This document shows, piece by piece, positions 1 through 64,000 of a stretch of DNA of 64,000 nucleotides. The translations under genes were made by a program, and so were the position numbers. The stretch is from Phycisphaerales bacterium. Its GTDB lineage: Bacteria > Planctomycetota > Phycisphaerae > Phycisphaerales > SM1A02. Where the stretch lies: positions 1 to 64,000 of the forward strand of contig JAQWTL010000035.1 in the NCBI GenBank assembly GCA_029242715.1, given 5' to 3'. Each line of letters starts with the position of its first letter. The stretch's first letter is position 1. Under the pieces are notes generated by a model. It was not told where the DNA came from and made no database searches. It saw nothing but the letters and a program-made list of their open reading frames with translations.

Positions 1-213
1 ATTGCGACGAGTTGTCTTGAGTTGCTTGATCCTGGTCTGCAGGGCTTCTTCATCAAGGGCGTCAAGTTGTTCCTGTGAGAGGATGGGCGGAATGCCATCA
101 GCCTGGGTCTCGGTGACCGAGTCATAGCCTGGCGGCTTGGGGGCAGGTTGATAGCCGCATCCCGTGTTAATGATTGCAGGGGTCATAATCAGAATGATGA
201 GGCGTTTGATCAT
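1..213 (-). CDS. Putative lipoprotein, N-terminal part only
   Basis: The gene runs off the left edge of the window; 71 codons are visible from an ATG at 213. The product begins MIKRLIILIMTPAIINTGCG, a short positively charged start, a hydrophobic stretch and a Cys at residue 19. This looks like a lipoprotein signal, although the -3 residue (Asn) is not ideal for a lipobox. The mature part starts Pro-rich and then becomes polar and charged (LSQEQLDALDEEAL). I do not recognise a family. It lies downstream of, and in the same direction as, the GYF-domain gene and could be co-transcribed with it. Confidence 0.6.
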   Translation of the reverse strand, partial: MIKRLIILIMTPAIINTGCGYQPAPKPPGYDSVTETQADGIPPILSQEQLDALDEEALQTRIKQLKTTRRN

Positions 214-251
214 TTCAATTTTGCCGTTGAGATAAGCCAAGCGGTGTCAAA

Positions 252-827
252 CTAATACATCATTTCTTGGCTGAAGTACATAATGAAGACCAAGATGTAG
301 CCCATGCTGAACAAGCCGCCCATGATCAAGCCAAATGTAGCGCGGCCTCGTCCTTGCATCTCAGGTCGTCTACGGAAGTCATAGAAAGCAATGAGGCTGA
401 TAATGACTGCAAAGAAACACACGAATGGAAGCAGTGAGAGTAGGCCTAAATAACCAGCGGCAATAGACCAGCCGCTGCGATTGATTGGGATGAGCAGCCC
501 CATTCCTGGATCGGCGCCTTGGGCCATTTGTACCGGTGCAGGAGGTGGGGGTGGAGGTGGCGAAGCAGAGATACGTTCGTCATGGCTCTGGGGAATGGTA
601 TTGCCCTGAGCAGCATTTGCTTCGGCTGGTTGAGTCTGAGCCGTTGATATTTCAGTATCTTCAAAGAGGCCTTTTACTTTCGAAGCTGGTATCCATCGAT
701 CTGTACCGACTTTTAAAATTTCATCGTCAAGTTTAATAATGCCTGTGCGAGCCAGCTCTTTGAGCTGATTGACGTCCAGAGATTCATATAACTCACCTTG
801 GTGGGTGCGTACGTTGAACTGTGCCAT
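252..827 (-). CDS. GYF_2-like / DUF4190-like membrane protein
   Basis: This 191-residue protein has three parts. Residues 1-60 resemble the GYF_2 domain found in bacterial membrane proteins (a QGELYESLDVNQLKELA...DRWIPASKVKGLF pattern with a conserved Trp). Residues 65-110 form a low-complexity linker with a run of prolines. Residues 120-190 carry two hydrophobic helices split by a basic loop (FYDFRRRPEMQGRGRATFG), as in DUF4190 small membrane proteins. The architecture is common in planctomycetes, where GYF_2 probably acts as a protein-interaction module at the membrane; its partner is unknown. The start is the ATG at 827; no strong ribosome site is visible. Confidence 0.7.
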   Translation of the reverse strand: MAQFNVRTHQGELYESLDVNQLKELARTGIIKLDDEILKVGTDRWIPASKVKGLFEDTEISTAQTQPAEANAAQGNTIPQSHDERISASPPPPPPPAPVQMAQGADPGMGLLIPINRSGWSIAAGYLGLLSLLPFVCFFAVIISLIAFYDFRRRPEMQGRGRATFGLIMGGLFSMGYILVFIMYFSQEMMY

Positions 828-931
828 GTTATAAGGACCCCGTTGATGTAGCCCAAATCAATAAAGTATTGAGTCTTCAGAGCTGCAATAGCTCCCCCCG
901 ATTTGAATGAATGGAATTGTATCTTAATAGC

Positions 932-940
932 TGGTATAAT
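932..940 (+). promoter_or_regulatory. Extended -10 promoter of the 1141-2564 cassette
   Basis: A perfect TATAAT at 935-940 is preceded by TGG (932-934), an extended -10 element that can work without a good -35. Transcription would begin near 947, about 190 nt before the first gene of the cassette. Confidence 0.6.
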
Positions 941-946
941 TTTGGT

Positions 947-1140
947 GCATCAAGAGCAGGGCTGACGCCCTCGCCAACCTGCCTGCCCGGGCAAGGTGGC
1001 CACCGGAAGCGGTTTCCGGGATGCGGTCCAGGGATTCACTGAATCCCGACAACAAAGCGGGCGTGCCCTGTTTTTGGGGCGATTCGTTTTGACGGGCCGA
1101 GCAGCGTCAGTTCTCCAAGCAGAGATGCAAGGAGAACACA
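947..1140 (+). promoter_or_regulatory. Hairpin-rich 5' leader of the small-gene cassette
   Basis: The 828-1140 gap holds a promoter and then a GC-rich leader with consecutive inverted repeats: AGGGC-tgac-GCCCT (958-971), CCGGAA-gcggt-TTCCGG (1003-1019), GGGATTC-act-GAATCCC (1031-1047), GCCC...GGGC around a T-run (1065-1080), and TGACG...CGTCA further down. Just before the ATG at 1141 is AAGGAG at good spacing. The density of perfect short stems suggests a structured RNA, either a cis-regulatory leader or an independent small RNA. It matches no riboswitch class that I recognise. The left part of the gap (828-931) shows nothing clear. Confidence 0.5.
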
Positions 1141-1458
1141 ATGACTGGACGACAGGTATCCGTTGAACGTGATGTGCTGGGAGGCGCCGCTGGCGTACTC
1201 GAGGCCATCGGAGGCAACGATCTGGCACTGGCCCTGGGACGGGCTGGGCACGGACATCCATATTCACCACTGGCCAAGGAACTGGTTGTCGCTGCGCTGC
1301 GACGACTACGGTCTGAAAGTGGTGGGGAATGGGGTCAACAACAGGAAATCGCAGGACGTATCCGCGCTGAACTGGCGGCCAGGCCGACGGTTCACGTGGA
1401 TGTCGGTGGCGGGGCGGCTCTGTTGATGGAAATTTCACCTGGCAGGAGCGTGTTGTGA
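1141..1458 (+). CDS. Small protein of unknown function, first gene of cassette
   Basis: The product has 105 residues, mostly helical in appearance (GGAAGVLEAIGGNDLALALG; AKELVVAALRRLRSE), then a Gly-rich end. There is no signal peptide or membrane segment. The start is well supported: AAGGAG lies about 6 nt before ATG 1141. Its stop (TGA 1456-1458) overlaps the start of the next gene, so the two are translationally coupled. I do not recognise a family. Codon use looks like real coding sequence, with many GC-ending codons. Confidence 0.65.
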   Translation: MTGRQVSVERDVLGGAAGVLEAIGGNDLALALGRAGHGHPYSPLAKELVVAALRRLRSESGGEWGQQQEIAGRIRAELAARPTVHVDVGGGAALLMEISPGRSVL

Positions 1459-2105
1459 TGATGAAACCAAGTTACATCCCAAAAAACGAATACTACGAAC
1501 CGAAATTTGCGCGTGGCAACAACGGCGAATTGATGCGGATGGATTATGACGGGTACGGAGTCTGGACCATTTCACAGCGTGATGAGACCTACATCTCAGG
1601 CTGGAAGCATGTGGTCCGCGGAGATCCGACGGAGCTGGCCTATTGGGCACGAAAGATGCGAGAGAAACGCAAAGGCAAGATTCCGAAGCAGTTCGGTATC
1701 CGGATCGCCGGCCGTCTTGATCATCAGGTTCGATCGATCCGTCCCGAGCTGCAGTTGATGGCTCATGGCAGCACGATCTTCACCTTCCCGGACAAGCGGG
1801 AGTTTCCCAGTCGTTGTCTCGTATGGGCCGAGGCGGACTACATGGCCGGTATCACCGTCTGGGTCACCCACAATGTCCAGATGGGCGGTCAACATGTGGA
1901 GACTCTGGCTCGAGGTCTGTGGAGCGTGAAGGAGATCATGAACGCTCCCAAGAGTCTGACGGCCAGGCTGCGGAAAACCCATCTGCAAATGGAAGACCGC
2001 ATGGCCATGTGTCCCCGGAACTACATTGTTTCATTAGTCAACCTGGTCACCACGACCCGTGGATACAACCGGCAAGGATCCAGAAAGTATCTCATTGTGC
2101 GTTGA
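1458..2105 (+). CDS. Unknown cytoplasmic protein, second gene of cassette
   Basis: This protein of about 215 residues is rich in Trp, Tyr, Arg and Lys (for example WTISQRDETYISGWKHVVRG and YWARKMREKRKG). It has no signal peptide or obvious membrane helix and is net basic, which could suit nucleic-acid binding (inference only). The start is the ATG at 1458, overlapping the previous stop, with GGAG about 10 nt upstream; a GTG at 1455 would also work. I find no catalytic signature and no family match. Confidence 0.65.
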   Translation: MMKPSYIPKNEYYEPKFARGNNGELMRMDYDGYGVWTISQRDETYISGWKHVVRGDPTELAYWARKMREKRKGKIPKQFGIRIAGRLDHQVRSIRPELQLMAHGSTIFTFPDKREFPSRCLVWAEADYMAGITVWVTHNVQMGGQHVETLARGLWSVKEIMNAPKSLTARLRKTHLQMEDRMAMCPRNYIVSLVNLVTTTRGYNRQGSRKYLIVR

Positions 2106-2171
2106 TGTCTCGAAGATTGCCTCAAACCAACTTCTTTGAGAACAGCAATGACATCAGATAAGGAATTGCCT

Positions 2172-2564
2172 ATGAGTGAACACGAAGCAGTACTAGCAGC
2201 CGTCATCCGCGTCAGCGGTAGGCTGGAATCGATTGAAATCAGAGACCATCGGGACATGGATGGCGCGGTCGGGGGTTACCTCGACCGCGTCGACCCGGTG
2301 GAACTGTACCTGGCAGATCCGCTGTCACCGCACGAGGGTGCCTTTGAGGTCTGGATCAATGAGGCGGGCATGCGGGATGAGCTCCCGCTGAACCTGCCGG
2401 TCTCCTTATCCATGGGTCTGCTGGTCCATGGTGATGTCCTGGTGACCGGGGTCCATGACGAACAGGACAGGCTCACAGGCCTGCCCACCGTGGTGTGGCA
2501 TGAGCTGCCGAGGATGCTGCGAAGTATCAAGCTGGAGAAGGAGAGGGCGTATGGGGGGTCATGA
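2172..2564 (+). CDS. DUF3846-like protein, third gene of cassette
   Basis: The product has 130 residues when started at ATG 2172, which has AAGGA about 8 nt upstream; ATG 2148 and a TTG at 2136 are in frame but poorer. The pattern GGYLDRVDP... NEAGMRDELPLNLP... VHGDVLVTGVHDEQDRLTGLP resembles DUF3846, a small family common in phages and plasmids (GGYIE..., NEEG...LP.N, then a G.. loop). The match is from memory and moderate. If right, it links this cassette to mobile-element gene pools. It is acidic overall and has no signal peptide. Confidence 0.55.
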   Translation: MSEHEAVLAAVIRVSGRLESIEIRDHRDMDGAVGGYLDRVDPVELYLADPLSPHEGAFEVWINEAGMRDELPLNLPVSLSMGLLVHGDVLVTGVHDEQDRLTGLPTVVWHELPRMLRSIKLEKERAYGGS

Positions 2565-2679
2565 TGCCATCTTCTGGATTGGTGCGAACTGTGGCAGGTA
2601 TCCGAGAAGCATGATATGGATCTGTGGGGAGAGTGCTTAAATTGACCCGGCTTCAATGTTCAGAGCAAAGGACACAAAG

Positions 2680-3240
2680 ATGAAATGGACTCTTGCCATC
2701 GTTCTCATGCTGGTCACAGCGAGTAGTGCTTCGGCCGATTACTTTGCTTTCTTCACCAGGGTGAGTGTTGAGCCGGAACTGGGTCGTATCTCAGTGACTC
2801 GGGAGTTGGTTCGATCCGAGAAGTACGTTGACTGGATGCATGAGAATGCCGAGGCGCTGGCCAAGAAAGGGATCTTCGTCGATCCTGAACCGGGAGAAGG
2901 CCCAATCACCAGAGTTCGTCGGGTCACAATGGATGGCCAGGCGTTCGAGTTCGCCGTCACATCCGATCATCGGTCCAGGAGGGGCATGGGGAGTGCCTTG
3001 CCGGATGTTGGACTCAGGGTCAAGATCGATGGTGAATTGCGTTGGGATACGGCCTTCGGGGAATTTCGTGGCATGACCGATCTGCAGAAGGTGGTCTTTT
3101 TTCCTGCAGACAAACTCATCAAGGTTGAGGCGATGCAATACAGCGTCGAGGACGGTTGGCAGGGAGTCCCAGAAACCTCTTTCTTATATGAGTATTGGCC
3201 TGAGGACAAGGTTTTTACGGGCAAGCATCTTTGGAATTGA
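2680..3240 (+). CDS. Secreted protein of unknown function
   Basis: Starting at ATG 2680 the product has 186 residues and begins with a clean signal peptide (MKWTLAIVLMLVTASSASA, cleavage likely near residue 19). The mature part is mixed alpha/beta, with a section on a 'MDGQAFEFAV' strand and a Trp-rich end (YEYWPEDKVFTGKHLWN). I do not recognise a family. It follows the three-gene cassette by 115 bp but is exported, so it may be an unrelated neighbour. It is convergent with the polysaccharide-lyase-like gene (39 bp apart). Confidence 0.6.
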   Translation: MKWTLAIVLMLVTASSASADYFAFFTRVSVEPELGRISVTRELVRSEKYVDWMHENAEALAKKGIFVDPEPGEGPITRVRRVTMDGQAFEFAVTSDHRSRRGMGSALPDVGLRVKIDGELRWDTAFGEFRGMTDLQKVVFFPADKLIKVEAMQYSVEDGWQGVPETSFLYEYWPEDKVFTGKHLWN

Positions 3241-3279
3241 TGGTGGCCAGGATATTCCTGGTGGATTGCCCACGATTGT

Positions 3280-4269
3280 TCACTCGCAGCTTGATTCAAT
3301 CACGAAATCATCAAACAGGATGGACTCATCCTTGGTGGTTGACCAGCTTGAGCTGCCGCCTCCGAAGAAGGTGCTGAAGTACATCCCGTCGATGGCGAAA
3401 TCATCGACATCCCGGAATCGCATGTCGGCTCGTTCCAGGACAAGCTCGCCATCAAGCCAGCAGGTAATGCTGCCGTCATTGAGTCCTGGCGTGTTCATCT
3501 GGATTTCATGGATGACTTCATACCATTGGCCAGGGATGAACTGGAGCTGTTGGCCATCAGATTCCCAGGGCATGTCTTCGCCATAGGTCTCTGGCTGATC
3601 CGGGTGATAGACATACTGCACGATGTCGCCGTCAGTGCGCCACATCATCCTCGCACTCCAGCCATCAGTGCCGTCTGGAATGCCGCCGCCCGTATTGCCC
3701 TCGCCACCAATCAGACCAGGGAGCTTGCCGCCCTTGACGAAATCAAATGGTGACATGAACTGCAGGCGATAGGAAAGATGAACACAGTCATGGGAGTCCT
3801 CGAACAACAACTTCCACTGGGCCCCAGTGGCAGAGGTCCCATACTCGCCCTCCGGATAGAGGACTGCCAGGGCGAGGTTCTCGCCTCCGTCTGTTTCCAC
3901 GATGCTCACTCGCCCGTCGTCAATGCCCTGGGACCACGTGGGCTGGTTCCAATCCTCATCGAGCATGTCTTCGTCGTAGAGGCCAGGTTCGTGCTGCTCA
4001 AAATCAAGCTCGAAGATCACTTCTGGCGGAGTCGTCTCGCACTCGCCCCAGGAATCGATGATGGCCAGGATGTCGATGACATCCACAGCCCCTGATTCGT
4101 CAGTGTCACTGTTGCAGGGAGGTGTGCAGGGGCCCCAGGCAGATAACGCTGCAAGCAGATCATTGGCATCGACTGTCCCGTCTTCATTGGCGTCGCCAAT
4201 GCACTGGCCATGCGAACTGGATGCCATGACAAGAACTGCGATGACTGTGCCCGTCAATATTCTGTTCAT
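3280..4269 (-). CDS. Secreted PL14-like polysaccharide-binding/lyase protein with N-terminal dockerin
   Basis: The product has 329 residues. Residues 1-21 are a signal peptide. Residues 22-76 are a dockerin-like module of two calcium-loop repeats (GDANEDGTVDANDLLAALSAWG and DTDESGAVDVIDILAIIDSWG). Residues 84-329 resemble the polysaccharide lyase family 14 fold (pattern FDFVKGGKLPGLIGG, later QWYEVIHEIQMNT and FSTFFGGG). PL14 enzymes cleave uronic-acid polymers such as alginate; whether this one is catalytic is not shown. The start at 4269 directly precedes the signal peptide and has GGAG at suitable spacing. The dockerin is at the N-terminus, opposite to most others in the window. Confidence 0.8.
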   Translation of the reverse strand: MNRILTGTVIAVLVMASSSHGQCIGDANEDGTVDANDLLAALSAWGPCTPPCNSDTDESGAVDVIDILAIIDSWGECETTPPEVIFELDFEQHEPGLYDEDMLDEDWNQPTWSQGIDDGRVSIVETDGGENLALAVLYPEGEYGTSATGAQWKLLFEDSHDCVHLSYRLQFMSPFDFVKGGKLPGLIGGEGNTGGGIPDGTDGWSARMMWRTDGDIVQYVYHPDQPETYGEDMPWESDGQQLQFIPGQWYEVIHEIQMNTPGLNDGSITCWLDGELVLERADMRFRDVDDFAIDGMYFSTFFGGGSSSWSTTKDESILFDDFVIESSCE

Positions 4270-4426
4270 GCTTTCCCGCTCCATCTTGAAGGAGGCGTTC
4301 TGGCCGCCTGAATCCCTCTCAATATTCTGCTGGAGATAGTGGGATGGGACATGCTCTTGCACAAAAAAACATCGTTCAGGCAATCATCAAATCATTGGAA
4401 TGCAATTGAGCCCGTCAGCGAGGTAT

Positions 4427-5623
4427 TCAGCTGTTGTCATTACACGCACGACCCCAGGACTCGACTACGGCCAGGATGTCATTGACGTCGAAGTAGCCGT
4501 CATTGTTGGCATCTAGATCGGGGTGGTAGTAGCTGCCCCATGCGTCCAGGAGAGCAAGCATGTCGTTGACGTTGATAAGCTCATCGGCATCGATGTCAGC
4601 TGAGCACCAGCAGCTCTGGTTGAAGCTGTTTGTGCCATCATCCTCGATGCCCTTGTATGAAAAGTCATGAAAGAAGTTGCCGCAGAACAGAGAATTGCCC
4701 ACAGGCAAGGGCTGCTCGCCGTCGGCAAGCATTCCGGCATAGATGCCGCCGCCCGTATAGCCGTAGTTGTCCTGGAAATTACATCCGGATACTTCAACGG
4801 CATTGTTTCCAAGTACCGCCAGGCCTCCGCCGGCTCCGTAGCCATATTCCGAGGCGTTGTTCCGAATGAAGCTGCAGCCCTGAAGATTGCCGGCTGGGGC
4901 CGGTGCGCCATCCGGTGGGGCGGTCACGCTGACTCCGCCACCCTGTGCATCGGCAATATTGTCGTAGAACAGGGAAGAGGTAATCGTAAAAGGGGCGTGG
5001 TCGATATTCACGGCACCACCAACCCAGGCACGGTTCTTTCTGAATCGGCTGTTTTCAATCTGGAGCGTATCGCCTGTAGTAATGTAGATGGCACCACCGG
5101 CATCAGCTGAGTTGGAGATGAAGTCGCAATTGGAGAACGAAAGCGAGGCGTAGTAGCCGCATACGGCGCCACCATCGGCACTGGTGTCGAAATCAGCGGG
5201 CGCGATGTTGTTGTTCTCAAAACGACAATTCTCAATGATTGCTGAGGCGAATTCCACATAGATCGCGCCGCCTCTGATGATGCCGAAGATATTGGAGCCA
5301 GCACCATTGCGAAAGGTGATTCCGTCGATGGTGCACGGATCGCCGTAGATCACGATCGGACTCCAGTCGTGCTGGCTTCCGTCGATGATGGTTGATTCGG
5401 CCCCTTCACGTCCTCTGAGTGTGACGCCTGAAAGTCCCCAGACGTTCTGGTACCAGGTGCCTGGTGCCAGGTCGATGATGTCACCATTGTTGGAGGCATC
5501 CGCTGCCTCCTGAATCGTTGGATAGTCTTCGGGCACACGGAGCGTGTCCCCAAATGCGAGGACTGCCGTGACGATTGAGGTCAGGACAAGAATGACAGCA
5601 GGAATGAAACAGCCGGTTTGCAT
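4427..5623 (-). CDS. Secreted right-handed beta-helix protein with C-terminal dockerin
   Basis: The product has 398 residues: a signal peptide (1-24), then a pectate-lyase-like beta-helix (about 26-330) starting with the typical RVPEDYPTIQEAADASNNGD motif, followed by repeated GGAIY/GGGI rungs. A dockerin module occupies 338-398 (DIDADELINVNDMLALLDAWG, DANNDGYFDVNDILAVVESWG). Such helices are often carbohydrate-binding or adhesive, or are lyases; no catalytic residues can be assigned. A small hairpin (CTGCG...CGCAG, 5636-5651) lies in the leader just upstream of the ATG. Confidence 0.82.
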   Translation of the reverse strand: MQTGCFIPAVILVLTSIVTAVLAFGDTLRVPEDYPTIQEAADASNNGDIIDLAPGTWYQNVWGLSGVTLRGREGAESTIIDGSQHDWSPIVIYGDPCTIDGITFRNGAGSNIFGIIRGGAIYVEFASAIIENCRFENNNIAPADFDTSADGGAVCGYYASLSFSNCDFISNSADAGGAIYITTGDTLQIENSRFRKNRAWVGGAVNIDHAPFTITSSLFYDNIADAQGGGVSVTAPPDGAPAPAGNLQGCSFIRNNASEYGYGAGGGLAVLGNNAVEVSGCNFQDNYGYTGGGIYAGMLADGEQPLPVGNSLFCGNFFHDFSYKGIEDDGTNSFNQSCWCSADIDADELINVNDMLALLDAWGSYYHPDLDANNDGYFDVNDILAVVESWGRACNDNS

Positions 5624-5706
5624 GGGTTTCTCTATCTGCGTATTTTCGCAGTTTGCACGTCATGGCTCAAGCAGGAGTTTTAAGAAATCAGCAGCAAGTG
5701 ACTGCT

Positions 5707-6816
5707 TCAGTCCTGTTGAGGAGTGGCGTTTGACTTCTCAGCATGGTCTCCAGAGGCATTGGCCCAGGGAGAGCCCTCTCGGTAGTCTGCTGGCTTGTAG
5801 CCACGCTTGTGGCTTCCAAACCCAAATGGGGTTGGTTCCCAGGGGCCTATCAGCGGGGCGGCCAGGCCGCCTTCTGGAATGGCCTCCTCTTCCTGCAGTT
5901 GCCAGAGTGTGGCGTTGGCATAGAGCCGGCGAAGATCCTCGCTGGACCAGTCCTGGGCAGTTCCCATCGTGGTGGCGAAGATGCGTTGGGTGCGACCGTC
6001 AGGCATCTTTCGTTCTCGCACCCAGGCCAATGGAATCATCGGATCGTTCTGTTCGCCGACGACGGGTTTGTCATCAGGGTCCATTCCCTCGAGGACCGCT
6101 CCACGAAGAAGGATGGTGGAGTCGTCCGGGAGTGAACGAATGCCATAGACGTCAGTTGGCCCGAAGACATCCTTCACGCCGCGTAATGCCGGATGGCCTG
6201 CATTCTTCTTTTCAACGACTCCGCGGGTCGCCTGGCTGCCATGGTGGCCATGATGCGAGACCCATGTCTCTCCCAGGATTTCGCCTCCGAAGCCACCCGG
6301 AGGCTCTTGGGCATTCCAGGTCCAACGGGCATGGGGGCTTTCAGGGTTTTCTCGATAGAAGAAGGCGTGTGTTGCGGTTCTGAACCCTGCGACTGGCTTG
6401 CCGGACTCGATGAAGTTCACGATGTGAGCCATGTCTTCATCAGGCAACTCACGAAAGCGAAGGAAGATGACCAGAGCGTCGGCGTCATCCACCAGATGAA
6501 GTCCTGGAATATGGTCCAGTGTTTCAGGGTCGACTTCGCCAGTCTCGTCATTCTGGCTGAAGAGGACGATGCACTCGAATCCATGCTGATTCATCATCCG
6601 GGCAAGCATGGGCATGCCTTCCTCGGATCGATACTCTTCATCCCCGGCCACGAAAACGATTCGTCTCCCAAGGCCAGGTGACTTTTCCTTGTCACCTTCC
6701 CACGTCAGCCACCGGCTGTCTTCTGTCTGAGGCTCAGCTGGAATCGTCATTTTGGTGGTAGGGGTCGACAGAGTGGCGACTGTCACAATACTTGCCAGGA
6801 GTGCGTTGATGATCAT
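5707..6816 (-). CDS. ThuA-like domain protein, exported
   Basis: The product has 369 residues, with a hydrophobic N-terminal segment (about 1-20) that may be a signal peptide or anchor. The core (about 50-315) fits the ThuA/class I glutamine-amidotransferase-like fold: RRIVFVAGDEEYRSEEG, then ADALVIFLRFRELPDEDM, VAGFRTATHAF, GGEILG and WVRERKMPDGRTQRIFATTMG. Planctomycetes carry many secreted ThuA proteins, thought to act in sugar-derivative metabolism, but the reaction is not known. It has no dockerin although it sits among dockerin genes. Confidence 0.8.
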   Translation of the reverse strand: MIINALLASIVTVATLSTPTTKMTIPAEPQTEDSRWLTWEGDKEKSPGLGRRIVFVAGDEEYRSEEGMPMLARMMNQHGFECIVLFSQNDETGEVDPETLDHIPGLHLVDDADALVIFLRFRELPDEDMAHIVNFIESGKPVAGFRTATHAFFYRENPESPHARWTWNAQEPPGGFGGEILGETWVSHHGHHGSQATRGVVEKKNAGHPALRGVKDVFGPTDVYGIRSLPDDSTILLRGAVLEGMDPDDKPVVGEQNDPMIPLAWVRERKMPDGRTQRIFATTMGTAQDWSSEDLRRLYANATLWQLQEEEAIPEGGLAAPLIGPWEPTPFGFGSHKRGYKPADYREGSPWANASGDHAEKSNATPQQD

Positions 6817-6844
6817 GCATCAATGGTAACGCGTGGGTGGCCAG

Positions 6845-6879
6845 GAAAGACAGCGACCCGGCCATTGGCCGGGTCGCTG
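6845..6879 (-). terminator. Terminator of the thioredoxin/beta-helix dockerin gene
   Basis: A 14-bp perfect stem (arms 6851-6864 and 6866-6879, core GACCCGGCCA) is followed on the minus strand by TCTTTCC. It lies directly downstream of the stop at 6912. Confidence 0.75.
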
Positions 6880-6911
6880 CTTCAATTCGAATCATGCGAA
6901 GGAACCGCTGT

Positions 6912-8312
6912 TCAGCAGCTTTCGCCGTAGATGCTGATTACCAGGAGGATGTCATTGACATCGGTGGTTCCGTTGCCATCGGCATCGCCATCAGCAGTGC
7001 CCCAGGCACCGATGATCAGCAGGATGTCATTCACGCCGACTACGCCGTCGTCATCAAGGTCGCCTGGGCATGGCTCGCCGCCAGGGCAGGTGTCCTCGAA
7101 GGAATTGCCGCCGCCATCAACCCAACTGATCCCGATGTTGTTGGGATCGTTGTTGCAGAAGGTGGTGCCGGTGATAACTGGCTGGCCAACACTCAGGATG
7201 ACATAGCTGCTTGTTGCCACGTTGTCCTTGATGATGCAGTTTGTAATGCTTGGTGAACCATTGATTCTCATGGCAGAACCTGATGAAGCCAGGCCATTCA
7301 TGATCGTGAAACCAGTGATTTGGGAGTTGCCGCCACCCATCATATCTATGACGCGGCCATTGCCGCCAGCATCGATGATGGTGTTCTCGGCGCCACCAGT
7401 GGCATTAAGATTACAAGAGATCCCGCCGAATGAAAGGGTTTCGTTGTATATGCCAGGTGCGACCAGCAGCGTGTCGCCATTGATGGAACTATCAAGGGCA
7501 TCTTGAATGCTCGTGTAGTCGCCATTGCCACTCGCATCAACATTGAAAGTCTTAGGAGGACGGATTGTGTAATCCAGGAATCCCATGTTGTAGACATCAA
7601 GATTGTTGCCGCTGCCATTGGAGCCGGGCTCCTGGGCGAAGCAGTAGAACGTGACCTCGCCGGTATTGGCTGCAGCAGTGCTGTTAAGCGTGAAGGTGTG
7701 CTGCAAAGTCGTGCTTTCGCCGCCTGCCAAAGTGATTGTGGGCTCTGGGAAGTGGTCAAAGTGCGTGTCGTAGTAGTAGATACCAGACTGGGGGTAGCCG
7801 CATTCTGCGTCCAGTGAATAGCCCATACGGATGGTCATTGACCGGCTTGGTGCTCCAGAGTCCACGGCAATGTCCATGGATACCTGGTAGTCGTTGCCTG
7901 TCAGAGGCTCGCCGCTCATCTCGATGCTGACATCGGTGGGGACGCTGAGCCGATTATTGAGGTGGCTGAGGAAGGCGGTGTAGTCAGCCGACTGGCCACT
8001 TGTTCCAACACGCTTGATGACACCGTCAATCTGGACTGTGGGAATGCCGGTCACGTTGTAGAAGGTCGCTCGGCCTTCGCACCATGTGGCATCGAATCCA
8101 TAGCTGCTGCTCCAGATGTGCATCTGGATTGACTGGAAGGAGTTGGGGAAGTTGTCTGTGAGATCACCTAGGGCATAGCCTACATTCTGGCAGGGGCCGC
8201 ACCATGAGGCGGTGAACTGTTCAAACATGACCTTTCGTGGAGCGGCGATTGCGGCGGCACTCAGAGTAGTGACTGCAGCAAGGCCGATCAGGCCAAGGGT
8301 GGATTTTTTCAT
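6912..8312 (-). CDS. Secreted thioredoxin-like (Omp28-type) / beta-helix / dockerin fusion
   Basis: The product has 466 residues. Residues 1-23 are a signal peptide with GGAGAGAG before the ATG. Residues 25-125 form a thioredoxin-like domain with a CGPC active site (Cys38, Cys41; FEQFTASWCGPCQ) and the cis-Pro loop TGIPTVQIDG, as in Omp28-related proteins. About 130-240 is a beta-sandwich-like region, 255-395 a parallel beta-helix opening with YTSIQDALDSSINGDTLLV, and 412-466 a dockerin with two repeats ending in Cys. The CGPC pair suggests redox activity outside the cytoplasm; the fusion to a helix and dockerin is unusual. Confidence 0.82.
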   Translation of the reverse strand: MKKSTLGLIGLAAVTTLSAAAIAAPRKVMFEQFTASWCGPCQNVGYALGDLTDNFPNSFQSIQMHIWSSSYGFDATWCEGRATFYNVTGIPTVQIDGVIKRVGTSGQSADYTAFLSHLNNRLSVPTDVSIEMSGEPLTGNDYQVSMDIAVDSGAPSRSMTIRMGYSLDAECGYPQSGIYYYDTHFDHFPEPTITLAGGESTTLQHTFTLNSTAAANTGEVTFYCFAQEPGSNGSGNNLDVYNMGFLDYTIRPPKTFNVDASGNGDYTSIQDALDSSINGDTLLVAPGIYNETLSFGGISCNLNATGGAENTIIDAGGNGRVIDMMGGGNSQITGFTIMNGLASSGSAMRINGSPSITNCIIKDNVATSSYVILSVGQPVITGTTFCNNDPNNIGISWVDGGGNSFEDTCPGGEPCPGDLDDDGVVGVNDILLIIGAWGTADGDADGNGTTDVNDILLVISIYGESC

Positions 8313-8372
8313 TGGTCTCTCTCCTAATGGGAGTTGATCAGGCGTTTGTCTTGGGGGGTGGTGCTGTCAACT

Positions 8373-8408
8373 AAAAAGACACCGGCCTCCGTTTAAGGAG
8401 GCCGGTGT
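8373..8408 (-). terminator. Rho-independent terminator of the prepilin-like gene
   Basis: A perfect 12-bp stem (arms 8379-8390 and 8397-8408, ACACCGGCCTCC) with a 6-nt loop is followed on the minus strand by TCTTTTT. It lies 15 bp after the stop at 8423. Confidence 0.9.
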
Positions 8409-8422
8409 TAAGTATTCATGAA

Positions 8423-9367
8423 TCATTCGTCGTCATAAACCGCGGTGTACGTGGGGTTGTTTTGCCACGGATTCACCGGCTGAACCTCAGTGATCATCAG
8501 GTTGAGGCAGTCACCCTTGTATGCATCGCATGTGGGTGAGCCTTCGGGGCAATCAAAGGTGAACAGGTTATCCAGGCATTGGCCGTACTTGTTGTTGTAG
8601 ACCTGTCGCTTGGGGAACATGCTGTCCTCGACGGAAGTGCTGGCATCATTGAAGACGCAGACGCCTTTCCAGCGTTCCTTGGGAGAATACTGTTCGTAAG
8701 TGACGGACTGTGCAAGCTGCTGGCCCATTTCGGTGCCACGGCTTGACAAGATGCAGACATCAGGCCGACCACTCATTGCCCAGTAGGCAACACTAGGCTT
8801 CACGCGATCACCAAAGAGTGCCGTGGAAGCCCATGAAACATGGCATTCGTCCTGAAGGTCACACTTGAATGTGTGGTCCCAGTGGACATCGCCGTCTTCT
8901 GCTTCGATGGAATCAGCGAGGTCATCATCAGCGCCGCCGCCATCCATGTTTCCATAAGGGGCGTAGTTCTCATAGTTGTACGTATGAGCCGACACGTTTG
9001 GGTTCACGTCAGAACCTACGACTACCGTACGTGACTCATATTGACGGTCCATGATCAGCAGGGCGTGGAGGTTGTCGGTTGTGTTCAGTCGCCAACCGGG
9101 TGCGCCACGATCCATGATGTTCATTTCCATGCCACCTTGCATGATTGGTTGGCGGTCAACCATAGAGGGCATTGGCATTTCGCCAGAGTTCTGAGCAGCC
9201 CATGTAGTCAATCCCTGGTGCATGGATTGTCCGCTCTTCTGGTCTTGGACCAATCGAGCAGAAGCCCTAGCGCCTGACAAGGCTGGCAGGAGGATGCCCA
9301 GGAGGACGGCAATAATGCCGATGACCACGAGCAGTTCGACGAGTGTGAATCCACGTTTCTTTATCAT
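8423..9367 (-). CDS. Prepilin-like protein with type II/IV N-terminal methylation signal
   Basis: The product has 314 residues from ATG 9367. It begins MIKKRG then FTLVELLVVIGIIAVLLGIL, the prepilin-peptidase cleavage site (after Gly6) with Glu at +5 of the mature helix. The rest resembles the large planctomycete families of pseudopilin-like proteins (DUF1559-type), with a long soluble domain (QDQKSGQSMHQGLTTWAAQN). The role is probably in a secretion or pilus-like assembly, or on the surface. The longer frame up to 9424 is rejected because the cleavage motif would then be internal. The 281-bp gap to the M3 peptidase holds both divergent promoters, which I could not place. Confidence 0.85.
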   Translation of the reverse strand: MIKKRGFTLVELLVVIGIIAVLLGILLPALSGARASARLVQDQKSGQSMHQGLTTWAAQNSGEMPMPSMVDRQPIMQGGMEMNIMDRGAPGWRLNTTDNLHALLIMDRQYESRTVVVGSDVNPNVSAHTYNYENYAPYGNMDGGGADDDLADSIEAEDGDVHWDHTFKCDLQDECHVSWASTALFGDRVKPSVAYWAMSGRPDVCILSSRGTEMGQQLAQSVTYEQYSPKERWKGVCVFNDASTSVEDSMFPKRQVYNNKYGQCLDNLFTFDCPEGSPTCDAYKGDCLNLMITEVQPVNPWQNNPTYTAVYDDE

Positions 9368-9648
9368 TGGTTCGTTTTCCGGGGTAGGTACGGGAACAGC
9401 TGTGAGTATGGCGATTGAAGCCATGTTAGATTTCGTATTCTCAGGGCCTGCAGGTTCCAGCCAGTATGAGAATTCAAGACGTTGAACTCCTCTAATGTAC
9501 TGTCATATGGCCATGAGGATAAATGGAAATGTGCACTCTTAGCCCGGATATTGAGGTTTTTCGTAACCGGCCAAAGGGGGTCAAATAAGCCCTATGTCCT
9601 TTATAAGGCAATGTTTAGGTATCAGATAGCCCAGGAGAAAACAATTCA

Positions 9649-11499
9649 ATGCCCACTGAGAGTAGCGCCAAGGCCCTAAATGACCGTCTAAACCGTGATT
9701 TTTCCCAACTTCATACCGCCAAGGAGGATGCCTTTTGGCAGTCCTACATGGGATTGGGTTCAGATGCCCATGAAGACAGGCAAGCTCTGGACCGCCTGGA
9801 GGCCGATCTTCAGGGCTGGCTGCAGGACCCAGATCGTTTGCGAGAGGTCACAGAAGAGTTGGATCAGGAGTTTGATGAGGGTAGTTCGGTTGCATTGAAA
9901 GGGTGGCATCAGACCCTCTCTGCTCATGCCATTGAATCACCAGAGGGCAGATCATTGGCAGCGGAGATCATCGAGGCCGAAGGTCGTTTGGCTGGCGCCC
10001 GCGGGGGCATGGACCTTGGATACAAGGATGCTGAGGGGAACTTTCAGAAAGCCAGCAGCGTTCGCCTGGGTGTGATGCTCGGCACGGATCCAGATGAGGG
10101 CATGCGTCGTGCGGCATGGGAAGGCCTCCGAAGCATCGAAGGATTTGTTCTTCAGAATGGCTTCATCGAGCTTGTTCGAATGCGGAACAAACTCGGTCGC
10201 ATGCTTGGTGGAGAGGACTACTACGACTGGAAAGTGAGAAGAGTCGAAGGGCTTTCCAAGGCTGACATCTTTTCCCGTTTGGATGAATTGGAGCGTTTGA
10301 CTCGAGATGCGTCCTCAAGGGGATTGAAGGCAATGGATGAGGCGGTGCTTGCGCCATGGAATATCCGTTTTCATACGGAAGGCGATCTCATCAGGCAGAG
10401 GGATCCCTGGTTTCCTTTCCAGGAAGGTATTCGACGATGGGGGCAAAGCTTTGCGGGCATGGGGATTACCTATGACGACGCCACGATGGTGCTGGATCTT
10501 CTGGATCGGCCGGGCAAGTATGAAAACGGATTCATGCATGGGCCAGAGGTGAGCTGGGTTGATGGTCAAACTCGACATCGAGCACGAATTCATTTCACAG
10601 CCAATGCGATACCAGGCATGCCCGGTTCTGGTGAACGCGCGCTCGCGACACTGTTCCATGAAGGCGGCCATGCAGCTCACTTTGCCAATGTTTGCATGCC
10701 TGCACCCTGTTTCGGTCAGGAATTCGCGCCGACATCGGTAGCTTTCGCGGAAATCCAGTCCATGTTCCTGGACAGTCTCACTGAGGATGCGGACTGGCAG
10801 CGTCGATACGCCATCGATGCTTCAGGGCAACCAATTCCCGTGGAGCTCATTGAACAGGGGATTCGTCAGACTCAGCCGCATGCCGCCTGGAAGATCCGAA
10901 GCATGATGGCTGTCTGTTATGCGGAACGTGCCATCTACGAGCTCCCAGAAGACAAACTCACCCCAGAGGGCATCATTGAGGCGATTCGATCCGAGGAGCG
11001 TCGATTGGTCATGCTGGATGAGGGAAGCCCTCGCCCGGTGCTCTCAGTGCCACACTTGCTTTCGGGCGAAGCAAGTGCTTATTACCACGGCTACGTATTG
11101 GCGCAGATGGGTGTTGAGCAGACGCGTAATGCATTCATTGAATCGCACGGTCACTTGCTGGATAACCCGGCTATTGGGCCGAAGCTGAGGGAGCATTACT
11201 GGCGTCCAGGCAACAGTCTCAGCATGGACAGAATGCTGACGGGATTAACAGGCCAACCCCTTGGGGCAGCAGCTTTGGCATCACGTGTCAATCGATCTGT
11301 GGAAGAGGCCATGGCGGATGCTCGTTCTTCCATGGAGCAAGCAGCGGATATCAAGCCTTACGATGGTCAGGTGGAACTGAACGCTCGTATACGAGTGGTG
11401 CACGGTCAGGAGGATGTGGCCGATCTGGTGCCGGGGCAATTTGATGAATTTGCCGACAGATTTGCAGCCTGGATAGATGGGCAGGTCAGTGCTTCCTAG
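9649..11499 (+). CDS. M3-family zinc metallopeptidase (oligoendopeptidase-like)
   Basis: The product has 616 residues and no signal peptide, so it is cytoplasmic. The zinc site is HEGGH (His337, Glu338, His341; TLFHEGGHAAHF), with the third ligand likely Glu368 in the segment FAEIQSMFLD, matching the M3 layout. The C-terminal half has the family-like GEASAYYHGYVLAQM. M3 enzymes cut short peptides and are mostly involved in peptide turnover. The start ATG 9649 has AGGAG 11 nt upstream. It has no operon partners: divergent from the prepilin-like gene and followed by a dockerin remnant on the other strand. Confidence 0.88.
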   Translation: MPTESSAKALNDRLNRDFSQLHTAKEDAFWQSYMGLGSDAHEDRQALDRLEADLQGWLQDPDRLREVTEELDQEFDEGSSVALKGWHQTLSAHAIESPEGRSLAAEIIEAEGRLAGARGGMDLGYKDAEGNFQKASSVRLGVMLGTDPDEGMRRAAWEGLRSIEGFVLQNGFIELVRMRNKLGRMLGGEDYYDWKVRRVEGLSKADIFSRLDELERLTRDASSRGLKAMDEAVLAPWNIRFHTEGDLIRQRDPWFPFQEGIRRWGQSFAGMGITYDDATMVLDLLDRPGKYENGFMHGPEVSWVDGQTRHRARIHFTANAIPGMPGSGERALATLFHEGGHAAHFANVCMPAPCFGQEFAPTSVAFAEIQSMFLDSLTEDADWQRRYAIDASGQPIPVELIEQGIRQTQPHAAWKIRSMMAVCYAERAIYELPEDKLTPEGIIEAIRSEERRLVMLDEGSPRPVLSVPHLLSGEASAYYHGYVLAQMGVEQTRNAFIESHGHLLDNPAIGPKLREHYWRPGNSLSMDRMLTGLTGQPLGAAALASRVNRSVEEAMADARSSMEQAADIKPYDGQVELNARIRVVHGQEDVADLVPGQFDEFADRFAAWIDGQVSAS

Positions 11500-11540
11500 C
11501 AGGCGCTGATAGGGCGTCGATGTAAGCCCGATCAGCAGTT

Positions 11541-11700
11541 CTACCCGAAGGCATCGAGCAGCAGGAGCATGTCGTTGACATCAGTTGTTCCATTGCCATC
11601 AATGTCGCCATCAGGGGTCAGCCAGGCACTGGTAAGGGCCAAGACATCCGTGACATCGAGTGATTCTTCATTCAGAGTGGCTTCTGTGCCATTTATAGAA
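11541..11700 (-). pseudogene. Orphan dockerin remnant
   Basis: The end of this reading frame encodes a nearly complete second dockerin repeat (GDIDGNGTTDVNDMLLLLDAFG) after a decayed first repeat (LDVTDVLALTSAW, lacking its DxNxDG calcium loop). There is no attached secreted protein. The open frame continues upstream only to 11783, across the terminator of the neighbouring dockerin gene, so an intact start is unlikely. It is best read as the 3' scrap of a lost or rearranged dockerin gene. The left boundary of decay is approximate. Confidence 0.6.
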
Positions 11701-11735
11701 ACCCAGTGGACATTCTGTTGTTGTAAGGAGCAATG

Positions 11736-11770
11736 AAAAAACCGGGATGCGGCAGTTGCCGCACCCCGGT
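11736..11770 (-). terminator. Terminator of the 11801-13219 dockerin gene
   Basis: The arms are 11741-11754 and 11757-11770 (ACCGGG.TGCGGCA type) and are followed on the minus strand by UUUUUUC. The single mismatch becomes a G-U wobble only on the minus-strand RNA, which fixes the direction. Confidence 0.88.
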
Positions 11771-11800
11771 CAGATTTAATCAAGGGAACTAATTCGGGAC

Positions 11801-13219
11801 TCAGCAGTCCTGGCCGAAGAATTCCAGCATCAACAGCAGGTCATTGACATTGGTGTTTCCGTCGCCATCGACATCGCCATCAGGGCCGCCCCAGGCAGCG
11901 ATCAGGTCCAGAATGTCATTGACGTTGACTGTGCCATCGCCATTGAGGTCGCTGGGGCAATCACCGGTGCAGTCAGGATTTGGTGCCATGATGCCGACTT
12001 CGATTTCATCGCCGTCGGGTCCTGGACGCCAGAGGCCAAGCACGGAGTTGACTTCGGATGGTGGATAGTTCGCATCGAAACGGAACGTATACGAACTGCT
12101 CCAGCGGATGGCGTTGCCAAACGCGAAGCCTGTTTCATCTTCTGAATAAGGCGTGGTGTACCACGTGAGCATGCCATCGGCCCGCTCAACGGTCCAATCG
12201 TTGTCATCAACCAGCTCGCAGGAGTGATAGTCGACATCGACGAATTCGATGTTTTCAAGTTCGACGCAGTCGGCTACAGGCACGCTGAATGAGCCGGCTG
12301 AACGGTGGGAATTCTGGTTATGGACAACGAGCTCGTAATGCCAGGTGCCATCACCGTTGTCAGTTACGAGATATGCAATGTGCATCAGGCCGAGAAAACC
12401 ATCGCCCTCGTTAGTCCACACATCAACGATTTCAGCGCCCTCTTCAAATGCCCAGGCATCCAGGGCAGTCTGCATGACTTTGGTGGAGCCAATTGGTGAG
12501 CTGGTTGTAGTGGTGGTGAAACGAATCTCACGGTAGCTCACATTGTTGAACTGATTGTCAAAGTCGTATTCATCAAAGCCCCACTCGATGTCGGCATTTG
12601 CAGAGACATACTGGCCTTCGAGGTAGAAGTGGCAGCCTGCGTTGAGGCTGGGATCACGGTCTTCCTCGGAGATCTGAAGCTTTCCACGCATGGAGCTCGA
12701 GCCGCAGGGGCTCTGGAAGAATGGATACAGGTAGTCGCCAGTAGTGGCATTGATTTCTGAACGCGGTGCTTCTGCATCGGCATTCAGGCTTGCCCAGTAG
12801 GTATCACCGCAGCCGATTCCAAGTGTGCTGCACCCAGTACCTTGGCAAGAGCACATGGCTTCACTGACTGCGCAGAATGAGTGCTTGAGCCAGCTCAGGC
12901 CGATCTGTTCGAAACGTCCGTCACAGAGCCTGTAAACGTTCTGGGCAATGACAGGTGACTTCGTTCCATCACCGCTCTGGGCCCACTGGGCAACCATGTC
13001 GCCTGGATTGCCAGAGGTGGTTGCCATGGCGAAGCCGCCAATGCCATCTTGTTGGCCGTAGTAATCAAGGTCATAGGTGCCAAATGCATCAGCGACTTTA
13101 TGGGTCATGATGTCTGGGCCTTCGTAAGTACAGTAGTCCTCTCCAGCGGGGGATTGCATGGCGATAAGGGGGATCGAAACGCCACATGCGATGGTGAGGA
13201 TTGCCCTGGAGATCTTCAT
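11801..13219 (-). CDS. Secreted dockerin protein, paralogue of the 50594-52708 product
   Basis: The product has 472 residues: a signal peptide (1-25), a long domain (about 28-410), and a C-terminal dockerin (418-472, LNGDGTVNVNDILDLIAAWG and DGDGNTNVNDLLLMLEFFGQDC). The long domain shares a clear pattern with the 704-residue product at 50594: VYRLCDGRFEQIGLSWLKHSFCAV, then a Cys-rich SCQGTGCSTLGIGCGDTYWASLN, and VDYHSCELVDDNDWTVE. I do not recognise the family, which looks specific to this group. An inverted repeat (GGCCAAT...ATTGGCC) lies upstream at about 13267-13296. Confidence 0.8.
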   Translation of the reverse strand: MKISRAILTIACGVSIPLIAMQSPAGEDYCTYEGPDIMTHKVADAFGTYDLDYYGQQDGIGGFAMATTSGNPGDMVAQWAQSGDGTKSPVIAQNVYRLCDGRFEQIGLSWLKHSFCAVSEAMCSCQGTGCSTLGIGCGDTYWASLNADAEAPRSEINATTGDYLYPFFQSPCGSSSMRGKLQISEEDRDPSLNAGCHFYLEGQYVSANADIEWGFDEYDFDNQFNNVSYREIRFTTTTTSSPIGSTKVMQTALDAWAFEEGAEIVDVWTNEGDGFLGLMHIAYLVTDNGDGTWHYELVVHNQNSHRSAGSFSVPVADCVELENIEFVDVDYHSCELVDDNDWTVERADGMLTWYTTPYSEDETGFAFGNAIRWSSSYTFRFDANYPPSEVNSVLGLWRPGPDGDEIEVGIMAPNPDCTGDCPSDLNGDGTVNVNDILDLIAAWGGPDGDVDGDGNTNVNDLLLMLEFFGQDC

Positions 13220-13352
13220 GATCAGACTCTCTCTTCTTGTCTGTAAGGGGTCATTTGTAGGTACAGGCCAATTAGTCTAACCCCAATTATTGGCCAAGCA
13301 CCCCAAAAAGGGGCTTTGGAGGTAATTCAATGCGGATGGTTGAGCATATTGG

Positions 13353-14714
13353 CTATTGCAGAGGCCTTTTTTCCCTACTGAAGAAGGTTCCCTGCTGAAG
13401 AAGGTCTCGTGATTTGAGATAAAGCCAGATGGCCTGCACCAGATTGGCCAGTGTATAGGTGATTAAGGCCACTTTAAGGCCGATCCAGCCTCCATAGACG
13501 ACGCCGAGTGTCAATCCGGCAATCGTCATGATCAGATAGGCAATCACCGATTCAGTGATCGGGCGAGTCCGATGGGCATTGACGAGGACCCCCTGGTAGA
13601 GGGAGTGGAGGTAGCTGAGCAAGGGGACAGGGGCTACCAGCCAGAGGGTCGAGATGCCCAACTGTGCCAGTTCATCATTCAGGCCGACAATATCGCTGAA
13701 CCAGATTCTGGCCAAAGGTGTGACTGCCATCACGATCAGCAGTGAAGAAAAGATCGCTCCGGCTATCCATGCGAATCGACGAAGCGCTGGCTGCATGCCT
13801 GGTCGCTGGCTCAACCGTATGACGACCTCGTTGTAGGCGATGCCAGAACTGCGAAAGAGAAATGCCAGCCCAGCCAGCGGTGCCCAGACCGCCAGGGAGG
13901 AAAGTGCATCAGGCATTCTGGTCATGCCAGCAGATCCAATTGGTTGGGCAAGGAGGACAAGCATCGGTGTCAGGGCTAGAGGTATGTAGAAACGGAGCAG
14001 TTTGCCCAGTCTCAATGGTGGGTTTGCAGGAGGTGATTGACGAAGTGGGCCTGCGACAACATCTCTACTGCGGAAACGGGCATATGCGGCTTCAACAATG
14101 ACTCCAACGGTCAACGATGCAGTGGCAATCGTGGCGCCAGGGATTCCCATCTGTGCCATTGTCAAAAGCATGCCTACGGTTGCGAACAGGCGTATGCCCG
14201 TTCCAACGGCAATGACCTGCCGCCTGCCAAAATGAATCAGAAGGCCCTGTCTGAATCGACGATCTGCAATAGCCCAGGTCCAGGGCAGCAGCCATGCAAA
14301 GCTGATGCGTGCAGGCTCCTGGACTTCCGGGGGGATATCCAGCACTGGTACGACGACCAAGGGCCAGAGTGGGGTAAATGCCAGCAAAGCGTGCAGGATC
14401 GTCAGTCCTATCGCCGTGACCGTCATGAATTTCTGCAGTTTCAGGAAGGAATCCAGGTCACGGCTCAAGGCAGTTGATGCCGCCAACATCATGATGATTG
14501 GCGATTCGACAAGCAGTCCCAGAGGAAAAGCGATGCCTCCAAATGCGGCGAGCATGATTTCGGCATCAGGCAGGTTGCCCACAACGGCGCTGATGGCGGG
14601 CATCTCCAGCCCCATCAAGCTCCAACTGAGTGCAAGTGGCCACCAGTCATGAAACACGGAAGTGTTCGCCAGGGAGGGCGGTGATGGGGTGGGGGTTTGT
14701 GTCACGTCGGTCAT
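13353..14714 (-). CDS. Multi-pass membrane protein, ANKH/MATE-like (MOP superfamily)
   Basis: From ATG 14714 the product has 453 residues with about 12 hydrophobic segments and short loops. The N-terminal part (WWPLALSWSLMGLEMPAISAVV... LAAFGGIAFPLGLLVESPIIMMLAASTAL) resembles bacterial homologues of the progressive ankylosis protein (ANKH), a branch near the MATE/MOP flippases. Its substrate is unknown. A longer frame to 14807 exists, but the extra residues look non-native and crowd the rmuC promoter. The gene is divergent from rmuC. Confidence 0.7.
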   Translation of the reverse strand: MTDVTQTPTPSPPSLANTSVFHDWWPLALSWSLMGLEMPAISAVVGNLPDAEIMLAAFGGIAFPLGLLVESPIIMMLAASTALSRDLDSFLKLQKFMTVTAIGLTILHALLAFTPLWPLVVVPVLDIPPEVQEPARISFAWLLPWTWAIADRRFRQGLLIHFGRRQVIAVGTGIRLFATVGMLLTMAQMGIPGATIATASLTVGVIVEAAYARFRSRDVVAGPLRQSPPANPPLRLGKLLRFYIPLALTPMLVLLAQPIGSAGMTRMPDALSSLAVWAPLAGLAFLFRSSGIAYNEVVIRLSQRPGMQPALRRFAWIAGAIFSSLLIVMAVTPLARIWFSDIVGLNDELAQLGISTLWLVAPVPLLSYLHSLYQGVLVNAHRTRPITESVIAYLIMTIAGLTLGVVYGGWIGLKVALITYTLANLVQAIWLYLKSRDLLQQGTFFSREKRPLQ

Positions 14715-14831
14715 GGGGAAGTAGGCAGTATCTCGGGCCAGTCGTCTTGATGCCAGCGGTATACTTTGGTCGATTCGTGATATGAGGCTCATTGCCATGA
14801 ATGGCATTGAATCAAGGGGAGCCTGAACGAC

Positions 14832-16163
14832 GTGGACATTCTCCTGGGCATCTTGCTGGCCTTGTCGCTGCTGGTAATCATCCTGCAGGCGATCTTGGGT
14901 CGCCGGTCTGGTGGTTCAGGTCAGCAGGACATCGCCTCGACCGAATCTCGCTTGCGGGAAACGATCATGGACCAGTCACAGCGTGACCGGGAATCAAACG
15001 AGAACGCAAGCCGGGCTTTGCGCGATGAAATCCGCGAGTCACTGATTGGCAACCAGAAAGTGGTCACTGGGATTGTCGGTGAGTTGGGCAAGGGCCAGGG
15101 CCAGAGGCTCGACCTCCTGACCAAGGAGACCCGTGAGCTGCTTGAGAACACCAGAAAGCACCTGGCTGAAATCGATCAGAGGATCGGGACCAGCATGCAG
15201 GTTCTGCAGGAAGGCAACGAGAAGAAGCTGGAACAGATGCGACTGACTGTTGATGAGAAGCTTCAGAAGACTCTTCACTTCAGACTGACCGAGTCTTTCC
15301 AGATCGTGACCAACCAGCTTCAGGAAGTTCAGAAGGGCCTCGGTGAAATGCGGTCGCTGGCGGAAAATGTTGGTGGACTGCAGCGGGTACTGACAAACGT
15401 CAAGACTCGCGGTACCTGGGGCGAAGTCCAGTTGGGGGCCATCCTTCAGGACCTGTTAGCGCCTGATCAGTACGAGTCGAATGTTGAAACCATTCCTGGC
15501 ACCAACCAGAGAGTCGAGTTCGCTGTGAAGATGCCGGGCCGAGGTGTTGACCAGGTTGTCTGGTTGCCGATCGATTCCAAGTTTCCACAGGAAGATTGGA
15601 TGCGATTGCAGGATGCATTGGACGCAGGCGATCTTGCCGCCAAGGAAGCTGCTGAAAAGGCGTTGAAGCGAGCGGTGTCGCTTGCTGCATCAGACATCAA
15701 TGAGAAATATGTCGAGTCGCCCCACACGATTGACTACGGCATCATGTTCCTGCCAACAGAAGGCCTCTATGGTGAGGTATTGAGGTTGCCGGGGCTTGAT
15801 GATGAACTTCGACAGAAGCATCGAGTCGTCCCAGCGGGACCGACTACTTTGGCGGCCATTCTTGGCAGTATTCGCCTTGGGTTCAGAGCTCTGGCCATCG
15901 AACAGCGTTCAGCTGAAATCTGGGACATCCTGGCTGCAGTCAAGGAAGAGTTCGGTCGTTTCGAGGGGACCATTACTTCATTGCAGAAACAGCTCAAGAC
16001 TGCCCAGAACACGGTCAGCAGCATGGGGACGAGAAGTCGTCAGATGCAGCGCAAGATGAAGTCTGTTGAGGATCTTCCTGAAGGAACAGACAGCGGCGAG
16101 ATCCTGGGATTGCCCGATCCCATCGTGGACGACATCGATTCAAGCGTGTTTGACGGAAACTGA
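14832..16163 (+). CDS. rmuC: DNA recombination protein RmuC
   Basis: The product has 443 residues from GTG 14832. It has an N-terminal membrane anchor (about 2-20), a long coiled-coil stretch (about 35-160, rich in Glu, Gln, Arg), and the RmuC nuclease-like domain (about 165-400), with TRGTWGEVQLGAILQDLL, VWLPIDSKFPQEDW and DYGIMFLPTEGLYGEV. RmuC proteins limit rearrangements at inverted repeats and are thought to be membrane-tethered nucleases. The last 24 bp overlap the 3' end of nadB, which is transcribed in the opposite direction. Confidence 0.92.
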   Translation: MDILLGILLALSLLVIILQAILGRRSGGSGQQDIASTESRLRETIMDQSQRDRESNENASRALRDEIRESLIGNQKVVTGIVGELGKGQGQRLDLLTKETRELLENTRKHLAEIDQRIGTSMQVLQEGNEKKLEQMRLTVDEKLQKTLHFRLTESFQIVTNQLQEVQKGLGEMRSLAENVGGLQRVLTNVKTRGTWGEVQLGAILQDLLAPDQYESNVETIPGTNQRVEFAVKMPGRGVDQVVWLPIDSKFPQEDWMRLQDALDAGDLAAKEAAEKALKRAVSLAASDINEKYVESPHTIDYGIMFLPTEGLYGEVLRLPGLDDELRQKHRVVPAGPTTLAAILGSIRLGFRALAIEQRSAEIWDILAAVKEEFGRFEGTITSLQKQLKTAQNTVSSMGTRSRQMQRKMKSVEDLPEGTDSGEILGLPDPIVDDIDSSVFDGN

Positions 16164-17846
16164 TGGCTCGCCAGTGAGCGAATGGTTGTGTGACAGAACC
16201 GGCTCACCAAGCTGGTGGTCATTTGTCTTGTTCGCTTTTATGACAGAGTGCGTTTGCCAGGCAGGGTCTGATGCCGGGTGGTCGTGCCGGAAATGTGCGC
16301 CGCGTGATTCCTGTCTTCCAAGTGCTGAAATCGCGGATAGCTGACCTACGGTCAACATGTTCATCAGCTCCCATGCCGGTGTGGTATCAGGAGCCAGTCG
16401 CTGTATGGCCGAAGACCAGAAGGCAAGCTGGTCCATGGCCTCCGCCAGGTCTTCGGCGTTCCTTCTCACTCCGACAGATCTCCACATCAGTGATTTCATT
16501 GCGTATAGAACATCATTGATGTTGACTTGAATAGTCGAGTCGGGGCGGGGTGTGGGCCGGTTCATCAACTTCCGAAGTGGTGCGGCAGTGCCATGCCGTT
16601 CACCTGCCACGGCATCGCCGGTGCGGGTGCCAAGAACAATCGCTTCAAGAAGCGAGTTGGATCCCATTCGATTGGCGCCATGAAGACCGGTGCTGGCACA
16701 TTCGCCAACGGCAAACAGGCCGGGGAGCGAGGTGTGTCCATGGGAATCGGATCGAACACCACCGATCATGTAATGGGCGCCTGGCCGAACAGGAATCAAC
16801 TGTTTGGCGATATCGATGTCGAAGAGGCGACAGGTCGAGGAGATGCCCGGAAAGAGAACATGGGGATCGCCATCGATCTCAGTCAAGTCAAGATAGATGT
16901 TCGTGTGCGAGGAGCGATCCATTCGATCAGCAGCTGCGCGGCTGACGATATCGCGAGGGGCCAGGTCGGCGTCCGTGTGGTATTCGGGCATGAAACGTAT
17001 GCCGTCACGGTCGCGAAGGACGCCACCGGCGCCACGAACGATTTCACTGATGAGGACTCTGGCCGCTCCTGCGATGTAGAGGCAGGTCGGATGGAACTGG
17101 AAGAATTCAAGGTCCTGCAGTTCTGCACCGGCCCGGTAGGCCATGGCGACACCATCAGCGGTGGCCAGTACTGGATTTGTGGTTTCCCGATACATCTGCC
17201 CGCCACCGCCACAGGCAAGTACTGTCGAGCCTGCCTGGAAGCAGGCGATCTCGCCTGACTTGAGTCTGGCAAGAGTCCCTACGATGCTGCCGTCTTCCTC
17301 GCCTACAAGGTCAATGGCAAAGACATCCGGAAACAGACGGATGCGTTCATGTTGTTCAAGGGCAGGCCCCAGTGCTCCCTGGATGGCTCTGCCGGTGGCA
17401 TCCCCATTGGCGTGAACGATGCGACGCCGGGAATGGCCACCCTCCATGCCCAGTTCGAGATCCCCGGTTTCTGAGCGATCAAACTGAGCGCCTAGTCTCA
17501 ACAGCTTTTCAATAGCCACAGGCCCGCCCGCAACGACATCCCGAACGATGTCCTGGTTGCAGAGCCCGTCTCCGCATCGAATGGTGTCCTGTTCATGTTG
17601 TTCAAAGCTGTCTGTGGCATCAAGTACGGCAGCAATGCCACCTCTGGCCCAGTTCGTATTGTTGTCCAGGGTGTTGCTGGCTTTTCCAAGGACTGCAACA
17701 CGGAGGCCGCGAGAGGCTGCTGCAAGTGCGGCGCTGGCACCCGCGGCACCGGTGCCGATGACCACGACATCAAACCGATACCGTCCGATTCGATCGGCAT
17801 CTGTTGCAACCAGGCAACGATTTAAGGGTGTCCCCATTCTCATCAT
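16140..17846 (-). CDS. nadB: L-aspartate oxidase
   Basis: The product has 568 residues and oxidises L-aspartate to iminoaspartate with FAD, the first step of de novo NAD synthesis. The FAD motif is DVVVIGTGAAGASAALAA (residues 26-43). Family motifs follow: NTNWARGGIAAVL, RRRIVHANGDATG, FFQFHPTCL, GGVLRDRDGIRFM and the C-terminal GANRMGSNSLLE. The start codon overlaps the nadA stop by 4 bp, so the two are translationally coupled. The C-terminal tail (ending VSVKHA) extends beyond the usual helical domain and overlaps rmuC. Confidence 0.95.
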   Translation of the reverse strand: MMRMGTPLNRCLVATDADRIGRYRFDVVVIGTGAAGASAALAAASRGLRVAVLGKASNTLDNNTNWARGGIAAVLDATDSFEQHEQDTIRCGDGLCNQDIVRDVVAGGPVAIEKLLRLGAQFDRSETGDLELGMEGGHSRRRIVHANGDATGRAIQGALGPALEQHERIRLFPDVFAIDLVGEEDGSIVGTLARLKSGEIACFQAGSTVLACGGGGQMYRETTNPVLATADGVAMAYRAGAELQDLEFFQFHPTCLYIAGAARVLISEIVRGAGGVLRDRDGIRFMPEYHTDADLAPRDIVSRAAADRMDRSSHTNIYLDLTEIDGDPHVLFPGISSTCRLFDIDIAKQLIPVRPGAHYMIGGVRSDSHGHTSLPGLFAVGECASTGLHGANRMGSNSLLEAIVLGTRTGDAVAGERHGTAAPLRKLMNRPTPRPDSTIQVNINDVLYAMKSLMWRSVGVRRNAEDLAEAMDQLAFWSSAIQRLAPDTTPAWELMNMLTVGQLSAISALGRQESRGAHFRHDHPASDPAWQTHSVIKANKTNDHQLGEPVLSHNHSLTGEPSVSVKHA

Positions 17847-19180
17847 GTCTGCATATCCCGTTCAGTGATGGCAATCATTTGCTCAAGTGCACAAGACGCC
17901 TGTTCCTTGAGTTCCTTCTGGGCATCGGGCTGAAGCCTGGTGGTGCTTCCTGTTTCCTCATCGACGATATCGCCAGCTTCGACCTTGTTGATGGTGGGGG
18001 CGTCTCCCCTTCGCAGCAGATCCAGCATGCCTGCAAGATGAGGCGGGTCATTTCGACTCATCGTAGCGCAGCCACAGCCAGCAGATCCGCTTTGTCCTGG
18101 AATATCAGCGAGGTGTTCGATCTGGACATTTCTGAGAGCGGCTTGTTCGCGTGCATTCTGAACAAAATGCCCTTCGGTTCCCACTGCAATTCGGCTTCCT
18201 GCTGGCGCGTTCATGATGGCCTTCCAGAGATAGGCCGTACTGCCGGATCCATCAGCCTGTTGAACAACTTCAAGAGGTGATTCGGGATGCACGAGTACTG
18301 TCCAGCCTTGTTCCTGCCACCAGGTCACCTGCTTTGCTGAAAAAACGGTATGTACTCCACAGAAGCCTCCCCAGAGGATCATTTCCGCCGACTCGAGTGT
18401 GGTTGGATCCGGTTTCCAATCCGGTGGAAGTGAACGTGGGTCCGGCAGTGCATGTACTGCTGAAAGATCCATGCCAAGTTTCCATGCGGTGTTGCGCCCA
18501 AGATGCTGATCAGGAAGAAACAGGATTCGTCGGCCTTGTTGCCTTGCCCAGTTGACTACCAGGTGGGCATTGGAGCTTGTGCAAACAGCACCACCGGTCC
18601 TGCCGGCAAGGGCCTTTAGCCGCCCGGAGGTATTCATGTACGAGATCACCAGCAGGTCATGCTGCTCAACAATGGCTTCAACGACAGGCAGGACCATCCA
18701 GTCCTTGGCCATCATCTCCATGGTGCAGCCTGCTTTTGGATTGGTGATCCAGACCGATTGGTCTTCCCTTGCCAGAATGGCAATGGTCTCAGCCATGAAA
18801 TGCACTGCGGATTCAACGATGATCTTCGCCTGAGGATTTGCTCTGGCCTGCAGTGCCAATGCATAGGAGTCCGCTACGGCGCCTCCGTAGTTCTCCACCA
18901 GTTTGACGATTTCACCGCCCATGTAGAAGTGTGCCAGGAGCAGCAGCTCTTCGCCAAAGTGATCTATTGCAGGCTTGATGTAGCTGTCGAGCCAGGGCAG
19001 TACGGTTTCTGGCTGCGTATCGGGGAGCGACAGGTATTCCTCTGCATAAGGCTTGAAGGCATCCTGATACCAATCCAGCGGCAACGCAGCCTGGCATGCG
19101 GGAAGCCGAGGCTGAAGGACAAGGCCCGTTGACTCGGGCCTATTTAACGTATGCGCCTGCTTGACCTGAAGATTTTTCAT
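17843..19180 (-). CDS. nadA: Quinolinate synthase
   Basis: From ATG 19180 the product has 445 residues; in-frame ATGs at 19189 and 19192 are alternatives. It condenses iminoaspartate with dihydroxyacetone phosphate using a [4Fe-4S] cluster. The three cluster Cys lie in NPKAGCTME (Cys152), GGFCGVH (Cys274) and GCGCATM (Cys369 or Cys371). It forms an operon with nadB. Only about 30 bp separate the start from the terminator of the upstream dockerin gene, so its promoter must be very close or transcription reads through. No clear ribosome site is visible. Confidence 0.93.
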   Translation of the reverse strand: MKNLQVKQAHTLNRPESTGLVLQPRLPACQAALPLDWYQDAFKPYAEEYLSLPDTQPETVLPWLDSYIKPAIDHFGEELLLLAHFYMGGEIVKLVENYGGAVADSYALALQARANPQAKIIVESAVHFMAETIAILAREDQSVWITNPKAGCTMEMMAKDWMVLPVVEAIVEQHDLLVISYMNTSGRLKALAGRTGGAVCTSSNAHLVVNWARQQGRRILFLPDQHLGRNTAWKLGMDLSAVHALPDPRSLPPDWKPDPTTLESAEMILWGGFCGVHTVFSAKQVTWWQEQGWTVLVHPESPLEVVQQADGSGSTAYLWKAIMNAPAGSRIAVGTEGHFVQNAREQAALRNVQIEHLADIPGQSGSAGCGCATMSRNDPPHLAGMLDLLRRGDAPTINKVEAGDIVDEETGSTTRLQPDAQKELKEQASCALEQMIAITERDMQT

Positions 19181-19210
19181 CGAGCCCATCATGTTAGCAC
19201 CCAGGAGAGG

Positions 19211-19249
19211 AAAAAAAGTAGGCTCCGACAAGGCGTGCCGGAGCCTACT
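19211..19249 (-). terminator. Rho-independent terminator of the 19273-21372 gene
   Basis: A perfect 11-bp stem (arms 19217-19227 and 19239-19249, AGTAGGCTCCG) is followed on the minus strand by a run of seven T. It ends just before nadA. Confidence 0.9.
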
Positions 19250-19272
19250 AAGTGCTTTATCAGTTCAGGCGA

Positions 19273-21372
19273 TTAGCAACTCTCGCCGTAGTAGTTAAGC
19301 AGGGCAAGCATATCATTGACGTCCGTGGTGCCATCGCCATCGATGTCTCCCTCGTCCGTGCCCCAGGCGGAAATCAGAGCCAGGACATCATTCACGCCAA
19401 CGACATTGTCGCCGTCGAGATCGCCTGGGCAATCTGAAGGTTCATCATCTCCACAGTCGCCTGGTGGTCCGTCGATCAGGATGGTGCCAGTTCCCTGATC
19501 ACCATCGTTCCACCCGCCTACTCGAATCAGGTAAGACTGACCCTTGGTGACGGAGACATCAACAAGAGAGGTATAGCCCTCACAGCTGTCATCGTCGTCA
19601 TTGCATCCCAGGACGCTCAGCGTGTCGCAATCATCAGAGTCATACACCACAAGATCAGTGTCGTAGCTTGCTGTGCCGCAGGTGCTCACGATGAGATCGC
19701 CATCTTCACAAGCGACGTAGCGGAACCAGATATCGTTGTAGGTCTGCCCATCAAATTCACATTCTTCATGAGACGGACCATCGGTCGTCGCATCTGAGGT
19801 GTCGTAATCCCAGGAGCCATTGGCAAGAGTGAAAGCGTCATAGCACGAATCTTCATTTGGAATCTGACCTATGGTCATATTGACCATCGACTCCTCAGAA
19901 GGTGTGCCATCGTTGACCTTGTACATGAAGTAGTCGGCGCCGATGTAACCGTTGGTTGGATCAAATGTGACCATGTCCGCGTTGGCGGCAATGTTGTGCG
20001 GGACGGAGTCAATCACCTGGCCGCTGGAATTCTTCAGAAGACCCCGGATGGGAAGTGATGTGATGACATAGGTGAGCGGGTAGTCGTAGTAGGAGCTACC
20101 CTCCATCTGGATCACATAGGGGTCATTCTGATCCATGACAACATCAATGTCATTGCAGGTGGGAGGGCAGAATTCCCCCGTTGATGCGATTTTCAAGGTC
20201 CAGTTGTTGAGTGTGCCCTCGTTTTCGTCAGCAGCATCCCGCACTTCAAGCGTCCAGGTTCCAGCGGCTTCCAACGGGTAGAAGTCGTGCAGTTCACCAG
20301 GGCCATCTGCTAAATAGCCGTTGCCGTCATCGTCATAGGTGCGAGCCAGATTGTCATAGCTTTCGCCGGAGCGATTGTGCAGATAGACCTCTATGCCAGT
20401 AGGGGATATCAGGGTGACTTGCAGATCACCCCGATTCCCATGCTCGATATCAAGATCCACATCAACATCGGCTATGCAGTAGGTGTCCAGGATCTCGATC
20501 GTGCTAGTGATCAGTGTGTTGTCCAGAATCTCGATGGGCATGTCGGCCGGGCTGTAGACGTTCCGTGCTACATCAGCGATTGCCAGCCGTGTGGTGGTGC
20601 CTTCGCTGAATTCGGATTGGTTTTCAAAGGTCAGGACATTGTTGTGCCAGCCAGGCGGCAGGGAATTGGCAGTCCCATTGAAACTTACAGTGATGTTTGC
20701 ATACCCACCATTGGCGGGTACCTGGATGTTGTAGGGGCCGGGGTTCCCGTTCAAGGAGATCCATGGCTCGGTGGAGGTGACGCGTAACGGGACAGCGGTT
20801 GGTCCTATTGACGTGGCTCTGTACAGCTGTGTCTGTGGGAAAGGTCCCCCGACAGGCCCTGAGCCGACCAGATTGATGTCAGGTGTTACGGTCATGCGAG
20901 GAATACCCAGTTCCAACGTATGAGCACGGCTGACCGTGCCTCCATTGGTTTGATCGATAAAGTTCAATGTCGTGGTGTAGAACCCACTTGGGAGATTCTC
21001 GGCAGCGACATCTGCCTGGACATCCTGTGTTTCCCAGGGTTCGACCGACAAGAGGAAATCTCCTTCGGTGCCATTAACGGAAAGAAAAGTTGCTGGTCCG
21101 TCAGTGGCTTCCTGTTGGATCAGGACTTCGAGTGTATTGGGAGAATAATTGCCGACTGAATAGGTGAGGCCTGATGGCTGAGGCCAACTGCAGCCTGGTT
21201 CGCATTCATGTTCTTCGCCTTGCTCAGGTGTCACTACCATTTTTGCACCAGCAGCCATCGCGCTACAGGCCAGTGACCAGGCATGTGAATGGGCAAGCGC
21301 AGGGCTTGGGAAAATCATGCAGCACCAAATTACGGCGGTCATAGTCACGGCTGATCGCACAATGGTCTTCAT
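19273..21372 (-). CDS. Secreted dockerin protein with BACON-like and P-domains
   Basis: The product has 699 residues: a signal peptide (1-27), two BACON/Ig-like beta domains (about 45-250, with SVNGTEGDFLLSVEPW and VTPDINLVGSGPVGGPF), a proprotein-convertase P-domain (about 260-390, TYCIADVDVDLDIEH... TLISPTGIEVYLHNRSG... GTWTLEVRDAA), an NDIWFRYVA... DTDLVVYDSDDCD beta module, and a C-terminal dockerin (about 645-699). There is no protease domain, although its P-domain onward closely matches the larger neighbour at 21462, pointing to tandem duplication with loss or gain of the protease part. Its own terminator follows. Confidence 0.82.
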   Translation of the reverse strand: MKTIVRSAVTMTAVIWCCMIFPSPALAHSHAWSLACSAMAAGAKMVVTPEQGEEHECEPGCSWPQPSGLTYSVGNYSPNTLEVLIQQEATDGPATFLSVNGTEGDFLLSVEPWETQDVQADVAAENLPSGFYTTTLNFIDQTNGGTVSRAHTLELGIPRMTVTPDINLVGSGPVGGPFPQTQLYRATSIGPTAVPLRVTSTEPWISLNGNPGPYNIQVPANGGYANITVSFNGTANSLPPGWHNNVLTFENQSEFSEGTTTRLAIADVARNVYSPADMPIEILDNTLITSTIEILDTYCIADVDVDLDIEHGNRGDLQVTLISPTGIEVYLHNRSGESYDNLARTYDDDGNGYLADGPGELHDFYPLEAAGTWTLEVRDAADENEGTLNNWTLKIASTGEFCPPTCNDIDVVMDQNDPYVIQMEGSSYYDYPLTYVITSLPIRGLLKNSSGQVIDSVPHNIAANADMVTFDPTNGYIGADYFMYKVNDGTPSEESMVNMTIGQIPNEDSCYDAFTLANGSWDYDTSDATTDGPSHEECEFDGQTYNDIWFRYVACEDGDLIVSTCGTASYDTDLVVYDSDDCDTLSVLGCNDDDDSCEGYTSLVDVSVTKGQSYLIRVGGWNDGDQGTGTILIDGPPGDCGDDEPSDCPGDLDGDNVVGVNDVLALISAWGTDEGDIDGDGTTDVNDMLALLNYYGESC

Positions 21373-21461
21373 GAGAGGGCTCCCCGTCGCCAGTTATAAG
21401 GCAATTTCATATTGCTTTTTAGTCGAATTTATTGAGTTGTCGAAAGTAATCAATCGACTGT

Positions 21462-24400
21462 TCAGCAGTCTCCATAGTACTGCAGCAGGAGCAGTACATC
21501 GCTGACATCAACAACTCCGTTGCCATCAAGATCCGCGTCAGGGTCATCACTTCCGTAGGCCGCCAGGATATTGAGGACGTCATTGACATCTGCAGTGCCG
21601 TCTCCATTGGTATCCCCCGGGCATTTTGGATCGTCGTCGCAGCCGGCAATGGGGCCATCAACGAGCAGTTCGCCAGTGCCGACATTGCCGTCATTCCAGC
21701 CGCCAACTCGAATCAGGTATGGCTGGTCCCTTGTTACAGGAACTTCAAGGTATGACGAGTAGCCTTCGCAGCCATCTCCGTCGTCATTGCAGCCAAGCAG
21801 TGCCAGTGAATCACAATCATCGCCGTCATAGACAACCAGATCGGAGTCATAGTCGACGAGACTGCATGTGCTCACTATCAGTGTGCCGTTGTCACAGGCG
21901 ACATAGCGGAACCAGATGTCGTTGTACGTCTGGCCATCGAACTCACAGTCATCGCCATGAGTAGGCCCATCCGTCGTGGCCGATGTCGTGTCGATATCCC
22001 AGATTCCATTGCCTACGGTGAACGCGCTGTCGCAGTCATCAACGCTGGGTATGAGCCCGACGCTGATCATGACAGCCCCTTCTTCAGAAGAGGTGCCGTC
22101 ATCAACCTTGTAGGTGAACATGTCATCGCCAATGAAGCTGCTATCCGGGTCATATGCGAGCATGTTGCCGCCACCCAACAACGTATAGGGGGTGTTGGTG
22201 ATGTTCCCGCCATTGGGGTCCGAGAGCGTGCCGTTGACTGGCAGTGATGTGAGGATGTACTCCAGTGGATTGCCTTCGATGGAGTACCCAGTCAGTTCAA
22301 TGTCGACAGGCGTGTCGACGTCGGTGGCTAATTCAACATCCTCACAATAGGGTGGACAAGTATCGCCGGTAGAAGCGATCTTGAGCGACCAGGAGTTCAG
22401 GGATCCGACATCGCCGCCTGCGTTGTCGCGGACCAGGAGCGTCCACGTGCCCAGGGCTGATTCCGTGTAGTAGTCATTCAAGGATCCCGGGCCATCTACG
22501 GCCTGGCCTTCGCCATCGTCGTCATAGGTCACGAGGATGTCTGAACTGCTGCCTCCAGAGCGATTATGAAGGTAGACGGTAGAGCCCTGAGGTGACGTCA
22601 GGATCAGTTCAAGATCACCGATGAAGGTGTGCGTGACATCCATCACGACATCAACATCAGCAACACAATAGGAGTCGCCGATTTCAATCGTGCTCGTGAA
22701 TTCCGAGTTGTCCGTGATGTTGATCGGAGTATCCGTTGCTACATAGGTGTAACGACCAACATCAAGTGTGATTTGACGTACGGCCGATCCAGCGCCTGGG
22801 TCCGTTTCGTTGGTGAATGTGACGCTGCCTTGGGCAATTCCGGCAGGCAGACCAGCGGCCTCGGACGAAAATCCAACGACCACATCTGCCGAATCCCCTG
22901 TGTTGAGCAAATCGATAGAGAGGGGGCCGGGTTGGCCATTCAGGCTGATCCATGAAGCGTCGGCCTCAACCTTGATGTTGACAGCCGTTGGTCGAAGGCT
23001 GATCACGGTATAGTCCTGTGTTGTCGTGAACGGTCCGCCGACTGGGCCACCAGCTGTGAAATCGAAGTCTGGTGTGACCTCGATCAGGGTGGTTCCGAGA
23101 TCCAGGATGTGTTCACGCGTGATCTCAACGTCATTTGAATTGTCAAAGATTGAAAGCGTGCACGAGTACACGCCATTTGCCCAATCGCTGATCTTGTCAA
23201 TATTCACGGCCGCAGTGAGGTCGACAGAGCCATCTGGCGCGATGGATCCGCTCGTTGGCTCGATGATGATGAAGTTGTCGCCTTTGGTGGCAGCACTCCA
23301 ATTGATCGTTTCAGGGGAATTGTTAGTCAGGGTGTAGACGACAAAGGCGGGGGAGACATCAACACCGCCCGCGGTGGCAAGGTGCTCTGTAGTTCCCCCA
23401 GGGGTGACGGACAGCCCAACACCTGGAAGTGTGTCGCAATAGATATTGCCTGTGTTGTCTGGATCAAGATGCTGGCTCAAGCCATTGTTCCAGGACACGG
23501 CGAAGCGGCCATACCAGTCTTCCAGATCATTTCCGCATGCGGCATATCCACCATGCAGTTGCCCGACAACGCGGTGGTTCTGATCGAAGAGTGGTGAGCC
23601 AGATGAACCAGGTTCGGTGGTGCCAAGGTCCCAATCGGCGATTCGCAGGTGGGTATCGCCGGGGGCGTTGTAGCCATAGATCTCGCTTGCTTCGTAGTCG
23701 ATCGACCATCGCTTGTAATCAGTTGCAGGATGGTGAATCGCTACGGAGTATTCCGTAATGGTGTCTTCGGCACTCCAGCCGCAGAAGGAAATCTCCCATT
23801 CCTGAGGTGGCGACTGGTTGAGTTGGACCAGCGTGAAGTCCGAAGGGCTGTGGGACGCCAGGAATTGTGAACCCGTCAGGTAATAGTCCTGTGGACCGCT
23901 GTCATTCGAGTTGCCTGGGCAATCAAGTGGGCCACTGGCAGGATCCTGGTAGTTCCAGAACGTGATCAATGAGGCCGCATTGCCTGAGTTGATGCCACAG
24001 TGATTTGCGGTCATGAACATGGGAGTTCGGTCATTGCGGATGTTGTTGACCATGAATCCTGTGCAGAAGGTTGAACCGCCTGTTGAAATCACGGCGACGC
24101 AGGGGATCTCGTTTTCCCAGCCTTCTGTTTCCTGGCATTCAACGTCATAGTTGCAGGATCCGGAACGATCATCGACATCAAATGCGCCGTCATAGAAGCC
24201 GCGATAGCCAACATTGACGCTTGTCAGAACGATTCCATTCTCTACGAGTGGTCGTACATTCGCATCCATCTCGATTGACACAATGACTTCAGAATCTGGA
24301 ACTGGTGGGGTCCAGTATTCGTTGTCTGGATTGTTGTCCAGGATCGTGATGGGCCGTAATGAGAATCGCCCATCATGGGATGTGATTGTCATCACGGCGC

Positions 24401-24728
24401 CTTCCGGCATCATGAAGTGCTCGAAAGCGAGGTTGATGGACAGGCATTCAGGCGAGGCGACTCGGAGTTGCCACAGCCATGTGTCGGCATCCGGCTGAGT
24501 CCATGTGCCACTGAACGCTGGACCTTCATTGACCCGATGCGGGATGGCATAACGAGGTGCCATGCCTGAGCTTTCTCGCCGGACGTCCTCTTGTGCAAGG
24601 GCATCGAAATCCAGTTCAGCGATTTCAATGAAATCGATTGAGCTGTGGTCGATGAAGTCGTCCTGGCCAATGGCGGTGGTTGATAGTGCCATTGCTGCAG
24701 CGATACCGACGGCTGTCTTGAAAGTCAT
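21462..24728 (-). CDS. Secreted trypsin-fold serine protease with P-domain and dockerin
   Basis: The product has 1088 residues from ATG 24728 (preceded by GAACGAGGAT). A signal peptide (1-21) and propeptide-like region are followed by a lysyl-endopeptidase-like protease domain (about 150-435) with a full triad: His243 (TANHCG), Asp297 (PSDFTLVQL) and Ser376 (GSSGSPLF). Paired Cys (SCNYDVEC, FCTGF) suit an extracellular enzyme. Then come BACON-like repeats, a P-domain (about 670-790), an NDIWFRYVA module and a C-terminal dockerin with two repeats. The role is probably protein digestion outside the cell. The leader holds two hairpins (24754-24767 and 24785-24798). Confidence 0.87.
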   Translation of the reverse strand: MTFKTAVGIAAAMALSTTAIGQDDFIDHSSIDFIEIAELDFDALAQEDVRRESSGMAPRYAIPHRVNEGPAFSGTWTQPDADTWLWQLRVASPECLSINLAFEHFMMPEGAVMTITSHDGRFSLRPITILDNNPDNEYWTPPVPDSEVIVSIEMDANVRPLVENGIVLTSVNVGYRGFYDGAFDVDDRSGSCNYDVECQETEGWENEIPCVAVISTGGSTFCTGFMVNNIRNDRTPMFMTANHCGINSGNAASLITFWNYQDPASGPLDCPGNSNDSGPQDYYLTGSQFLASHSPSDFTLVQLNQSPPQEWEISFCGWSAEDTITEYSVAIHHPATDYKRWSIDYEASEIYGYNAPGDTHLRIADWDLGTTEPGSSGSPLFDQNHRVVGQLHGGYAACGNDLEDWYGRFAVSWNNGLSQHLDPDNTGNIYCDTLPGVGLSVTPGGTTEHLATAGGVDVSPAFVVYTLTNNSPETINWSAATKGDNFIIIEPTSGSIAPDGSVDLTAAVNIDKISDWANGVYSCTLSIFDNSNDVEITREHILDLGTTLIEVTPDFDFTAGGPVGGPFTTTQDYTVISLRPTAVNIKVEADASWISLNGQPGPLSIDLLNTGDSADVVVGFSSEAAGLPAGIAQGSVTFTNETDPGAGSAVRQITLDVGRYTYVATDTPINITDNSEFTSTIEIGDSYCVADVDVVMDVTHTFIGDLELILTSPQGSTVYLHNRSGGSSSDILVTYDDDGEGQAVDGPGSLNDYYTESALGTWTLLVRDNAGGDVGSLNSWSLKIASTGDTCPPYCEDVELATDVDTPVDIELTGYSIEGNPLEYILTSLPVNGTLSDPNGGNITNTPYTLLGGGNMLAYDPDSSFIGDDMFTYKVDDGTSSEEGAVMISVGLIPSVDDCDSAFTVGNGIWDIDTTSATTDGPTHGDDCEFDGQTYNDIWFRYVACDNGTLIVSTCSLVDYDSDLVVYDGDDCDSLALLGCNDDGDGCEGYSSYLEVPVTRDQPYLIRVGGWNDGNVGTGELLVDGPIAGCDDDPKCPGDTNGDGTADVNDVLNILAAYGSDDPDADLDGNGVVDVSDVLLLLQYYGDC

Positions 24729-24868
24729 ATCCTCGTTCTCCCTCTCTCCATAGGTGTCCTGGGACACGGTGGCCCGGTGAGGTTGAGGCGACAGCCTCGA
24801 TTTCACATGCGGGCATGCTTCACCCTAACTCCAGCGATGGTGGGGATCAACAGAAGAAGTGCGTCTTG

Positions 24869-25717
24869 TCAGGATCCTGCAGGTGAGGGGGCCTTTTCCT
24901 GCCCGGGCGTGGCCTTTTCCTGCTGGGTTTCCTTGTGAATGGCTTTGATGGCGATGCGTCCGACGACAACGCTGGCGACGATGGCAAGGACCAATCCGCC
25001 ATACACGGTGATTTCGTGAACGATTCCGTCCTTGGCTGCTGCATGGACTGAGGTGGCAAGATCGCCTCCCGCATTTCTGGCGGTCTTGTATCGATGAGCG
25101 AGGTCGGCAGTATGCCTGGCGACATCACCCATGTACACCGTGGAGAAATTGCCCGGGATCATGCCGATGCATGCCAGGGCATAGGACCGGAATTTGCATG
25201 GGCTCACGGAGCCCAGGTAGTTCAGGAGCGAGAAGTTGACTGGTGCCAGGCGGAGGAGAAACAGAATCTTGAACCCAGCCTTGCCTGTGGCCTGTTCAAC
25301 TGCATAGGCCTTTGGGTACTTCTTCAATACACGGTTGATTCGCTTGCGAATAAACAACCTGGTCAGCATGAAAGTAAACAGGGCGGTGATCACGCAGGCG
25401 ATCACAACCCAGAGCCATCCCATCCAGAGTCCGAAAAGCGTGCCTCCGGCAATGGCAATGATGGATTCAGGAAGAAAGATCATGGTGGCGATGAACAACA
25501 GGGTGATGTATGCCAATGGCGCCCAGGGGCCAAGGCTTGCCACGAATGAGCGGATATCGCTCATGTAGGGTTGTAGAACATATATATAGAGCAGTGCGAT
25601 CAAGGCGACCACGACCAGCAGGACCACGATCCTGGTGATGATTTTCTTCCAGGAATGTTGGCGAGGATGGAGGGGGTTGGCCGCCTCTGCCTGGGCTGCT
25701 GTATCTGCCTCTGACAT
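24869..25717 (-). CDS. TVP38/TMEM64 (VTT-domain) membrane protein
   Basis: The product has 282 residues with about six membrane segments. It has the SNARE-associated/VTT signature: LGPWAPLAYITLLFIATMIFLPES, GGTLFGLWMGW, then FKILFLLRLAPVNFSLLNYLGS and a MIPGNFSTVYMG loop. DedA-like and TVP38 proteins are thought to move or balance membrane lipids or support membrane potential. The C-terminus is Lys/Gln/Pro-rich and cytoplasmic. The start at 25717 is the first ATG giving an acidic N-terminus before the first helix. Confidence 0.85.
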   Translation of the reverse strand: MSEADTAAQAEAANPLHPRQHSWKKIITRIVVLLVVVALIALLYIYVLQPYMSDIRSFVASLGPWAPLAYITLLFIATMIFLPESIIAIAGGTLFGLWMGWLWVVIACVITALFTFMLTRLFIRKRINRVLKKYPKAYAVEQATGKAGFKILFLLRLAPVNFSLLNYLGSVSPCKFRSYALACIGMIPGNFSTVYMGDVARHTADLAHRYKTARNAGGDLATSVHAAAKDGIVHEITVYGGLVLAIVASVVVGRIAIKAIHKETQQEKATPGQEKAPSPAGS

Positions 25718-25815
25718 GTGTGTCGAGTGTAACCATCCCTGCTCATGGACTCAATGCCCCGATACTGGGAGGGGTGGGCGACGCCTGTCACTGACGTTAC
25801 TATGTGCCTCTGCAT

Positions 25816-25887
25816 GCGGGCGTAGCTCAATGGTAGAGCGTCAGCCTTCCAAGCTGAATGTTGACGGTTCGAGTCCGTTCGCCCGCT
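25816..25887 (+). tRNA. tRNA-Gly (anticodon TCC)
   Basis: A 72-nt cloverleaf: acceptor GCGGGCG pairs with CGCCCGC, D-arm GCTC/GAGC, anticodon arm TCAGC-CTTCCAA-GCTGA with anticodon TCC, and T-arm with TTCGAGT. The discriminator is T and CCA is not encoded. It is isolated, with no integrase beside it. Confidence 0.95.
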
Positions 25888-25895
25888 TTTTCAAG

Positions 25896-25931
25896 AACGA
25901 CGCCGCGATTTGAATCGTGGCGTCGTTTATT
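25896..25931 (+). terminator. Terminator of the tRNA-Gly gene
   Basis: The 15-nt arms 25896-25910 and 25913-25927 (AACGACGCC...) pair fully on the plus strand if one G-U wobble is allowed, followed by TTTA. It lies 8 nt after the tRNA. Confidence 0.7.
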
Positions 25932-26010
25932 GATGGCCCATTCCATTGGACAGATTGCCGACGACGACTGTCTGCTGCCAGCTCACATCGTGAGTCCGAC
26001 AAGAGACGGA

Positions 26011-26502
26011 TCAACTCCGTGTAGCAGGATCGGTATACAGGTCGACGTAGAAATCAAGCGTCTTGTGGCCATCTGACTCCCGGCTTCTGGCAAGAAAGAA
26101 GCCGGCTTTCTCAAAGAGATGGATGGCGGGGTCACGCTCGACGCGTACCTCCAGGACGATCTTGACGTAATCACGTTTTCTGCAGAACTGAAGTGCATGA
26201 TTCAGCAGATCGGTGCCAATTCCGCGACGCCGAAAATCACCATGAACTCGCAGTCGCCTTATTTCAGCGATTTCATCACCGACGCATTGCACTCCAATCA
26301 TTCCGACAACCTGTTGGGTTGATTCGGCTACCCAGAAGTTGCTGCGGCCTTCATCATGAAAATAGCCTGCCTCGAGATTCTCGATATCAGCGCCTGAGTC
26401 ATTGATTTGAATCTTGCCCTCGTGGACCCCGGCCTCGAACAGGCCCCGTATGCAAGGCATGTCTTCAGAGGATGCTGTTCTTATCGTGATCTGGTCCGAC
26501 AT
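26011..26502 (-). CDS. GNAT-family N-acetyltransferase
   Basis: The product has 163 residues. The fold starts with ITIRTASSEDMPCIRGLF and has the acetyl-CoA loop in RRLRVHGDFRRRGIGTDLLNHAL (R/Q-x-x-G-x-G/A type), then VLEVRVERDPAIHLFEKAGF. The substrate cannot be told. ATG 26502 fits the family start; an in-frame ATG at 26520 adds six residues. It is monocistronic as far as can be seen. Confidence 0.85.
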   Translation of the reverse strand: MSDQITIRTASSEDMPCIRGLFEAGVHEGKIQINDSGADIENLEAGYFHDEGRSNFWVAESTQQVVGMIGVQCVGDEIAEIRRLRVHGDFRRRGIGTDLLNHALQFCRKRDYVKIVLEVRVERDPAIHLFEKAGFFLARSRESDGHKTLDFYVDLYTDPATRS

Positions 26503-26605
26503 GATTGGAAGTGTTCGCATCAGTTGAGCATGCGAGCATCAATCAGTATATCGGTTGAAGCAAGGGGCCCCAGGCATCATTAAAGGGACATCGGGGCTTT
26601 GGAAA

Positions 26606-27640
26606 TCAGGAACTCGTGCGTTCAGGAATGCCTACAAGTTCGCGACACCATTCTTGATAACGATCCTCGAGTCCTTGAACATCAAGTTCTATGAACACTT
26701 CAAGAAGGGCAAGGCCTGCATCTGATTCCTCTTCGACCTGCTGGCGGCGTTCAGGAGTCAGCTGATCGGATCGCAATAGTTGGCGATACAGGTCTCCGGA
26801 CGCAGCCAGCAGCAGGATGTTGCCGACTCGGTCACGGTATCGGCCATCTTCAGCTTCTTCCAGATAGCGGGTGAATGCCCAGATCTGTGCGTAGTAATCA
26901 AGGAGCGTCTGTTTCTGTCCATCAAGAAAACGTTCCGGGTGAGCGGAGAGGAGAAACTCAAGCGGAATGATTCTGTCTTCAATGAAGCATGTTCGCAATC
27001 GTGACCAACGTTCACGGTTGGCTTCTGTTTTGAATGTGAGCCCTCCCCTCCAGGAGAACCCTTCCATCGTCGTAGCAATGCCCTCGTCGAGCCACGCGGG
27101 CAGTTGGTCCTTGAATGTCGACTGGACATATTGATGCCATCCCTCATGTGCACCAAGCGCAAGGGTGTCCCGATGCCAGCCATAGCCATCTATGTCATAG
27201 AGCACGGCGATGCCATCAGTGGTAAACCCGCCTCGTCCAAGTCCCTCAAAGGAAGCGGCCTTGTCCGGGAGGATCATGCGTGTTTTGTTCTTCCATTGTC
27301 TGCGGTCGGCAAACAGGTAGGTTTCCAGTGATTGCCCGGGCGGGGGGAGCTCTGTCCCGAAGGCATGCTGGTACCTGTCGAGTGCCTGCTCATAGAAACC
27401 AGGAAGGATCTGCTTGAGTCGTTCGCTTCTCAATGTGGTTCTCAGATCCCAGTGGCGTGTTCGGATCTGCTTGCCAGGAATGCCCAGGAAGCTCCAATCG
27501 TTGACCTGGACTTCATCGATGTTGTATCGATCATCATTACTTGCAGCCAGGGGCGTCAAGTCATTGGAGTTCTTTGACTGGCAACTGCACGTGAAAACAA
27601 GTGCCGTCAGCATCAGGATGATTTTGGCGTTTGAGTTCAT
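26606..27640 (-). CDS. Putative lipoprotein with HEGWH metallopeptidase-like motif
   Basis: The product has 344 residues. The N-terminus (MNSNAKIILMLTALVFTCSC) looks like a lipoprotein-type signal with Cys18/Cys20. A zinc-like site HEGWH (His165, Glu166, His169) is followed by PAWLDEG with Glu186, the spacing seen in gluzincin-type, DUF1570-like planctomycete proteins. Function is unknown; a periplasmic peptidase is a reasonable guess. It overlaps valS by 4 bp and is therefore likely made from the valS transcript, an odd pairing of a tRNA synthetase with an exported protein. Confidence 0.72.
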   Translation of the reverse strand: MNSNAKIILMLTALVFTCSCQSKNSNDLTPLAASNDDRYNIDEVQVNDWSFLGIPGKQIRTRHWDLRTTLRSERLKQILPGFYEQALDRYQHAFGTELPPPGQSLETYLFADRRQWKNKTRMILPDKAASFEGLGRGGFTTDGIAVLYDIDGYGWHRDTLALGAHEGWHQYVQSTFKDQLPAWLDEGIATTMEGFSWRGGLTFKTEANRERWSRLRTCFIEDRIIPLEFLLSAHPERFLDGQKQTLLDYYAQIWAFTRYLEEAEDGRYRDRVGNILLLAASGDLYRQLLRSDQLTPERRQQVEEESDAGLALLEVFIELDVQGLEDRYQEWCRELVGIPERTSS

Positions 27641-30600
27641 GTTCCCAGTTGCTCCAGTGCACTCTGTGCCGAAGCCAGATCGGTTTCGGCGGCTGCCAGC
27701 GTACCGCGTGTTTCCTCCACCAGGTGAGCAGGTGCTTTATCCACGTACCCAGGATTGCTCAGTCGCCCCTTGAGGGCGGCAATTGATTTTTCCAGCTCTG
27801 CAATGCGGGTGGTGAGCCTGGTTCGCTCACTCTCTACGTCCAGCGTGTCGCCGTGTCCCTGGAGAAAGAGGACTTCGCTTCCAAGGTGAACCTGGATGCC
27901 ATCACCAGTGGCATCAGTGATCGCCTCAAGATTGCAAGAGGAGAGAATGGCGGGTGTCGCCTGATCGGCCAAGGGGCGAATGGCATCCGTGATGCCAAGT
28001 GTCAGTCGGGCCTTGGGTGGGACATCGTGATCTGCTCGGGCTCTGCGAATAGCGTTGACCAACTCCTTGATCTTCTCAAAGGTGGTTTCTGCTTCCTCAT
28101 CAAGCAGTCCATCAGTCATTGGCCAACTTGCCATGGCGACCTGATCGCTCTGTGGAAGTTCAAGTCCTGGCAGGCCAGCTTGGCCTGTGGCGCAGATGTG
28201 TGGCCATAAGGCTTCTGTGACGAATGGACAAACTGGATGGAGCAGGCGTGAAATGGCATTCAGAGATGACAGCAGTACCTGCCTTTGTGCTGCGTCATCT
28301 CCAATCGTCGGCTTGACGGACTCCAGATACCAGTCGCAGAAGTCTCGCCAAACGAGGTCGTAGAGGATCTCCGCGCAGGTGCTGAAGTGATAGCCGTCAA
28401 TTGCTTCGTCGAAGGCTTTTCTGGCTTTTGCAATCCGCGAAAGCATCCAGCGATCAACAACTCCAAGCGAATCCAGGGAAGAAACCTTCCCGGGTGACTC
28501 GCTTCGTGAAAGCGCAAAGCGGGCGGCGTTCCAGAACTTGTTGGCGAAGGCTCGGCCCGAATCAAACTTGCTGGAGGAATTGCGAGCCAGAGGCGCTTCT
28601 TCAGTGGCTTTTGCCTGACCGCTGAACTCGCCATATACGGTGACCATTGATTTGCTGGAATCACCTGGGCTGACTTGCACCGGAGCGGTGACGCGATGGC
28701 CCGAGACGGATGTCGTGAATTCGGGAGTGAAAGTCTTGCCGGTATGCGGGCAGACCAGATCCAATGGCAGTCGGACATCCTGAGTCGCTGTGGCCAACTG
28801 AGTCATGATGAAGCGAAGCGCATCGGTTCCATGACTCTCGATGATGTCTCGGGGGTCAACGCCATTTCCCAGTGACTTGCTCATCTTCTGGCCGAATCCA
28901 TCCTGGATGATCGGGTGGATGTAGACGTCACGGAATGGAAGGGTGCCGTTGCGGAAGAATCGATTGAACATCACCATCCTGCTGACCCAGAGGGTGATGA
29001 TCTCGCGTGCAGTGGACAGAGCATTGGACGGATTGAAGGCATCGAGTAATCCGGGCATGTCCGGAAATGCCTCGGGGTCCGGCCAGCCCATCGTAGAAAT
29101 TGGCCAGAGTGCAGAGGAGAACCACGTGTCCAACACATCCTCATCTTGGGAGTAGCCCAATGATTCAAGTTCTGCTTCGAGATCCTGGCAATCTCGGCCA
29201 ACACAAGCAAGGATGCGAACGAGTTCAGCCTCCCGGTCGATCTGGATTCGCACAGCGAGCCCATCATCCTGTCGATTGCAGACTGGATCAGCGCACCATT
29301 CGATTCTGTCGGTCATGCCACTTTGGAGATCATCAGGGACTGGACCGGCTTCAGACATTGACAATGATCTTGACCATACCGGTATCCGGTGTCCCCACCA
29401 GAGTTGGCGGCTGATGCACCAGTCGCGAAGATTCTCATGCCATTGCTGGAAGGTCTTCGCGTAACGGGTGGGATAGAAACGCAGTTGCCCATCCTGTTCA
29501 TGTGAGCCCTCTGATCGTTCAGGAGCTTCGCCTTCATACTGATCCGGAACCATTGCCCGCATCGCTTCGCCGCGCAGTCGGTCATCTGTCACGCGTACGA
29601 ACCACTGATCGCTCAGATACGGTTCGATCGGAACATGTGATCGATAGCTGTGCCCGACCGAGTGACCGTATTCACGAATCTCCTCAAGAAGACCCTGCTC
29701 GCGGAACCAGTCGATGATGGCCGTGCGGGCGTCCTCTCGTGACAGGCCGATGAATGCACGAGCTTCCTCTGAGACATCTTCCCATCCATGCTTTTCCGAG
29801 ATCGATGCATCCGGTGCCATGACATTGATGGCGGGGAGGTCGTGTCGTTGGCCGATGTCCCAGTCATTGGGGTCGTGTGCGGGAGTGACTTTCAGGAATC
29901 CTGTGGCGAACTCGGCCTTGGGATCATCTCCGCTGCCTGGCATCACCACGTAGTCATCTTCGACGATGGGAATCTCGCGACCAACAATTGGGAGACATAT
30001 GGACTTGCCTCGCAGACCTGCGGCACGAGGGTCATCAGGATTGACGGCAACGCCGGTATCACCAAGCATGGTTTCCGGTCTTGTTGTTGCAACGGTGATA
30101 TGGCCTGATCCATCAGACAGCGGGTAGCGGAGGTAGTACATGTGGCCAGCGACGTCTTCCATCTCGACTTCGTCATCAGCCAATGCCGTCTGTGTAGCAG
30201 GATCCCAGTTGACCAGTCGCTTGCCTCGGAAAATAAGATCTTCATTGAAGAGTTTGTAGAAGGCTTCTCGTACCGCAGCGGCGCAGACAGGATCCATGGT
30301 GAATCGTGTCCGGGGCCAATCGCAGGAAGCGCCCATCTCGCGTAGCTGGGACAGAATGGTTGCGCCGTATTCATCCTTCCATGCCTGGACAAGCTCGATG
30401 AATGATTCGCGCGTAAAATCTGTTCGCCGCTTGCCGTCCTGCAGCAGACGTCTTTCAACAGCCGTCTGAGTGGCGATGCCAGCGTGATCCGTCCCAGGCA
30501 TCCACAGTGTTTCCTTGCCCTGCATCCTGGAGTGACGAGCCAGGACATCCTGGAGCGTTGCATTCAGGGCATGGCCAAGGTGCAATATGGAGGTGACGTT

Positions 30601-30759
30601 GGGTGGCGGCAGGAGCAGGGAATAGGGGATGGCCCCCTGATCCAGTGGCAGGTTGACGTGACCCAGCGAGGATTCCGTCCAGGCATCGCGGATGCCGGGC
30701 TCGATGCTCGCGGGATCGTATGATCTAGGAAGTTGTGGAGTCGTTATCGACGTGGACAT
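27637..30759 (-). CDS. valS: Valine--tRNA ligase
   Basis: The product has about 1040 residues and charges tRNA-Val. The class I motifs are HLGH (PPPNVTSILHLGHALN) and KMSKS (FGQKMSKSLGNGVDP). The editing domain lies between them (TTRPETMLGDTGVAVNPDD), and the C-terminal anticodon-binding and coiled-coil parts end in VDVESER-type repeats. The start is taken at 30759 because a TATGAT -10-like element (30767-30772, minus strand) would place transcription at that ATG; ATGs at 30768 and 30771 are alternatives. The start overlaps that of the divergent TPR gene. Confidence 0.93.
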   Translation of the reverse strand: MSTSITTPQLPRSYDPASIEPGIRDAWTESSLGHVNLPLDQGAIPYSLLLPPPNVTSILHLGHALNATLQDVLARHSRMQGKETLWMPGTDHAGIATQTAVERRLLQDGKRRTDFTRESFIELVQAWKDEYGATILSQLREMGASCDWPRTRFTMDPVCAAAVREAFYKLFNEDLIFRGKRLVNWDPATQTALADDEVEMEDVAGHMYYLRYPLSDGSGHITVATTRPETMLGDTGVAVNPDDPRAAGLRGKSICLPIVGREIPIVEDDYVVMPGSGDDPKAEFATGFLKVTPAHDPNDWDIGQRHDLPAINVMAPDASISEKHGWEDVSEEARAFIGLSREDARTAIIDWFREQGLLEEIREYGHSVGHSYRSHVPIEPYLSDQWFVRVTDDRLRGEAMRAMVPDQYEGEAPERSEGSHEQDGQLRFYPTRYAKTFQQWHENLRDWCISRQLWWGHRIPVWSRSLSMSEAGPVPDDLQSGMTDRIEWCADPVCNRQDDGLAVRIQIDREAELVRILACVGRDCQDLEAELESLGYSQDEDVLDTWFSSALWPISTMGWPDPEAFPDMPGLLDAFNPSNALSTAREIITLWVSRMVMFNRFFRNGTLPFRDVYIHPIIQDGFGQKMSKSLGNGVDPRDIIESHGTDALRFIMTQLATATQDVRLPLDLVCPHTGKTFTPEFTTSVSGHRVTAPVQVSPGDSSKSMVTVYGEFSGQAKATEEAPLARNSSSKFDSGRAFANKFWNAARFALSRSESPGKVSSLDSLGVVDRWMLSRIAKARKAFDEAIDGYHFSTCAEILYDLVWRDFCDWYLESVKPTIGDDAAQRQVLLSSLNAISRLLHPVCPFVTEALWPHICATGQAGLPGLELPQSDQVAMASWPMTDGLLDEEAETTFEKIKELVNAIRRARADHDVPPKARLTLGITDAIRPLADQATPAILSSCNLEAITDATGDGIQVHLGSEVLFLQGHGDTLDVESERTRLTTRIAELEKSIAALKGRLSNPGYVDKAPAHLVEETRGTLAAAETDLASAQSALEQLGT

Positions 30760-31798
30760 GAACCGCATCATAGCCGTGCTCTGGCTGGCACTCGCCTGTG
30801 CAGGGGTACTCTTCTGCCAGAGCTGCGAAGATCGGTCGCCAGTTCCAGAGCAGTTGGAGCCTTCAAGCAGCCAGGAGTCGATTCGCCACTCACTCGAGGC
30901 TGCTGAGATTTACATCGCCTCAGGCAACACCGACAAGGCTCAGGCAATACTCGCCCGGCTGATAGATCAGTCTCCGGATGACCCACGTCCTTATGAAGTC
31001 ATGGCTCGCCTGGCACTCAGAAAAGGGCTGCAGCTTCGGGATATGGGCCTGATAGAAGCCTCCAGGGATCAGTTTGGGACTTCCTATGACTTGTACAAAG
31101 ATGCCGTGAGCCGAATGCCTGAAAGCAGTGGATTGCACCAGAGTGCAGGGGAAGTGGCCCAACAGGCCGGGCAGCATGAGGAAGCTCTTGCCTGCTATCT
31201 CCGCTCCATCGAGCTTGATCCTGGGAACATGAGGTCTCAGATCAATGCTGCTCAGTTGCTGATCGAGACATCTCCCGAGCGATCAGAAGCCATGCTCAGG
31301 TCGGTGCTGGAAACGGACTCAGAACAGCCGCATGCATTGTCTTCCTTGGCCTTATTGCTCCAGAGGGCAGGACGGGAATCCGAATCCTCAGAGATGGCGT
31401 CCAGAGCACTGGCTGTCGCAGGTGATCAAGAAGGGGTCAGAATCGCAGTGGCCCGGATTCACCTTGAAGCGAATCGGCCCCGAGTTGCACTTGAACTCCT
31501 CCTGGCATTGTCTGATCAGGTTCGAGGGCAGGAGCCGGCGACTTCTCAGATTGCGATCGCATGGGAGTCCCTGGGAAATTCAATCAATGCTGGGCAGGCC
31601 TGGTCGGAGTGTTTTCGAACCAATGCTCATCGTACGGATGCGTGGAGATTTGCCTTGCGAGCCGCTGAGGCATTTGGAAGAGCTGGCCAGGAGGCCATGG
31701 CAGCGTCATGGCTGGAGCAGGCCATCATGCTCGACGCACCGGCAATGGAAATTGAAGAGGCTCGGCGTTCCATCCGCATGGGGACTGGTCCTGATTGA
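30758..31798 (+). CDS. TPR-repeat lipoprotein
   Basis: The product has 346 residues. Residues 1-22 (MNRIIAVLWLALACAGVLFC) form a hydrophobic signal, with Cys at 20 and 23 as possible lipid sites. The rest is helical TPR repeats (LEAAEIYIASGNTDKAQAILARL..., HEEALACYLRSIELDPGNM). TPR proteins scaffold other proteins; the partner is unknown. The ATG at 30758 overlaps the valS start codon in opposite orientation. Confidence 0.78.
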   Translation: MNRIIAVLWLALACAGVLFCQSCEDRSPVPEQLEPSSSQESIRHSLEAAEIYIASGNTDKAQAILARLIDQSPDDPRPYEVMARLALRKGLQLRDMGLIEASRDQFGTSYDLYKDAVSRMPESSGLHQSAGEVAQQAGQHEEALACYLRSIELDPGNMRSQINAAQLLIETSPERSEAMLRSVLETDSEQPHALSSLALLLQRAGRESESSEMASRALAVAGDQEGVRIAVARIHLEANRPRVALELLLALSDQVRGQEPATSQIAIAWESLGNSINAGQAWSECFRTNAHRTDAWRFALRAAEAFGRAGQEAMAASWLEQAIMLDAPAMEIEEARRSIRMGTGPD

Positions 31799-31810
31799 TC
31801 ATCAGGGCGT

Positions 31811-32089
31811 TCAGTTCTCATCCTGCTTGTAGAGGGAGTCCACGGTGTCTCCATCCACTCGCTGGCCGGCCTCCACCCAAGGGTCAAGATTATCTGAAGA
31901 TCGATGAGTGCCAATTCGGACATCCGAGAGCCCAATGGCCTTTTTCATTCTGCGGTTGATCCAGAGCAGCAGCAGGATCACCAGCAGGACCCCGAATGCG
32001 GCCAGGACGGCAGCAATTAATAGGGCGACCTGCCCGAATTCAGGTTGGGAAACAGCCGGATTGGCGTCCAGGGATGCCAGAAAGGGCAT
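31811..32089 (-). CDS. Small single-pass membrane protein
   Basis: The product has 92 residues with one transmembrane helix (about 20-43, FGQVALLIAAVLAAFGVLLVILLLLW), followed by a basic stop-transfer segment (NRRMKKA) and a charged acidic tail ending KQDEN. Nothing identifies a family. It is convergent with the TPR lipoprotein gene (12 bp apart). A longer frame to 32122 adds residues unlike a native start. Confidence 0.6.
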   Translation of the reverse strand: MPFLASLDANPAVSQPEFGQVALLIAAVLAAFGVLLVILLLLWINRRMKKAIGLSDVRIGTHRSSDNLDPWVEAGQRVDGDTVDSLYKQDEN

Positions 32090-32297
32090 GGTCCGAGTAT
32101 AGGGCTCAGCAAGAAGTGGCAAGTAGCGAACCCTTTTTTCGCCACATTCGTACGAAAACAGGAAGCCTGCTCAGGGATTCACTTAAGACGGCCCTTCATG
32201 GGGTCGATCCAAAGCTCCGAGGCTTCCTGGTGTGGATATGTCCATTCTCGCCTGCCTCAGACCTGCAAGCCCGGAAAACTGGGCCATACTTTGGAAG

Positions 32298-34592
32298 ATG
32301 CCAAACATGACCTATCGACTGGAAGATCGTTCTCGGCTGGGCCGCATGGGCTTGGCAGTAGCCGCTCTCATCGTTGCTTCATTCAGTGCTTACACTCCAG
32401 CAGATACGGCCGTTGAAACAACGGCTGACACTACTGTTTCACTCAATGAGTGGGCGGACCTCGTCTGGGATGCAGGCATCGACGGTGATGTCAGCTTGAT
32501 GAACGAACTCATTGATGTTCCTCCAGGCTCGATCACTTCACCGGAGTCGACGGCTGAATATCGATTGTGCGTTGATCAATGGAACAAGACCCGGGAATCA
32601 TCTGCGGAGTTTCTGCAAAGCGGTCAAGACAAGGCATTGGAGTCGCTCGAGGCTGCTTTGGAGAAAGAAGATCTTGCTGAAGCTCTCAAGCATGCAGTTG
32701 CCTATCAGGAGCTGATCCAGGATTTTGATGTGGCTCTCCAGCATGATGCTGTTCGAGAAGCCATTGAGCGTGCAGATGCTGCTATTGATGACCTGATTGA
32801 ATCAGGCGATCTCATGCAGGCACAGGAGATTCTCTTCAGGCTCAAGACGGCCTACCTGGATACCCGTAAGCAGCGGGCATTCGCTGGCTATGAAGACCAT
32901 CTCGAGGACATCACCAATCAACTGAAACTCCTGCGTCGATATGACCCGGAAGATTTTCACGAGTTGTATCTTCGTCGCGCAGAAGCAAGAGGGGATGACT
33001 CTACTGATGTCAGATCTTTTAATCCTCTGCTTCAGGGTCGATGGCGGGATGAAGTATCCGGTGTGCGAGTCGAGATGCTCCGCAGCATTCTTGATACCGC
33101 CGCTCGTGAGCACATCAACTCGGCAGGCTGGGAGCCGCTTCTGAAGGGGGGCATTGATGCGTTGCGTACGTTGGCGCAGACGCCCATGATTGATGACACC
33201 CTTGAAGGCTTATCCAGTGAAGAGGCAGTCGAGGAATGGGTTGATGGACTTGATCAGATTGAAGAGGGCTTCCGGGCTGCTCTTGAATCCAATGTGAAGC
33301 CACGCGATCTGGGACGCCAGGTGATTGATGAAATCGCGTCACTCAACAGCCGTACAATCAGATTGCCATTTGAGGTGTTGTGGCGTGAATTCGGCGATGG
33401 TGCAATGGATGAGCTGGATCGCTTCAGTGAAGTCATCTGGCCCTATGACATCGAGGATTTCAATCGCCAGATGCAAGGGGAGTTCATTGGAATCGGTGTC
33501 TACATCGAGGAGACCGAACTGGGCGAAATACGTATCGCCAGTCCTCTGGAAGGAAAACCAGCAGATCTTGCAGGCATCCGATCAGGCGATGTGGTCATCT
33601 CAGTCGATGGCGTATCAACCACAGGCTGGACACTTCGTGATGCCGTCCGTGAAATCACCGGTCCTGCAGAAACCAAAGTGACCATTGGCGTTCGCCGTGA
33701 GGACAGCGACCAGGATCACGAGTTCACGATTGTTCGTGACATGATTCGAATGCATACCGTCAAGGGTTGGGATCTTGAAGGGATCGATGAGTCCGGAAAT
33801 CCAGATTGGAACTGGTTCATCGATTCTGAACGACGTATCGCCTATATCAGAATGACGGGTTTCGATCAGCAGACTTATGGAGACATGCTCCAGGCGCTCA
33901 GCCAGATGCAGACGGAACAGGGCATGCCAGAAGGATTGATCCTTGATCTGCGATACAACCCCGGCGGTCTGCTGGAAACAGCCGTCAATATCAGCAATCT
34001 CTTTGTTGATGAAGGTGGAATCGTGTCAGGCGAGGACCGTTTCGGCCAATCCAGTTTCCAGGCAAATGCCCGTAAGCGGCGTGCCTATCTCTCTGGAACG
34101 CCTGTGGTCGTGTTGATCAACAATGGTTCGGCAAGTGCCAGTGAAATCGTTGCCGGATGTCTTCAGGCACACGAGGCGGCGATCATTGTTGGCGCTCGAA
34201 GCTATGGCAAGGGATCCGTCCAGACTGTTCATCCTGTCACCGACACCACCAAGCTCAAGCTCACTACGCAGTACTACAGACTTCCATCGCCAGATGGCAT
34301 CACGCCTGGGCGCATGGTCCACAAGGTTCCTGGAAGTACGGACTGGGGTGTCGAGCCTGATATCAAGATCTCGATGACTCCAGAGCAGGTAAGTCAGGCC
34401 ACCAAGGTTCAGCGCTATGCCGAATTGCAACAGGCCCCTTCGGACTGGGAAGAAGAAGAGGAGGGCCCCTGGGTCGCTCCGGAAATCACCCAGTTGCTCA
34501 GCGAGGGTCTGGACCCACAGTTGCATACCGCGCTGGTCATCCTGCAGGCCAAGTCATACGGCGAAGAATCAACCATTGCTGATTCCCGTTGA
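32298..34592 (+). CDS. S41-family C-terminal-processing-like protease
   Basis: From ATG 32298 the product has 764 residues (ATG 32307 is the alternative). A basic start is followed by one hydrophobic signal/anchor (about 18-33) and a long helical region (about 45-360). A PDZ domain (about 390-475, LGEIRIASPLEGKPADLAGIRSGDVVISVDG) and the S41 domain (about 500-710) follow. The catalytic Ser is the middle Ser of NNGSASASE and the Lys lies 25 residues on in SYGKGSVQ, the CtpA/CtpB spacing. It probably trims periplasmic proteins at C-termini. Its leader has an 8-bp inverted repeat (GGAAGCCT 32161-32168, AGGCTTCC 32219-32226). Confidence 0.9.
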   Translation: MPNMTYRLEDRSRLGRMGLAVAALIVASFSAYTPADTAVETTADTTVSLNEWADLVWDAGIDGDVSLMNELIDVPPGSITSPESTAEYRLCVDQWNKTRESSAEFLQSGQDKALESLEAALEKEDLAEALKHAVAYQELIQDFDVALQHDAVREAIERADAAIDDLIESGDLMQAQEILFRLKTAYLDTRKQRAFAGYEDHLEDITNQLKLLRRYDPEDFHELYLRRAEARGDDSTDVRSFNPLLQGRWRDEVSGVRVEMLRSILDTAAREHINSAGWEPLLKGGIDALRTLAQTPMIDDTLEGLSSEEAVEEWVDGLDQIEEGFRAALESNVKPRDLGRQVIDEIASLNSRTIRLPFEVLWREFGDGAMDELDRFSEVIWPYDIEDFNRQMQGEFIGIGVYIEETELGEIRIASPLEGKPADLAGIRSGDVVISVDGVSTTGWTLRDAVREITGPAETKVTIGVRREDSDQDHEFTIVRDMIRMHTVKGWDLEGIDESGNPDWNWFIDSERRIAYIRMTGFDQQTYGDMLQALSQMQTEQGMPEGLILDLRYNPGGLLETAVNISNLFVDEGGIVSGEDRFGQSSFQANARKRRAYLSGTPVVVLINNGSASASEIVAGCLQAHEAAIIVGARSYGKGSVQTVHPVTDTTKLKLTTQYYRLPSPDGITPGRMVHKVPGSTDWGVEPDIKISMTPEQVSQATKVQRYAELQQAPSDWEEEEEGPWVAPEITQLLSEGLDPQLHTALVILQAKSYGEESTIADSR

Positions 34593-34682
34593 GGAATCTG
34601 GCAGTGGACTTCTAAACCGCAGGTCGCATGTTCGACTCGCACCTGGGGTGATGAAGAATCCCAAGTAGTTCATTCATCAAGA

Positions 34683-34712
34683 ACAACACCCCCGTGATGA
34701 CGGGGGCGTTGT
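34683..34712 (-). terminator. Terminator of the hydrolase-trpB unit
   Basis: A 13-nt stem (arms 34683-34695 and 34700-34712) has a four-base loop. The one mispair becomes G-U only on the minus strand, so it is read in the trpB direction. The U-run is weak. Confidence 0.6.
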
Positions 34713-34750
34713 CTGATTCGTTTGGCTCTGGCGGTCGAGTTCCCAGACTT

Positions 34751-35965
34751 TCAGTCCAGCTTCGGGATATGTGATTCCAGCAGTCTTTGGGCTTCAGTGA
34801 CATCCTTGTCGCCACGCCCTGAAAGGTTCACCAGCACGACCTCATCAGAGGATCGGTTGGCTGCCATGGAAGTTGCGGCAGCGATTGCATGGGACGTTTC
34901 CAGAGCCGGCATGATGCCTTCTTGTTCAGAGAGCAGTCGGAAGCTCGCCAGCGCCTCATCATCAGTCACCGAGATGTACTGGACTCGTCCGCTGTCTCGC
35001 CATGCGGCATGTTCAGGGCCTACGCCGGGATAATCCAGACCAGCTGAGCAGGAATGCACAGGCGATGTCTGACCGTCGGGATCCTGGAGCACATAGCTGC
35101 GTGATCCATGGAGTACACCAGGAGCGCCATGGCTGAGGGTTGCGGCATGATCGCCTTGTTGGCTGCCACGCCCGCCAGCTTCGACGCCAAACATCTCCAC
35201 TGAAGCATCCTCAAGGAATGGATGGAAGATTCCAGCAGCATTGGAACCGCCGCCAACGCAGGCCACGATGCAGTCAGGAAGCTTGCCAAGCATGTCGAGA
35301 CATTGGGCGCGGGCTTCGATACCAATGACGGATTGGAAATCTCGCACCATGGCCGGGAAGGGGTGGGGGCCAACTACCGAACCGATGATGTAATGGGTGT
35401 GGTCGACGGATCCCATCCAGTCACGCATGGCGGCATTGGTTGCATCCTTGAGTGTTCGTGAGCCGTCTTTGACCACATGGACTTTCGCTCCAAGCAGCTG
35501 CATGCGGAAGACGTTGAGGGCTTGTCGACGAACATCCTCTTCGCCCATGTACACCTCGCATGGCAGGCCGAAACGTGCGCAGGCCGTTGCGGTGGCGACA
35601 CCATGTTGGCCAGCCCCTGTTTCCGCGATGATGCGTTCCTTGCCCATCTGGCGGGCCAGCAGCACCTGGCCAATCGTGTTGTTGATCTTATGAGCGCCGG
35701 TATGAGCCAGATCTTCTCGTTTGAGCCATATGGAAGCGCCGCCGATATGCCGGGTGAGATTCGGACAGTCGGTCAGTGGTGTCGGGCGTCCGACATAATT
35801 TCGAAGTAGTGATCTGAATTGATCCTGGAAAGCGGGATCATTCCGCGATGACTTCCATGCATCGGTGAGTTGATCAAGTGCGGCGATCAGTGTTTCGGGG
35901 ACATATCGCCCACCGAAATCACCAAAGCTTCCTGAAGGATCCGGTTCAGTCTGAAGGGATGTCAT
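34751..35965 (-). CDS. trpB: Tryptophan synthase beta chain
   Basis: The product has 404 residues and joins indole with L-serine using PLP. The PLP Lys is Lys93 in HTGAHKINN, and the catalytic Glu is Glu115 in [10 protein letters not shown]. The phosphate loop is GGGSNAAG, and the family-typical start [13 protein letters not shown] is present. The order is unusual: trpA is not adjacent, and the gene is coupled (4-bp overlap) to an upstream alpha/beta hydrolase. No leader peptide or attenuator is visible. Confidence 0.95.
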
Positions 35966-36768
35966 GGTGTCTCCTCGATCAACTCGGGTCGCAACTGCTT
36001 CACAAAGAATAGCCTCTGGTGTTCCTTGACTTCTGCTGAAAACCGTCCGAAGCCGGCATGCTCATGCAACGCGCCTGTTTTCTCATATACGGTGAGCTGG
36101 ATCAATTCAGGGTCCTGATATCGATCCTGCAGGGTCTGGATGAAGGCTTTCTGCCCATCGAAAGAAACCCACTCGTCTGCACGGCAGTGAACCGCCTGGA
36201 GCGGGATTTCTCGCCATTCATCAAGGTGCTCAATGGGATCAGAAGACGCGATTGCTGCGGCCTGTGATGCCTGGAGCATTGGCATCCTGCCTTGTGATCG
36301 CCAATTACCCGTCGTGGCTTCCACGGAAGCAGCCAGGTAATTGTGAGGCTTGCAAAGCCGTGCAAGAGTCACCATCCCGCCTGCAGACATGCCTCCGATT
36401 CCAACCCGGTCTGGATCTGCCCCCAGTTCCCTTGTGGCTTCCAGGGTCACTTCATCCAGTTCACTGACCATCTGCATGACCACCTCGAGAACGTGTGCAG
36501 AATCCTGAAGATCAGGAACAGCCCGTTCGCCATGGCCAGGCAGATCGACGGCACAGACTGCGATACCAGCCCTCATCAGCCTCAGATAGCGGCCGGGATC
36601 CAGCTCTTTGGAGGCCGTTCGCCCATGGATCCAGAGGACCATCGGTGGTGGGGCCGCCAGAGAGGGCTCTGGGGATACCAGCAGGGCGGGCACCTGATGG
36701 GTGCCAAGCCTGGCAAGGCGGCCATTCCTTCGAATAGCGGAGGGAAGTTGATTGAATTCAGGAGTCAT
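35962..36768 (-). CDS. Alpha/beta hydrolase of dienelactone-hydrolase type
   Basis: The product has 268 residues. The fold is marked by [25 protein letters not shown], the nucleophile elbow GGMSAGGM (Ser about 129), an Asp in [12 protein letters not shown], and a His near LHEHAGFG. It is cytoplasmic and of unknown substrate. It overlaps trpB and precedes it in the same unit. It is divergent from rsmD, 48 bp apart. Confidence 0.82.
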
Positions 36769-36816
36769 GGCTCATTGGCGTTGACGGGACTGCAGGTCAG
36801 GGCGATGCTCTCGTGG

Positions 36817-37455
36817 ATGATCAGGATCATCACAGGCCACTATAGATCTCGTCGCCTCAAGACGCCCGCTGATGCGGACACGACTCGCCCCTACGCACAC
36901 CGCGTCAAGGAGTCCGTGTTCAATGTCCTCAGGGGACATATTGAGGATGCCAACGTGCTCGATCTCTTTGCCGGGGTGGGATCGATGGGACTCGAGTCGG
37001 TCAGTCGAGGAGCAGCCAATGTTCTCATGGTTGAACAGGATCGAAAGATCTTCGGGCTCTTGAAAGAAAATGTTGATGAGTTGGGGTGCCAGGATCGTGC
37101 AGACATTCTTTGTGGGGATGCTTTGGGATCAGTGGCCATTCTGCGATCTCCCCGACCATTGAGTGTGGTCTTCATCGACCCGCCATTCAAGCTCATGGAG
37201 CAGGAGGGCACTCGTCAACGTGTGCTTTCCCAGATGCAGAGGCTCGCACCGTTGCTTGCAGAGGATGCCTTGATCGTATTGCGCAGTCCACTTGGGCCAG
37301 ATGAGATCGACCTTGCTGTCGAGGGGCTTGCTGGGCCTGAGGTACGAACATTTCGTCGCCACCATGAAGTCTTGCTTTATGGCCCTGAAGGCACGTCATC
37401 CACAACTGAAGTTGATGATCCGGAGTCGGAGAGCGAGGCAAGTGATGGAGCCTGA
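36817..37455 (+). CDS. rsmD: 16S rRNA (guanine966-N2)-methyltransferase
   Basis: The product has 212 residues. It has the RsmD order of motifs: MIRIITGHYRSRRL, RVKESVFNVLRG, the SAM-binding DLFAGVGSMGLE, and the catalytic VVFIDPPF (DPPF motif). It methylates G966 of 16S rRNA in the small subunit. ATG 36817 fits the family start; ATG 36805 is also in frame. The acidic Ser/Glu tail is extra. The next gene starts inside its last 11 bp. Confidence 0.92.
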   Translation: MIRIITGHYRSRRLKTPADADTTRPYAHRVKESVFNVLRGHIEDANVLDLFAGVGSMGLESVSRGAANVLMVEQDRKIFGLLKENVDELGCQDRADILCGDALGSVAILRSPRPLSVVFIDPPFKLMEQEGTRQRVLSQMQRLAPLLAEDALIVLRSPLGPDEIDLAVEGLAGPEVRTFRRHHEVLLYGPEGTSSTTEVDDPESESEASDGA

Positions 37456-38695
37456 GGCTGCCAGAGGTCGCGGTTCAGCCGAGCGGGCTGCTAGTGAAAT
37501 TGCCAACAGGCTCCAGCAGGCAGGTCACAAAGCTTTTTTTGCAGGCGGCTGTGTTCGTGATCGCCTGCTCGGGCTGAAGGCGGAAGACTTCGACATTGCC
37601 ACCTCGGCGACACCTGAGGATGTCCAGAATGTTTTCCCGAAGGCCAGGGGAGTCGGTGAGTTCTTTGGCGTGATGCTGGTCTACAAAAATGGCTGGCCAG
37701 TGCAGGTGGCGACGTTCCGAAAAGAAGGTCCGTATACCGATCACAGGCGTCCTGATCATGTGTCTGAAGCAACCGTTGAGGAAGATTCTGCACGGCGAGA
37801 TTTCACCATCAACGGGATGTATTGGGATCCTGTTGGCGAGCAACTGGTTGATTTTCATGGAGGCGAACAGGATCTCGCCGAGAATCTCATTCGAGCAATT
37901 GGCCGTCCTGTTGACCGTCTTGAAGAAGATCACCTCAGAATGCTCAGGGCCGTCCGCTTTGCGGCAAGATTCGGATTCCAGATAGAGGCGGGAACAGAAA
38001 AGGCCATACTTGAGCATCGCCTTGGCCTGGCGGGGATTTCCAAGGAGAGAATTGGAGAAGAAATCCGCAGGATGCTATTGAATCCCAATCGCTCGATTGC
38101 AGCAGGGTTTCTTGAATCTCTCGGGTTGGCTGAATCTGTACTTGGACATGCGAGCTCTGGCTGGGATAACGCGAATCACCTGGATTCTGTAAACGGCTCG
38201 CTTCCTCGTTCGCAGTACGCCACCGCATTGGCCGCCTGGGCATTGGATCGAGGACTTGATGTGCAGCCTGATGTGCTCGCGTCCAATTGGCGCGAGCAGT
38301 TGATGTTGTCGAATGTGGACCGCGATGGACTTCGTGACATTCTCAAGATCAAAGGTCGTTTAAAAAGAGAGTGGAACGACCTTGGCGTTGCGGGTCACAA
38401 ACGGTTGGCCTCTCTGGCCTGGTTCGAGTCGGCTCGAAGCCTGCTGGGAGTTGCGGATTCGAAATTGGCCGACCAGATAGCCTCCCGGGTAGAGTCGCTT
38501 CGACCTTCGGGCCTCGCGCCTCCAAGGCTCCTTGGTGGGGCGGTGCTCCTGGAAGCCGGGTTCCCTCCAGGCCCCCGGTTCAGTGACATTATCGAGGCTG
38601 TCTATGACGCCCAGTTGGAGGGTCAGATCCATACCCCTGAGGAAGCCATGGGGCTTGCGAAGGAAATTTGGGGAAATCCCGACTCTGCCAACTGA
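37445..38695 (+). CDS. CCA-adding-type tRNA nucleotidyltransferase / poly(A) polymerase
   Basis: The product has 416 residues. The class II nucleotidyltransferase motif is GGCVRDRLLGLKAEDFDIAT (the metal Asp pair in DFD), followed by RRDFTINGMYWDP and EEDHLRMLRAVRFAARFGF. These fit CCA-adding enzymes or bacterial poly(A) polymerases; the two cannot be told apart here. No HD domain follows. The start overlaps the end of rsmD, with GTG 37442 as an alternative. Confidence 0.87.
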   Translation: MEPEAARGRGSAERAASEIANRLQQAGHKAFFAGGCVRDRLLGLKAEDFDIATSATPEDVQNVFPKARGVGEFFGVMLVYKNGWPVQVATFRKEGPYTDHRRPDHVSEATVEEDSARRDFTINGMYWDPVGEQLVDFHGGEQDLAENLIRAIGRPVDRLEEDHLRMLRAVRFAARFGFQIEAGTEKAILEHRLGLAGISKERIGEEIRRMLLNPNRSIAAGFLESLGLAESVLGHASSGWDNANHLDSVNGSLPRSQYATALAAWALDRGLDVQPDVLASNWREQLMLSNVDRDGLRDILKIKGRLKREWNDLGVAGHKRLASLAWFESARSLLGVADSKLADQIASRVESLRPSGLAPPRLLGGAVLLEAGFPPGPRFSDIIEAVYDAQLEGQIHTPEEAMGLAKEIWGNPDSAN

Positions 38696-38765
38696 GGCTG
38701 TCCATGCTTTCCGCTTGTATATACGTGGCCAAGATGTCTTAATCGGCCTGCTGGAGGCTCTTTGA

Positions 38766-38782
38766 GGCCCTATAATGGGGCC
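38766..38782 (+). promoter_or_regulatory. Promoter with palindrome around the -10 box
   Basis: TATAAT at 38771-38776 is framed by GGCCC (38766-38770) and GGGCC (38778-38782), so a dimeric protein bound there would block the promoter. No good -35 is seen. It lies about 100 bp before the protease-like pair. Confidence 0.5.
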
Positions 38783-38876
38783 AAGACCATGGAGCCGGTA
38801 CGTTCTGAGTTGTGTTTGCTCTTTGAATACCGGTTCAGAGGGTCAAGAGACTGCCTGCCTGGATGGAGGATGCACG

Positions 38877-40298
38877 ATGTTAGGAATGAATAGAGTCCCT
38901 CTGGCCCTGATCGCGATCTTTGCTCTGACGACCTTGTCGTCCTGGTGCATGGCGGTCGACATCATCCAGACCTCAGATGGCAAGACACTCAAAGGTGAGA
39001 TCATTCGAGAAACCAGCCGGACGATTGTCTTCCGGTATGTGGATCCTGATCTTGGCTTTGAAACAACGATCGTAATTCCCAAGTCCACGATCACCAAGAC
39101 CGAACGCAACGTAGCTGACGAAGATTTGAACACTCCAGCCAACGTTCCAGTTGCTGATGAGCCATCCTCATCCTCTGATCCGGCATCGGCTACCAATGAG
39201 CCGTCTGCTCAGGAAGCAGATGTTGATAAGACACAACGTGCAACTACGGTCTATGTGGTCCCCATGATTGGTCAGATCGGAACGGATGTGTCCTCTCGTG
39301 TTTATGAAGAGATCATCGAGGACATCAACGAGCACGCTCCTGATCTACTGGTCTTCAAGCTTGACAGCCATGATGAGAAAGATGAATTCAACAAGGAACC
39401 CATTGATGCTATTGAAGGGGATCTGACGATCCTGATGGATCGAGGCGAGGGTAGCCTGTGGAATACGGATGGCATTCGAGAGATGCGGACGCTCTTTGAC
39501 CAGGAGATTTCGGATGACATTCGACAGGTTCTCTGGGTGCATGACGCCCATGGAGACAGTGGCGTGTTGGCCATGGCCTGGCCTGAAATGTACATGCATC
39601 CTGATGCCACCCTTGGCGGCATGTCTTCCTACGTGGTTCGATCCAGACAAGCTGCTGGCGATGCGCATGTTGCGGCCAAGTGGGGCGATGCTTCGTATCA
39701 CAACATCCGAGGCATCATGAATTATGGTGGACACCAGAATCCCACGGTCGACAAGTTGATCTCGGCCTTGTGCAAGCCTGAATACCTTCTCAGCGTGAGC
39801 TTTAGGGGTCGGATGCCCATGTGGCAGAACAACCTCCGTGGCGAAGTCCCACTGGATAAATCAGATGAGATGGGTTTGACGTTGCCAGCTTTGTACTGTG
39901 ACGATTTCAGTCTGAGTAATGGGACAGCAGCAGAGATCGAAGATCTCGCGGTTCTGCTGGGTGAGCGTAACTATGTGTTAGTCGAGGGCATCGCCATTGA
40001 TGTGCAGAAGCGACATACGCTTGGCTGGCGAAAGGCCTACAAGGACTTCCTTGAACAGATCCAGATGTATAGGCAATGGCTTGGGCGTGGAGGCATGTCC
40101 AACCTGACCAAGGCCGAGAAGTCACTTGTCCGAGCCATTGGCTTGTTGCGTAGATGGCCCGAAGTTGGAATACGTACTCGTGCTACCGTGACGGATCTTG
40201 AACTTCGTCTTGATGAGATCAAGAGAATGAAGAAGCGTGGCGGTAAAGGTGGCCGTGGCGGCAGTGGCGGCGGCGGCGGCGGCGGTCTGGCTAGATGA
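38877..40298 (+). CDS. NfeD/SppA-like crotonase-fold protein, probable inactive partner, with Gly-rich tail
   Basis: The product has 473 residues; the start has GGAGGA 6 nt upstream. A signal peptide (about 1-27) is followed by a small beta module (TSDGKTLKGEIIRET) and an Asp/Ser-rich linker. The ClpP/NfeD-like domain (about 120-400) follows, opening VYVVPMIGQIGTDV. In an ungapped alignment from memory to NfeD (xxSAGxxxxLAADEIVMxPxxxIG), the nucleophile position is Gly in DAHGDSGVLAMAWPEM, so it is likely a pseudo-protease. The tail (about 453-473) is Gly/Arg-rich (KGGRGGSGGGGG). It overlaps the next gene by 4 bp. Confidence 0.72.
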   Translation: MLGMNRVPLALIAIFALTTLSSWCMAVDIIQTSDGKTLKGEIIRETSRTIVFRYVDPDLGFETTIVIPKSTITKTERNVADEDLNTPANVPVADEPSSSSDPASATNEPSAQEADVDKTQRATTVYVVPMIGQIGTDVSSRVYEEIIEDINEHAPDLLVFKLDSHDEKDEFNKEPIDAIEGDLTILMDRGEGSLWNTDGIREMRTLFDQEISDDIRQVLWVHDAHGDSGVLAMAWPEMYMHPDATLGGMSSYVVRSRQAAGDAHVAAKWGDASYHNIRGIMNYGGHQNPTVDKLISALCKPEYLLSVSFRGRMPMWQNNLRGEVPLDKSDEMGLTLPALYCDDFSLSNGTAAEIEDLAVLLGERNYVLVEGIAIDVQKRHTLGWRKAYKDFLEQIQMYRQWLGRGGMSNLTKAEKSLVRAIGLLRRWPEVGIRTRATVTDLELRLDEIKRMKKRGGKGGRGGSGGGGGGGLAR

Positions 40299-41677
40299 CA
40301 TCAGTTGGAGTTAGAACAGTGCATTATCTATTGACGATTCTGTTTACAGTACTTTTCGCGCACACGGCATCTGCCGCCTGGTACCCAATACAGGATGGTG
40401 AAGATCTGGGCAGCCAGCGAATCTCGCTTCCTGACAACAGTTCTTGGCGTGGCCGCATCGGTGATGAAGTCGTGGTCGTCTGGAAGGATGGAGCGGCAGA
40501 GCGAACGTTTACGGGAAACATCAGGCACATTTCCGAGCTCTATATCAAAGTCGCCAGCCAGGCAGCAGGTTCTGAGCGAGTCATCTTCGTAGCCAACATC
40601 ATCAGCCTGAAAAACGCCGGCGATGGCTCGAGTGATAACGCTGATGTTGGCAAAGTCGTCATCCAGGACAAGGCGGATGAGACTTCAGATTCAAAGACAA
40701 CCAAGGCATCTGATTCCCCCGATTTGTCCAAGCAAGGTGTGTTCATCCTGCCAATGACAGGAATGGTCGGTACCGAGTTTCGTGATGAAGAAATCCGGAA
40801 AATTGTCAAGCAGGCTGATGCGAGAGGCCAAGGACAGGTGATTGTCCTGGATATCAATTCCGGTGGTGGTTATGTGATCGAGAGCAAGATCATCAATTCA
40901 GTCATTGATGATGCCTGTGAGCGGCACACCGTGGTCGCCTGGATCGAACATGCAATCTCTGCGGCATCCAATGCCAGTCTGCATTGCGATCAGATCATCT
41001 TCCGTACAACGGGTCACACCGGCGGCATCACGACCATCATGGGCAATGCTGCAGTTGACGACGCACAACTTGAAGTGCGAATCAAGCTTCTTGAAGATAC
41101 GTTGGTGAAGAAGAATCGCCCAATCGAATGGGGGCGATGCCTGGTCCGTGAGGACACGTTCCTTTCAGCTACCAAGGATCCCGAGACAGGTGAAGTGACC
41201 TGGTATGACACCCTTGAGGGTGAAAAAGTGTTTTCACACCGCGGGCAGAATCTTGTCTTCAGCTCTCAAGACGCCGTTGAATATGGCTTCGCCATGGGTA
41301 TTGCAGACACCCCTGAGGAAGTTGCTGAACTCCTGCAGCTCAATGAAGGCGAATGGGAACTGGCCGGTAATGGCAAAGAGCTCAACGAAAAATGGGTGAC
41401 AATGGGGGAGCGGTTTACTCGTGCTTTGAAGCAGGACATGGCCGAACTGAGATCATTGGGCGGCAGCCGAAGAGATATCAACAAGATTATCGCCATCTAC
41501 AAGAGTTGGATCGCATGGCATCGCAAAGCTCCCAACTGGGCCTGGCAGAAGATCCCTACGATCGCACAGCTTGAGAAGATGATTGAAGACCTCAAGTACC
41601 AGCTCCGCCAGATGGCCAATGGGGGTGGTGGCCGAGGTTCTGGTGGCGGTGGTGGCGGTGGCGGACGGGGCCGCTGA
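40295..41677 (+). CDS. NfeD/SppA-like crotonase-fold protease with Gly-rich tail
   Basis: The product has 460 residues and is a paralogue of the gene before it. A signal peptide (about 1-28) is followed by a beta module (about 30-105) and the NfeD-like domain (about 148-390; GVFILPMTGMVGTE, VIVLDINSGGGYV). The nucleophile position holds Ser in HAISAASNASLHCDQIIF, but the usual general-base Lys appears to be Cys in EWGRCLVRE (alignment from memory). The tail (about 441-460) is again Gly/Arg-rich (GGGGRGSGGGGG). Probably acts in the cell envelope. No NfeD membrane subunit is beside it. Confidence 0.75.
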   Translation: MTSVGVRTVHYLLTILFTVLFAHTASAAWYPIQDGEDLGSQRISLPDNSSWRGRIGDEVVVVWKDGAAERTFTGNIRHISELYIKVASQAAGSERVIFVANIISLKNAGDGSSDNADVGKVVIQDKADETSDSKTTKASDSPDLSKQGVFILPMTGMVGTEFRDEEIRKIVKQADARGQGQVIVLDINSGGGYVIESKIINSVIDDACERHTVVAWIEHAISAASNASLHCDQIIFRTTGHTGGITTIMGNAAVDDAQLEVRIKLLEDTLVKKNRPIEWGRCLVREDTFLSATKDPETGEVTWYDTLEGEKVFSHRGQNLVFSSQDAVEYGFAMGIADTPEEVAELLQLNEGEWELAGNGKELNEKWVTMGERFTRALKQDMAELRSLGGSRRDINKIIAIYKSWIAWHRKAPNWAWQKIPTIAQLEKMIEDLKYQLRQMANGGGGRGSGGGGGGGGRGR

Positions 41678-41703
41678 TTCGCGATCCGCTAGAAGCCTGA
41701 GTC

Positions 41704-42006
41704 CTAGAGGCCTGAGTCGTAGAACTTCAGTAGAGCGGGGCCAACGGTGATCTCAAGCCCGTCCTCGATACGCACTTCTTCGATGCGCTCGGAGCCGCAG
41801 AACGTACCGCCGGTTGATTCAAGATCTCGCAGTCTCAATTCACCATCAATGGATTCGATTGCGCAGTGTTCTCTTGAAACACTTTTGTGAACGATCCGCA
41901 CATCACAGGACTCATCTCTGCCAATGATGAGTTCAGAAGCATCCCCAAGGGCGAACTCGCCCAGGGTGTCCCCGGTGGTCTTCTTCAGAATGTGCAGTTC
42001 CATCAT
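41704..42006 (-). CDS. FHA-domain protein
   Basis: The 100-residue product is a single forkhead-associated domain: LIIGRDESCDVRI, then HKSVSREHCAIE (the SxxH core) and LRDLESTGGTFCG. FHA domains bind phosphothreonine peptides, and a stand-alone one suggests a partner kinase elsewhere. There is no membrane segment. It is convergent with the protease pair and divergent from waaA across a 242-bp gap that holds a small hairpin (42156-42176) and nothing else clear. Confidence 0.88.
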   Translation of the reverse strand: MMELHILKKTTGDTLGEFALGDASELIIGRDESCDVRIVHKSVSREHCAIESIDGELRLRDLESTGGTFCGSERIEEVRIEDGLEITVGPALLKFYDSGL

Positions 42007-42248
42007 TGCCAGTGGCGCCTTGTCTGTCCTGGAGTTTGCCGGTGCATACCCACGTGTGGACAGAATGAGAATTTGAATACTTGCTCTATTCTTACGGTAT
42101 CTGAACTTTCAGGCCAGTCCTCGGGACGTAAAAAAACAGCAATCGGTCACACTTATGGCGGCTTTCGGGGCCGCCAGAGCCTTCTGATGTTCCATTCGTA
42201 CCAGCCTGATTTGCGGATCCACCAAGACTTGGAGAGCATGCTCACCTC

Positions 42249-43490
42249 ATGCGGTGGCTTACCGACGCCCTTTATCTGCTGACCGTGTTGGTGACGGTGC
42301 CCTTCTGGCTGACCAGGATGGCCTTGAGGGGGCGTCTGCGAACAGATTGGCCAGGGCGACTGGGGGCTGGCCCAGTGCTGCCCACTGCTCAAGGGCGGCG
42401 AATCCTGCTCCATGCCGTCTCGGTTGGAGAAGTCAATGCCATACGGACACTGGTCAGTCTGCTTGAGAAAGAGGGCGGTGTCGAGGTAGTCATAGCCAGC
42501 ACTACGGATACGGGCTACGCCCGTGCCCAGTCGCTCTTCGGGCAGGATCATGACGTGGTTCGGTATCCGCTGGATTTTTCCTGGTCCGTCAGGAAGTTCC
42601 TTGCTCGCGTGGCTCCAGATGCTGTTGGATTAGTTGAGTTGGAAGTCTGGCCAAACTTTGTTGCTGCATGTCAACAAAAATGTATTCCAGTCATGGTGAT
42701 CAATGGCCGGCTCTCTCCCAGAAGCTTTCGGCGATACAGATTGATTCGTGCATTGTTGCGACCTTCATTCAGGCGACTTGCCGGGGTCATGGCACAGTCG
42801 CAGCCCTATGCGGATCGTTTCATTGCCATGGGTGCCATTGCTGCAAGAGTGCATGTAGCCAGCAGCCTCAAGTGGGATAATGCCTCTTCTACACCTGACG
42901 GGGCAGACAAATTGGCTGAAGAGCTCGGGGTCGACCGCGATCGACTTGTCATCGTGGCGGGATCAACTGCGCCTGAAGAACATCAACTCCTTCATGATGC
43001 CGTGCAGCCTGGTATCCAGTTGATCTGTGCGCCTAGAAGGCCGGAGTGGTTCGAATCAGCAGCACAGGTCATGCAAGGCTGCACAAGGCGCACCAAGGAT
43101 TGCCGCGGCACGAATCCCGACCGCTACCTGCTGGACACGATCGGCGAACTCTCTCAGGCGTATGCCCTGGCGGACATAGTTGTCATTGGCAGAAGCTTCG
43201 GCGAGCGGCATGGCTCGGACCCAGCAGAACCGGCGGGTATGGGAAAGCCAGTTGTCATAGGCCCGGCCACTGATGACTTTCTCGAGATGGTAGAAATCCT
43301 CGGGAACGCAGATGGCTTGATTCAATGCAATGCCGAGGCTTTGCCAGAGGTGCTTGGGGGATTGGCGGCCAATTCTGATCGACGTTCCCAGTTGTCCTCC
43401 AACGCGATGGATGCGATGAAATCCCGGCAGGGGGGGTCCTCTGCCACGCTCCAAGCCCTTCTGGCGATGGACAGGTCGGTGGGGGAGTAA
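42249..43490 (+). CDS. waaA: 3-deoxy-D-manno-octulosonic acid transferase
   Basis: The product has 413 residues. It adds Kdo to lipid A precursor at the inner membrane. The N-terminal anchor (LTDALYLLTVLVTVPFWLTRMA), LLHAVSVGEVNA, STTDTGYARA, VELEVWPNF and a C-terminal nucleotide-sugar region (IGRSFGERHGSDPAEPAGMGKPV) fit KdtA/WaaA, a GT-B enzyme. It implies lipid A-type lipopolysaccharide in this organism. Confidence 0.92.
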   Translation: MRWLTDALYLLTVLVTVPFWLTRMALRGRLRTDWPGRLGAGPVLPTAQGRRILLHAVSVGEVNAIRTLVSLLEKEGGVEVVIASTTDTGYARAQSLFGQDHDVVRYPLDFSWSVRKFLARVAPDAVGLVELEVWPNFVAACQQKCIPVMVINGRLSPRSFRRYRLIRALLRPSFRRLAGVMAQSQPYADRFIAMGAIAARVHVASSLKWDNASSTPDGADKLAEELGVDRDRLVIVAGSTAPEEHQLLHDAVQPGIQLICAPRRPEWFESAAQVMQGCTRRTKDCRGTNPDRYLLDTIGELSQAYALADIVVIGRSFGERHGSDPAEPAGMGKPVVIGPATDDFLEMVEILGNADGLIQCNAEALPEVLGGLAANSDRRSQLSSNAMDAMKSRQGGSSATLQALLAMDRSVGE

Positions 43491-43493
43491 AAG

Positions 43494-43525
43494 TGACGCA
43501 CTAACCCGGTGGGGTCAGTGCGTCA
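43494..43525. repeat. Strong inverted repeat after waaA
   Basis: TGACGCACT (43494-43502) pairs with AGTGCGTCA (43517-43525), with an inner ACCC/GGGT pairing. It is probably a terminator-like stem: no U-run on plus, UUUU on minus. A second hairpin (GGGGCCTC / GAGG-t-CCCC, 43555-43575) follows. The rest of the 231-bp gap to thiL shows nothing recognisable. Confidence 0.5.
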
Positions 43526-43721
43526 GGGAGAAAAGAAACAGATGGTTCGTAAACGGGGCCTCCGAAGAGGTCCCCGCGGGGGGGATTGTCTGCTGATGTA
43601 ATGTTCGTATTTGGTGCTGTTTGGTTTCGTTTAACTAACAACAATGCCGAATTGGCCCCCAATAGCCCCCTTTAAAAGCCCATTGAGGTGATCTTGGCTG
43701 AAGATCTGGGATGATGTGGTG

Positions 43722-44672
43722 ATGGATCCTGTTGCCAATGAATTCAGTGTTCTTGAGCAGATCTGTCGTCCTGGCAAACAGGATGATGCGCGAGTGGTGA
43801 TTGGTCCAGGTGATGATCTAGCGCTCGTGCGGACAGTTGCGCCAGGGGGAGATGTCGATCTTCAATCCGGCTCTCTGTTGCTTGCTGGCGTTGACCAGTT
43901 GATAGATGGAATCCATGTTTCGTTGAAGGATGTAGGGCTCAAGGCTGCGGGGCGCAAAGCCATAACGCGAAGCTTGAGTGATATCGCTGCCATGGCTGGT
44001 CGGCCCGTCGCTACGTTGGTGTCAGCAGTTGTTCCAGTGGGCATGTCCGGGGCAGAGGCCCTGGAACTGTTCGAATCGATGAAGCAGGTTGCCGCTCATT
44101 ACCACGCGCCACTTGTAGGTGGCGACCTTGCCTATCACCAGGATGAGCATGGTGTACTGAATTGTTCCGTAACGGTTCTGGCGGTGCCCCCGTCTGACGG
44201 AGCGATCGAAAGATTTGGATCGAAGGCAGGAGATGGGCTGTACGTAACCGGCAAACTTGGAGGTGCCTGGCAGGGGGCACACCATCTGACATTTGAACCG
44301 CGACTGGCTGAAGCATCGATGTTGAAAGCGATCCTCGGCGAGAGGCTCCATGCGATGATCGATATCAGCGACGGACTTGGTCGAGACGCTTCACATCTGG
44401 TTGAGCGATCAGGACTGCAGGTTGTCCTGGAGGGTGAATTGCTTCCATGTCGGGATGGCTCGGATCTCATCGGTGCTGTTCAGGATGGTGAGGATTACGA
44501 GTTGCTCTTTACGGCCAGCGGTGACGTGCCTGAAGGGCTCGGGGCCTGTTCAGTGACGAGAATCGGATCAATCCGTGAGCGAGATACGGCAGACGAACCC
44601 TCTGTGCTTCTTTTACATGATGGTGAGGAGCACGACGTGAGCTGTTCCGGTTGGGAGCATGGTGCCAAATGA
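43722..44672 (+). CDS. thiL: Thiamine-monophosphate kinase
   Basis: The product has 316 residues and phosphorylates thiamine monophosphate to the active diphosphate. Family motifs are VVIGPGDDLAL, GVDQLIDGIHVS, the DISDGLGRDASHL loop, and QDGEDYELLFT. ATG 43722 is preferred; GTG 43716 and 43719 are possible. The stop overlaps the tsaE start (ATGA). Confidence 0.93.
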   Translation: MDPVANEFSVLEQICRPGKQDDARVVIGPGDDLALVRTVAPGGDVDLQSGSLLLAGVDQLIDGIHVSLKDVGLKAAGRKAITRSLSDIAAMAGRPVATLVSAVVPVGMSGAEALELFESMKQVAAHYHAPLVGGDLAYHQDEHGVLNCSVTVLAVPPSDGAIERFGSKAGDGLYVTGKLGGAWQGAHHLTFEPRLAEASMLKAILGERLHAMIDISDGLGRDASHLVERSGLQVVLEGELLPCRDGSDLIGAVQDGEDYELLFTASGDVPEGLGACSVTRIGSIRERDTADEPSVLLLHDGEEHDVSCSGWEHGAK

Positions 44673-45115
44673 CTGATCAAAGTGGTGATGGGCGGGTTGT
44701 CGAGACCATGTCGCCAGAAGAAACACTTGAACTCGGTGCAGGGTTGGCATCAGGTCTTTCAGGAGGCGAGATGATTGCCATTGATGGGCCTCTTGGAAGT
44801 GGAAAGACGGTGCTTGTGCGAGGATTGGTCAAAGGTCTCGGTGGAGATGGTTCTCTGGTTGGCAGCCCGACCTTTGGTCTGGCGCATGAGTACCCAATAC
44901 GGAATTCACTTCGACTGGTGCACGTTGATTGCTATCGCCTGTCCGGGCCAGCTGATCTGGAGAGCATTGGATGGGATGATTTTGCGGGCGCGAGTGATGC
45001 GATCACAGTCATTGAGTGGTCGGCACGAATCGAATCCGTACTTCCTTCAGATCGCATGCAGATCGCAGTTGGACATACTGGCGACATGAGTCGCATCTTC
45101 GAATTCTGCAAGTAG
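44669..45115 (+). CDS. tsaE: tRNA threonylcarbamoyladenosine biosynthesis ATPase TsaE
   Basis: The product has 148 residues. The Walker A motif is GPLGSGKT, followed by GSPTFGLAHEY and LVHVDCYRLSGPADLESIGWDDF, the TsaE signature. It helps TsaB/TsaD make t6A37 in tRNAs that read ANN codons. It is coupled to thiL and convergent with the Fur-like regulator (12 bp apart). Confidence 0.93.
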   Translation: MTDQSGDGRVVETMSPEETLELGAGLASGLSGGEMIAIDGPLGSGKTVLVRGLVKGLGGDGSLVGSPTFGLAHEYPIRNSLRLVHVDCYRLSGPADLESIGWDDFAGASDAITVIEWSARIESVLPSDRMQIAVGHTGDMSRIFEFCK

Positions 45116-45127
45116 CGACTGGTAAGA

Positions 45128-45634
45128 TCAGTTATCCGTGGCGGGAGAGTCTTCTTCCGGCGAGATGGCGTAGATAACCATTCGATGGGCGACGGGGTGC
45201 CATCCGTTTTCTTTACTGATCTCATCTGCCAGTTTCTTGGCGCGATCATCGCGGAGACGTATTCGCTTGCCGGATCTCAGGCAGACCAGGAAATTGAGGG
45301 GTTCTCGCCCGTAGACCAGGTGGTAGAACGTCTGGCGTGAGTCGAGCATCACAGGCGTGATGATTCCAGCATCCTGAAGCAGTTTGAGAGTGCGATAGAC
45401 GGTGGCCTTGGATGAACCGTGGCCACGCTGCTTCATTTCCTCCAGGATCGAATCGGCTTCAAAGACGTCATCGGTCTCCATGATCATATTCAGGATGTCC
45501 GCACGTTCTCGGGTGTACTTGAGGTCGTGGGATTTGAGGTGGCGACGGAAGACAGCGCAGAGCGGCATCATCACATCGAGTGCACCGGGGGACTTCAGAG
45601 TGGTGGGGACAGCAGGTTGCTCAGAGTCAGTCAT
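45128..45634 (-). CDS. Fur-family regulator with degenerate metal site
   Basis: The product has 168 residues. The winged-helix part (DLKYTRERADILNMI, SSKATVYRTLKLLQDAGI) matches Fur/PerR/Zur. The usual HHHDH and CxxC metal ligands are replaced: the segment reads YGREPLNFLVCLRSGKRIRL, with one Cys and no His cluster, so it may not sense metal. The start is ATG 45634 (alternative GTG 45655, which would bury the operator). It is divergent from the DUF3524 gene. Confidence 0.82.
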   Translation of the reverse strand: MTDSEQPAVPTTLKSPGALDVMMPLCAVFRRHLKSHDLKYTRERADILNMIMETDDVFEADSILEEMKQRGHGSSKATVYRTLKLLQDAGIITPVMLDSRQTFYHLVYGREPLNFLVCLRSGKRIRLRDDRAKKLADEISKENGWHPVAHRMVIYAISPEEDSPATDN

Positions 45635-45642
45635 GTGGAATT

Positions 45643-45657
45643 GAGTGTACAACACTC
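45643..45657. promoter_or_regulatory. Palindromic operator between the Fur-like and DUF3524 genes
   Basis: GAGTGT-aca-ACACTC is a perfect 6-3-6 inverted repeat, with looser outer TTGA/TCAA, between start codons 45634 and 45662. It is a likely binding site for the Fur-like protein, controlling both genes. Confidence 0.6.
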
Positions 45658-45661
45658 TTCA

Positions 45662-46846
45662 ATGTCACTACCAAATCAGCCTCTTCAAATTCTTGCGTTC
45701 GAAGGATGGGATGCCGGATCTCATTCTCAGGTGCGCCATGCCATCTCCCAGTACTCAAGGCACGATTGGCATTGGGTAACCAAGCCCGGCCGGGCGTGGA
45801 AGTGGAGATTGAGAACAGGCGCTGTTGACCTTCTGGCAGATGCGAGTCATCGAGGCCTGTTGAAAGTGAGACCGAATCTCATTTTCGCCACGTCCATGGT
45901 TTCAGTGGGGGATCTCAGGTCGTTGCTCCCAACGGGTATGAGAGATGTGCCAATCATCATCTACATGCATGAGAACCAAGCGGCATATCCATTTCGTCAT
46001 GCAACTCACATGGAGAAGGAGCGTGACTACCAGTTCGCATTGACGAATCTCACCAGTTGTTTGAGTGCTGATCGTGTCCTGTGGAACAGTGCATGGAATC
46101 GTGATTCCTTCCTGGACGGGATTGATGGATTGCTGGGCAAGTCGCCAGAGAAGACATGTGCTGATGCATGTCGTTGCATCATGGGCAAGTCGGAGATCTG
46201 CTGGCCGCCGGTAGATCATCCAGATGCCGTGAATGAGCAAGTTTTACATAACAGGCCGGGGCTGGATAACAGCGGACCCTTGGTTTCAGGGGCTCAAGCA
46301 GGATCTACAGTGAAGGAAGCGAGGGGTGACCATGTCCGTATCGTGTGGCCACACAGGTGGGAGCATGACAAGGGGCCAGACACTCTCCTGAGACTGGCCA
46401 GGTTCCTGCGGCACCGACAGCCCGGTCGCTATCGATGGACACTGTTAGGTGAGCAGTTTCGGGCGATCCCAGAATCCCTGGAACGATTCCAGAGTGAATT
46501 CAAGGATGACATCGACCATGCCGGCTGGGTCGAATCCAGGGAGGCTTACTGGTCTCATCTGAGGGAGGCCGACTGGGTGCTTTCCACAGCCAGGCATGAG
46601 TTCTTTGGCATTGCTGTGGTGGAAGCCATGCTGGCTGGATGTCTGCCTTGGCTGCCCAGGAGATTGAGTTATCCGGAGATCCTGCCGGCTCAGGCCAGGG
46701 AGCTTTGTCCATCCAGGCCAATCAAGGATGAAGCGGATGTCCGCAAGGCCATGAGCAAGCATCTGATGGCAGCAAGCCCAGGGGTGGCGGTGGATACCAT
46801 TGATTCGCAGATCGAAGACCACGCCAGCTCAAATCCGGCCTGCTGA
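45662..46846 (+). CDS. DUF3524 glycosyltransferase, queuosine-tRNA mannosyltransferase-like
   Basis: The product has 394 residues. The N-terminal DUF3524 part (ILAFEGWDAGSHSQVRHAI, WHWVTKPGRAWKWRLRTGA, IIYMHENQAAYPFRH, FALTNLTSCLSADRVLWNS) and a GT-B part (VWPHRWEHDKGPDT, TARHEFFGIAVVEAM with the E-x7-E pair) match the GTDC1/QTMAN family, which mannosylates queuosine in tRNA-Asp in animals. Bacterial members exist but their activity is less tested. No queuosine synthesis genes are in the window. Confidence 0.8.
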   Translation: MSLPNQPLQILAFEGWDAGSHSQVRHAISQYSRHDWHWVTKPGRAWKWRLRTGAVDLLADASHRGLLKVRPNLIFATSMVSVGDLRSLLPTGMRDVPIIIYMHENQAAYPFRHATHMEKERDYQFALTNLTSCLSADRVLWNSAWNRDSFLDGIDGLLGKSPEKTCADACRCIMGKSEICWPPVDHPDAVNEQVLHNRPGLDNSGPLVSGAQAGSTVKEARGDHVRIVWPHRWEHDKGPDTLLRLARFLRHRQPGRYRWTLLGEQFRAIPESLERFQSEFKDDIDHAGWVESREAYWSHLREADWVLSTARHEFFGIAVVEAMLAGCLPWLPRRLSYPEILPAQARELCPSRPIKDEADVRKAMSKHLMAASPGVAVDTIDSQIEDHASSNPAC

Positions 46847-46943
46847 CCCCTCTGGCCCCTGTCGCCGATAATGGGCATTACGTAAAACTCGCCCTGAAAG
46901 GGGCTGGCGGGGATACGCTCCCGGGGCATTCAAGGAGGCATCC

Positions 46944-47708
46944 ATGAACATCAAGCGACTGGGTCTGGCATCACTTGCAGCATCAATCATCCTGTCGATC
47001 TTCCTGGTGACAGGCAGCGGACTGGCTCATGACGATGAGGCTCAAGACGCTGATGCGCCCAAGCCTGGTGCCTACACACCAACCGCGGACTACCACCGCC
47101 TGGACATGCATGGCTGGCCGGTGCTGGTGAATCCCTCACTTGATGCCCGCCCACAGTTGAAGGCCGACACCTTGGCTTTGCTGGATGATCACCTGTACAG
47201 AATCACCAGGAAGATCCCGCAGCCGGCCCTGGATCGGATTCGCCAGATTGAGATCTGGGTTGAGCTCGACATGCATAAGACCGCTTGCATGTGCTACCAC
47301 GTCTCAAAGGACTGGCTTATTCCCAATGGGTACAACCCAGACAAAGAAGGCTCTGTCGAGGTTGGTAACGCTCAGGCATTCCTGGACTGGACGCAAGGTC
47401 AGCCCTGGATGGTCCTCCATGAACTCGCCCATGGCTATCACGATCAGGTCTTCGGTTATGACGACCCTGCTATCAAGGCGGCCTGGCAAGCTAAAGTTGA
47501 TGAAGGCGACTATGACGAAGTTTTACATATCTCGGGCAAGCCCCGGAAGCACTACGCCCTGACCAACCAGATGGAGTACTTCGCCGAAACGACGGAGTCC
47601 TATTTCGGCTGCAATGACTTCTACCCCTTCGTAAGGGGTGAGTTGATGCAGGCTGATCCCAAGGGTGTTGAGCTCATGGAAGCAACCTGGATCAGGCACC
47701 GAGACTGA
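46944..47708 (+). CDS. Secreted zinc metallopeptidase-like protein
   Basis: The product has 254 residues with a signal peptide (1-28) and a strong AAGGAGG site before ATG 46944. The zinc site is HELAH (His159, Glu160, His163), and a downstream QMEYFAETTES (Glu211 or Glu215) is the probable third ligand, as in the anthrax lethal factor / Pro-Pro endopeptidase-like fold. A Cys pair at CMC (115-117) is present. The substrate is unknown. Confidence 0.8.
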   Translation: MNIKRLGLASLAASIILSIFLVTGSGLAHDDEAQDADAPKPGAYTPTADYHRLDMHGWPVLVNPSLDARPQLKADTLALLDDHLYRITRKIPQPALDRIRQIEIWVELDMHKTACMCYHVSKDWLIPNGYNPDKEGSVEVGNAQAFLDWTQGQPWMVLHELAHGYHDQVFGYDDPAIKAAWQAKVDEGDYDEVLHISGKPRKHYALTNQMEYFAETTESYFGCNDFYPFVRGELMQADPKGVELMEATWIRHRD

Positions 47709-47840
47709 TCCTCCGGTTCAGGCACGTTCACTGTCATCGTTACAGCATTGAAACAGACAGGTCGGCCGACAGTACGTATGATCTGGTGACGGTTACAGGA
47801 ACCCGCTGATCGGCCTTCCAGATCCCAGGAGAGTTCACTC

Positions 47841-48278
47841 ATGAAGACATGCTTTTTCAACCTGGCGGCAATTGTCCTGCTGATCTCCCTTGCCGGCATG
47901 GGAACCTCGGGCTGTGCGGCCGGCCAGCCCAAGGCATCTGCTCCCGCCCGGGTCATTGACCTCACCGAGGTGGGCGTTGCGGCGCCTCATGGCGATCCGC
48001 TTCCGACACCTGGATCAACCCGGACGATCGTGCCCTGGGATGACGCCGCGATCCTCACGGTCCTTCCCGCGAACGATCCCATGGCCGGGGCCCTCGTCGT
48101 GCTGTACGGAAAGAGCTGGAAGATCGATGACGGTGATGCGCACCTGGTGTACCTGCTTGAATCACCGGGCCCGGACATCGAGCCGGTCTCGCTCCAGTGG
48201 AAGCCCAACGCTGACGGTCAGTTGCATGCTTTCGCCCGCGTGAATGGTCAACTGCGCAGCTACGACTTTGACCGGTAA
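47841..48278 (+). CDS. Small lipoprotein of unknown function
   Basis: The product has 145 residues. The signal ends in a lipobox-like LAGMGTSGC (Cys25). The mature part is short and beta-rich (AGALVVLYGKSWKIDDGDAHLVYLLE). No family is recognised. AGGAGAG lies near ATG 47841. A C-run (48289-48298) and a terminator for the opposite strand follow. Confidence 0.7.
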   Translation: MKTCFFNLAAIVLLISLAGMGTSGCAAGQPKASAPARVIDLTEVGVAAPHGDPLPTPGSTRTIVPWDDAAILTVLPANDPMAGALVVLYGKSWKIDDGDAHLVYLLESPGPDIEPVSLQWKPNADGQLHAFARVNGQLRSYDFDR

Positions 48279-48324
48279 ACGTCTTCTTCCCCCCCCCCGT
48301 CCCCCGCCGGTCTTGATGGTCATG

Positions 48325-48362
48325 AGAACCGCCCCCACATCCATGTACGGATGCAGGGGCGG
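48325..48362 (-). terminator. Terminator of the 48389-50281 dockerin gene
   Basis: The arms 48329-48342 and 48349-48362 pair fully only on the minus strand, where both mismatches become G-U wobbles. The U-run is weak. Confidence 0.7.
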
Positions 48363-48388
48363 CAATAAAACTCAATGATTTACTGGGC

Positions 48389-50281
48389 TCACGGAGTCCA
48401 ATGACTCAGCAGGATCAGCAAATCATCGACGCCAATGATGCCATCTTCATTGAGGTCGCCATCTCCGTTGTCGTTGCCAAAGTCGGCAAGCAAAGCCAGG
48501 AGATCGTCAATGGCCACGACGCCATCACCATTCAGATCGCCTTCGACCGGTTCGAGATCACGAATCTGTTTCCAGCCATCAGTGCCATGGATCTCAGGAT
48601 CGTAGTTGGTACGACTGCCGGTCATTACTGACTTGCCGCTAATGGCCTGATTCATGAATGGATGATCATCAACGATCGACCAGTTTTCCTGACTGCGACG
48701 GAAAAGCGTCATGCCTTGCTGCCCGAAAGCCATCAGGTCACCTTCATCATTGAACTGGATGGAGGAAATGGTGCCATCGGTCCAGATCAGATCGAGTTCA
48801 ATCAACTGACCGCCCTCTGGCTTGCAGAGACTGATTCCACCATCTTCGCCCAGCAATGCCAGTGGCATTTCCGGATTGCCAGTCATTGCGATCCCCTTGA
48901 TGGCGACATCACTACGCCACCCCTGAGGCATGACATACATGTTGGGCTCCATGTCAAGGATCATGGGGATCTGATAGACCGCCTGTTCGTTACTGCCAGG
49001 CTGGCCATTGCCGGCAACCCAGCAACTCCTTGTGGCGTCATCGATGGCCAGGTATTCGGGCTGACCAGGTATCTGAACAGTCTTTGGCTGCGGGGAATTC
49101 TCGCCCTGCTCTGCGAATGGATGGAGACGGCTGAGTTGGCCATCGCCAAGCACGATCATGGCGTGATCAGGACCAAAGGTGATCTGTTTGCCAGGGTGTG
49201 GTAAATCGAACTCTGTGACCTGATGGTTGCTTATGCGAACGCCGTAAGCCTTGGATGGCGTTTGGCTGTCCAGATACCAGATCATGTTGTTGAAAGGACC
49301 CACGGTGAAATCACGCAGATTTTCAACCTGATTTGCGGGCACTGCTGGGGGTGATTCTAAGACGCCGTCAAGTACACCGGCCCATGTGACCCTGAAGATT
49401 CCAAAGCTGGAATCCCATGAATAACAGGAACGGGGTCGCACATGGACAACGCAATCGATCATTCTGTATTTGCCGCCACTTGTTCTCATGATGCGGCTTC
49501 CTGTTCGGCCGCCTTTGAACATGGCGCCAAACAAGGTGCTGGCCGGTGTGTAGAGGACCGCATCAACGTCATATTCTCGATTTTCAAAATTGGACTGGGC
49601 GCTTGAATTGGAGCTGTCATCGGGATCCCGGTAACTGATCTCTCGAGTACTGCCGTCACGGTAGCCATGCGTGAAGGTGACATAGTGGCCGCCAGTACGA
49701 TCAAGTACTTCACGTCCCCAGACATCTATGCCAATACAGTCGTATATGCCATAGCCCATGGCTGTAATTGCGCCATTGACATCATTCTCAACGATGCTTC
49801 GAAGAGTTGGCCCTGTCGTATTGGTTGCAAGATTCTGAGTGACGTTAAATACGCCTGGTGTTCGGCAACTGAGGAAATACTCGATCGCATCGTAGCCATC
49901 CATGTGGCCCGTGCCGGTCATGGCATCTGTACCTGCGAATGCGGCCAGATTGGCGATGTGGGTAGTTACAAGGTCGTAGTCTTCCTCTTTTTCCCAATCC
50001 GCTGCAGTCAGGCCAACTTCGGGATAACCATGGGTTCCGATGTAGCCAAGGAGATTGGTGAGTGCTGTTGGAACGCAGTACATGCCACCTGGGTCACCAT
50101 CGTCATCGGTGCCAAGAGTGTCGCGAACCTGGTCGAAATCAGGCATGTGTGCAACACGAAAATGGTAGTTGCTGCTTGATACATACGTACTTTGAAGAAC
50201 ATCAGCAGGCGCCACATGTGAAAAGGCTGTAGCGACTGCTGTTGCCGCTGCTGTAGCGACGAGTAATTGCTTAGGGGACAT
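48389..50281 (-). CDS. Secreted C39-peptidase-like protein with dockerin, copy A
   Basis: The product has 630 residues with a signal peptide (1-26). A C39-like cysteine-peptidase domain (about 40-225) has Cys69 in MYCVPTALTNLLGY, His199 in GGHYVTFTHGYRDG and Asp219 in YRDPDD. A beta-propeller-like region (about 300-560) follows, then a dockerin (about 575-630, DLNGDGVVAIDDLLALLADFG). Copy B at 54897 shares this layout and many stretches. The substrate is unknown; the propeller may bind a partner. The leader has a 13-nt box (50305-50317) shared with copy B. Confidence 0.78.
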   Translation of the reverse strand: MSPKQLLVATAAATAVATAFSHVAPADVLQSTYVSSSNYHFRVAHMPDFDQVRDTLGTDDDGDPGGMYCVPTALTNLLGYIGTHGYPEVGLTAADWEKEEDYDLVTTHIANLAAFAGTDAMTGTGHMDGYDAIEYFLSCRTPGVFNVTQNLATNTTGPTLRSIVENDVNGAITAMGYGIYDCIGIDVWGREVLDRTGGHYVTFTHGYRDGSTREISYRDPDDSSNSSAQSNFENREYDVDAVLYTPASTLFGAMFKGGRTGSRIMRTSGGKYRMIDCVVHVRPRSCYSWDSSFGIFRVTWAGVLDGVLESPPAVPANQVENLRDFTVGPFNNMIWYLDSQTPSKAYGVRISNHQVTEFDLPHPGKQITFGPDHAMIVLGDGQLSRLHPFAEQGENSPQPKTVQIPGQPEYLAIDDATRSCWVAGNGQPGSNEQAVYQIPMILDMEPNMYVMPQGWRSDVAIKGIAMTGNPEMPLALLGEDGGISLCKPEGGQLIELDLIWTDGTISSIQFNDEGDLMAFGQQGMTLFRRSQENWSIVDDHPFMNQAISGKSVMTGSRTNYDPEIHGTDGWKQIRDLEPVEGDLNGDGVVAIDDLLALLADFGNDNGDGDLNEDGIIGVDDLLILLSHWTP

Positions 50282-50593
50282 TGTGCTGGCTCCAAGAGAA
50301 TTGGGGCCGATGCGCGAAGCAGCCCACTTGCCGGGATATCCGTTCAGGGATTCCCGGCATAAGTAATCTGTTGGGTATACGCCATCTTGTCAGTAGATTT
50401 CCCCCGCAGTTCAATAAAACTATTTTGTCATTTTACATGCGAGATTGGTGGATCTCGTTCTGGTTGTTGAAAACAGGATGCGATGCCACTCCCCCACCGT
50501 TCTTCGTCAACAAAACCCTCCCCCAGTCCGCAATGTACGTGGGGGCGTGGAAGCATTGACCAGGATGCTCTGAGGCATCGGGCTCAGCTTGCG
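50282..50593. other. 312-bp gap between dockerin genes
   Basis: It holds the leader of copy A, with a hairpin TGCCGGGA...TCCCGGCA (50329-50365) and the shared GGCCGATGCGCGA box (50305-50317). Nearer 50480-50590 is a short GC-rich stretch after the next gene's stop, with no clear terminator. Confidence 0.4.
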
Positions 50594-52708
50594 TTACTCA
50601 TCCTCATTCAGTTCGATCAACAACGTTCCTGTGCCGAAGTTGCCTTCTTCCCAGCCACCGATTCGGATCAGGTACTGGTTGGACAGGAGCACCGGCACCT
50701 CCAGATAGGAGGAGTAGTCGGGGCAGTCTTCGAAGTCGTCGTTGCAACCCAGCACAACTTGATCCACGCAATCGATACCGTCGTAGATGGCGAAATCGGT
50801 GTCGTAGTCGGCCGTGCCGCACGTGCTGAGTACCAGCGTGCCATTCGCAGCCGGACTGTAGATCGCCCAGATGTCGTTACCGATCTCGCCTTCATCGTAG
50901 TACGCGCACTCCGGATCGATCGGACCGTCGGTCGTCGCCAGGCGAGTATCAAAGGCCACGTTACCTTCGGTGACTTCGCTGGCATCGGCACACGCGTCAG
51001 CCATCAGTGGGCATTCGGCACAACTCTGGCCGCCGGTCAGTGAAAGACCTCCCTGGTCAACACAGGACTCCGGCAATACGTCCTCGACACACGAGCCATC
51101 GGTCAGGCAACAGGCCCCGAGTTCGGGACAGTTGGCCGTCGCGCATTGACTCTCATCGCCCTGCCAATCCCCACCAATGGCCAGGCAATCTTCTTCAAGG
51201 AGTTCGTCCTGGCAACCAGCCTGAGCCAGGCAGCATGCACCTTTGGGGCGACAATCCTGGCCCCACCCATCGATCAGCATGAGTAGATCGTTGACCGTGA
51301 CGCAACAGTCTTGGTCGATGTCACCAATGGGTTGCCAGGTTCCGTCACCACATTGAGCCCAGTTGGCCAGTACCAGCAGCACATCATCTGTGGTGACCTG
51401 GAGATCACCGTTGATATCCCGCGGACACGGGCCCGGTGGCAAGGTGCATGGATCAATGGGTTCTGTGCGAGGCACCAGGCTCACGACCGTCATATCCGAT
51501 GGCATGCCGGGCATGAAGGAGTCCAACTCAATCAGGCCTTTGATTGGCTCGATGTTGGCTCGGAAGCTGAATGAGTAGGTCGTTCCCCATCGAATGGCAT
51601 TGGCCCAGGGATCGGTCGACCAATCATCCGTTGACCATGTGACCGAGGAGTCATCGATCTGGCTGAGCCAGTCGGTTCCGGCGACCGAGTCCCCGCTGTG
51701 ATAATCGATATCACTGAAACTGACTCCCTCGACTGTTGCCGCCTCGCTGAAGGGAACACGCAGCGAGCGAATGGATCCACCGTAGTCAAGGTTCTCGACG
51801 GCATACTCGTATCGGTACCAGCCATCACCCTCGTCCTGTACACGAACGGCTATGAGGACTCGGCCATCACCGGGCACCTGTATCTCTGAAACAAACACGT
51901 CCGGGTCCATGTCGGCCCAGGTTCGCAGGACAGGCTGGCCGACAATGGTCTGATCCTCAAGCACCAGGACCCAGGTGTCTCCGGAGGGGACGAATGAGAT
52001 GCGTCGAGACGAGAAGTTGTTGAGCTGGTTACCGGAGACCGTTTCATGTGGGGTCAGTACGTGGGCTTCTGCAAAGTAGACGGCTCCGGGATACACCGCG
52101 GGATCCATGTCATCGTGAAGGACGTTCAGCCGTCTGAAAATCGTGTCGCCGGTGTCTTCCCATCCATCTGGTGGAAAGGGGAAGGCAGCGGGCCAGGGGT
52201 CGACTTCCAGTCGCGAGCCTGAGAGGCTTTGCATTCCATTCCAGGAAGCGTTGTAGGCATCCGAGCAGCCGACTCCCAGATGTGACCAATCGGCCGGCTC
52301 GCAACCGCATCCGCAGCTGTCATCCTGCACCGCGCCGAAGCCGTGTTTGAGCCAGGTCAGCCCGATCTGCTGGATTCTTCCATCGTGTACGCGGTAGAGC
52401 GACCTGTCGAAGACCGGATGATCGGGTGTTTCAGCAATCCAGTTGACAACCTCATCGCCGACATTGCAGACATCGGTACCGATCGAGAAGGCCGCTCGAT
52501 TCCCAATGCTGCCATAGGAAATGGCATCGAAGATGTCGCCGACGACCAGGTCAGGCCCGGAGTTGAGGCAATCAACGCCCGAGTTGGCCCCGGCATGATG
52601 CCAGGGCAGAAGAATGACAGCGGCAGCTAATAGTCCAGCTGTACTCTGGAATAAACGAACTCTGTTGCGTCGCTGTCCGATCCCTCTTGGTTCAAGGTTG
52701 TTCCTCAT
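50594..52708 (-). CDS. Secreted dockerin protein with Cys-rich repeats, paralogue of the 11801 product
   Basis: The product has 704 residues with a signal peptide (about 1-43). The first half (about 50-410) matches the 11801 gene (VHDGRIQQIGLTWLKHGFGAVQ, VGCSDAYNASWNG, DIDYHSGDSVAGTDWLSQ). An internal dockerin (about 425-485) is followed by two GACCL repeats (C-rich, about 35 residues each) and an NDIWAIYSPAANG... DTDFAIYDGIDC beta module like that in the 19273 and 21462 products. The dockerin is internal rather than C-terminal. Confidence 0.8.
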   Translation of the reverse strand: MRNNLEPRGIGQRRNRVRLFQSTAGLLAAAVILLPWHHAGANSGVDCLNSGPDLVVGDIFDAISYGSIGNRAAFSIGTDVCNVGDEVVNWIAETPDHPVFDRSLYRVHDGRIQQIGLTWLKHGFGAVQDDSCGCGCEPADWSHLGVGCSDAYNASWNGMQSLSGSRLEVDPWPAAFPFPPDGWEDTGDTIFRRLNVLHDDMDPAVYPGAVYFAEAHVLTPHETVSGNQLNNFSSRRISFVPSGDTWVLVLEDQTIVGQPVLRTWADMDPDVFVSEIQVPGDGRVLIAVRVQDEGDGWYRYEYAVENLDYGGSIRSLRVPFSEAATVEGVSFSDIDYHSGDSVAGTDWLSQIDDSSVTWSTDDWSTDPWANAIRWGTTYSFSFRANIEPIKGLIELDSFMPGMPSDMTVVSLVPRTEPIDPCTLPPGPCPRDINGDLQVTTDDVLLVLANWAQCGDGTWQPIGDIDQDCCVTVNDLLMLIDGWGQDCRPKGACCLAQAGCQDELLEEDCLAIGGDWQGDESQCATANCPELGACCLTDGSCVEDVLPESCVDQGGLSLTGGQSCAECPLMADACADASEVTEGNVAFDTRLATTDGPIDPECAYYDEGEIGNDIWAIYSPAANGTLVLSTCGTADYDTDFAIYDGIDCVDQVVLGCNDDFEDCPDYSSYLEVPVLLSNQYLIRIGGWEEGNFGTGTLLIELNEDE

Positions 52709-52913
52709 GTCCTCTGCACTCCAAGGTATTCATATCTTCATCATGCAGCGATTACGGCGTGCTGTTCAAGAGAAAATCCCGGCAAGCCATGATGCAAATC
52801 GCCAAGCGAGGTCGTGCTGGAAGGAATCGCTGATTCGGGGGGGCAGCAGCCGGGGTCGAACAGACACGGATCGCACCAAGGATAGTTGAAATGGGTTGTC
52901 GATCCGATGGCCG

Positions 52914-54731
52914 TCAAGGGCAGATGCCGTAGGAGCCCAGCAGGATCAACAGGTCATCGATGTCGACCACCCAGTCGCCGTTGAGATCGCCGAAGCATGG
53001 TTGCGGGCAGTCCACGCAGTCGCCGTTGGCGCCAAGCCATTCACCCAGGTTGTCCGTGCAGTCCGATTCGGAGGCATTCATGATGCACCCACTGGCCAGG
53101 CAGCATGGGCCCACTTCGGTCGGCGGCGGACAATCTGCACACGCGGCGTTGGCCAGCCAGTCACCACCGGCATCCACGCAGTCCTGTTCCCAGGTCTGCA
53201 GGCAACCTTCACAGAGACAGCAGGCTCCTGTGTCAGGACAGTCGTCGCAACTCGTATCGTTGCCAAGCCAGTTGCCCCCAATGAACAGGCATTCGTCCTG
53301 CGAGAGAAGGATGCAGCCACTCGCCAGACAGCAGGCTCCTGGTTGTGGTGGTGGAATGCACGCTGTGCAATCCGTTCCACTCCCCTGCCAATCGCCATCA
53401 ACATCCTCGCAGTTGATTGGATCTGTAATGGCGCAGTTGGAGGCACCGCGAAATTCCTCATTGAGGCAGCAGGCCCCATTGATGATTGACAGACAGTCAT
53501 TACAGCTTGAACCGCTGCCAAGCCAGGTGCTTCCGGCAATGTCTTCGCAATCAACCTGGGTGATGATGCTGCAGTCGGGCCAGACACAACAGGCACCCGT
53601 CATGCAGATCTCGCTGATCTCATTTCCTCCACCATTGGACCAGGGGCCGACAATCTGGTCTGGCGTGTTGTCGCACACCAAGGTCTCGGCCAGGGTGACC
53701 AGTCCCATGTCGCTGTAAAGTCCCCCGCCTATTCCCCCGGCGGAGTTGGATGTGATTCGGCAATTGGTGATGGTCATGTTGGAAGTGGATCCAAAGATCC
53801 AGAAGGCGCCACCATTGCCTGCGCTGTGGTTATAGCTGACGATACAGTTGTCGAAAATCGCTTGGCCGAGCTGGTAGACCGCGACTGCTCCGGCAAATCC
53901 GGTAGCGACATTGTCGCTGATGACGGTGTCCACGAAAATCGGGGTGGCGTTGAGAAACAGGTACGCTCCGCCACCATACTCGGCCGTATTGCCATAGATA
54001 TTGCATTGGTTGATCGTCGGGGACTGGTTGCGGATGTAGACGCCGCCGCCCTGGACGCTGCTGTTGCCGGAAATCGTACAGTTGATGAACTGGCTATCGG
54101 AGTACATGAAGACGGCGCCGCCGCCCCAGTAGCTTCCGTTGCCGATGATCTCGCAGTTGGTAACGATTGAGGAGTTGCCGAGGCAGTACATGCCACCCGC
54201 ATAGCTGTTGGCCGACGTGTTGTCCGGGGTGCTGTTGTTCATGATGGTGCAGCCGGACATCGAGTTGGTGCCTCGCAGCATCACGCCGCCACCTGCCCAC
54301 GCGACGTTGTCGATGATGGTGCAGTCGATGATGGCGGCAGCCGTGTCCGTGGCGCACCAGATACCGCCACCTTCATCGTTGATGTTCGGGTCTGTTATCC
54401 GTCCGTTGCGAATGGTAAATCCCTTGATCACGGAGTCGCTGGTCTCGCCGCCGGTGAAGGCCACGCCTCTTCGGACGTCCTGTCCATCGATGACGGTCAC
54501 GCCAGGTCCGTTACTGGAACGCACGGTGATCGACTTACCGAGGAAGTCGACGACATTGTTTCCGGTTCCGGTCCAGGTGCCAGGGGCTACGACGACTTCA
54601 TCACCATTGATGGCAACATCAATGGCATCCTGGATCGTCGGGTGATCAGCTGGAACGTTGATGGTGGCGGCTGAAGCAGTCCCGGCCAGCAGCAGGCTGA
54701 TGCCGATCAACGAGGTAATGAGCAGTCGCAT
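52914..54731 (-). CDS. Secreted beta-helix protein with five Cys-rich repeats and half dockerin
   Basis: The product has 605 residues with a signal peptide (about 1-21) and GGAGGAGAG before ATG 54731. A beta-helix (about 22-380) opens with INVPADHPTIQDAIDVAINGD. Five repeats of about 38 residues follow, each of form GACC..xxC...C...GGxW.G...C..C. The end has a single dockerin repeat (DLNGDWVVDIDDLLILLGSYG). The repeats probably form disulfide-linked modules. Function is unknown. Confidence 0.78.
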   Translation of the reverse strand: MRLLITSLIGISLLLAGTASAATINVPADHPTIQDAIDVAINGDEVVVAPGTWTGTGNNVVDFLGKSITVRSSNGPGVTVIDGQDVRRGVAFTGGETSDSVIKGFTIRNGRITDPNINDEGGGIWCATDTAAAIIDCTIIDNVAWAGGGVMLRGTNSMSGCTIMNNSTPDNTSANSYAGGMYCLGNSSIVTNCEIIGNGSYWGGGAVFMYSDSQFINCTISGNSSVQGGGVYIRNQSPTINQCNIYGNTAEYGGGAYLFLNATPIFVDTVISDNVATGFAGAVAVYQLGQAIFDNCIVSYNHSAGNGGAFWIFGSTSNMTITNCRITSNSAGGIGGGLYSDMGLVTLAETLVCDNTPDQIVGPWSNGGGNEISEICMTGACCVWPDCSIITQVDCEDIAGSTWLGSGSSCNDCLSIINGACCLNEEFRGASNCAITDPINCEDVDGDWQGSGTDCTACIPPPQPGACCLASGCILLSQDECLFIGGNWLGNDTSCDDCPDTGACCLCEGCLQTWEQDCVDAGGDWLANAACADCPPPTEVGPCCLASGCIMNASESDCTDNLGEWLGANGDCVDCPQPCFGDLNGDWVVDIDDLLILLGSYGICP

Positions 54732-54825
54732 GGTTCTTCTCTCCTCCTGCCAGAGCCAATAGCCCGGCGCGGACATTCCCATCGTCTCGCAACAGCTGGA
54801 TCCAGGCAAGGAAAATACACAAGGA

Positions 54826-54857
54826 CAGCCCCCCTGGCACTGTGGCCAAGGGGGCTG
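54826..54857 (-). terminator. Terminator of the 54897-56783 gene
   Basis: The arms 54826-54838 and 54845-54857 (CAGCCCCC...) pair on the minus strand with one G-U. A T-containing tail follows. Confidence 0.7.
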
Positions 54858-54896
54858 CGTCACAAATCAAGTCAAGCAAGGCGGAAAGCGGCTGGA

Positions 54897-56783
54897 TCAG
54901 TTCGTCCAGTTGCCCAACAGGAGCAGCAGGTCGTCGACGCCAACGATGCCATCATTGTTCAAGTCACCTTCGCCATTGTCATTGCCGAAGTTGCCAAGCA
55001 AGATCAGCAGATCGTCGACAGCAACGACGCCATCGCCATCCAGGTCACCATCTGCTGGTGCGGTGTCAGGAGCAGTACGCCAGCCTTCGCCGCCATGGAT
55101 CTCAGCATCGAAATTCGTGCGGCTTGAAGCCATCACGCTACGACCCTTGATGACGGGCTGCAGGTAACCCCTATGCCAACCATTGGCTGTTGGTTCATAG
55201 GTATCCATGCCAGCATCACTGAAGACAAGAAGATGGCCTTCATCGTTGAACTGGATGCCCGAGAATGGCTGATCCTCGTCGCCGTGGATTTCAACCATGA
55301 AGTTCTCGACAATGACGAGCTGTTGAGTCTCAATGTCAGCCTTGCAGAGCATGACTTGACCGTCTGCATCAATCAGTGCCAGTGGAACATCAGGCATTCC
55401 AGTAGCGGCGAATCGTTTGATGTGCGTGTCACTCTGGGGCATGGCGTAAGCTTTTCCAGGTTGATCAAGCTTCTGTGGCAGTTTTGTGACGAAGCCTGCC
55501 TGGGCATCCATCAACCAGATGGAATCCGAAGAGTCATCCATGACCATTTGATCAGCATCGTCTGCCAGTCCAATGGTGAGCGGTGCAGGAGCATTTTCAG
55601 AACTGTCGGAGAATGGATGAACGCGACTGAGGAGCCTTGCGCCAAGAACGATCAGGGAGTGATCACGAGCGAAGGCCAGTTTCGTGGCTCCATGAGGAAG
55701 ATCGAAGCTGCTCACTTCCTGGTTGGCCAGGCGAATCTTCTTGACCTTTGAAGGTGAGTTGTTGTCACCAGGATCGGCATTAAGGAACCAGATGTGATTG
55801 TTCAGGGGGCCGATCGTAAAGTCAGACAGATGGGAAGTCGGTGGGCCAGGCATGAAGTTTTCGCTCAAGGTCCATCCTGCAAATCCGTCCCAGAAGACGA
55901 CTCTCCATCCGCTTTCGCTGGATTCCCAGCTATAGCAGGACCGAGGTCGAACATGGATGACACCGTCGATCACTCGGTAGTGGCCTCCGTCAGTTCGCAT
56001 GATTCGACTGCCAGTGCGGTCAGCGGAAAAGGATGCTCCAAACAGCGTGCTTGCGGAGACGAATGGCACGGCGTCTACGTCATAGGCGCGTTCTGAAAAG
56101 TTGCTCTGGGTTGTTGAGCTGGAGTTGTTGTCAGGATCGTTGTAGCCGATCTCGCGAGTGCTGCCGCTTCGATAGCCTCGAACAAACGTCACGGCGTGGC
56201 CGCCATCACGCTCCAGCACATCCCGGCCCCACATGTCTGTGCCGATGTGATCATAGATTCCATAGCTGACTTCGCTGATGGCACCATTGACATTGTTCTC
56301 CGAGATACTTCGGAGCGTGGGTCCGGTACTGTCGGTTGCCAGATTCTCTGTGATGGTAAAGCAGCCAGGGCATCGGGCGTTCAGGAAGTATGACATTCCA
56401 TCATACGCATCCATATGACTGGTTCCATTGAAGGCGCCTGTATTACACAGGTTGCCCATATTCGAAATGATGGTGGTGATGAGGCTGTAATCCTCTTCAT
56501 TTTCCCAATCGGCAGCATTCACACCAACAGAGGGAAATCCATGTGAGGTCGCGTAACCAAGAAGATTGGTGAGTGCAGTCGGCATGCAATAGTTGCCACC
56601 TGGGCGACCGCTATCACTCAATGGAAGTCCGGATCGAACCTGATCAAAGTCAGGCATATGTTCCAGTTCAAAGCTGTAATTTGAGCCTGAGGTGTACGTG
56701 CTCGTTACGACATCGGCATGAGCCGTACTGAGTAGGCAGGTCGTTAGGCCTGCTGCTGATACAAGGGATCGAAGAGGTGGCAT
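54897..56783 (-). CDS. Secreted C39-peptidase-like protein with dockerin, copy B
   Basis: The product has 628 residues with AGGAG upstream of ATG 56783. A signal peptide (1-23) is followed by the C39-like domain with Cys66 (NYCMPTALTNLLGY), His196 (GGHAVTFVRGYRSG) and Asp217 (YNDPDN). A propeller-like region and a dockerin (about 575-628) follow. It is the closest relative of copy A. The two lie about 4.6 kb apart and flank the two Cys-repeat genes. Confidence 0.78.
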   Translation of the reverse strand: MPPLRSLVSAAGLTTCLLSTAHADVVTSTYTSGSNYSFELEHMPDFDQVRSGLPLSDSGRPGGNYCMPTALTNLLGYATSHGFPSVGVNAADWENEEDYSLITTIISNMGNLCNTGAFNGTSHMDAYDGMSYFLNARCPGCFTITENLATDSTGPTLRSISENNVNGAISEVSYGIYDHIGTDMWGRDVLERDGGHAVTFVRGYRSGSTREIGYNDPDNNSSSTTQSNFSERAYDVDAVPFVSASTLFGASFSADRTGSRIMRTDGGHYRVIDGVIHVRPRSCYSWESSESGWRVVFWDGFAGWTLSENFMPGPPTSHLSDFTIGPLNNHIWFLNADPGDNNSPSKVKKIRLANQEVSSFDLPHGATKLAFARDHSLIVLGARLLSRVHPFSDSSENAPAPLTIGLADDADQMVMDDSSDSIWLMDAQAGFVTKLPQKLDQPGKAYAMPQSDTHIKRFAATGMPDVPLALIDADGQVMLCKADIETQQLVIVENFMVEIHGDEDQPFSGIQFNDEGHLLVFSDAGMDTYEPTANGWHRGYLQPVIKGRSVMASSRTNFDAEIHGGEGWRTAPDTAPADGDLDGDGVVAVDDLLILLGNFGNDNGEGDLNNDGIVGVDDLLLLLGNWTN

Positions 56784-57007
56784 GATGATGCTCCTGATGT
56801 GATGGCCGTTGCGCGACTTGGCCTGAAAGCAGGCATTGAGAAGATGTGCCTGCACCAGGGATCTGGAGAAACCACTAGGACTTGTCACCAATTATGTGGC
56901 AGAGAGAGAATGTTGGCATTTGGGATGAAAAAAGTGCTCATTCCATGATCTGGTGTGAGATCGTAAAAAGCTCGTTTATTCATGATTCTGCACCATCAGA
57001 CAGTTCA

Positions 57008-57035
57008 TTGATTTGGAGGCCTGGTGCATTAGAAT
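57008..57035 (+). promoter_or_regulatory. Promoter for leaderless transcript of the esterase-like gene
   Basis: TTGATT (57008-57013), a 16-bp spacer and TAGAAT (57030-57035) put the transcription start at about 57042, the A of the ATG. No ribosome site is present. Confidence 0.5.
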
Positions 57036-57041
57036 CAAGAT

Positions 57042-58079
57042 ATGCCTCGACTGCTGCTGATATTCATGATGTGCTCCCTGGCGAGCGCTGCAACACATGC
57101 AGACTGGCCCGGCCTGGTGCCGCCTGATGAAGTGCCGGTGTACGCCCCTTCAGACTATGACCCTGAAGAGCCCGCTCCCCTGGTCATCTTTCTGCACGGG
57201 TACTCCCCTCTGACTACGGCCTGGTATGACATTCTTCTACCGCTGCAGGAGGATGCCAACGCCAATGGCTACATCTTCGCGAAGCCTGATGGCAATCAGG
57301 ATGGCATCGGTGAGTTCTACTGGAATGCAACGGATGCCTGCTGTGACATGTTCGGCAATGAACCAGATCATGTCGGCTACCTCATGGCTCTGGTGGAATC
57401 GATTCAATCAAACTACAACATCGATCCTCGCCGCATTCATATGATCGGACACTCCAATGGTGGATTCATGTGCCACAGGATGGCCTGTGAACATTCAGAT
57501 ACCTTTGCATCAGTCGTCAGCATTTCAGGAGCGATGTGGTACGACCAGTCCATATGCCAACCTGCGGAACCGATTCATGTGCTTCAGATCCATGGGACGC
57601 TTGATCCAATCATCTTCTGGTTGGGTGGGCTCATCGGCCTGACTCCCTACCCTGGTGTCAATACGACCATCGAATACTGGGCGACCCACAACGGGTGTTC
57701 TACCGAAGCGACCCTGGCGGACACCTTTGACCTGGACTGGCTGGTCTTGTTCTCTGAAACCCGTCGCTGGATCTACGAAGGCTGTGACGATGCCACCGCG
57801 GGGTCAGCGGAATTGTGGGAAATCTTCGCTGGCTTGCACTTCCCCTCATTCACGGATGAGGGTATTTCACAGCTGTTCACTTATCTCGATACCCACTCCA
57901 AGCCGGAAGTGGCTTGTGATTCGGATGTCAACGGTGATCTGCAGATCGATGTCCAGGACATTCTGCTGGTGATCAATGACTGGGAAACTGCTGCAGATGA
58001 AACGGATGTCAACGATGACGGCATCGTCAATGTCATTGATCTGCTCATCGTGATCGACGGCTGGGGACCATGCGAGTAG
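57042..58079 (+). CDS. Secreted feruloyl-esterase/PHB-depolymerase-like hydrolase with dockerin
   Basis: The product has 345 residues with a signal peptide (1-20). The alpha/beta hydrolase has PLVIFLHGYSP, Ser138 in GHSNGG, Asp188 in HGTLDPI and His266 in GLHFPSF, giving a complete triad. This is the CE1/LpqC type, which cleaves esters in plant or polyester material. A dockerin (about 290-345) ends the protein. The transcript is predicted leaderless. Confidence 0.87.
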   Translation: MPRLLLIFMMCSLASAATHADWPGLVPPDEVPVYAPSDYDPEEPAPLVIFLHGYSPLTTAWYDILLPLQEDANANGYIFAKPDGNQDGIGEFYWNATDACCDMFGNEPDHVGYLMALVESIQSNYNIDPRRIHMIGHSNGGFMCHRMACEHSDTFASVVSISGAMWYDQSICQPAEPIHVLQIHGTLDPIIFWLGGLIGLTPYPGVNTTIEYWATHNGCSTEATLADTFDLDWLVLFSETRRWIYEGCDDATAGSAELWEIFAGLHFPSFTDEGISQLFTYLDTHSKPEVACDSDVNGDLQIDVQDILLVINDWETAADETDVNDDGIVNVIDLLIVIDGWGPCE

Positions 58080-58092
58080 AGGGCTCTGAAGT

Positions 58093-58116
58093 CCTGATCT
58101 GGCCGATCAGGCCTTT
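58093..58116 (+). terminator. Terminator of the esterase-like gene
   Basis: CCTGATC (58093-58099) pairs with GATCAGG (58105-58111), followed by CCTTT. It overlaps the stop of menG on the other strand. Confidence 0.45.
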
Positions 58117-58934
58117 GGCTTGATGGCCGATGTGATTGCGCAGATGCCCATCGTCAGACGTTCCTGCTTGATCTCGCTGAAGCCAGCAGCCGAAACTGCT
58201 TGAGCCAATTGATCCGGATCACCGAAGGTTTCAACAGAACGCGGCAGGTACTTGTAGGCACCGCTTCGATCGCCAGCCACAAGGCTGGCAGTCAGGGGCA
58301 TGATCCTCTTGCAATAAAAACCGTTGAACAGTCGCATGGGTGCAAAGGTCGGTTCACAGAATTCCAGGATGATCACCCGGCCACCTGGACGCAGCACTCG
58401 AAAGAACTCCTCAATCGCCTTGGGGGGATCGGTGACATTCCGGATGCCGAAGGCAATGGAGACGACATCGAATGACTCATCTGCCATATCCAGGGACATG
58501 GCGTCGCCTGGGAGATAGGTCGGGGTGACTGCCCCACTGCGTCGACGTCTTCTGGCCGCCTTGGCCTGGGCCATTTCCAGCATCTCAGGAGTGAAGTCGA
58601 CACCGGTAACCAGAGTCGCCCCCGCCTTGACGAAAGCTTCTGTGAGATCGCCAGTGCCACAGGCGACATCAAGTACATGATCAGAAGGCTTGATCCCGGC
58701 GATCTTGACGGCCCGTTTTCGCCAGGATTGATCACGTCCAAGTGAATGGAGGCGGTTATTGAGGTCATATCGGCGGGCAACGGCACCAAACATCCTCTGG
58801 ACACGGAGTGCCTTGTCCGGATCGGAATGGGGATCGGATTGCAGGGACTGCTGGTCCCAGGCGGGCTGGCCATCGGTTGAATCGCTGGAAGTCACGGCAA
58901 GAGTGTAGGGCCAGCGTGAAAGTCTGGCCCTCAT
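58107..58934 (-). CDS. menG: Demethylmenaquinone methyltransferase (UbiE/MenG)
   Basis: The product has 275 residues from ATG 58934; GTG 58895 would give 262 and is plausible, since a hairpin (58907-58931) lies between. Motifs are FGAVARRYDLNN, VLDVACGTGDLT (SAM site), DVVSIAFGIRNV and the end TMGICAITSAIK. It methylates the quinone ring in menaquinone or ubiquinone synthesis. It is divergent from the next lipoprotein, 13 bp apart. Confidence 0.9.
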   Translation of the reverse strand: MRARLSRWPYTLAVTSSDSTDGQPAWDQQSLQSDPHSDPDKALRVQRMFGAVARRYDLNNRLHSLGRDQSWRKRAVKIAGIKPSDHVLDVACGTGDLTEAFVKAGATLVTGVDFTPEMLEMAQAKAARRRRRSGAVTPTYLPGDAMSLDMADESFDVVSIAFGIRNVTDPPKAIEEFFRVLRPGGRVIILEFCEPTFAPMRLFNGFYCKRIMPLTASLVAGDRSGAYKYLPRSVETFGDPDQLAQAVSAAGFSEIKQERLTMGICAITSAIKPKA

Positions 58935-58947
58935 TACAATCTCCGGC

Positions 58948-59619
58948 ATGCCCAGATACGGGATCCCCCTCACCATAATCCTCGCTGCTGCCATCCTCGT
59001 CGGAGGATGTGCCTACGTAGATACCGCCCGGCATTGGGTCGGAGGATTCGCGACTGGAGCTGATGTCTCCAGCATTTCATCAGACCCCAGCTACATGCCG
59101 ATGACTTTTTCGATGGCTGTCTGTGGCGAAGATCCCTACGTCGACACCTCGGTCTGGATGACGGACATCACCAACGAGACCTTGATGAGTGGCGACATTC
59201 CGCGGGGCCAGATTCTGCACGTCGAGTTGCTCTTCACGCCACGGCCAGGCTGGACCCCCATCGATTCGACTGCAACCAATCTTGCGGTCAGGTACATGCT
59301 CATCGTTGATGGGCAGGTCGGGATCTACGAGGGCGGTGGCTTCGGTTACCCGGTCGGAACCGGCAGGAGCAGTTCGATGACCCTGCGAATTGATGAGGCC
59401 ACGATGCAATTGACAAGGTCCACAGAAGGATTTGTAGACCTGCTATCGCCAGCAGAACTGTCTGGAACCTTTTCAGGCCCCTGCGATACCGCAGAGGTTG
59501 ACCGGATACGAAACGTTGTCAATCAGTACATGACCAACACCTTTGGGCAGGTGCTGTATGTAGAAGGCGGATCGATTCAATTGGACCGTCTGTTTGCAGA
59601 CGCAGGGATCAGCCCGTGA
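58948..59619 (+). CDS. Lipoprotein of unknown function
   Basis: The product has 223 residues. The signal MPRYGIPLTIILAAAILVGGC ends in a good lipobox (LVGGC). The mature protein is beta-rich (ILHVELLFTPRPGW, YMLIVDGQVGIYEGG). No family is recognised. Its 3' end overlaps the 3' end of rplU by 11 bp in the opposite direction, which leaves no room for rpmA after rplU. Confidence 0.72.
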   Translation: MPRYGIPLTIILAAAILVGGCAYVDTARHWVGGFATGADVSSISSDPSYMPMTFSMAVCGEDPYVDTSVWMTDITNETLMSGDIPRGQILHVELLFTPRPGWTPIDSTATNLAVRYMLIVDGQVGIYEGGGFGYPVGTGRSSSMTLRIDEATMQLTRSTEGFVDLLSPAELSGTFSGPCDTAEVDRIRNVVNQYMTNTFGQVLYVEGGSIQLDRLFADAGISP

Positions 59620-59923
59620 TGCCGTTGATCTTGACCCGAAGGTATGGCTGACGGTGGCCTTGCTTTCGCTTGTAGCCCTTACGTCGCTTGAACTTGATCA
59701 CGTCAATCTTCTCACCCTTGATCTGCCCCATCACCTCGGCGCTGACCGAAGCGCCATCGATGTAAGGCGTACCGATCTTGGCGGGAGCATTCTCATCACT
59801 CTTGATGGCCAACACGCGATCGAAAACGATGCTGTCGGAGGCGTCGCTGCGAAGGTCTACTTCCAGCACGTCGCCCTCACGGACGATGATCTGGGTTCCG
59901 CTGTCTTCCACAATGGCGTACAC
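59609..59923 (-). CDS. rplU: 50S ribosomal protein L21
   Basis: The product has 104 residues from GTG 59923, with GGAAAGG about 8 nt upstream; this fits the family start (MYAIVEDSGTQ). Motifs are DVLEVDL and KIDVIKFKRRKGYKRKQGHRQPYLRVKI. Extra upstream codons in the same frame are rejected because they are Pro/Arg-rich. L21 binds 23S rRNA. rpmA (L27), its usual downstream partner, is not next to it. Confidence 0.92.
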   Translation of the reverse strand: MYAIVEDSGTQIIVREGDVLEVDLRSDASDSIVFDRVLAIKSDENAPAKIGTPYIDGASVSAEVMGQIKGEKIDVIKFKRRKGYKRKQGHRQPYLRVKINGITG

Positions 59924-60000
59924 GGCAATGCCTTTCCGAAGAATGGACCAAGGGATCGAGAATCGCACATGATACCGGTTCCCGACCTCAAGACAAGCCC

Positions 60001-61638
60001 TTGAAAGTAGAGCCTGTGACCCCCTCAGCCCCTGAGACCCCTTCTGCAGCCGATTTATTGCCCAGTTCGTCCCTGGAACAGCTGGATCTGGCAAGTCAGG
60101 CCACCAATCACTTCCATCTGCTGGATTGGGCCGTCGTCGGGGCCTACCTGGCCGTGGTGGTCCTGGTCGGGGCCCGGATGTCACGCCGCAAGGAACAAGG
60201 CGATGACTTCTTCCTGGCGGGAAGATCCATGCCGGTCTGGGCGGTCGCGGTTTCCACCCTGGCGACCGCGGTCTCTGCAGCCACCTTCATCGGTGGTCCC
60301 CAGCAAGGCTATCGAGATGATCTGGGCTATCTCACGTTCAAGTTTGCAGGCCTGGCGGCCTTCATCATCGTGGGCTTCCTCTTCCTGCCGGCGATCTTTC
60401 GGGCAGGCACGCCCAGTATCTATGGACTGGTAGCCCAGCGATTCGGGAATTCCGCTGGAGCCAGTTCAGCCATCATGTTTGGTCTGGGTCGACTGCTGGC
60501 CAGTGGGGCCCGCTTGTTCATGACCGCCATCCCCTTTGCCTTGGTTGCCTTTGGCGAAGCTACCGGTCCCCCGCTGGTCTTCGCGATCATCACAGTTGCT
60601 GGCGTGGCATGCGTCTACACCATGCTTGGTGGTGTGCGGGCTGTGATCTGGACAGATGTGCTCCAAGCCTGTGTCCTTGTCGGCACGGTCAGCGTGGCCT
60701 TGATCCTCCTGTGGGGCAAGATCGATACCACGCCAAGTGAAGCCTGGGGCACGCTGGTCGATGCCGGAAAGTTGCAGATGATCGACTGGAGCTTCTCGTG
60801 GACGGACCCCTATACCGTCTGGGGCGCTGCCATCGGCATGACTCTGTTCCTTGTGGCCGCCTATGGAACCGACCAGGATCTGGCCCAGCGACTGCTGACT
60901 TGTCGCACGCCACGCAAGGCCGCCTGGGCCGGCATTCTCTCCAACCTCATCGGCTGGCCCGTGACCATCTTGTTCCTCGGCATGGGATTGCTTTTGTGGA
61001 TGGAAGAACAGAAGAACGGCCCCATCTTGCCGACCATGGCCTCGGCGGGTGATCGAGATGTCTTCCTGCTCTACATACTGCGTGATCTGCCACTTGGTGT
61101 TCGCGGCTTGATGATGGCTGGACTGTTCGCGGCCGCCATGAGCAGCCTGGACTCGGCCCTCAACGCCCTGGCGGCCTCCACCACCTCTGACATCGTGCGG
61201 CCCTGGCGAAAAGCACGTGGACTGGCAGCCATGCCGCCTGCAGATGAAACACGCATGGCCAGAAAGATCATCCTCGGTTGGACGATCGCCCTGGCTGCGT
61301 TCGCCATCATGTGTGCGTACTGGCAGACGGCCAGTGGCGAAACCCTGCTTGATTTTGCACTGGGTGTGATGGTCTTTGCCTATGCGGGTTTGTTGGGCGT
61401 CTTTGCGACCGTGCTGTTCACGTCGCGCGGCAATGCGACCTCTGCGGCAGCAGCCCTGGTGACGGGGATCATTGTAGTACTACTACTCCAGCCATTTGCC
61501 TGGAACTGGTGGATGCCGTGGTTCGCAGGCGAAGACCATCTCGCACCACCGGCGTTTCCTTGGCGCATGACCATCGCGTCTATCATCACGTTTATTGTCT
61601 GTGTGCTGGGGCGACCTGGAACAGCAAGGGCCACTTAG
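60001..61638 (+). CDS. Sodium:solute symporter family transporter
   Basis: The product has 545 residues with about 13 membrane helices. SSS motifs are DDFFLAGRSMPVWAVAVSTLATAVSAATFIG and GLFAAAMSSLDSALNALAAS. It probably takes up a sugar or other solute with Na+. The start TTG 60001 is weakly supported; GTG 60016 is an alternative. It is divergent from rplU. Confidence 0.85.
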   Translation: MKVEPVTPSAPETPSAADLLPSSSLEQLDLASQATNHFHLLDWAVVGAYLAVVVLVGARMSRRKEQGDDFFLAGRSMPVWAVAVSTLATAVSAATFIGGPQQGYRDDLGYLTFKFAGLAAFIIVGFLFLPAIFRAGTPSIYGLVAQRFGNSAGASSAIMFGLGRLLASGARLFMTAIPFALVAFGEATGPPLVFAIITVAGVACVYTMLGGVRAVIWTDVLQACVLVGTVSVALILLWGKIDTTPSEAWGTLVDAGKLQMIDWSFSWTDPYTVWGAAIGMTLFLVAAYGTDQDLAQRLLTCRTPRKAAWAGILSNLIGWPVTILFLGMGLLLWMEEQKNGPILPTMASAGDRDVFLLYILRDLPLGVRGLMMAGLFAAAMSSLDSALNALAASTTSDIVRPWRKARGLAAMPPADETRMARKIILGWTIALAAFAIMCAYWQTASGETLLDFALGVMVFAYAGLLGVFATVLFTSRGNATSAAAALVTGIIVVLLLQPFAWNWWMPWFAGEDHLAPPAFPWRMTIASIITFIVCVLGRPGTARAT

Positions 61639-61667
61639 AACTACCAGGACCTCAGGAGATCTGAATA

Positions 61668-62561
61668 ATGAGCCAGCACACCGGAGCCAACTACTCTGTG
61701 TCGGTCCTCGGGCTTGGCGCCATGGGATCGGGCATTGCCCGCACGCTTCTGGAAGCCGGATGTCAGGTTTCCGTGTGGAATCGATCCCGTGGGAAGGTTG
61801 ATGAACTCGTCTCACAGGGCGCCGTCGCCTGCGACAGTCCATTGGATGCCGTGCAAGCGAACACGCATGTCATCGTATGTCTCACGGACTATGCAGCATG
61901 GCAGGCCATCATCGAAGCCAATGGCCTGGCTGACTGCTTTGATGGAACCTGCATCATCCAGTTGACGACTGGCACGATCGACACGGTGCAGGATCACGCG
62001 GCCTTCATCGAGCGTCATGGTGGCCGAATCGCTGATGGCGCCGTGATGTGCTACCCGAGAGATCTTGGCACCGAGACGGGATCGCTGCTCATGGCAGGTC
62101 GTGCCGATGTACTGGAAGAGTGTGATCCATTCCTCCGCCTGCTCGCGCCGGCGTGGACGAACCTGGGCGAAGACATCAAGAAGCCGACGATTCTGAGCCG
62201 AGCGCTCATGGTTGATGTCGGATTGTCACTGATCGGCATTGTCAATGGCGTGGCGATTGCCCAGGCAGGTGATATCTCGCTTGATGTCTTCATGGAGCAC
62301 ACCAAAGACGTTGGCGCGATTATCCCGGCTGAGAAGATCAGGCTCATCGAAGCCATTCGGGATGGCAACACGGAGGAGACGCAGGCCACCATCAACGCGT
62401 GGGGCGAAGGGCAGAAAGCGGTCCGCGCAATTGCTCAGTCGCTTGGAACAAACCTGGTCTTTCAGGATGCCGTGAAGATGGTCTTCGAGGAGGCCGAGAA
62501 ACGTGGGCTGGCAAAGAAGGACCTCGCGGCGCTGACCGAGGTCTTTGCCCCTGGTTCATGA
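61668..62561 (+). CDS. Imine-reductase-like NADP(H)-dependent enzyme
   Basis: The product has 297 residues. The Rossmann motif is VLGLGAMGSGIA (about 13-24), then VSVWNRSRGKV, typical of the beta-hydroxyacid dehydrogenase superfamily. The C-terminal part (GAVMCYPRDLGTETGSLLMAGR, ...ALMVDVGLSLIGIVNGVAIAQAGDI) fits the imine-reductase/reductive-aminase branch rather than true HIBADH, since the usual catalytic Lys region differs. The substrate is unknown. Confidence 0.78.
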   Translation: MSQHTGANYSVSVLGLGAMGSGIARTLLEAGCQVSVWNRSRGKVDELVSQGAVACDSPLDAVQANTHVIVCLTDYAAWQAIIEANGLADCFDGTCIIQLTTGTIDTVQDHAAFIERHGGRIADGAVMCYPRDLGTETGSLLMAGRADVLEECDPFLRLLAPAWTNLGEDIKKPTILSRALMVDVGLSLIGIVNGVAIAQAGDISLDVFMEHTKDVGAIIPAEKIRLIEAIRDGNTEETQATINAWGEGQKAVRAIAQSLGTNLVFQDAVKMVFEEAEKRGLAKKDLAALTEVFAPGS

Positions 62562-62585
62562 CCTGTTCCTGTCTATACACCACAC

Positions 62586-62620
62586 AGCACCTCCGTATTC
62601 ACGGGGGTGTTGTTGCTTAC
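62586..62620 (+). terminator. Terminator of the imine-reductase-like gene
   Basis: AGCACCTCCGT (62586-62596) pairs with ACGGGGGTGTT (62601-62611) with two G-U wobbles on the plus strand, followed by GTTGTTGCTT. Confidence 0.65.
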
Positions 62621-63795
62621 AGACGCCCAAGTCGTTCCAGGGCCGCCTCGATTGTTTCGATGCGCTTGCAGAAGCCAAAGCGCATGAGCTTGGCTCCCTC
62701 GGCGGGGTCCGAGTAGAAACTGCTTGGTGGGATGGCCGCCACGCCAGCGTGCTCGATGAGCCACTTGCAGGCGGTGATGTCATCAGGCTGGCCCAGGTGG
62801 GAATGGTCACACAGCACGAAGTACGTTCCCTGGGGGCGATAGACACCGAAGCCGGCCTTCTCAAGACCGTCACACAGCAGATCACGACGTTCCAGGTAGA
62901 GGTCGTGCAACTGGGTGTAGTACACCTCACGGTTCTGGAGGGCCACTGCCGCGGCATGTTGGAAGGGATGCGCGATATCGAAGGTCAGGAACTGGTGGGC
63001 GGAGCGGATCCCAGCCGTGAGATGCGGCGGCGCAATGGCCCAGCCGATCTTCCAGCCCGTGACTGAGAAGGTCTTGCCCAGGCTGTTCATTGTCACCGTG
63101 CGTTCAAACATGCCAGGCAAGGACGCGATTGAAATATGCCGGCCTTCATAGACCATGCGGTGATAGACCTCATCGGAGAGCACGATCAGATCTCGTCGTC
63201 GACACACTTCTGCCAGGGACTCGAGTTCTTCATGGGTGAAGACTCGCCCGGTGGGATTGTGCGGGGTGTTGAGGATGATGGCCTTGGTCTTGTCCGTGCA
63301 GGCTGCGTCGATGGCAGCAGCATCCAGCTCGAAGTTGGGCGCCTGGAGCGTGACTGATCGTGGAACAGCATTGGCCATCGCCAGGCAGGGTCGGTAGGAG
63401 TCATAGACCGGGTCCATCACGATGACCTCGTCCCCGGGGTCAAGCAGTCCGATGAGGGTGGCTGCAATCGCCTCGGTGCACCCGCAGGTGACGGTGATGT
63501 CCTGGCCAGGATCGACTGCGATGCCCGTCATGGTCTGGAAGTCATTCGCGATCGCCTGGGTGAGCACCGGAGCCCCACCCATTGGGGGGTACTGGTTGTG
63601 GCCGGAGTTGATGGCTTCTCGGGCAGCTTCCCGTATGAATTCAGGCGCATCGAAGTCAGGGCAGCCCTGGCCGAGATTCACAGCCCCCGCCTCGCTGGCG
63701 AGACGGTTGATCTCGCTGAAGACGCTCTCGCCAAATGGATGAAGCCTGGTGGCAATCCTGGCAGCCTGCTGGATGGACTCGGAACGGTGGCTCAT
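62617..63795 (-). CDS. PLP-dependent class I/II aminotransferase
   Basis: The product has 392 residues. The PLP Lys is Lys241 (NSLGKTFSVTGWKIGW). Other conserved residues are Asn180 (NTPHNPTG), Asp208 and Tyr211 (LSDEVYH). The sequence is near the kynurenine/methionine-type aminotransferases (YbdL/KAT branch: VNLGQGCPDFDAPEFI, QYPPMGG). The exact substrate is not clear. It is divergent from an SDR gene. Confidence 0.9.
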   Translation of the reverse strand: MSHRSESIQQAARIATRLHPFGESVFSEINRLASEAGAVNLGQGCPDFDAPEFIREAAREAINSGHNQYPPMGGAPVLTQAIANDFQTMTGIAVDPGQDITVTCGCTEAIAATLIGLLDPGDEVIVMDPVYDSYRPCLAMANAVPRSVTLQAPNFELDAAAIDAACTDKTKAIILNTPHNPTGRVFTHEELESLAEVCRRRDLIVLSDEVYHRMVYEGRHISIASLPGMFERTVTMNSLGKTFSVTGWKIGWAIAPPHLTAGIRSAHQFLTFDIAHPFQHAAAVALQNREVYYTQLHDLYLERRDLLCDGLEKAGFGVYRPQGTYFVLCDHSHLGQPDDITACKWLIEHAGVAAIPPSSFYSDPAEGAKLMRFGFCKRIETIEAALERLGRL

Positions 63796-63842
63796 GATCC
63801 TCCCGGTGCGGTCTTGATCCGCTGCCTGCTAGTGTACGTCCC

Positions 63843-64000
63843 ATGACACTCCCACTTGAAGGCCGACGAGCCATCGTATGCGGATCTACCCAGGGTATTG
63901 GCAGGGCTTGCGCTGAGAGGCTGGCTGCCGATGGATCCCATGTCACCCTCCTGGCAAGAAGCCCTGAAGCCCTGGCTGAAGTCCGTGATGCCCTGCCGGT
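63843..64000 (+). CDS. Short-chain dehydrogenase/reductase, N-terminal part
   Basis: The gene runs off the right edge; 52 codons are visible. They begin MTLPLEGRRAIVCGSTQGIG, the SDR nucleotide-binding motif (TGxxxGIG type, here GSTQGIG). The substrate cannot be told. Confidence 0.85.
   Translation, partial: MTLPLEGRRAIVCGSTQGIGRACAERLAADGSHVTLLARSPEALAEVRDALP

Follow-up and report, generated by a model that had tools for sequence, protein, structure and literature searches.

The window, i.e. the whole stretch of 64,000 nucleotides that was analysed, carries near its left end a promoter, a structured leader and three small genes, here called g1, g2 and g3. The features of this locus are as follows.

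932-940, + strand: extended -10 promoter TGG-TATAAT, recognised by its sequence and its positional recurrence at related loci
942-1066, + strand: SAM-I/IV aptamer, assigned by RF01725 (62.2 bits) and by helix changes across loci
947-951/1020-1024, + strand: P1, from the aptamer element positions
958-971, + strand: P2, from the aptamer element positions
958-968, + strand: candidate anti-sequestor strand AGGGCUGACGC, i.e. the 5' arm and loop of P2, able to form an 11-bp helix with 1104-1114
973-1000, + strand: P3, from the aptamer element positions
985-989, + strand: P3 loop GCCCG, 5' half of the pseudoknot with partner CGGGC at 1058-1062, read by eye
1003-1019, + strand: P4, from the aptamer element positions
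1026-1050, + strand: P5, from the aptamer element positions
1057-1062, + strand: 3' strand of the pseudoknot, from the aptamer element positions
1104-1114, + strand: candidate anti-sequestor target GCGUCAGUUCU, overlapping the 5' flank and arm of the Shine-Dalgarno hairpin
1110-1137, + strand: hairpin GUUCUCC-AA-GCAGAGAUGC-AA-GGAGAAC, present in the minimum free energy (MFE) fold, with a compensatory change in NAT149 and equivalents elsewhere
1141-1458, + strand: g1, 105 aa, orphan; its family is found only directly behind the leader
1458-2105, + strand: g2, 215 aa, orphan family; its ATG at 1458 overlaps the g1 stop codon (TGATG)
2172-2564, + strand: g3, 130 aa, DUF3846 (PF12957), 36.4 bits against a Pfam gathering cut-off of 27.5

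Judged by sequence and predicted structure, the leader belongs to a known class, i.e. it is the aptamer of a SAM-I/IV riboswitch. RF01725 matches positions 942-1066 on the + strand with 62.2 bits (gathering threshold 41.1; E-value 7e-8 for the whole window), and the aptamer is present as a single copy in the genome of the Phycisphaerales bacterium. The leader contains the P1-P3 helices together with the AAGAG / CAACC / AAGGUG / GAUGYGG core of RF01725 as well as the pseudoknot between the P3 loop and a strand 3' of P1; in the covariance-model alignment the conserved core is intact throughout (CAUCAAGAG, CAACC, AAGGUG and GAUGCGG), and P5 is extended. The pseudoknot pair GCCCG/CGGGC was read by eye; the stem rule of the parser swallowed the P3 loop at this place. 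Over about 130 loci the P3 loop and the pseudoknot strand co-vary (own versus mismatched partners, p=1e-6, all p-values of the helix, pseudoknot and duplex tests being optimistic because the loci share ancestry), e.g. as UACCCAA/UUGGGUG, UCCCU/AGGGA and GAUCCG/CGGAUC, and the outer pairs of P3 vary as pairs, too (G-C and A-U; C-G and G-C). The region 940-1140 folds with -92.9 kcal/mol (z = -4.3; 0 of 200 shuffled sequences were equally stable), with perfect or near-perfect stems at 958-971 (P2), 1003-1019 (P4), 1031-1047 (P5) and 1110-1137 (Shine-Dalgarno hairpin). We infer that this copy of the aptamer binds SAM.

An extended -10 promoter and a structured leader with perfect short hairpins had already been pointed out in a preliminary description of the locus, and both are borne out, as is the covariation for which it had proposed to check the leader stems. 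Its suggestion that the cassette has its own regulatory RNA is correct as regards regulation, but the RNA is a SAM-I/IV riboswitch and not an unknown element; the RF01725 match led us to abandon the idea that the leader is a novel non-coding RNA. The promoter at 932-940 has no consensus -35 element. A -10 box matching in at least 5/6 positions precedes the aptamer by 6-10 nt at 13 of 19 Phycisphaerales loci, as compared to 0.9% of random positions. As the box recurs at a fixed spot before the aptamer, transcription is expected to start at the first helix of the aptamer, i.e. the start should be located at about 946-947, the first aptamer base.

The Shine-Dalgarno sequence of g1 (AAGGAG, 1129-1134; AUG at 1141) is buried in the hairpin 1110-1137, and in the relative NAT149 a U-A pair of this hairpin is replaced by C-G (GUCCUCC/GGAGGAC), a compensatory change. 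Positions 958-968 are complementary to 1104-1114 over 11 bp. Matching helices with compensatory changes can be found in bacteria and viral contigs (L209, L280, L299, L166, L177 and L050), the pairs being AGAACUGACGU/GCGUCAGUUCU in genome G278 (L209), GGGCUGACG/CGUCAGCCC and GGGUCGACGC/GCGUCGACCC in the viral contigs L280 and L299, respectively, and GGGGCGACGC/GCGUCGUUCC at L166, ahead of a metA-like gene. The pairing was tested in two versions, with gapped duplex energies and then with ungapped helices instead. The best ungapped helix between P2 and the anti-Shine-Dalgarno region scores 18.7 for true and 17.1 for mismatched partners (p=1.3e-5), a modest effect over all loci, and the gapped version gives a weaker result (p=0.003); several loci of the family, e.g. 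L198 and L206, have no good anti-sequestor helix. Ligand-free energies are -90.1 kcal/mol with the aptamer formed and -85.2 kcal/mol for the anti-sequestor fold, as compared to -92.9 kcal/mol for a third fold, the MFE, in which the 5' strand of P2 pairs with 1065-1077 and the Shine-Dalgarno hairpin is closed. As the MFE favours the closed hairpin, it is the comparison of loci that speaks for the open state, which would have to arise during co-transcriptional folding. Nevertheless, the P2/anti-Shine-Dalgarno pairing is found again, with compensating substitutions, in bacteria as well as in viral contigs, which suggests that the leader is a SAM-OFF translational switch. From these comparisons we infer both the OFF direction and induction at low SAM; the regulatory reading is well supported, the direction of the switch fairly.

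The three small genes are real. Searches of Pfam, PHROGs and PADLOC with g1 and g2 returned no match, and NCBIfam gave nothing of note, in line with the earlier statement that only the third gene resembles anything known; thus, none of the three is recognisable as a methionine or SAM gene, although an unrecognised sulfur function is possible. g3 is a DUF3846 protein above the curated Pfam cut-off and matches a PHROG profile weakly (28 bits). A mobile module had been suggested because DUF3846 is typical of phages and plasmids, but neither g2 nor g3 has a tblastn match in phage and plasmid records, and scans of viral contigs with g1, g2 and g3 returned none. Likewise, PADLOC-DB profiles match neither g1-g3 nor the cargo genes of the relative G384, the divergent neighbour gene being the only match.

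Both orphan families are linked to the riboswitch. The g1 profile has six matches in 5 of the 181 genomes of this Phycisphaerae family, all six behind a SAM-I/IV leader, and all eight strong matches of the g2 profile in these 181 genomes lie just downstream of a SAM-I/IV aptamer, the profile having been built partly from proteins behind aptamers so that the independent tests are the matches in G272 and G282. This linkage of the g2 family extends across five genera, and its members behind aptamers begin YEPxFA...RLDYxG...W. Outside the family, a scan of 400 genomes of the order gave no clear g2 match, weak ones in G287, G319 and G323, and a partial one in G277, which is likewise located behind an aptamer. 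A BLAST search with g2 in 248 genomes of the class returned the window itself as sole match, i.e. the relatives surfaced by following the riboswitch. For the AlphaFold model of g2 (pLDDT 78, pTM 0.71), Foldseek returned nothing at E<=0.001 from the PDB or from viral models; nucleic-acid binding is not claimed, as the best VIA-align Z scores, 6.0 (PA1076) and 5.5 (PURA repeat), are below a meaningful level. The structure model of g1 is too poor for use (pLDDT 57).

In relatives of the same genus the flanks are constant, with a lipoprotein/GYF-DUF4190-like gene and a dockerin gene, and the insert between them is variable, so that the locus does stand out from its surroundings as had been remarked. 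The leader and g1 are kept and the genes behind them differ: g1 is fixed in the genus, g2 is replaced and g3 is usually the last gene. Hence, the expectation that the three genes stay together does not hold, as there is no fixed trio. In G384, 3.1 kb of different genes separate g1 from DUF3846, the latter with 78% DNA identity and at the same place, G382 has two other genes and lacks DUF3846, and in G381 DUF3846 (89% DNA identity) is found on a separate contig beside the dockerin gene. Two contigs of G381 share a left flank that is 99% identical over 5.9 kb and an identical leader. Between G381a and G381b the upstream region and the leader are 100% identical and g1 69%, whereas between G381a and G382 the upstream region is 56%, the leader 92% and g1 99% identical. 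An allele replacement close to the leader/g1 junction, or right at it, would account for this pattern, which might in part be an assembly artefact or a strain mixture, as the G381 and G382 bins have about 9% contamination and their contigs end inside the cassette. The mobile accessory module proposed earlier is therefore retained in so far as the cassette varies between close relatives, its mobility being deduced from allele replacement rather than from genes of a mobile element. Next to the cassette, neither an integrase nor a transposase nor any structural phage gene could be recognised. Among the relatives no empty site turned up, G380 breaking at the locus and G383 having no clear orthologous flank.

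The aptamer is widespread in the family, with RF01725 detecting SAM-I/IV in 36 of the 181 genomes and a DNA search with the leader/aptamer in about 20. The cargo consists of orphans of 204, 332 and 384 aa in G384, 81 and 205 aa in G382, 534 aa in G231 and 350 aa in a genus that happens to be labelled g2 (not the gene g2); the GC-rich loci L229, L233 and L237, where the choice of ORF is uncertain, were left out of this judgement. Outside the family SAM-I/IV is frequently located ahead of methionine genes, e.g. metA, and among 29 sampled downstream ORFs homoserine O-succinyltransferase accounts for 10 and beta-eliminating lyase for 3. A known riboswitch class thus has an unusual, lineage-specific regulon in this family, namely hypervariable orphan cassettes.

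Several further loci were noted on the way. In genus g189 (L234-L236, L245, L247) a conserved protein of 124-128 aa (SVGIAPxDL..GDYVAIV) is encoded behind SAM-I/IV and g2-family genes; L234-L236 additionally encode VWA-domain proteins. In the genus labelled g2, SAM-I/IV stands in tandem with SAM-I/IV or SAM-IV before further orphans (L006:1501-1865, L349:892-1224), and at L226 (G390:C48:4679-4711) the intact aptamer has an apparent decayed copy of P3 about 1.3 kb upstream. At L231:1-927 (G290) a MerR-like HTH domain is fused to a class-V aminotransferase of the cysteine-desulfurase type, 2.7 kb behind SAM-I/IV. A 73.7-bit SAM-I/IV aptamer at L003/L309 (G235 contig C110, minus strand) precedes a protein of 218 aa, which has a sub-threshold match to PF23780, the phage-type SAM lyase (19.3 bits, cut-off 28). 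Nine viral contigs (L050, L260, L267, L277, L285, L287, L291, L292 and L299) carry SAM-I/IV above gathering, several before small genes, the downstream proteins of L050 and L260 being similar and 120-130 aa long; of the 50 matches of a first viral pattern scan, L050 was the only one that did not look like a match to a coding sequence when inspected. The viral contig IMGVR_UViG_3300043434_001186 (L280:541-793) has a SAM-I/IV aptamer and, in tandem behind it, one of SAM-V (42.4 bits; gathering 41); shortly downstream of the pair lies an ORF of 434 aa that looks like an S-adenosylmethionine synthetase.

The class of the riboswitch, the linkage of cargo and riboswitch, the variability, the allele exchange (with the assembly caveat given above) and the conserved complementary strands are computed results. 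We consider it probable that the locus as a whole is a SAM-I/IV translational OFF-switch in front of a hypervariable, exchanged orphan cassette. In such a scheme the promoter would start an mRNA with the riboswitch as its 5' end. Binding of SAM would let P1-P3 and the pseudoknot form, and the hairpin 1110-1137 would hide the Shine-Dalgarno sequence of g1, leaving g1 untranslated and g2 likewise, probably coupled through TGATG. When SAM is low, the 5' strand and loop of P2 would pair with GCGUCAGUUCU, the hairpin would open and the operon would be made. The regulated cassette would have g1 first, variable orphans in the middle (g2 here) and usually DUF3846 last, and may be swapped among related marine planctomycetes through recombination near the leader, always at a single chromosomal site. 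As to the role of the cargo, we can only guess at accessory functions that are useful during SAM or methionine shortage.

The cassette may also serve ordinary sulfur homeostasis, the orphans being divergent methionine, SAM or sulfur genes (e.g. for salvage, uptake or sparing) under the usual feedback by SAM, and we regard this as a real, if not the favoured, possibility. It would agree with the methionine genes often found behind SAM-I/IV elsewhere, i.e. the homoserine O-succinyltransferases and beta-eliminating lyases counted above, and with Pelagibacter, where sulfur limitation induces SAM-riboswitch genes located in a hypervariable region and, with them, some of the small orphans nearby (PMC5069961). 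However, none of the tested first-gene cargo proteins in the Phycisphaerae family matched a sulfur-metabolism family, a cargo that differs wholly between close relatives is unusual for core metabolism, and the neighbours of the cassette include nuclease genes.

As regards the level of regulation, control might be transcriptional, with the hairpin 1064-1081 and its U-run terminating transcription in one state. There is indeed a terminator-like stem-loop followed by U at 1064-1081, and at L225, L230 and L237 UUUUU directly follows the stem behind the pseudoknot. Yet the U-run at 1064-1081 sits inside the loop of the best hairpin of the window, the region has three terminator-like sites where 1.2 are expected by chance, and the elements that recur across loci are the Shine-Dalgarno hairpin and its partner, so that we deem this alternative unlikely and adhere to the translational switch.

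It is rather improbable that the locus is a SAM-depletion alarm, i.e. a defence locus that is translated when SAM falls, for example upon the action of a phage SAM lyase. Phages are known to counter host defence with SAM-degrading enzymes, which deplete SAM to the point of inducing the met regulon (PMC7877911), the site is hypervariable with swapped orphan genes, a divergently oriented GmrSD-type restriction gene with a PADLOC match adjoins the leader in G384, and an HNH nuclease follows g2 in G310. On the other hand, no tested cargo protein matches PADLOC, and the nuclease neighbours are few and might not exceed a background rate. A wider speculation, to which we give little credence, is that in marine planctomycetes SAM-I/IV is the fixed front end of a hypervariable locus whose orphans may be derepressed when SAM collapses, e.g. 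as an anti-phage alarm; if true, this alarm would be directed at phages that evade methylation-based defence by destroying SAM. Finally, a variant aptamer that senses another metabolite, and hence has non-methionine cargo, is very improbable, since despite the non-canonical regulon throughout the family and the extended P5 of the leader all core motifs of RF01725 are kept and the same core is found ahead of metA in other phyla.

With the SAM-OFF translational switch as the preferred reading, a sensor with a well-understood ligand predicts when otherwise uninterpretable orphan genes are expressed and thus offers an experimental handle on an unexplored gene set that is probably switched on when SAM runs low. 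If confirmed, this would add a swapped accessory locus to the methionine genes as a target of SAM riboswitches, and low SAM as a signal of stress or infection would become testable. Moreover, reading structured leaders can define gene families, such as g1 and g2, that protein profile searches miss.

SAM-I/IV variants (RF01725, 'SAM-I-IV-variant'), which usually come from metagenome sequences (Weinberg et al. 2010, PMC2864571), resemble the leader in aptamer sequence and structure, conserved core and pseudoknot, but their targets elsewhere are often methionine genes, whereas those of the leader are the orphan genes of a hypervariable cassette. In a literature search that was thin in subscription journals, no publication came up that connects SAM-I/IV with DUF3846 or with cassettes. 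Integrons and cassette arrays behind a fixed promoter also combine a fixed leader with variable genes behind it; this is an analogy only, and unlike in integrons no integrase was recognised at the cassette. The nearest precedent, by analogy, is Ca. Pelagibacter ubique, which has its SAM-riboswitch genes within a hypervariable region; they respond to sulfur limitation, and so do two small orphans (PMC5069961). It differs in riboswitch class and phylum, its regulated genes are mainly methionine enzymes and there is no cassette behind a shared leader; alike are the SAM riboswitches, there the translation-blocking SAM-V, in a strain-variable region, with small orphans among the sulfur-stress genes.
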